Source of the DNA: a virus
Length of the DNA: 23,924 nt
Virus record (IMG/VR): IMGVR_UViG_3300021093_000360
Span: 1 to 23,924 of that record
Reading direction: 5' to 3' (one strand)
In this document: piece after piece, positions 1 to 23,924 of the stretch
How positions within the stretch are numbered: the first letter of the stretch is position 1
Layout of the letters: every line of letters starts with the position of its first letter
Notes under the pieces: model-generated
Seen by the model: only the letters and a program-made list of their open reading frames with translations
Databases searched by the model: none
Told to the model about the DNA's origin: nothing
Program-made: the position numbers and the translations under genes

Positions 1-141
1 ATTGTGGAATTTGTGGTAGAACATCAGCGCAGACTGAGAGAGATCAGTTTGAGAACTGTGCTGAAAGTGGCAGATTTGGCCAAGGCATTTCCTGATACTT
101 GGGAAGAAGTATCCGTACAAACCATACTGAAGCCTAGATAA
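1..141 (+). CDS. C-terminal end of an unidentified protein (possibly AAA+ ATPase)
   Basis: An open frame runs from the window edge through 46 codons to a TAA at 139-141, one base before the ligase ATG. It is rich in charged helical residues (VVEHQRRLREISLRTV) and ends in WEEVSVQTILKPR. The pattern 'EHQRRLREISLRTVLKVADL' resembles the C-terminal helical lid of phage AAA+ ATPases, as I remember that family. No catalytic motif lies inside the window, so this identification is weak. It is probably co-transcribed with the ligase, because only one base separates the two genes. Confidence 0.6.
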   Translation: MVEFVVEHQRRLREISLRTVLKVADLAKAFPDTWEEVSVQTILKPR

Positions 142-142
142 T

Positions 143-1477
143 ATGAGAACTCAACCACAAGACGTTATTGCTAAACTGGAAGCAGACAACAGTAGACTGG
201 CCAAGGAAGCCATACTGCTTAAAGCCATGCAGGAAGGATTGAATGAATTCTTTGAAGGAGTCCGCATGTGTTTGGATAAACTTTACACATTTGGAGTGAA
301 GCAAGTGCCAGAGAAAGACACAGTGATTCAAGCTCAAGGATGTGAATGGAAGATATTCAAACAGTTGGCAGAACAACTGCATCGCAGAGAACTCACTGGG
401 CATGCGGCTCGTGATGCAATTAATCTTGTGATGAGTTCGGCCACTGCAGAACAATGGAATGGATTTTACAGAAGAATCCTAATCAAAGATTTAAGATGTG
501 GCGTGAGTGAAAAAACAGTGAACAGTGTGGCTACCAAGAACAAATTTAAACAGTATCAAGTGCCTGTGTTTACCTGTCAACTGGCGCATGACAGTGCCAA
601 TCATGAAAAGAAGTTGGTGGGCAAGAAAATGTTGGAAGTAAAATTGGATGGAGTAAGAGTGGTCACCATTGTGTATCCTGATGGCAAGGTGGATATGTTC
701 AGTAGAAATGGTAAAGAATTCACAAACTTTGGACACATTGCAGAACAAATATCACAAGTGGTTAAAAAAAGTCCACCTCCATATCCTGTGGTATTGGATG
801 GAGAAGTGATGAGCGAAAATTTCCAGGATCTAATGAAACAGGTACATCGAAAGGAATCCAAAGGCGCTTTGGATGCTGTGTTGCATTTGTTTGATTTTTT
901 ACCATTGGAGAATTTTATGAAAGGCTTTTGGGACAAAAAACAGACAGATAGATCAGCCATGCTGAAGGCTTGGTATGAACAGCATAAAAGCAGTTTAAAC
1001 GCCGTTACAGTGTTGGCACATGAGATTGTGGACTTGGATACAGCTACGGGACAAAAGACCTACACAGAGGTTAATAAGAGGGCAGTAGAGGGTGGATACG
1101 AAGGCATCATGATCAAAGATGTGGATGCTGCATATGAATGCAAAAGAAGTCATGCTTGGTTGAAATTGAAACCGTTTATTGAAGTCAGTTTAACGGTGAA
1201 ATCCGTTGAAGAAGGCACAGGTAGGAATGTGGGTAAACTGGGTGCATTCATTGTGGAGGGTGTGGACGATAAAAAAATAATCAAATCAAATGTGGGCTCA
1301 GGACTGACAGATGAACAACGTGATGAGTTTTGGAAAGACAAAAAATCATTGATTGGGCAGGTGATTGAAGTGAGAGCAGATGCTATCACCCAGAATCAGG
1401 ATGCTGTCAATGAATATTCTCTGCGTTTTCCAAGATTTATGAAATTTAGGGGATTTGAAAAAGGGGAGAAAATCTAA
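143..1477 (+). CDS. 30: ATP-dependent DNA ligase (T4 gp30 type)
   Basis: This 444-residue protein would seal nicks in duplex DNA during phage replication, repair and recombination, using ATP to adenylate an active-site lysine. The nucleotidyltransferase signature is complete. Motif I is K167-L-D-G-V-R, motif III is VLDGE near 218, motif IV is EGIMIKD at 320-326 and motif V is WLKLKPF at 339-345. An OB-fold follows, with GSGL near 386 and a closing LRFPRFMKFR. Upstream, ILIKDLRCGVSEKTVN (112-127) is the segment usually seen before the adenylation domain in T4-type and archaeal/eukaryotic-like ligases. Length is close to T4 gp30 (487 aa). The ATG at 143 follows the previous stop by one base, and no better start is visible. 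A tail of small ORFs follows with 2-nt or overlapping junctions. Identification as a ligase is firm; orthology to gp30 is inferred. Confidence 0.96.
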   Translation: MRTQPQDVIAKLEADNSRLAKEAILLKAMQEGLNEFFEGVRMCLDKLYTFGVKQVPEKDTVIQAQGCEWKIFKQLAEQLHRRELTGHAARDAINLVMSSATAEQWNGFYRRILIKDLRCGVSEKTVNSVATKNKFKQYQVPVFTCQLAHDSANHEKKLVGKKMLEVKLDGVRVVTIVYPDGKVDMFSRNGKEFTNFGHIAEQISQVVKKSPPPYPVVLDGEVMSENFQDLMKQVHRKESKGALDAVLHLFDFLPLENFMKGFWDKKQTDRSAMLKAWYEQHKSSLNAVTVLAHEIVDLDTATGQKTYTEVNKRAVEGGYEGIMIKDVDAAYECKRSHAWLKLKPFIEVSLTVKSVEEGTGRNVGKLGAFIVEGVDDKKIIKSNVGSGLTDEQRDEFWKDKKSLIGQVIEVRADAITQNQDAVNEYSLRFPRFMKFRGFEKGEKI

Positions 1478-1479
1478 AC

Positions 1480-1674
1480 ATGAGCATCAATCAAACTGAT
1501 ATCATTAAAAAGGCAATGGCAGAAAATAGAAAACTGTTTTTGAGTGAAATGAAACAATTGAATGACAAAATTGATGCATTGGACGCAAGACTCACAAAAC
1601 ACATTTCTTTCATAGAGAATGTGTATGCACCACTCAGCAACAGCATCGATAAATTTAAAAAATTTTTTAAATAA
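1480..1674 (+). CDS. Small charged helical protein, unknown function
   Basis: This is a 64-residue protein that I do not recognise with a named function. It starts 2 nt after the ligase stop and has a purine-rich GGGGAG at 1463-1468, 11 nt upstream of the ATG, as a possible ribosome site. The sequence is predicted helical and charged, with hydrophobic spacing in 15-45 that could form a short coiled coil (LSEMKQLNDKIDALDARL). It ends with a lysine/phenylalanine cluster (DKFKKFFK). The segment HISFIENVYAPL resembles small proteins I recall from marine T4-like phages. Position suggests co-transcription with the ligase. No cysteines, no signal peptide and no membrane segment are visible. Confidence 0.7.
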   Translation: MSINQTDIIKKAMAENRKLFLSEMKQLNDKIDALDARLTKHISFIENVYAPLSNSIDKFKKFFK

Positions 1675-1675
1675 C

Positions 1676-1891
1676 ATGAAGAAATATGTGATTGAAGTTT
1701 CTGTGGGTGACAATGTATCAGTGGGACGTTTTAGAAATGTTTTAACTAAAATAAGAGACATCACATTAGATGCACATGGACAGCCCATCATACACACCAA
1801 CAAAGGTCCAAAAAAACTATTCAGTTGTAGATTAACCAAACTGGAACCAGGCACTAAAACACCTAAACAAATACTGCAGGAAAAAAGATGA
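1676..1891 (+). CDS. Small basic protein, unknown function
   Basis: This is a 71-residue protein without a recognised family. The ATG at 1676 begins one base after the TAA of the preceding gene. The same frame is open upstream to another ATG at 1619, but that would overlap the previous gene by 56 bp, so the shorter form is preferred. The first half looks beta-rich (KKYVIEVSVGDNVSVGRFRNV) and could be a small barrel. The second half is basic (KGPKKLFSCRLTKL, then TPKQILQEKR). Its last four bases overlap the next start (ATGA), suggesting translational coupling. The basic character would allow nucleic-acid binding, but nothing in the sequence shows it. Confidence 0.7.
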   Translation: MKKYVIEVSVGDNVSVGRFRNVLTKIRDITLDAHGQPIIHTNKGPKKLFSCRLTKLEPGTKTPKQILQEKR

Positions 1892-2103
1892 GTCAGGACA
1901 TGGCTCTGTGGTTTGGCATTGCATTGATATTTTTCATAGGTGCTTGTGTGGGCTGGTATCTGTGTGTGGTATGGTATGAAAAAAGAATATTCAGCATGAT
2001 TGATGCCTGTCATACACTCAATGCTCACACCATATCAACCTTGGAAAAAACACTCGAAACCAAACGAGACATACAGGAATTATACAAAGAACACAAATCT
2101 TAA
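1888..2103 (+). CDS. Small single-pass membrane protein
   Basis: This 71-residue protein overlaps the previous gene by 4 bp (ATGA), with AGGA at about 1878-1881 as ribosome site. Residues 6-29 form one strongly hydrophobic, tryptophan-rich membrane segment (LWFGIALIFFIGACVGWYL is its core). A charged, mostly helical tail of about 40 residues follows (STLEKTLETKRDIQELYKEH). The short uncharged N-terminus and the positive charge just after the segment (YEKR) suggest N-out/C-in topology by the positive-inside rule. There is no lipobox, so a spanin lipoprotein is not supported. The function is unknown. It is the last gene before a probable sigma70-like promoter at 2107. Confidence 0.72.
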   Translation: MSQDMALWFGIALIFFIGACVGWYLCVVWYEKRIFSMIDACHTLNAHTISTLEKTLETKRDIQELYKEHKS

Positions 2104-2106
2104 AGG

Positions 2107-2135
2107 TTGATTTTAGATTGTTTAGGCTATATAAA
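2107..2135 (+). promoter_or_regulatory. sigma70-like (early) promoter, TTGATT-N17-TATAAA
   Basis: TTGATT at 2107-2112 and TATAAA at 2130-2135 are separated by exactly 17 bp, in the short gap between the membrane protein and the 2142 gene. Only 6 nt separate the -10 element from the ATG, so a transcript would start at or beside the start codon. This argues for the ATG at 2142 over the upstream TTG at 2118. Confidence 0.5.
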
Positions 2136-2141
2136 ACTATT

Positions 2142-2978
2142 ATGCTTGAACAGGATGATCCGGTGGTTGAAACCAAACGACCCAATATACAGGAAGTTAT
2201 TCAAAGTCAATCACGCAGTAAAAAACAAGTAATAGAAGAGATCATCAATAAATTTTATGATGATCCTAAAAATTTTAGCCTCACAAGTTTTAATTTTTAT
2301 GACATCCTAGTGAAAGCTGGAGTCAACCAAGCACACGCGAGATACATACGTCAAGACTATCAAGAATTTTTAGATGAAGTGCAAAGTATCAATAAAAAAC
2401 CAGACAGCAATGCCAGCGAAGATGATTTGGATTTTCATCAACAATTGTTGGAAGCCTATGAAGATTTAACCAAACAGGATATTGAACTGTTGAAAGAATT
2501 ACTGACCAGTTGTGTCAAAGCCTGTGACTTGATCATAGACACTGCCAAAGCCAACCGTAAACGACCAAAAAAACGCCACAGACCCAAAGAACGCATTGTA
2601 GCCAAATTGAAATACAAAATTAATGATGACAAATACCATGTGGTCAGTGTGAATCCCACTGAAATCATAGGTGCCAGTTATCTGTGGGTGTTTAATGTGA
2701 ACACACGCAAAATAGGTCGCTATGTGGCCAAAACATTGGATCCGCAGGGCATGGGCAGAGATGGCACAGGACTGCAGGTCAAAGGCACCAGTATCATAGG
2801 ATACAATGAAGAAACCAGCCTGCAAAAGACCCTTAGACAGCCAGAAGCACAATTAGAAGAGTTCAAGAACTGCGGTAAAATTAAAATCAAGACATTTTTG
2901 GAGGATATAAAAACCACCGAAACCAAACTGAATGGACGCATAAATCCAGACACCATACTATTAAAAACTTTGGCATAA
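2142..2978 (+). CDS. Conserved phage protein of unknown function with a basic linker
   Basis: The product is 278 residues from the ATG at 2142. An in-frame TTG at 2118 would add eight residues but lies inside the promoter. The N-terminal half is acidic and helical (about 1-135). A strongly basic stretch follows at about 137-152 (NRKRPKKRHRPKER). The C-terminal half is more globular: VVSVNPTEIIGASYLWVFNVNTR, a glycine-rich GMGRDGTGLQVKGTSIIGY, and ETSLQKTLRQPEAQ. I recall similar 'KGTSI...F/Y...TSLQKTLRKPE' endings in unnamed proteins of T4-like marine phages. The basic linker suggests DNA or RNA contact, but the function is unknown. Expression from an early-type promoter suggests a role before virion assembly, although a late-gene promoter overlaps its stop codon. 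Confidence 0.85.
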   Translation: MLEQDDPVVETKRPNIQEVIQSQSRSKKQVIEEIINKFYDDPKNFSLTSFNFYDILVKAGVNQAHARYIRQDYQEFLDEVQSINKKPDSNASEDDLDFHQQLLEAYEDLTKQDIELLKELLTSCVKACDLIIDTAKANRKRPKKRHRPKERIVAKLKYKINDDKYHVVSVNPTEIIGASYLWVFNVNTRKIGRYVAKTLDPQGMGRDGTGLQVKGTSIIGYNEETSLQKTLRQPEAQLEEFKNCGKIKIKTFLEDIKTTETKLNGRINPDTILLKTLA

Positions 2979-2981
2979 ATA
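2974..2981 (+). promoter_or_regulatory. T4-type late promoter CATAAATA
   Basis: CATAAATA overlaps the stop codon of the upstream gene and lies 5 nt before the ATG at 2987. The known T4 late consensus is TATAAATA with initiation a few bases downstream, so the mRNA would be effectively leaderless. Confidence 0.6.
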
Positions 2982-2986
2982 ATTGC

Positions 2987-3889
2987 ATGCCAAGCAATGC
3001 TAAGAAAAACCTCGAGAAAAATGTAGCTGCAATCAACAACAGTGCAGACGAATTCACCAACAGTCTAAAAGCACTGGCTAATTCCACAGCAGATATGATT
3101 GATAACAAGCATGTGCAGAGCAAACCCATTGAATTTTTTGGCACAGCTGACAACTCACCCTACAACAAAGGACTACAATGGACCGGAGTGGGAGACACCA
3201 AATATTTCATTCTGTTGCCAGATCCAGATCGCATTTGGAGCAGTGTCAACATAGACCTAAAAGATGGCAATAGTATCAGCATAGACAACACGCCTGTGTT
3301 GAGTGCCAATGAATTAGGCAAAACAGTGACCAAAAGCAATTTAAAACAAGTGGGCACACTGAAGAATCTAGTGGTGGCAGGTGATTTAAATGTGAGTCAA
3401 TTTATTGTGTTTGACTCAGGCATGAACAGATTAGGGGTGGGCACAGAAAGTCCAAATGCTCAACTCAGCGTGGCCAGCAACTCAGTAGAATTCATTGTGG
3501 AGCCACAAGCAGGTATGGCAAACATTGGCACATTTACCAACAGCGGCCTAAACATTAGAACTGACAACACAGACAGAATATCTATAGCAGCTAATGGAAA
3601 CATAGCGTTGGGAATCAAAGGCAACACTGAAACAAAAATAAATCTATATGGCAAAGTGGGCATAGGAGTAACCAGCATAGAACCAGACATAAGTCTCAGC
3701 ACAGTTGGAGCAGTTAAACTGCAAAATAAAAAGTTCGAAGTTGGCAATGCTATTCCAGTGTCAGGCACCTATAACAAAGGTGATGTGATGTGGAACGCTA
3801 ATCCATCTCCAGGGAATGTGATAGGTTGGGTCTGTGTATTAGCAGGCACACCAGGACAATGGAAATCATTCGGAAACATATCAAATTAA
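2987..3889 (+). CDS. Fibre-like virion structural protein
   Basis: This is a 300-residue protein behind a late promoter. The N-terminus (1-45) is helical and may form a short coiled coil (AAINNSADEFTNSLKALAN). The middle is low in charged residues and rich in Asn, Ser, Thr and Gly, with short beta repeats (VAGDLNVSQFIVFDSGMNRL, GVGTESPNAQLSV, GNIALGIKGNTETKINL). These are typical of trimeric beta-structured fibre or collar proteins. The C-terminus (about 262-297) reads GDVMWNANPSPGNVIGWVC then AGTPGQWKSFG, a module I know from many phage fibre and adhesin tips. It is related in style to the end of the 83-residue protein at 16515. Virion location is inferred from composition and promoter class. 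The tail is overlapped by the next gene. Confidence 0.75.
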   Translation: MPSNAKKNLEKNVAAINNSADEFTNSLKALANSTADMIDNKHVQSKPIEFFGTADNSPYNKGLQWTGVGDTKYFILLPDPDRIWSSVNIDLKDGNSISIDNTPVLSANELGKTVTKSNLKQVGTLKNLVVAGDLNVSQFIVFDSGMNRLGVGTESPNAQLSVASNSVEFIVEPQAGMANIGTFTNSGLNIRTDNTDRISIAANGNIALGIKGNTETKINLYGKVGIGVTSIEPDISLSTVGAVKLQNKKFEVGNAIPVSGTYNKGDVMWNANPSPGNVIGWVCVLAGTPGQWKSFGNISN

Positions 3890-4185
3890 AAAAACGTAAG
3901 TTAAAAAACCAAATTAAATTTTGGGAAAAGATGGGCAAAATAGGTCCAGCTTTTCTATTAATTTTAATATTGTTTTTATTATTCACGCAGGAGAATTCTC
4001 AAGATTGGTTATTGTTGAGTGTGGCTGGCATGCTGAGTGTGGTGGCTGTGATATGGTGGTGGTGGGTGATAAATTCTGTAAACAACATATATGACACCAT
4101 GCAGCGTTCTATGAAAAAATTTGAGAAGATTATATTAGAAATCAAGCAAATAAGAACACAGTATAAACAAAATAAAGATCAATAA
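3859..4185 (+). CDS. Two-helix membrane protein, unknown function
   Basis: The product is 108 residues from the ATG at 3859, which lies inside the previous gene (31-bp overlap, different frame). An alternative ATG at 3931 would give 84 residues and keep both membrane segments. A basic N-terminal stretch (HIKLKKRKLKNQIKFWEK) precedes two membrane segments, GPAFLLILILFLLF and WLLLSVAGMLSVVAVIWWWWVI, joined by a short QENSQD loop. A helical tail follows (YDTMQRSMKKFEKIILEIKQI). Both termini are predicted inside. The hairpin with a charged tail could be holin-like, but I see nothing that proves this. Its stop overlaps the stop of the convergent minus-strand gene by 7 bp. Confidence 0.7.
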   Translation: MEIIRKHIKLKKRKLKNQIKFWEKMGKIGPAFLLILILFLLFTQENSQDWLLLSVAGMLSVVAVIWWWWVINSVNNIYDTMQRSMKKFEKIILEIKQIRTQYKQNKDQ

Positions 4186-4619
4186 CTCCAAACATCTTTT
4201 AGATATTGCTTGTGCCAAAAACGATAATATCCTTTTTGTTGTAAATTCTTTCTTGCAGCCATGAGATCTGATCTTGGTTGACACAATATTAAATTTTGCC
4301 GCATGTTGCCTGTGTTGATACCTTTAATTTTTGTATTGTACTGTGAATGATCTGGCAAAAAAATATATTTTTTATATCTGTTGTTGAATCTGTCACACAC
4401 AGATTCCATTTGTTTCGTTGTGATTGTTTGGTTCATTCTGTATATGATCACTGCTGCATGATTAAAAATTTTCATGTCCCGTTGGAAATTTATATTGTTG
4501 TGAATGCACTGTATGATTTTATAATTGGCTTTGGCTGCAAAAGGGCATATGTTCCAACCATTCAAACTGGGATAAGTTTGATTGAGTCGTTGAATCCAAT
4601 GTGTGATTGATGTTTGCAT
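4179..4619 (-). CDS. Unknown protein with NGWNICPFA motif
   Basis: This 146-residue protein is the second gene of a two-gene minus-strand unit and starts 2 nt after the oxygenase-like gene ends. The N-terminus has HWIQRLNQTYPSLNGWNICP with Cys25-Pro-Phe-Ala. This resembles the 'W(I)...LNxCPFA' signature I recall from DUF1415-type proteins, but the rest does not obviously match. Further on there are basic and aromatic stretches (RFNNRYKKYIFLPDH; RFWHKQYLKDVW). The function is unknown. A competing plus-strand reading frame at 4347-4610 lacks any motif and is rejected. Pairing with a putative 2OG oxygenase is the only functional hint. Confidence 0.7.
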   Translation of the reverse strand: MQTSITHWIQRLNQTYPSLNGWNICPFAAKANYKIIQCIHNNINFQRDMKIFNHAAVIIYRMNQTITTKQMESVCDRFNNRYKKYIFLPDHSQYNTKIKGINTGNMRQNLILCQPRSDLMAARKNLQQKGYYRFWHKQYLKDVWSY

Positions 4620-4621
4620 TA

Positions 4622-5182
4622 CTATGCCAAGAAAAATTCTAAATTTTCTTTAAATTTTACTGTTAAAGACATCCTACGATCCACCCCTTCGTCTAGTATC
4701 ACATTGTGCAGCACATCAGTTCTCAAAACTGTGGGCACATACAACCGGAAACTGTCAATTAACTCACAATCATTAAAATCAGCATAAATTACTCTCTGTA
4801 AATTTCCGTCTGCATCTGTTTTTGTTTGTTTGCCATCTTTTAATCTGTAATAGTTGGTGGTTGATTTTTCACAGTTTAAAATTGGTAAATTTATTCTCAC
4901 TGCATCAGATTCTTTGGTGTCCGTGCCCACAGAACTGTGATAATCTACATGAATAAAATCATGCCATTGAGCATTTGACACAATCACAGCCAAATCAACC
5001 ACAGTGATTGCATAAGGATTAAAAATTGTTTGTAAATTAGGAAATTCATTTAAAATTTTTTTCACATCGAGAGGTATGAAAAACTCCTGCCTATGTGCAT
5101 AGTGTTTGATCAAATAGGGCGTGATGTTCTGCAACAATGATTGAAAATCTTTGTTTAGGTCTAGATGTTTGTAAAATTTCAT
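4622..5182 (-). CDS. 2OG-Fe(II) oxygenase-like protein
   Basis: This is a 186-residue protein with the layout of a double-stranded beta-helix dioxygenase. A candidate metal triad is visible: H78-x-D80 in FIHVDYHS and H159 in LRTDVLHNV. R170 (VDRRMSLTVKF) sits where the 2-oxoglutarate carboxylate is normally held. RINLPILNCEKSTTNYY between them fits the core strands. This family hydroxylates or otherwise oxidises proteins, nucleic acids or small molecules with Fe(II), O2 and 2-oxoglutarate, and such genes are frequent in marine T4-like phages. The substrate is unknown. A minus-strand TATAAATA at 5218-5211 lies 28 nt upstream of the ATG. No Shine-Dalgarno is visible. Family call by motif only. 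Confidence 0.65.
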   Translation of the reverse strand: MKFYKHLDLNKDFQSLLQNITPYLIKHYAHRQEFFIPLDVKKILNEFPNLQTIFNPYAITVVDLAVIVSNAQWHDFIHVDYHSSVGTDTKESDAVRINLPILNCEKSTTNYYRLKDGKQTKTDADGNLQRVIYADFNDCELIDSFRLYVPTVLRTDVLHNVILDEGVDRRMSLTVKFKENLEFFLA

Positions 5183-5195
5183 ATCAGCGAGAGGT

Positions 5196-5203
5196 TATAA
5201 ATA
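5196..5203 (+). promoter_or_regulatory. T4-type late promoter TATAAATA (rightward)
   Basis: This is an exact match to the T4 late consensus, reading toward the gene at 5240. It forms one arm of an inverted repeat with the leftward copy at 5211-5218, so the two promoters face each other. Confidence 0.6.
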
Positions 5204-5210
5204 ATAGCAG

Positions 5211-5218
5211 TATTTATA
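5211..5218 (-). promoter_or_regulatory. T4-type late promoter TATAAATA (leftward)
   Basis: The plus strand reads TATTTATA, so the minus strand has the exact late consensus, reading toward the minus-strand genes that begin at 5182. Seven bases separate it from the rightward copy. Confidence 0.6.
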
Positions 5219-5239
5219 AACCAAAAAATATATCATACT

Positions 5240-5818
5240 ATGATTGTGATAGGCAACGGTGAAAGCAGAAAACACATTAATTTTGATTTAATTAAAGAAT
5301 TGAAAGTGGGCTGTAATGCCATCTGCAGAGACTGGCACATGGATCATCTCATCTGTTGTGATAGAAAAATGGTATTGGAGGCACTCACGAGGATTGATTT
5401 CAACAAGACCAAAGTGTACACACGCACAGACAATGTTCACATGGACAAAAATTTATTGGCATTGCCCTCACTGCCCAAAGTTTCAAAGGATCGCAGAGAC
5501 CAACCCATACACTGGGGCAGTGGTGCATATGCTGTGCTGCTGGCCAGTGGCATCAACAGCAACTCTTTGATCAAATTGATAGGATTTGACTTGTATGGCA
5601 ACCTCAATTTGCTGAATAATGTGTACAAAGACACACAAAATTACAACAGTTCTGCCAGTCACAGCGTGGATCCTAGATATTGGATATATCAAATGGCATT
5701 GTGTTTTGACGCTCATCCACATCAGAATTATGTGCTGTATCACAAACCAAATTTCAATGTGCCTGCAGAGTGGAATTCAGCCAATCTATCATTTAAGCTA
5801 TTGACAGATTTCAGTTAA
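5240..5818 (+). CDS. Rossmann-like protein, possible GT42/DUF115-type glycosyltransferase
   Basis: This 192-residue protein opens with MIVIGNGESR followed by VGCNAICRDW. That arrangement resembles the 'xGNGPSL...RCN' nucleotide-sugar pocket of family 42 sialyltransferases (CstI/II) and of MptE-like DUF115 proteins. A second match is GSGAYAVLLASGI...LIKLIGFDLYG (about 93-120). It parallels the 'SG.Y....A...G...IYL.GIDFY' strand-helix-strand of the same fold. The third member of its neighbourhood, at 6383, is a DxD glycosyltransferase, which fits a sugar-modification role for virion or DNA. The predicted start follows a late promoter by 36 nt. The catalytic assignment is not certain; a nucleotide-sugar-binding fold is the safe statement. 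Confidence 0.6.
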   Translation: MIVIGNGESRKHINFDLIKELKVGCNAICRDWHMDHLICCDRKMVLEALTRIDFNKTKVYTRTDNVHMDKNLLALPSLPKVSKDRRDQPIHWGSGAYAVLLASGINSNSLIKLIGFDLYGNLNLLNNVYKDTQNYNSSASHSVDPRYWIYQMALCFDAHPHQNYVLYHKPNFNVPAEWNSANLSFKLLTDFS

Positions 5819-5829
5819 GACATTATATT
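5801..5829 (+). promoter_or_regulatory. sigma70-like (early) promoter, TTGACA-N17-TATATT
   Basis: A perfect TTGACA at 5801-5806 is followed 17 bp later by TATATT at 5824-5829. It overlaps the 3' end of the upstream gene and reads toward the QueD-like gene at 5922. A late octamer begins 4 bp after it, giving a stacked early plus late promoter. Confidence 0.6.
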
Positions 5830-5833
5830 TGTC

Positions 5834-5841
5834 TATAAATA
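5834..5841 (+). promoter_or_regulatory. T4-type late promoter TATAAATA
   Basis: Exact late consensus, 8 nt before the ATG of an 18-codon ORF (5850) and 80 nt before the QueD-like gene. It lies directly downstream of the sigma70-like promoter at 5801. Confidence 0.6.
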
Positions 5842-5849
5842 GATTTAAA

Positions 5850-5906
5850 ATGTCTACACAGAGGACTTGGTATAATCCCTCTATAAAAATTCTTCTACCA
5901 TATTAA
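5850..5906 (+). CDS. Candidate 18-residue micro-ORF / leader peptide
   Basis: ATG at 5850 and TAA at 5904-5906 enclose MSTQRTWYNPSIKILLPY. The ORF starts 8 nt after an exact late promoter, the spacing seen for real late genes here, and sits alone in the 103-bp gap before the QueD-like gene. It could be a leader peptide, a very small late protein or chance. It shows no similarity that I recognise. Low confidence. Confidence 0.25.
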   Translation: MSTQRTWYNPSIKILLPY

Positions 5907-5921
5907 ACAAAGAAAATTGAT

Positions 5922-6371
5922 ATGGTAAAATATTACAGTACAAAAACTTACGGCAATGATCGTGGATTCAGCTGTGCGTTTAGACAGCCCAATGCCACAC
6001 ATTCACACTGTTCACAAGTTCACGGCTACAGTTTAGGTTTTAAATTTGTGTTTGAATCAGAACATCTAGACAATAACAATTGGGTGTATGACTTTGGTGA
6101 CTGCAAATGGATCAAACAGTATCTGGAAGAAACTTTTGATCACACATTGGCCATAGATGAAAATGATGAATATCTGCCTGAATTGCGCAAGTTAGAAGAA
6201 AAAGGATGGTGTAGATTGAAAGTGATGCAGGGAGTGGGCTGCGAAAAATTTGCACAACATGTGTATGATTATGTGGCACCTGCCATACTACTGCGCACAC
6301 AAAACAGAGTGAGATTGCACAGCGTGGAAGTTTTCGAACACGGAGCCAACTCGGCTATTGTACAAAAATAA
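5922..6371 (+). CDS. queD: QueD-like 6-carboxytetrahydropterin synthase family protein
   Basis: This 149-residue protein belongs to the 6-pyruvoyl/6-carboxytetrahydropterin synthase fold, the second step toward 7-deazaguanines (queuosine and phage DNA modification). Visible marks are HSHCSQVHGY (27-36), DFGDCKWIKQYLEETFDHT (57-75), GVGCEKFAQHV (104-114) and a terminal VEVFEHGANSA with Glu136. Cys30 aligns with the catalytic cysteine and His34 with one zinc ligand. The usual first zinc histidine is Phe20 and the third is Tyr36. A group of proteobacterial homologues that I recall shares this HSHCxxxHGY form, so another histidine (H27 or H29) may complete the site. No other 7-deazaguanine gene is in the window. 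Fold call is firm, reaction less so. Confidence 0.85.
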   Translation: MVKYYSTKTYGNDRGFSCAFRQPNATHSHCSQVHGYSLGFKFVFESEHLDNNNWVYDFGDCKWIKQYLEETFDHTLAIDENDEYLPELRKLEEKGWCRLKVMQGVGCEKFAQHVYDYVAPAILLRTQNRVRLHSVEVFEHGANSAIVQK

Positions 6372-6374
6372 ATA
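6367..6374 (+). promoter_or_regulatory. T4-type late promoter AATAAATA
   Basis: AATAAATA overlaps the stop codon of the QueD-like gene and lies 8 nt before the ATG at 6383. Same geometry as the other late promoters in the window. Confidence 0.5.
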
Positions 6375-6382
6375 TTGACGTT

Positions 6383-7084
6383 ATGTCAAATCAGTATGTG
6401 GTGTGCGTTAAGCACGGCAGCAAGTATGATAGTCAATACGTGAATGTGTTGCACAGCATGGTGCAGCGCTATCTCACAGTGCCACATGAATTTGTGTGCT
6501 ACACAGAAGATCCAAGAGGTTTAAATTCCAACATTGTGGTGAAAGCACTGCCCAGCATACATTTGAAAGGATGGTGGTACAAAACCATGCTGTTTAATCC
6601 ACAACTGGAGTGCAAAGGCACCATATTATTTTTGGATCTGGATTTAATAATTTTTAGAAACATAGATTATTTGTTCACACACGAGCCAGGCAAATTTGTG
6701 GTGTGCAAAGACTTCAATAGATGTTTTCAACCACATTGGCAAAAGTTCAACAGCAGTGTGGTAAGATGGTGCACAGGGCAACACGCACAATTGTACAATA
6801 ACTTTATCAAAGATCCCGTGGGTATCAGTAGAAAATTTCATGGTGATCAAGACTGGTTGTTTGATCAGGTCAAAAAAGATTTTGTGTATTGGCCTGAAGA
6901 ATGGATACAGAGTTACAAATGGGAAATGCGTGGAAATCCTAAATTGGTACGCACTGCTATTGGTAAAAATTTTGTAGGTCCAGGTGAACCTAAAATAAAA
7001 AAAGCCACATCTATTGCAGTGTTTCACGGCGATCCCAATCCGAGAGAGTGTGTGGATCCTTGGTGCCAACAACATTGGAAATAG
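6383..7084 (+). CDS. GT-A fold glycosyltransferase
   Basis: This 233-residue protein starts with a short Rossmann-type strand (YVVCVKHGSKYDSQYVNVL) as in GT8-like enzymes. The key feature is FLDLDLIIF with D85-x-D87, the metal and nucleotide-sugar-binding DxD at the end of a hydrophobic strand. Further conserved-looking blocks are LKGWWYKTMLF (61-71), FHGDQDWLF (152-160) and VFHGDPNP near 214-220. These match the acceptor and terminal histidine loops of the fold. It probably transfers a sugar to phage DNA, a virion protein or a host glycan; donor and acceptor are unknown. It follows a late promoter by 8 nt and has no Shine-Dalgarno. Confidence 0.8.
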   Translation: MSNQYVVCVKHGSKYDSQYVNVLHSMVQRYLTVPHEFVCYTEDPRGLNSNIVVKALPSIHLKGWWYKTMLFNPQLECKGTILFLDLDLIIFRNIDYLFTHEPGKFVVCKDFNRCFQPHWQKFNSSVVRWCTGQHAQLYNNFIKDPVGISRKFHGDQDWLFDQVKKDFVYWPEEWIQSYKWEMRGNPKLVRTAIGKNFVGPGEPKIKKATSIAVFHGDPNPRECVDPWCQQHWK

Positions 7085-7102
7085 TGTTAGATCGAATACT
7101 CA

Positions 7103-7131
7103 TTGACTTGGATCAAAATATAGCATATACT
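7103..7131 (+). promoter_or_regulatory. sigma70-like (early) promoter, TTGACT-N17-TATACT
   Basis: TTGACT at 7103-7108 and TATACT at 7126-7131 are spaced by exactly 17 bp. The hexamers are identical to those at 21939. Only five bases (ACAGC) separate the -10 from the UvsE ATG, predicting a leaderless transcript. Confidence 0.65.
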
Positions 7132-7136
7132 ACAGC

Positions 7137-8189
7137 ATGATTAAAAGGATAGGTTTTTGTTGTGATTATTTTCATCCGGATCGCACGCTCAGCAAAAAAC
7201 AATTGGAAGAGATTGAACGCCCACGCAACACCAGAGCAACCACTGTGCGTTGGCTGAACGAACACAAAGAACAAGCAGAAGAAAAGTTAGATTTCATATT
7301 CAAACACAACATAGAATCCATAAAAAATTTAATTTTTAAAGTGAGTGAGTTACCACACAGCAGACGCATGTGTAGAATCAGTTCAGGCATACTGCCTTGT
7401 GCCACTGAAAAAACTTGGAGATATTATTGGGACAAACCTGAAATCATCAATTATTGTGAAAAACATTTTGCAGAGGCAGGTGAATTGGCTCGCAAACATG
7501 ATGTAAAGATATCATTTCATCCAGGACAATACACTGTGCTGGCTTCTGAAAACCCTGACATAGTGGAACGCAGCATAGACGAATTTGAATATCACGTGAA
7601 CATGGCCAGGTGGATGGGATTTGGTAAAAAATTTCAAGATGGCTGCAAAATCAATATACACATATCTGGTAAGCAAGGACCAGAAGGCATTATCAAAACA
7701 CTGCCTAGGCTGTCACCAGAGGCTCGTAATTTGATCACTATAGAAAATGATGAAATGGGCTGGGGCCTGGATGCCACACTGAAATTGGAAAAACATTTGG
7801 CACTGGTGTTGGACATACATCATCATTTGATCAGAGAAGAGGAATACATACAAGCCAACGATGACAGAGTCAAAAGAGTGGTGGATTCATGGCGAGGTAT
7901 GAGACCCACCTTGCATTACTCCTATTTTAGAGACGAAGCTATGCAGCACGCATTTGATGCCAACACTCAACACATGATGCACAAAAGTATGCTGCCCATA
8001 AAAGATTTGATCACATTAGGATGCAAAAAAGTTAAATTGCGATCTCATAGTGATATGTTGCCTAATGCAGCACAGAATGAATGGGCCTTAAGTTTTTTAA
8101 AAGCATTTGACATTCAAGTGGAGGCTAAATCTAAGAACTTGGCTGCTGAACAACTGTGGAATCAGGCAGTTGAATTGAATTTGATATGA
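7137..8189 (+). CDS. uvsE: UV damage endonuclease (UvdE/UvsE family)
   Basis: This 350-residue TIM-barrel endonuclease would nick DNA 5' of UV photoproducts and other lesions, starting alternative excision repair. The diagnostic segments occur in order: RISSGILP (80-87), SFHPGQYTVLAS (126-137), HISG (175-178), TIENDE (201-206), LDIHHH (225-230), LHYS (259-262) and a terminal LRSHSD (301-306). These supply the expected metal-binding set of His128, His175, Glu203, Asp226, His229/230, His260 and His304. Length is normal for the family. uvsE genes are known in marine T4-like phages. The start is fixed by a promoter whose -10 ends 5 nt upstream. The stop overlaps the next ATG (ATGA). Confidence 0.93.
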   Translation: MIKRIGFCCDYFHPDRTLSKKQLEEIERPRNTRATTVRWLNEHKEQAEEKLDFIFKHNIESIKNLIFKVSELPHSRRMCRISSGILPCATEKTWRYYWDKPEIINYCEKHFAEAGELARKHDVKISFHPGQYTVLASENPDIVERSIDEFEYHVNMARWMGFGKKFQDGCKINIHISGKQGPEGIIKTLPRLSPEARNLITIENDEMGWGLDATLKLEKHLALVLDIHHHLIREEEYIQANDDRVKRVVDSWRGMRPTLHYSYFRDEAMQHAFDANTQHMMHKSMLPIKDLITLGCKKVKLRSHSDMLPNAAQNEWALSFLKAFDIQVEAKSKNLAAEQLWNQAVELNLI

Positions 8190-8524
8190 GTGAAAAAACC
8201 AAACAACTGCTGCAAAAATTAAAAGAGATCACCGACAAAGAACCACAGCCACAAATCATTGATGGAGTGGTGGTCAGCAATGGAGGGGCCGATAGGATTT
8301 ATCAATATTTTCATGGATCTGTGTATTTGGTCAACAAGGACAACAGCTATTATCAGGGCAAAATTACTAAAAAATTTATAAAAGTCACCAATGATCGAGG
8401 AGAAACATTTAGATCATATGTGTATGAGACTGCGGATGGTAGATGGTTTGATCGTGCAGGAAGACCCACCACCAAGCCCAAACAAACAGAAGCAGAAGAT
8501 TCTGAAGAAAGTCAAACTGAATGA
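8186..8524 (+). CDS. Small protein with acidic tail, unknown function
   Basis: This 112-residue protein is translationally coupled at both ends: its ATG overlaps the UvsE stop and its stop overlaps the SOD start (ATGA each time). Residues 1-20 are a basic/acidic helix (KTKQLLQKLKEITDKE). Residues 24-90 look beta-rich (IIDGVVVSNGGADRIYQYF; YVYETADGRWFDRAG). The last 20 residues are a disordered acidic tail (TEAEDSEESQTE). I do not recognise a family. The gene order implies co-expression with the repair endonuclease and the superoxide dismutase. Confidence 0.75.
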   Translation: MSEKTKQLLQKLKEITDKEPQPQIIDGVVVSNGGADRIYQYFHGSVYLVNKDNSYYQGKITKKFIKVTNDRGETFRSYVYETADGRWFDRAGRPTTKPKQTEAEDSEESQTE

Positions 8525-9267
8525 AAGACGACGAACCTTTTTGGACACCACCCAAAGATCCTTGGAAGTTGGAAGGATTTGAAGATGAAGCAAAGCGTTT
8601 TCTTAAATACTTGAAAACAGTGAGTGTGCAAAATTTAGAACCACATGATTTGATTCAAGCACGCAGAAAACCAGGACTGAGAAAAATAAATAAAGTTATG
8701 TCAAGCGAATTAAAAAATTGGATAGCACTGTTTGAAACCAAGAAAAACAGAGAAAAACAACTGGTGCTGGAAAAACTACCCTATGCCACCAAGGATCTGG
8801 CACCCATATTGAGTGAAAACAATGTGGATTATCACTACAATGTGCTCAGCAGAGGCTATGTGGAACGCTACAACAGCGGCAAAGGTGATCCTGAATTCAA
8901 TTATGGTGGAGCCAAACTGCACAATTTATTTTGGGCTCAATTGCAGTCACCCAAAGGCAGCAATCTACCCAAAGGCAGCATAAAAGAGTTCATAGAAAAA
9001 AAATACAAAGATTATGACATATTCAAGGAAGAACTGCTTTCAGCAGCCATGCGTCTGCAGGGATCTGGCTGGGTGTATCTCAGCAAAATTGGTGACATCA
9101 AGTTAACCCCCAATCAAACATATCGCTCAGACATTTTGATGCCTATAGACATGTGGGAGCATTCTTTCATGGATTATGTGCCTGCCAAAGACGCCAAAAA
9201 AAAATACATTCTAAACATTCTTAAAATTGTCAATTGGAATGTGATCAACGATAGACTGAATCAATAA
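8521..9267 (+). CDS. Fe/Mn-type superoxide dismutase with an N-terminal extension
   Basis: The C-terminal two thirds of this 248-residue protein are a Fe/Mn superoxide dismutase, converting superoxide to H2O2 and O2. It opens with LPYATKDLAP (86-95) in place of the usual 'LPYxxxxLEP'. The four metal ligands are visible: H105 (VDYHYNV), H134 (GGAKLHNLFW), D210 and H214 (IDMWEHSFMDYV). Gateway Tyr113 is present. Gly129-Gly130 before His134, together with N198-Q199 late in the chain, resembles the Mn pattern rather than the Fe pattern (Gln before the second His). The usual HH pair after the first ligand is L109-S110. About 80 residues precede the domain, unlike the normal ~10. No signal peptide. 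SOD genes are uncommon phage cargo; co-transcribed with uvsE. Confidence 0.85.
   Translation: MKDDEPFWTPPKDPWKLEGFEDEAKRFLKYLKTVSVQNLEPHDLIQARRKPGLRKINKVMSSELKNWIALFETKKNREKQLVLEKLPYATKDLAPILSENNVDYHYNVLSRGYVERYNSGKGDPEFNYGGAKLHNLFWAQLQSPKGSNLPKGSIKEFIEKKYKDYDIFKEELLSAAMRLQGSGWVYLSKIGDIKLTPNQTYRSDILMPIDMWEHSFMDYVPAKDAKKKYILNILKIVNWNVINDRLNQ
8949..8980 (+). repeat. 18-bp-period tandem duplication inside the SOD gene
   Basis: The 14-mer ACCCAAAGGCAGCA occurs at 8949-8962 and 8967-8980. It encodes PKGSNL-PKGS in the loop after the second metal ligand. The in-frame period of six codons suggests a recent slip duplication. Confidence 0.8.
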
Positions 9268-9555
9268 TTAAAGTTCACCAATAGGACGAGTGCTGCTGAC
9301 ATCCATGTCCAGCAATTTGCGTTGTTTTACTCCCTGTGCCTGAGCAAATTTTTTTTGATTGCATTTATTACACACGTGCTTGTAATAATTGCTGATGCGT
9401 TTGGCAGCCACTGCTCCACGCTCTCGTTCAAACAACACATTACAACTATCGCATTTGAATTTGTAGTAGGTTTTTGTGCGAATAATGTGGTGTTTTTTGC
9501 CCAACTTGCTGGTGCGTAGATTTTTAGTTTTTCTTTTTTCTTCACCTAGAAACAT
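9268..9555 (-). CDS. Small zinc-finger protein
   Basis: This 95-residue basic protein has two CxxC pairs, C35-DS-C38 and C62-NK-C65, 24 residues apart, enough for one zinc site of treble-clef or zinc-ribbon type. The N-terminus is basic (KRKTKNLRTSKLGKKHH), suggesting nucleic-acid binding. The end (MDVSSTRPIGEL) carries no known motif. It lacks the His/Asn residues of an HNH nuclease, so a regulator or RNA/DNA-binding factor is more likely than an endonuclease. Its stop abuts the stop of the convergent SOD gene with no gap. A minus-strand TGTAAATA lies 5 nt before its ATG, the same short spacing as other late genes. Confidence 0.75.
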   Translation of the reverse strand: MFLGEEKRKTKNLRTSKLGKKHHIIRTKTYYKFKCDSCNVLFERERGAVAAKRISNYYKHVCNKCNQKKFAQAQGVKQRKLLDMDVSSTRPIGEL

Positions 9556-9560
9556 ACAGT

Positions 9561-9568
9561 TATTTACA
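9561..9568 (-). promoter_or_regulatory. Late-type promoter TGTAAATA (leftward)
   Basis: The plus strand reads TATTTACA, so the minus strand has TGTAAATA 5 nt before the zinc-finger ATG. It is a variant of the late octamer, one of two in the divergent 50-bp gap. Confidence 0.4.
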
Positions 9569-9588
9569 TTAGGATTAATAAAATTTTT

Positions 9589-9596
9589 ACTAAATA
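9589..9596 (+). promoter_or_regulatory. Late-type promoter ACTAAATA
   Basis: ACTAAATA lies 9 nt before the ATG of the IscA-like gene. The same octamer at the same distance occurs before the structural gene at 19913. Confidence 0.5.
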
Positions 9597-9605
9597 ATTT
9601 GATAC

Positions 9606-9950
9606 ATGGACGTGATAACAGTAACAGAAAAAGCCCGACAACGCATACAGCATCTGTGTGCTACTAATGCAAAATACGCTGTGCATTTGGGTGTGAAAGG
9701 TGGTGGTTGTGCAGGTTACAGTTATGATTGGGGTTTTGCGGATCGTAGCGAAGTACTCAGTTCAGATGTGCTGATTGAATTTGACAAAGGTGCTCTTATG
9801 ATAGATGCTGCCAGTGTGATGTATGTGATGGGCACAGAATTGGATTTTGTGGATGAAGTGTTTGGAGCACGTTTTGAAATAAGAAATCCCAACGCCAAAA
9901 GCAGTTGTGGTTGTGGCGAAAGCATAAATTTTGAAAAGGAAGTGGCATAA
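9606..9950 (+). CDS. hesB: IscA/HesB-type iron-sulfur cluster protein
   Basis: This 114-residue protein is an A-type carrier that holds and passes on Fe-S clusters. The three defining cysteines are C35 in GGGCAGYSYDW and C101/C103 in SSCGCGES, at the expected spacing (C-x65-C-G-C). The usual A-type opening is present (ITVTEKARQRIQ), as is the FEIRNPNA strand before the last cysteines. Length is normal. hesB genes are established cargo of marine T4-like phages, where the target apoprotein is unknown. It follows a late-type promoter by 9 nt and abuts the next ATG directly, so it may be co-expressed with the giant fibre protein. Together with the SOD it suggests attention to iron and oxidative chemistry. 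Confidence 0.93.
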   Translation: MDVITVTEKARQRIQHLCATNAKYAVHLGVKGGGCAGYSYDWGFADRSEVLSSDVLIEFDKGALMIDAASVMYVMGTELDFVDEVFGARFEIRNPNAKSSCGCGESINFEKEVA

Positions 9951-12900
9951 ATGGTCAAACAGATTATCAACACAGGGGTAGAAGGTAACGATGGTACCGG
10001 TGATAGCATACGAGATGCGTTTAGAAAAGCAAATGAAAATTTCACAGAACTGTATGCAGTGTTTGGTCAAGGTGGCCAAATAGGTTTTACTTCATTATCT
10101 GACACTCCAGATGTTTTAGGAGCATTGAAAGTTCCTGTGTCAAATGCTTCCGGCACAGCACTGACCATGAGATCATTCACCAGCGGCACAGGCATATCCA
10201 TCAGTTTGTCCAACCCTAATACCATTCAGATTACAAACACAGGTTCAGAATTTGTTGCAGACACATCACCCACAGCAGGTGGTCCAGTGGATCTAGCAGG
10301 ATTTGGTATTGGTAGAGCCGCAGTCAGCAGCACAGCAGTGTCTGATTTCAATGCCACTCACGGTGCCAGCATCACCATAGATGATTTGGTGATCACAAAA
10401 GGATATGCAGATCAAAGATATATCAAGGCAGGCGGTGGCAGCGGGGTTTCTGGTCAGATCAGAGTGCGTGAAGAACCTGTGGATGCCACACAGTACACAA
10501 AAACTATTGGCAGTTACACAGCAGGCAATGTGGTAATCACTGCTCATGGTTATGACACATCCGTGAATGGTTTGGAAATCACATATGAAACCACTGGCAG
10601 TGCTGCCACGGGTTTGGTTGATGGCAACAATTATTTCTTAAGATTTGTGAATGAAAATCAGCTCAGCCTGCATTCAACTGAAGCAGGAGCTGTCAATAAC
10701 ACAGGCAAAATCACAGTGTCAGGTGGCACTGGTGTGCAGACTATCACAGATGCTGCTTATGATTCATCATTGCAAGGATTTTTCTCCAGCGATGAAGCGT
10801 TACCTAGACGATCTGTAGTGAGACGTCAAGGCGACGATATGGAAGGAGCATTGTTTCTTTTCGATCATCCAGGCGATCTAGCAGGACTTGGCACACCCAA
10901 TGGTGCTGAAGATCTACAAGCTGCTACAAAATTTTACGTGGACAACACCAGTTACAGCTCACCCACAAATCTTTTTGTCAGCACATTGGGTGATGACAAT
11001 ATGGAAGGTGTGCCTCCGGACAAAGTGGGCAGCAGTTTCAGTTACGCCTACAAAACAATTAATGCAGCGTGTGCAAAAGCTGAAGAGATTGTGTTTGCCA
11101 CTCCGGTTGAATTGGGACCATACAAACAAACTATCACATACAACAGTGGAGCTGGTCTTTCATTGGTGGTCACTGAGGGAGTAACCAGTTCCAGTGGTTA
11201 CAACAATGCCAAAGTATTGATTGACGGCAATAGAACATTCATCATCAAACAAATGATAGCTTTTGTCAACACCACCTATCCTAATTTTACCTATGATGAA
11301 TTGATTTGTGAGAGAGATCTCGGTTATATTTTAGACGGCATCGTGATAGATTTGTTGGCAGGTTTAAATGCCAACGTGAGAAGCATACAAGCTGGCGTGA
11401 GATATTACAGCAGTCAAAGTGGTGCCAAGGCAGTCAATCAACAATTGACTGAAACTTTGGCTGGAATCAACTATGCCAAATCCATCACCAACACAATTCT
11501 ACAAAATGTGGCAGTGACCCCGATATATGATGCTGGTTATTCACAATTTTTTGATGCACCTTCCATAGTGGATGCCACAGGCAGAGCATCAGTGGCTGCT
11601 AAATTTGACATCATCACTAACATCATTCAGAATGGCATTTCAGCTGTGCCACCAGAAGTGGAAGGCAGTACCTACACACTGACGATAGACAATGGCAGCT
11701 TCGGCAATGTGGATCAAAACGATTCCAACAATCAAGATCTTATACCTGGCAAAATAGTGCGAGGCAAGGTGAGTGGTGCCATAGGTAGAATTGTGACTGT
11801 TTCAGCAGGTGCTGCAGTGGATACTTTGACAGTGATACTGTTGGAGCCGCTGGAGTTTTCTGTGGGTGAAGGTTTAGAATTTGCATCACCATTCAAACGT
11901 GCCAACATCACTATTAGAGTGGAAAGCGGCACATATCTAGAAGATTTACCTATCAAAGTGCCCACTGGAGTCAGCATCAAAGGTGATGAGTTCAGAAGAG
12001 TGTTGGTAAGACCTAAACCAAGATTGAGTCAATCATATTGGGCAAGCACATTCTTCTATCGAGACACTGTGATAGACGGTTTGACAGTGACATCCACCAA
12101 CTTTGGCAGACATTATTTGCAGGATCCTACTGACACTCTCGACATTGGTCCCAGTTATGTGAACGCGGGTAATTATGATACCTTTGCAGAAACCATTCTA
12201 GATGCCAAGTTGGCCGTACAGAACGCAGTGATCACCTATGTGAATTCTTTATTGAGTCCCGGTCTACTCAATGCTGCAGATGAAGCTGAAACTAGACGTT
12301 ACACAGGTCTGATTGTGGATGCTCTACACCTGGATCTCAAACGCGGAGGAAGAGAACAAATTTTAGAACAGCAAGGTAATTTCCTTGGAGTAGCTCTTTC
12401 AGCACAACAACAACAAGGTATCACTTACATTGCCACCTATATCAACGCCAGTGTGATAGCCAGTGCATCAATCACAGTGAAAAATATTGTGACCAATGCA
12501 ATGACTTCTATCGTGTATGCTTTCAATGCATCATACAATCCACCACTTGACAACAGGGAGATGGATATGTTCATGATGGGAGAAGCCACCATATTGAGAA
12601 ATATCACAGGTCAAAGTCACGGTGGATTCATGTGTGTGTTGGATCCTGAATCACAAGTTTTAAACAAATCACCATACATTCAAACGGGAGCCAGTTTCTC
12701 TGCCAGCACCAATGCACAAGCATTCAGAGGTGGTATGTTTGTGGATGGTGGCTGCGGCAATATGACCATGAATGTGGACATCGCAGGCAGTGTTGGACCA
12801 TTCGAATTGGCAGTGTACAGTGATCCTGACGAAGGACTATTCATAAGAAAACCACTCACACCCACAGCATTTTTTATATCTGGTGCAAGATTCCAAGTGG

Positions 12901-15900
12901 ATGCTATCAAAGATTATGACGGCCCAGCAGGCACAGCCACACTGTTGTTGAATGCTGCCAGCAACAGCGGTTTAGGATTCACAGCTACCAGTCCAGATCC
13001 TTTCCCAATAGTTCTACAAACCGCCGGTAATAAATCACTGCTGAGCAACGATTTCACTCAGGTCAACGACATGGGATATGGACTGTTGGCCACCAATGGT
13101 GCACTGTCAGAACAAGTCAGCATGTTTACCTACTACTGTTACACTGCTTACTATGCATTGAATGGAGCACAGATACGTTCTCTCAATGGATCAAACGCTA
13201 ACGGTGTTTACGGATTGGTATCAGAAGGCTCAGATCCTTTGGAATTGCCGGATGAAGTGCTGCTGGTGGAGAACATGGTGCAAGTGGGCAAGGTTTATGA
13301 CAACGGAACCACATATGTGAACCCTGCAGCTGGACTCACTGTGTATGTGTATGATTTAGAATACATACCATTCAATAGATCCGAATTGGAAATAGACCAT
13401 GATCCTTTGGATTCATCTGTGTCGCTTGGGGTAACTAGATATGAAATCAATAATATTGAAGCCACTCCTATCACAGTGACCGGTGCCAGTGTCACTAGAA
13501 GTGGCACAGTGTACAAATTAAATCTCAGCACAGCAGGGTCCAATAACACTGCAACTGGTGGACTGCAGGATGATTTGTACAATCTACAAATAGTGACCAT
13601 CAGAGCCAGTCAGGCGCATCGTTTCAGTGGCGTTATTGATGTTTCACCTACCAGACCCAGCACTGCTTTAGTGTTCTACAACGACAACAATGACACAGTG
13701 TATCGAACCACTGCTTTCAACATAACCAATTCAATTGGCACAGCTCTGCCTGCCAACAACGTGATTACCACTTTTGACACTGCTTTTGATGTGGTAAGAT
13801 TGCAGATTAGACCAGCGTCTGCTGTGTTGAGCACTTTTGCAGGTGCAGGTGGAACCACCATGGGAGCCACAGCAGGTGATGACGTGATTGCCATAGAATT
13901 AATCACAGAAGCTGCGGACATCACCAGATTGAACACAGGCAATATGAGTTTTGGTTGGGATGGTAAAACACACAGAGTGATCAACTACATTGATAGAGGC
14001 ACTTTTGCCACTGTGCAAATAGCCGACCTCACCAGTATCAACACTTCCAGCGCAGTGGTGGGCATACATTCACCCTTGGTAAGGGGAGCAGGCACAGAAA
14101 ACATAGTACTGCGTTGCGGACTGTTGGCCAATTCTAATGCCAATATCACTGTGAAAATTTCCACTTGTAGAGCCACAGGACATGACTTTTTAGACATAGG
14201 TTCAGGCAGCTTCAATGACAGCAATTATCCCAACAGTGTATTTGGTGATCCCGCTTCCACACCTACACAAGAAAATGAAGTGCAAGAACGAGGCAAAGGT
14301 AGAGCATTCTATGTGAGCACTGACCAAGATGGTGTGTTCAGAGTGGGAAGATTTTTCACTGTGGACCAAGGCACAGGTTCAGTTACATTTAGTGCCAGCA
14401 TTGCATTGAGTAATTTGGATGGATTAGGCTTCAAACGAGGTGTGGTTGCAGCAGAATTTTCCACAGATTCTGCAATGACTGACAATGCTTCTGACACAGT
14501 GCCAACAGAATCAGCTGTGAGAGGCTATGTGGATCGCAGACTGCACTACACCAACGCTGGAACACTGGTAGTGAATCCAATTGGACCAGGAGCACTGGCC
14601 AGAGACGGCAGCACATCATTCACAGGCAACATATCAGCAGGTGGTTTTAGATTGACCACACTGGGAGCACCGGTGTCCGCTTTGGATGCTGCCACAAAAA
14701 CCTATGTGGATGTGCAACTGGGAAGTACCGATCAACTTGAAGATATAAGAAATGTGGACATTGCTGGTTTTGCAGCCAGTCAAATTTTGATATTCAATGG
14801 CAGAAAAAGAATTTTTACCAACCCTGAATCCGGTGGCACATTTGCTGTGGGCAACACACTCACTGGTTCGGTCACAGGTAGCACAGCCACCATCGTGGAC
14901 TATGATGCAGTGACACTGCCGGCAGGCACTGCTGCTAGAAGAGTGACCTATCAGCTGATATCAGGACCTGATTTCACCACAGCAGATTCGGTCAGCACAG
15001 GAGGCGGAGTATCTGCACAGGTCATAGATGGACCTATGAATGAAATAGCCAACGCTGTGGCTGATCCTGCGTCAGACATCACTCTCACTGCCACACGCAC
15101 CACAGCACAAACCAACCTTAACATACAAATAGTGGCCGGCAGCATACTGAATGCTGACGTAAATTCTGCTGCAGCCATAGCGCAGAGCAAATTAGCCATG
15201 CAGGCTGCTACCACTCGAGTCAATGCTGTGGGAATCAGCCAAGCAGATTTAGGACTGGCTGCATTTGACAGCGGAGATTTCACAGTGACCAATGGTTGGG
15301 TGTCGCTGGCCAGTGGTGGTGTTGATTTGGCAGATTTACCCAACGTCAGTCAATATCAAACATTTGGTAAGAACACAGCAGGATCTGGTTCACCTGCAAT
15401 TGTTGGCTATGCTGACATATTGAACTTTGGCGGTGCACTGCAGGACACAGAATTTGCCACAGAAGTCACAGCAGCACCCACAGATCCAGGCAATGTTCTC
15501 ATAAGAACAGGCACTTCACCTTATGCATATGCTTTCAGCAATGTGACCACATCAGCAGAAGTGAACAGTTTGATAAAATCTGATGGTGCAGGCAATGTGG
15601 ATGTAGGTTCACTGTATGTGGATGGCAGCAAATTATTGGATGCCAACACAGGCACAAACACAAACATATTCACCACAAGAGGTGGTATTGATTTCTTGAC
15701 TGTGGTGGGCAACACTGTCACAAATACCACGCTGACATTCACAGGAAGAAAATTTAATTTTGGTGGCAACACACTGCCCAACTCTCCCACTGCGGACACT
15801 CTACAGGCCACAGGGGTCAACGAAGGCAAGGGCATCACCACACCACATCTTTTCACAAGATTCATTGAAACTGACACAGTGGAGTCTGGAGGCACAGGTA

Positions 15901-16514
15901 TTGCATTGGGCGCAGCTGGTGGCACATTTGCAGGAGCAGGCAAAGTCAGCATTGTGTTGGGTGGTGCAGTGCCTTTCATATTCGCAGGAGATGCAGATGA
16001 TTCTACCATAGTAACACCTGGAGTGTATCCAGATGCCACTGACTCCTACACCATTGGAAATTCCACCTACAAATATAAAACCATATTTGCCACCACCTTC
16101 CACGGCACAGCAACCAATGCACTCTACGCTGACTTGGCAGAAAATTACACTGCAGATGTGCAGTATGACGCAGGCACAGTGGTGATGTTTGGTGGTGATA
16201 GAGAAGTGACCATCAGTACGGGTGAAGCCAATCACAAATTGGCCGGAGTGGTCAGCACCAAGCCAGCATTTTTGATGAATGAAGAATTGCAAATGACTGC
16301 ACCTTGTGCAGTGGTGGCAGTGGCTCTGCAGGGTCGCGTGCCTTGCAAAGTTGTAGGCAAAATCAACAAAGGTGACATGCTGACCACCAGCCACACACCT
16401 GGAGTGGCTCAAGCCATCAAAGGCACAGCTGAGTTGGGCACTGTGATAGGTAAGAGTTTGGAGCATTATGATTCAGACCAAGTGGGCATAATTGAAATAG
16501 CGATAGGCAGATAA
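9951..16514 (+). CDS. Giant tail-fibre/adhesin-like virion protein
   Basis: The protein has 2187 residues, starting directly after the hesB stop with AAGGA at 9936-9940. Residues 1-36 form a module (NxGxxGNDGTGDSIRDAFRK then NENFTELY) shared with the next two proteins. Two 'ATKxYVD' joints (about 324 and 1580) are typical of phage fibres. From about 340 (NLFVSTLGDDN) to about 950 the composition suggests a right-handed beta-helix, including ESGTYLEDLPIKVPTGVSIK near 660. Two helical inserts are recognisable, CERDLGYILDGIVIDL near 453 and TRRYTGLIVDALHLDL near 781. The C-terminal 150 residues (from IGNSTYKYKTIFATTFHGTA near 2034) form a domain ending many marine phage fibres (YADLAENY, AGVVST, LQGRVPCKVVG). 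I infer host recognition at the baseplate or fibre. Confidence 0.88.
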   Translation: MVKQIINTGVEGNDGTGDSIRDAFRKANENFTELYAVFGQGGQIGFTSLSDTPDVLGALKVPVSNASGTALTMRSFTSGTGISISLSNPNTIQITNTGSEFVADTSPTAGGPVDLAGFGIGRAAVSSTAVSDFNATHGASITIDDLVITKGYADQRYIKAGGGSGVSGQIRVREEPVDATQYTKTIGSYTAGNVVITAHGYDTSVNGLEITYETTGSAATGLVDGNNYFLRFVNENQLSLHSTEAGAVNNTGKITVSGGTGVQTITDAAYDSSLQGFFSSDEALPRRSVVRRQGDDMEGALFLFDHPGDLAGLGTPNGAEDLQAATKFYVDNTSYSSPTNLFVSTLGDDNMEGVPPDKVGSSFSYAYKTINAACAKAEEIVFATPVELGPYKQTITYNSGAGLSLVVTEGVTSSSGYNNAKVLIDGNRTFIIKQMIAFVNTTYPNFTYDELICERDLGYILDGIVIDLLAGLNANVRSIQAGVRYYSSQSGAKAVNQQLTETLAGINYAKSITNTILQNVAVTPIYDAGYSQFFDAPSIVDATGRASVAAKFDIITNIIQNGISAVPPEVEGSTYTLTIDNGSFGNVDQNDSNNQDLIPGKIVRGKVSGAIGRIVTVSAGAAVDTLTVILLEPLEFSVGEGLEFASPFKRANITIRVESGTYLEDLPIKVPTGVSIKGDEFRRVLVRPKPRLSQSYWASTFFYRDTVIDGLTVTSTNFGRHYLQDPTDTLDIGPSYVNAGNYDTFAETILDAKLAVQNAVITYVNSLLSPGLLNAADEAETRRYTGLIVDALHLDLKRGGREQILEQQGNFLGVALSAQQQQGITYIATYINASVIASASITVKNIVTNAMTSIVYAFNASYNPPLDNREMDMFMMGEATILRNITGQSHGGFMCVLDPESQVLNKSPYIQTGASFSASTNAQAFRGGMFVDGGCGNMTMNVDIAGSVGPFELAVYSDPDEGLFIRKPLTPTAFFISGARFQVDAIKDYDGPAGTATLLLNAASNSGLGFTATSPDPFPIVLQTAGNKSLLSNDFTQVNDMGYGLLATNGALSEQVSMFTYYCYTAYYALNGAQIRSLNGSNANGVYGLVSEGSDPLELPDEVLLVENMVQVGKVYDNGTTYVNPAAGLTVYVYDLEYIPFNRSELEIDHDPLDSSVSLGVTRYEINNIEATPITVTGASVTRSGTVYKLNLSTAGSNNTATGGLQDDLYNLQIVTIRASQAHRFSGVIDVSPTRPSTALVFYNDNNDTVYRTTAFNITNSIGTALPANNVITTFDTAFDVVRLQIRPASAVLSTFAGAGGTTMGATAGDDVIAIELITEAADITRLNTGNMSFGWDGKTHRVINYIDRGTFATVQIADLTSINTSSAVVGIHSPLVRGAGTENIVLRCGLLANSNANITVKISTCRATGHDFLDIGSGSFNDSNYPNSVFGDPASTPTQENEVQERGKGRAFYVSTDQDGVFRVGRFFTVDQGTGSVTFSASIALSNLDGLGFKRGVVAAEFSTDSAMTDNASDTVPTESAVRGYVDRRLHYTNAGTLVVNPIGPGALARDGSTSFTGNISAGGFRLTTLGAPVSALDAATKTYVDVQLGSTDQLEDIRNVDIAGFAASQILIFNGRKRIFTNPESGGTFAVGNTLTGSVTGSTATIVDYDAVTLPAGTAARRVTYQLISGPDFTTADSVSTGGGVSAQVIDGPMNEIANAVADPASDITLTATRTTAQTNLNIQIVAGSILNADVNSAAAIAQSKLAMQAATTRVNAVGISQADLGLAAFDSGDFTVTNGWVSLASGGVDLADLPNVSQYQTFGKNTAGSGSPAIVGYADILNFGGALQDTEFATEVTAAPTDPGNVLIRTGTSPYAYAFSNVTTSAEVNSLIKSDGAGNVDVGSLYVDGSKLLDANTGTNTNIFTTRGGIDFLTVVGNTVTNTTLTFTGRKFNFGGNTLPNSPTADTLQATGVNEGKGITTPHLFTRFIETDTVESGGTGIALGAAGGTFAGAGKVSIVLGGAVPFIFAGDADDSTIVTPGVYPDATDSYTIGNSTYKYKTIFATTFHGTATNALYADLAENYTADVQYDAGTVVMFGGDREVTISTGEANHKLAGVVSTKPAFLMNEELQMTAPCAVVAVALQGRVPCKVVGKINKGDMLTTSHTPGVAQAIKGTAELGTVIGKSLEHYDSDQVGIIEIAIGR

Positions 16515-16766
16515 ATGGCAAAATTAACAGTTAACATTGGCAGCAGTGCAAACAAAGGTGATGGTGATCCATTACGCACAGCATTCACTAAGATCAATGC
16601 AAACTTTACAGAATTGTACGTGCAGGATGTGCCAGCCTCCAGTGCTGGAAAAACAGGTGACGTCAAAGGCATGCTGGCTGTAGACGCATCTTATCTTTAT
16701 GTGTGTTTTAAGAATTATGACGGAGCCGGAGCAATTTGGAAACGTATTGCTCTAACAAGTTTTTAA
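16515..16766 (+). CDS. Minimal virion protein: shared N-module plus C-terminal tip domain
   Basis: The protein has 83 residues and its ATG directly abuts the stop of the giant fibre gene. Residues 1-35 repeat the N-terminal module (NIGSSANKGDGDPLRTAFTK, then NANFTELY). The remaining residues form a small domain (GDVKGMLAVDASYLYVCFKN then GAIWKRIAL), a form I know from the ends of phage structural proteins. A similar GDV...W/YVC...WKSFG end closes the protein at 2987. It looks like a fibre reduced to its attachment module and tip. A virion role is inferred from the module and its position. Confidence 0.78.
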   Translation: MAKLTVNIGSSANKGDGDPLRTAFTKINANFTELYVQDVPASSAGKTGDVKGMLAVDASYLYVCFKNYDGAGAIWKRIALTSF

Positions 16767-16777
16767 TTTATACTACT

Positions 16778-16795
16778 GATAAATATGTGTAAATA
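16778..16795 (+). promoter_or_regulatory. Tandem late promoters GATAAATA and TGTAAATA
   Basis: GATAAATA at 16778-16785 and TGTAAATA at 16788-16795 lie in the 42-bp gap, 23 and 13 nt before the ATG at 16809. The first matches the octamers at 17517 and 21247; the second is weaker. Confidence 0.5.
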
Positions 16796-16796
16796 A

Positions 16797-17510
<714 letters not shown>

Positions 17511-17516
17511 ACCACT

Positions 17517-17524
17517 GATAAATA
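17517..17524 (+). promoter_or_regulatory. T4-type late promoter GATAAATA
   Basis: GATAAATA lies 6 nt before the ATG at 17531, in a 20-nt intergenic gap. The spacing predicts initiation at the start codon. Confidence 0.55.
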
Positions 17525-17530
17525 CTGCAT

Positions 17531-19882
17531 ATGAGCAATCTGTGGAGTCAACCTACTGGATATTCTCTTGGCACTCTGCCAGAAAGAACCATCACATCTA
17601 TCAATTTGCCAGTGGACAACACTGCCACAGTGAGCCTCATAGCAGGTGCACTGCCCAACGGACTTAGACTGCAGAATTATGCCATAGTGGGCACCACACT
17701 GGAGGTGCCTAGAACTACTCAAAGCAGATTTGTGTTGCGAGCTTCATTGTCGGGGCTGATACAGGACAGAACCTACACAATCACAGTGTCAGGTCCTGAT
17801 GCACCAGTGTGGCTCACACCAGCAGGTGATTTGCCACTGGGAGTGAACAATAATCTTTTTATTTTGGACAGTTCTTTTGTGGATTATCAATTGGAAGCCA
17901 CAGACACAGATCTATCAGCAGGTGATGAATTAGAATATTATATTGCTAGAGGAGATGGCACTCTGCCACCCGGCATCAGATTGACCAAAACAGGCAAGCT
18001 CACAGGTGTGATTGATCCCATATTAGCACTGGATGCCACTGCCTCCACAGGAGCCTATGACACCAGCAGTTATGGTGATTTTCCCTATGATTTTGGTTTG
18101 CGCAGTGCCAATGGATTTTCCAGTTTTTACTATGATGTGGATTTCTATGACTTTTCTATTCCCACACGCAGTCCTAGAAAATTAAACAGATATTATGAAT
18201 TCACAGTGAGCGTGAGTGATGGTGACACAATCACCAAGAGAACATTTAGAATATTTGTGGTGGGTGATGATTTTTTACGTGCAGACAACACCATACTGCA
18301 GGTAGGCAGTGGAGTTTTCACATCGGACGGCACATACATTCGCACGCCACAATGGTTGACTCCAAGAGATCTAGGATATAGAAGAGCCAACAACTATTTG
18401 ACATTATATCTGGAATTGTATGATCCCAACAAATTGACTGGTTTTGTGGCCTACACACAGAGACCCACCAATGATGACAGCAGCCCAAGCATCCTGCCAC
18501 CAGGCACTGCTCTAGACAGCACTTCTGGTGAAGTGGCTGGCAGAGTGCCCTATCAACCAGCAGTGACCAAATCATACAAATTTACAATTAGAGCCACAAG
18601 ATTTGGACCCAGCAACGAAACTCTAGCAATCAAAGACAAAACATTTGAAGTAAAAATACTGGGCGAAGTAGACAGTGTGATCACATTCAACACAGAAGAA
18701 AATCTAGGAGTGATCAATGCTAATTTTATCAGCACGCTGGCTGTGCAGGCTGTGACCACTGTGCCTAATGCCAAACTGAGATATGTGGTCACTGCAGGAT
18801 CATTGCCTAATGGTTTGGTGTTGGCTTTGGATGGAGAAATTATTGGCAAAGTAAGACAGTTTGTGCAGGGAAATTTATTAGGATTGACTGTGTTTGACAG
18901 TAGAAATTTCACGTTGGATAACAATGACACCAGCATAGACAGATTGTTTGAATTTACTGTGGAGGCAAGAGATCAATTTGGATACAGTGCCACAACAAAA
19001 ACATTTAGATTGTCTGTCACAGCCACCAGTGACTTGTTGTACAGCAATCTTTTTGTGAGACCCTTGCTGAAACAAACACAGCGTGTGTTGTATTTGGGAC
19101 TGGTAGGCAATCCAGAAATATTCACTCCTTCCAGTATCTATAGACCCAACGACTTACAGTTCGGCATACAGAAACAATTGAGCATGTTGATATATGCAGG
19201 CATAGAGACCAAGACTATCAATCATTATGTGGCAGCCACCACCAAGAATCATCGTAGAAAAAGATACTTTTTTGGAGAACTCAAAACTGCAGTGGCCAAA
19301 ACTCCAGGATCCAATGACATTGTGTATGAAGTTTTGTATGTGGATATGATAGATCCCATGGATGATGCCAAAGATCAAATTGTGAGTGAATTCACCATAC
19401 AGAATACTCAAACAGTCAAAATTAATCAGGCAAATTTAGAACAAAAAGACAACAGCAATTATGATTCCACTCAAGCAGGTAATCCTGCAGATCCTTTTGC
19501 ACTGCGTCCAAATCAAGCAGTGATCAAAGTGGACAGTAATGCAATCAGCGTGAGCAATAACAGCAGCAATAAAAGATACATCAGCAGCACCAGCAACATG
19601 CGAAAAAATTTAGCAGCAGTTGGTGAAACGGAAAATGAATTTTTGCCGCTGTGGATGCGTACTCCGCAAACAAGTTCAACACAGCCTTTGGGTTATGTGA
19701 AAGCTGTGCCCATTTGTTACTGTCAGCCCGGAACCAGCGCAGCCATACTGGCGGCGTTGAAGAACAGCGATTTTGATTTCAAAAATATTGATTTTGAAAT
19801 AGATAGATATGTGATAGACAGCACCACCGAAAGTGGCACAGAACAATATGTGCTGTTTTCCAATTATCAATATAACATTTAG
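17531..19882 (+). CDS. Large virion protein with Ig-like (He_PIG-type) repeats
   Basis: This 783-residue structural protein is built from repeated beta-sandwich units. The marker 'LPxGLxL...G.xxG' appears about four times: LPNGLRLQN near 41, LPPGIRLTKTGKLTG near 147, LPPGTALDSTSGEVAG near 324 and LPNGLVLALDGEIIG near 425. Each sits ahead of a YxFTVxxxD-type strand (YEFTVSVSDGD, YKFTIRATRFG, FEFTVEARDQFG). This is the pattern of putative Ig/cadherin-like domains that phages use for weak surface binding. Residues from about 515 onward are different: a region with basic patches (KNHRRKRYFFG) and a Cys-containing end (VPICYCQPGTS). N-terminal MSNLWSQPTGYSLGTL is not the shared module. A virion surface or baseplate role is inferred. 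Confidence 0.8.
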   Translation: MSNLWSQPTGYSLGTLPERTITSINLPVDNTATVSLIAGALPNGLRLQNYAIVGTTLEVPRTTQSRFVLRASLSGLIQDRTYTITVSGPDAPVWLTPAGDLPLGVNNNLFILDSSFVDYQLEATDTDLSAGDELEYYIARGDGTLPPGIRLTKTGKLTGVIDPILALDATASTGAYDTSSYGDFPYDFGLRSANGFSSFYYDVDFYDFSIPTRSPRKLNRYYEFTVSVSDGDTITKRTFRIFVVGDDFLRADNTILQVGSGVFTSDGTYIRTPQWLTPRDLGYRRANNYLTLYLELYDPNKLTGFVAYTQRPTNDDSSPSILPPGTALDSTSGEVAGRVPYQPAVTKSYKFTIRATRFGPSNETLAIKDKTFEVKILGEVDSVITFNTEENLGVINANFISTLAVQAVTTVPNAKLRYVVTAGSLPNGLVLALDGEIIGKVRQFVQGNLLGLTVFDSRNFTLDNNDTSIDRLFEFTVEARDQFGYSATTKTFRLSVTATSDLLYSNLFVRPLLKQTQRVLYLGLVGNPEIFTPSSIYRPNDLQFGIQKQLSMLIYAGIETKTINHYVAATTKNHRRKRYFFGELKTAVAKTPGSNDIVYEVLYVDMIDPMDDAKDQIVSEFTIQNTQTVKINQANLEQKDNSNYDSTQAGNPADPFALRPNQAVIKVDSNAISVSNNSSNKRYISSTSNMRKNLAAVGETENEFLPLWMRTPQTSSTQPLGYVKAVPICYCQPGTSAAILAALKNSDFDFKNIDFEIDRYVIDSTTESGTEQYVLFSNYQYNI

Positions 19883-19895
19883 GACAACACACAAG

Positions 19896-19903
19896 ACTAA
19901 ATA
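19896..19903 (+). promoter_or_regulatory. Late-type promoter ACTAAATA
   Basis: ACTAAATA lies 9 nt before the ATG at 19913, identical in octamer and spacing to the one before hesB (9589). Confidence 0.5.
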
Positions 19904-19912
19904 ACTATACAT

Positions 19913-20476
19913 ATGCCAAGCAATATCAACGTATCAAACATTGACGAAACATATCCTGTAGCAGGGCAGGACAACAACAGTCAAGGATTCAGAGACAATT
20001 TCAATTCAATCAAAACCAATCTTTCCACTGCTAAAACTGAAATAGAAACATTACAAACCAACACTGCCAAACTGAACGCCACCAACAACTTCGGCAACAA
20101 CATTATCACTGAAGCAAAATTCAAATACAACAGCACTGTGATTTATTCAGGAGGATCCATAGCTACACCACAAGATATCAACATAGAGAATGGAAATTTC
20201 CAAACATTTGTTGTGGGCAACAACATCACACTCACATTAACAGATTGGCCCACAGTGGCAAATGTGATGAGTTCAATCATTGTGGAAGTTCGCAGCGATG
20301 GAGTAGCACGCACAGTGACTTGGAGCACAGAGAATGCTGGTTTGATTTTGAAAGACACAGCATTTCCCACACCATTTGTGTTGCCTGCAGACGAAGATCC
20401 ACTGTATGTGGAATTCTGGAGCTACAATCAAGGTGCCACAGTATTTGCTAGATACGCGGGCAGATTTACCACATAA
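19913..20476 (+). CDS. Virion structural protein with a variant N-terminal module
   Basis: The protein has 187 residues. The N-terminus (YPVAGQDNNSQGFRDNFNSI then KTNL, 14-37) is a diverged version of the 'D...D.lR.AF.K.N.NF' module, a form I recall from other marine phage structural proteins. Residues 36-62 may form a short coiled coil (STAKTEIETLQTNTAKL). The rest is a compact beta domain (TFVVGNNITLTLTDWPTVAN; SSIIVEVRSDGVARTVTWST) ending in YVEFWSYNQGATVFARYAG, like the small capping domains of phage fibres. It is the last gene of the late structural block. Confidence 0.78.
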   Translation: MPSNINVSNIDETYPVAGQDNNSQGFRDNFNSIKTNLSTAKTEIETLQTNTAKLNATNNFGNNIITEAKFKYNSTVIYSGGSIATPQDINIENGNFQTFVVGNNITLTLTDWPTVANVMSSIIVEVRSDGVARTVTWSTENAGLILKDTAFPTPFVLPADEDPLYVEFWSYNQGATVFARYAGRFTT

Positions 20477-20483
20477 TTTTTTT

Positions 20484-20717
20484 ATGTTGCATCCACTGGG
20501 CGAAGATCTTAGCGGATACAGTATATCGCAATTGGAATCCAAGTTGATTGAACTGAGAAAAAAATATTTCCAAACTGTCAATCCTGAACTAAAACAACAA
20601 GTTGCCCTGTTCATAGATATGTACAATGAGGAACTCAAATCCAAATTAGCCCAAGAACAAATTAAAATGGCAAAAGAGACCGGAAAAGATCTTGACAATT
20701 TGATCAATATTGATTAA
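20484..20717 (+). CDS. Small helical conserved phage protein, unknown function
   Basis: The product is 77 residues from the ATG at 20484; the open frame upstream overlaps the previous gene and lacks a better start. The sequence is helical and charged: LSGYSISQLESKLIELRKKY, then NPELKQQVALFIDMYNEEL. It ends with a basic/acidic helix (KLAQEQIKMAKETGKDL). This pattern resembles small unnamed proteins that I recall from T4-like cyanophages, with a 'LExKLxELxKKYFxTxNP' core. It has no cysteine and no membrane segment. The start follows an eight-base T tract without a Shine-Dalgarno. An early-type promoter for the next gene lies in its last codons. Confidence 0.72.
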   Translation: MLHPLGEDLSGYSISQLESKLIELRKKYFQTVNPELKQQVALFIDMYNEELKSKLAQEQIKMAKETGKDLDNLINID

Positions 20718-20720
20718 AAT
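20692..20720 (+). promoter_or_regulatory. sigma70-like (early) promoter, TTGACA-N17-TAAAAT
   Basis: A perfect TTGACA at 20692-20697 and TAAAAT at 20715-20720, spaced by 17 bp, overlap the end of the preceding gene. The -10 ends 9 nt before the ATG at 20730. Confidence 0.62.
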
Positions 20721-20729
20721 AGTGTGTAA

Positions 20730-21251
20730 ATGCGCACAGATTCTTTGGGTATTCCTATATTCGATTATGACGATGCTGTGAACCTCATCTACAGAGGTCA
20801 ATCATCACTGCTGCCACACTTGCTCTTTGAAAAACATCAGGTGATAGATCAATTCAATAGATCGGCTGAAGATTTGTCTGCCGATGTAGAATTAAAAAGC
20901 TACACACCTTTAGATGTCAATCAAAAAGAATTTGATTCATTGCTGCAACAAACTTGGTTTATGCCAGACAGGGCAAAAATATTTGATATTGAAACTTATG
21001 TGAAACAAATCACTCCAAAAAATGCAACAGCACAGCAGAGAGTGAATGAAGAACTGGCAGCATTTCGCCAACACAACATGATAGATGTGTTGAAGTTTCT
21101 ACATTATCTGGTGGAAACACTGAGAAAACATCAAATCACTTGGGGAGTGGGCAGGGGCAGTTCTGTGGCCAGCTATGTGCTGTATCTTTTGGGGGTACAC
21201 AGAATAGATTCCATTCAATATCAGCTGGATTGGCGAGAGTTCCTAAGATAA
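20730..21251 (+). CDS. DnaE-like (family C polymerase) palm fragment, probably non-catalytic
   Basis: This 173-residue protein ends in a region matching the palm of bacterial DNA polymerase III alpha: WGVGRGSSVASYVLYLLGVH (138-157) followed by RIDSIQYQLDWREFLR. In E. coli DnaE the corresponding segment is GPGRGSGAGSLVAYAL, then DPLEFDLLFERFL, followed by NPERVSMPDFDVDF with the first catalytic aspartates. Here the stop codon comes exactly after 'FLR', so the Gly-Ser motif is kept and the catalytic aspartates are missing. The N-terminal part (MRTDSLGIPIFDYDDAVNLI) also resembles DnaE text before the palm. It may be a nucleotide- or DNA-binding accessory factor. I recall similar short proteins in T4-like cyanophages. 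It is expressed from an early-type promoter. Confidence 0.7.
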   Translation: MRTDSLGIPIFDYDDAVNLIYRGQSSLLPHLLFEKHQVIDQFNRSAEDLSADVELKSYTPLDVNQKEFDSLLQQTWFMPDRAKIFDIETYVKQITPKNATAQQRVNEELAAFRQHNMIDVLKFLHYLVETLRKHQITWGVGRGSSVASYVLYLLGVHRIDSIQYQLDWREFLR

Positions 21252-21254
21252 ATA
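21247..21254 (+). promoter_or_regulatory. T4-type late promoter GATAAATA
   Basis: GATAAATA overlaps the stop codon of the DnaE-like gene. The ATG is 24 nt further on, a longer leader than for other late genes here, and this leader contains a ribosome site. Confidence 0.55.
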
Positions 21255-21264
21255 CTCGCATAAT

Positions 21265-21270
21265 AGGAGA
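21265..21270 (+). promoter_or_regulatory. Ribosome binding site AGGAGA
   Basis: A strong Shine-Dalgarno, 8 nt before the ATG at 21279. It is one of few clear ones in the window and lies in the leader of the late promoter at 21247. Confidence 0.75.
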
Positions 21271-21278
21271 CAATAATT

Positions 21279-21572
21279 ATGGCTATCAAACAAAGTGGCA
21301 CTAAAACATACACCACCATGCAGGGCAAACAAATAGATATAGATTTGCTGCGACAGCGCAATGAACTCACACAGGCTGTGGGTAATGCCAAAGTAAATGC
21401 ACGAGGTGATGAATTAGGTCCAGGTGGAGTTATTATCCGCAAGAGAGAAGAAGTATTGGCTGATTACTACAGAGATCATCCTAAAAATGTTCCAACCACA
21501 AGAGGCAAGCAGGCCAAGAAAGAAGATGAGTGGGTGGAAGATGCGCAAGGCAATTTCGTAAAGAAAAAGTAA
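21279..21572 (+). CDS. Conserved small phage protein, probably virion-associated
   Basis: This is a 97-residue, strongly charged protein. The N-terminal part (TKTYTTMQGKQIDIDLLRQR, then NELTQAVGNAKVNARGDELG) resembles a family that I recall from T4-like cyanophages with the core 'AVGNxxVNARGD'. The C-terminal half is basic and probably disordered (RKREEVLADYYRDHPKN; TRGKQAKKEDEWVEDAQGNFVKKK). It has its own late promoter and the best ribosome site in the window, so high late expression is expected, consistent with a virion or assembly role. The exact function is not known. The gp31-like gene starts one base after its stop. Confidence 0.75.
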   Translation: MAIKQSGTKTYTTMQGKQIDIDLLRQRNELTQAVGNAKVNARGDELGPGGVIIRKREEVLADYYRDHPKNVPTTRGKQAKKEDEWVEDAQGNFVKKK

Positions 21573-21573
21573 C

Positions 21574-21942
21574 ATGATACTCTACAAGACCCTTGAAACA
21601 GATATTATACCTGTGGGTGATAGAGTATTGGTGTCTGACATGAACTTTGGTGAAGTGCAGACAAAAGGTGGCATCTTGCTTTTAGATGATAACATGCAGA
21701 ATCACGGTATCAAACCTAGATGGGCCAAAGTGTATGCCAAAGGACCTCGCAACAAAGAGGATTATCAAGTGGGAGATTGGATCTACATCGAACACGCTAG
21801 ATGGACCAGAGCAGTCAACATCAAAAAAGGTGATCAAATATTGGCCATTAGAATGGTGGATCCGGAATTCATATTGATGATGGGCAAAGAGAAGCCAAAA
21901 GATTGGTACTACAACAAGTTGGCCATGGTGAATAAGTCTTGA
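21574..21942 (+). CDS. 31: GroES-like co-chaperonin (T4 gp31 type)
   Basis: This is a 122-residue co-chaperonin that would cap host GroEL and help fold the major capsid protein, the known job of T4 gp31. The opening IIPVGDRVLVSDMNFGEVQT matches the GroES start 'IxPLxDRVLVxxxxxEETS'. Residues 24-38 form the mobile GroEL-binding loop with the hydrophobic GGILLLDD. The barrel continues with WAKVYAKGPRN...YQVGDWIYIEHARW and a KKGDQILAIR strand, as in GroES. It has about 25 residues more than GroES at the C-terminus, and T4 gp31 is similarly longer. It starts one base after the upstream stop. Its stop codon overlaps the -35 of an early-type promoter. Confidence 0.85.
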   Translation: MILYKTLETDIIPVGDRVLVSDMNFGEVQTKGGILLLDDNMQNHGIKPRWAKVYAKGPRNKEDYQVGDWIYIEHARWTRAVNIKKGDQILAIRMVDPEFILMMGKEKPKDWYYNKLAMVNKS

Positions 21943-21967
21943 CTTTCGGCGTGCTTTGTCATATACT
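21939..21967 (+). promoter_or_regulatory. sigma70-like (early) promoter, TTGACT-N17-TATACT
   Basis: TTGACT at 21939-21944 and TATACT at 21962-21967, spacer 17 bp, overlap the stop of the gp31-like gene. The -10 ends 6 nt before the ATG at 21974 with GACAGC between, nearly the same as ACAGC at the UvsE promoter. Confidence 0.65.
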
Positions 21968-21973
21968 GACAGC

Positions 21974-22141
21974 ATGAAATTTCCTGAAAACAGAATTAAA
22001 GGAGTTAATAACACAGGATTGGTAGGAATAGCGCTGATGCTGTGTCACATCACAGGATATCTCAATCATTGGACATGGGCTTTGTTGTATGTGCCACTCA
22101 TATTGAGTGCCATAGGACAAGAATATCTCCACAGAGACTAG
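21974..22141 (+). CDS. Small membrane protein, unknown function
   Basis: The product is 55 residues from the ATG at 21974; an upstream TTG at 21956 falls inside the promoter and is rejected. A short polar start (KFPENRIKGVNN) leads to two hydrophobic segments, TGLVGIALMLCHITGYL and WALLYVPLILSAIG. They are joined by NHWT and followed by a short charged end (QEYLHRD), giving a probable membrane hairpin. I do not recognise the family. It is the first gene behind an early-type promoter and precedes the clamp-loader gene by 9 nt, so it should be made early. Confidence 0.68.
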   Translation: MKFPENRIKGVNNTGLVGIALMLCHITGYLNHWTWALLYVPLILSAIGQEYLHRD

Positions 22142-22150
22142 CGATTGCAT

Positions 22151-23065
22151 ATGCAAGAATTATGGACAGAAAAGTATAGACCCCGCACACTGGATCAGTA
22201 TGTGTTTAGAGATGAACATCAACGCAGACAGATTGAAAAATGGGTCAAAGAAAGAAGCATACCACATCTGTTATTCAGCGGTAATGCAGGCATAGGCAAG
22301 ACCACGTTGGCCAAAATATTATTGAATGAATTGCAAGTGAATGATTTGGACGTGTTGGAAATCAACGCCAGCAGAACAAATTCTGTGGATGATGTGAGAG
22401 CTAAGATCATTAATTTTGTGCAGATGATTCCATTTGGAGATTTCAAAGTGGTGTTGTTGGATGAAGCTGACTTTCTATCTCCCAATGCACAAGCAGCACT
22501 GCGAGGAGTGATGGAAGAATACCATACCACATCCAGATTCATATTGACTTGCAACTATCCCAATAGAGTGATTCCAGCACTGCACAGCAGATGTCAAGGC
22601 TTTCATATAGAGCGTGTGGATCAAACAGAATTTACAGCAAGAGTAGCTGAAATATTGATGAAAGAAAACATACAGATGGATCTAGACACATTGGACACAT
22701 ATGTGAAAGCCACATATCCTGATCTTAGAAAGTGCATCAATATGGTGCAGATGAATTCGCAGGATGGCCAATTAAATGCCCCACAAAAAGCGGACATGGG
22801 TACCAGTGATTACAAAATACAGATGGTAGAATTGTTTAAACAAGGCAAAATCACAGAAGCAAGAAAATTAGTGTGCAGTCAAGTAAGACCGGATGAGGTG
22901 GAGGACATATTTAAATGGATGTATGACAACATTACACTGTTTGGTGATGAAGCAAAACAAGAAAAGGCCATACTGATAATCAAACAAGGTTTGGTCGATC
23001 ACACTTTGATATCAGATCCTGAAATTAATCTCACAGCCACTATGATTAAACTACAGCACATTTAA
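22151..23065 (+). CDS. 44: Clamp-loader ATPase subunit (T4 gp44 / RFC type)
   Basis: The product is 304 residues from the ATG at 22151 (a TTG at 22145 would add two residues), close to T4 gp44 (319 aa). It is an AAA+ ATPase that loads the sliding clamp onto primer-template junctions. The RFC-type opening WTEKYRPRTLDQYV is present. Walker A is GNAGIGKTT (45-52 region), Walker B is VVLLDEAD (100-107), sensor 1 is LTCNYPNR (132-139) and the arginine finger lies in the SRC box (146-148). The C-terminal collar (KADMGTSDYKIQMVELFKQG onward) fits. T4 pairs it with gp62; no gp62-like gene was recognised within the window. Probably transcribed from the promoter at 21939. Confidence 0.95.
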   Translation: MQELWTEKYRPRTLDQYVFRDEHQRRQIEKWVKERSIPHLLFSGNAGIGKTTLAKILLNELQVNDLDVLEINASRTNSVDDVRAKIINFVQMIPFGDFKVVLLDEADFLSPNAQAALRGVMEEYHTTSRFILTCNYPNRVIPALHSRCQGFHIERVDQTEFTARVAEILMKENIQMDLDTLDTYVKATYPDLRKCINMVQMNSQDGQLNAPQKADMGTSDYKIQMVELFKQGKITEARKLVCSQVRPDEVEDIFKWMYDNITLFGDEAKQEKAILIIKQGLVDHTLISDPEINLTATMIKLQHI

Positions 23066-23376
23066 TGTACGCAGCCAGTCATATATTGATCAGTTATGCA
23101 GATGCTGTGCGCAGCACACAATCACGCACACAGGAGGAGGCATTGTTTTTGGCTTGCGAACTGCGAGAAAAAATACGACAAAATATTATCAGCTTTGAAC
23201 AAGCAGCACAAACACACAGCGATTGTCCTAGCAAAGTCAATCAAGGCAATTTAGGCAGTTTTAAAGTGACCACAATGGAACAAGATTTCATCGCCTATCT
23301 GGATCAGTTGCAACCTGGTGAAATCAGTGGGGTAAGTCCCACAGTGTACGGATATCATATTATTAGAAGGAATTAA
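23065..23376 (+). CDS. Parvulin-type peptidyl-prolyl isomerase
   Basis: This 103-residue single-domain parvulin would speed cis-trans isomerisation of X-Pro bonds, helping protein folding in the cytoplasm; no signal peptide is present. The fold markers occur in order: ASHILIS with His6, then HSDCPSKVNQGNLGSF (51-66) with Cys54. FIAYLDQLQPGEISGV and a closing YGYHIIRR with His98 follow. The SDC-x-S...GxLGxF block matches Pin1 closely, where the cysteine and two histidines form the active site. The basic phosphate-binding loop of Pin1 is not obvious, so phospho-specificity is not claimed. It overlaps the clamp-loader stop by one base (TAATG), where T4 has gp62. Confidence 0.9.
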   Translation: MYAASHILISYADAVRSTQSRTQEEALFLACELREKIRQNIISFEQAAQTHSDCPSKVNQGNLGSFKVTTMEQDFIAYLDQLQPGEISGVSPTVYGYHIIRRN

Positions 23377-23377
23377 C

Positions 23378-23924
23378 ATGCAGATAAAATTTCTGTGTGA
23401 AGATCCTGCAGTGCTGCAATTATACCCACCTAAGCCTGCTAATAAATTTTTACCCAATTGGTACAAGGATCTTCCCAGCTGGAAAAAAGATCACACATTG
23501 GGAATTGACGCACCCACTATCAAAAACTGTATTCCAGCACAAGACTTGATGCTGAGCGGATATATCATATTCAACACATATGAAATTGCTCTTTCAACAC
23601 TGAATAAAGATATGTATGAGCACATAGAAGCTGTGTGTCCGCATAAGGCTCACATAAGTTCACATCATCACGAGCAAATGCCAGTGCAGATTAACACTCG
23701 CAAAAAAAATTATTTTAAAATTGCTCAACCTTGGATGATTAAAACACCTCCAGGATACAGTTGTTTGTTTCAACAACCATTCTATCATTTTGAACACAGA
23801 TATCAGTTGTTGCCTGCAATTGTAGACACTGATATTCATGATTTAAATGTGGAAATACCAGGATATCTACTGACAGATGATGTTGTAAAAATAGAATCCG
23901 GAGCACCACTAGTGCAGGTAATAC
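23378..23924 (+). CDS. DUF6065-like protein (partial, runs off the window)
   Basis: An open frame starts at ATG 23378 with AAGGA at 23367-23371 as ribosome site and continues for 182 codons to the window edge. It begins MQIKFLCEDPAVLQLYPP. TIKNCIPAQDLMLSGYIIFN, a histidine-rich SSHHHEQMP and KIAQPWMIKTPPGYSCLFQQ follow, then VDTDIH. The combination 'TIKxCxPxxDxxxxGY ... NPWxIKTPPGYSCLF ... VDTD' matches a family that I recall as DUF6065, common in cyanophages and some bacteria, with no assigned function. The conserved histidines and aspartates would allow metal binding, but that is only inference. Confidence 0.75.
   Translation, partial: MQIKFLCEDPAVLQLYPPKPANKFLPNWYKDLPSWKKDHTLGIDAPTIKNCIPAQDLMLSGYIIFNTYEIALSTLNKDMYEHIEAVCPHKAHISSHHHEQMPVQINTRKKNYFKIAQPWMIKTPPGYSCLFQQPFYHFEHRYQLLPAIVDTDIHDLNVEIPGYLLTDDVVKIESGAPLVQVI

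Follow-up and report, generated by a model that had tools for sequence, protein, structure and literature searches.

Expression from leadered mRNAs by way of Shine-Dalgarno sites has its textbook example in the T4-type phages. Leaderless initiation involves the 70S ribosome with fMet-tRNA, and leaderless mRNAs, those of phages included, are already known. The lambda cI mRNA begins at its AUG (PMC9031893), phage transcripts are described as 'often leaderless' in the AR9 paper (PMC5312081), and phiYS40, a large Thermus myovirus, steers its host towards translating leaderless phage mRNAs, reportedly with a rise in host IF2 and a fall in IF3 (PMC3594737). Among bacteria, Caulobacter has 375 leaderless mRNAs that are translated as well as others (PMC4117421), and the 171 of S. 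meliloti are all on AUG (PMC3616915). In these Alphaproteobacteria transcription starts at the A of the AUG, which is also what is predicted for the phage clade considered here, though there the cases are experimentally mapped bacterial genes and here they are predictions. phiYS40 and the clade would have leaderless phage mRNAs in common; however, the former is a Thermus phage while the clade consists of marine T4-superfamily phages with canonical sigma70-type and T4-late-type boxes. Lambda cI and other such phage mRNAs are cases of one gene each, where the clade has gene families by the dozen and promoters of two classes. Within the open-access literature on cyanophages, pelagiphages and jumbo phages no report of a genome-wide leaderless layout in T4-type marine phages was found, and its scale and T4-like setting appear to be new.

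How does the locus compare? The window, meaning the whole 23.9-kb IMG/VR virus fragment analysed, has genes for DNA ligase, 6-pyruvoyl-tetrahydropterin synthase, superoxide dismutase-like, PolIII-alpha-like and clamp-loader proteins, and at 7137-8189 on the + strand one for a 350-amino-acid UvsE/UvdE-type UV damage endonuclease (UvdE family profile PF03851, E=2.2e-37, 129 bits with a cut-off of 24). Ahead of it, on the same strand, is a sigma70-type promoter (7103-7131) with its -35, TTGACT, at 7103-7108, a 17-nt spacer at 7109-7125 and its -10, TATACT, at 7126-7131, after which a discriminator of just 5 nt, ACAGC (7132-7136), leads into the ATG at 7137-7139; the initial annotation had read this arrangement exactly. 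The promoter agrees with the sigma70 consensus (TTGACA-like, 16-18 nt, TATAAT-like) at 10 of 12 positions, and its homologs mostly do so at 11-12; it is presumably early-type, going only by its host sigma70-like hexamers. A host sigma70-type RNA polymerase that binds TTGACT and TATACT and starts 6-8 nt after the -10 would begin at the A of the uvsE ATG, predicted as 7137, or no more than one or two nucleotides away; at the level of sequence, a start inside the ATG is indistinguishable from one 1-3 nt before it. Starting there, the mRNA would lack a leader and have no room for a Shine-Dalgarno sequence, and ribosomes would initiate directly on the 5'-terminal AUG. The two ORFs that follow on the + strand, 8186-8524 (function unknown) and 8521-9267 (superoxide dismutase-like, Pfam Sod_Fe), each overlap the preceding stop codon by ATGA; they probably belong to the same operon as uvsE and would be read through translational coupling. 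The superoxide dismutase-like protein carries an N-terminal extension.

Is such a spacing an accident? An exact second copy of the promoter, which had also been pointed out initially together with its near-identical discriminator, is at 21939-21976 (+): TTGACT (21939-21944), 17 nt, TATACT (21962-21967), the 6 nt GACAGC, and the ATG at 21974 of a 55-codon ORF. Its product (21974-22141, +), just upstream of the gp44-like clamp loader, is a probable membrane protein of 55 amino acids for which a Pfam profile search gave no match, and it too is predicted to be leaderless. The window has no other exact TTGACT/TATACT pair. With the motif relaxed to TTGAC, 17-19 nt, TANNNT, 5-7 nt and ATG, it occurs twice in the window, whereas 100 first-order Markov sequences contain it 0.3 times on average and never in the exact version. 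Nevertheless, the supposition that AT-rich DNA before start codons yields sigma70-like hexamers accidentally can draw on the lack of excess of promoter-like sites as such in the window: hexamer pairs with up to two mismatches number 4 where 2.3 are expected, which is not significant alone, and scans of the window for consensus promoters gave no excess over shuffles. For that reason the window by itself could not decide. Two further promoters in it deserve mention. TTGACA-N17-TAAAAT, at 20692-20732, is 9 nt before ATG 20730 of the PolIII-alpha-like ORF, whose ortholog in one relative (L215 in contig G002) has the 6-nt leaderless spacing, so that it may be a drifted or very-short-leader case. 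The window's best sigma70 match, TTGACA-N17-TATATT at 5801-5841, adjoins an ATAAATA box at 5835 and is followed after approximately 90 nt by the 6-pyruvoyl-tetrahydropterin synthase ORF at 5922.

A lack of hexamer conservation among relatives had been named beforehand as a finding on which the leaderless prediction would fall; the test was run, and the prediction withstood it. Relatives of uvsE came from 80 loci in viral contigs and 2 in genome contigs, 80 of which had scorable upstream sequence, making 81 with the window. In 78 of the 81, down to approximately 59% amino-acid identity, a sigma70-type promoter is present with 5-7 nt between its -10 and the ATG (a script scored 77; L040 and L057, for which it had picked an overlapping -10, were added, and L064, which it had accepted on a weak 8/12 match, was dropped). 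Its -35 is TTGAC(A/T/G) or TAGACA, its spacer 16-17 and rarely 15 or 18 nt, and its -10 TATAAT, TATACT, TACAAT, TAAAAT or TATTAT. By script scoring, 47 of 51 clusters formed at 90% nucleotide identity have the layout. The three exceptions, L049, L064 and L071, have purine-rich, SD-like stretches in its place. The first suspicion that chance was unlikely has thus hardened, with conservation in relatives making chance untenable.

Since the genes are tightly packed on one strand, with the preceding ORF ending at 7084, just 19 nt before the -35, and since a T4-late-type box precedes the ORF at 6383, uvsE might be expressed mainly by read-through on a leadered polycistronic mRNA, with the promoter at 7103 being secondary. 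However, DNA upstream of uvsE varies between homolog groups, and the promoter is retained in those 78 despite it; both routes could operate together, and dominance of read-through is considered unlikely. Slightly less likely still is that the promoters are real but that the working mRNA has a short leader, the polymerase starting elsewhere or a downstream start codon being used. Start sites do generally vary by a few nucleotides, and the case is argued from sequence. Yet a later start would not fit, as only 1-5 codons separate the ATG from the conserved RIGFCC strand of UvsE. The N-termini are MIKRIGF, MRIGF or MFDESIQRIGF, and for each of the three lengths the -10 is 5-7 nt before that homolog's own ATG, so that the promoter moves along with the start codon as the N-terminus lengthens or shortens, which also counts against a short leader. 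In 70 of 77 homologs a pyrimidine (C or T) immediately precedes the uvsE ATG, as expected if the A that follows is the transcription start. The spacing in the window and in its homologs supports the leaderless mRNA initially predicted for uvsE, and that uvsE and dozens of other genes of the clade are transcribed from their ATG and translated without a leader is, on the evidence of sequence, held with considerable confidence.

The dozens of other genes emerge from counting, in 18 related contigs totalling 1.30 Mb, the distance from the -10 of sigma70-type sites to the nearest ATG of an ORF. It spikes sharply, with 28, 71 and 24 sites at 5, 6 and 7 nt. Several of the contigs are related and raw counts overstate independence, so non-redundant counts, with related proteins removed, are given alongside: 64 of 217 sites are at 5-7 nt where approximately 8-11 are expected (p about 2e-31 against an even spread). 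At those distances the start codon is ATG in 129 cases, GTG in 1 and TTG in 3. Such restriction to ATG is what is expected, as leaderless initiation needs AUG (PMC3616915), and it is a further point against a short leader. Spacings of 8-13 nt are scarce, in agreement with L. cremoris, where leaders of 4-14 nt are absent (PMC10986495). Such starts were counted in approximately 69 families, 30 of which have them in more than one contig, though some of the single-contig ones may be spurious. By family the layout is present for uvsE in 16 of 17 genomes, for a DnaJ-like protein (a name assigned by eye) in 9 of 10, for the 55-amino-acid protein in all 5 contigs where its orthologs were found, and for DNA ligase in 4 of 12. 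A pyrimidine precedes the ATG in 51 of 69 families with a background of 51% (p=9e-5), and the first 36 nt of genes with the layout fold more weakly than gene interiors. Shine-Dalgarno-like cores accompany 3% of the genes with the layout and 36% of the remainder, though the deficit is partly forced as the -10 occupies the Shine-Dalgarno position. The initial opinion that a leaderless mRNA would be out of the ordinary for a phage repair gene has to be corrected; within the clade the layout is common, at late-type boxes as well, and leaderless phage mRNAs are known from phiYS40 and lambda cI.

Does the same apply to the late class? T4 transcription starts about 5-6 nt after the late box, and in the clade a start at that distance would again be at the A of the ATG. 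The clade has the same box as T4 late promoters (gp55-dependent TATAAATA), though in T4 it is 12 nt or more upstream of the ATG, and the mRNA leadered, while in the clade there is a spike at 5-8 nt. There 113 of 298 sites of ATAAATA, the T4 late promoter core, are followed by an ATG after 5-8 nt, or 63 of 136 once redundancy is removed, and none by a GTG at that distance. Three of the boxes are in the window on its + strand: one (2975-2989) ends 5 nt before ATG 2987 of a 300-amino-acid ORF, another (17518-17533) 6 nt before ATG 17531 of a 783-amino-acid ORF, and a weaker case (6368-6385) 8 nt before ATG 6383 of a 233-amino-acid ORF. Contigs G001 and G003 have weak gp55-like matches (E about 1e-12). 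No such ATAAATA spike was found in T4, Syn9, P-SSM2, PA5oct, Phosso or Atu_ph07. Boxes at this spacing do occur in the Pelagibacter phage HTVC008M, 12 in all, each at an annotated gene start and nine with a spacing of exactly 5 nt; in NC_020484 their ATGs are at 6280, 7562, 19456, 31132, 49760, 59714, 75559, 109429, 117049 and 142360 on the + strand and at 16007 and 18916 on the - strand. On present evidence it is fairly probable, with less assurance than for uvsE and its sigma70-type counterparts, that a large share of both early (sigma70-type) and late (gp55-type) mRNAs is leaderless in this marine T4-superfamily clade, as a lineage-specific feature matched to a host that initiates well on 5'-AUG, with HTVC008M sharing the late half. 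The layout itself serves dozens of genes behind sigma70-type promoters and many others behind ATAAATA boxes.

What is the clade? The T4-type major capsid protein gp23 (PF07068) is encoded in two of the larger contigs that carry uvsE relatives, G001 and G003, and not in the window, which is a fragment; a DNA-level search with gp23 gave no match. The G003 protein shares 69.6% identity with its counterpart in Pseudomonas phage PA5oct and 68.5% with the one in Sinorhizobium phage Phosso, which places the virus in a marine T4-superfamily branch near PA5oct, Phosso and Atu_ph07. The sigma70-type sites at 5-7 nt, found versus expected, are 2 and 2.4 in PA5oct, 1 and 1.0 in Atu_ph07, 1 and 0.3 in phiM12, 2 and 1.4 in HTVC008M, 1 and 1.5 in Syn9, 4 and 2.0 in P-SSM2, and 1 and 1.1 in T4, i.e., no clear peak in any of these seven. 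Phosso has 2 with 0.5 expected, too few to judge, and an NCTB stretch also had too few sigma70-type sites for comparison. Several of the phages lacking the peak are equally AT-rich, and base composition is not the cause. With the spike being sharp, specific to ATG, conserved in orthologs and absent from phages of the same composition, chance has been refuted for the clade as a whole and, as an account of the uvsE promoter, is scarcely credible. What the sequences show is the layout itself, together with its conservation and its restriction to ATG and to the clade; the 5' ends, leaderless translation, the timing classes and the alphaproteobacterial host are inferences. A phage IF3 was considered as the cause of the layout and set aside, as IF3-like genes do not track it: there is one in G003 (L361:1225-1779, G003:C1 near 181826-182074; IF3_C E=2e-20), and others in Phosso (L362) and Atu_ph07 (L363), which lack the layout, and none was found in G001 or G002. 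IF1-like genes were also searched for, and none was found.

If promoters of both types, early and late, have been shifted onto the start codon in this clade, the way translation is initiated would be an evolvable, and perhaps host-matched, phage trait, and a widespread marine phage group would be a natural system for studying leaderless translation. For the late-type half, HTVC008M on cultured Pelagibacter is a direct test case. In practice, gene callers can fix start codons by the layout, and the distance from promoter to ATG might give a clue to the host.

The host of the clade is possibly an alphaproteobacterium. The permuted, two-piece form of tmRNA is known from Alphaproteobacteria, and ARAGORN predicts such an RNA in two of the relative contigs, G002 (L218:3170-3542, - strand) and G003 (L246:12238-12557, + strand), the two tags being ADAELVAA and ADENLALAA; these predictions, with the Pelagibacter host of HTVC008M, make such a host plausible. 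Across 58 genomes belonging to the class of G018, exact consensus promoters were too few for a host match to be judged. Among GTDB contigs, close relatives of uvsE were confined to L357 and L358, which are in marine MAGs (Rickettsiales MED657 and TMED46) and have the same leaderless layout; both are probably misbinned phage contigs.
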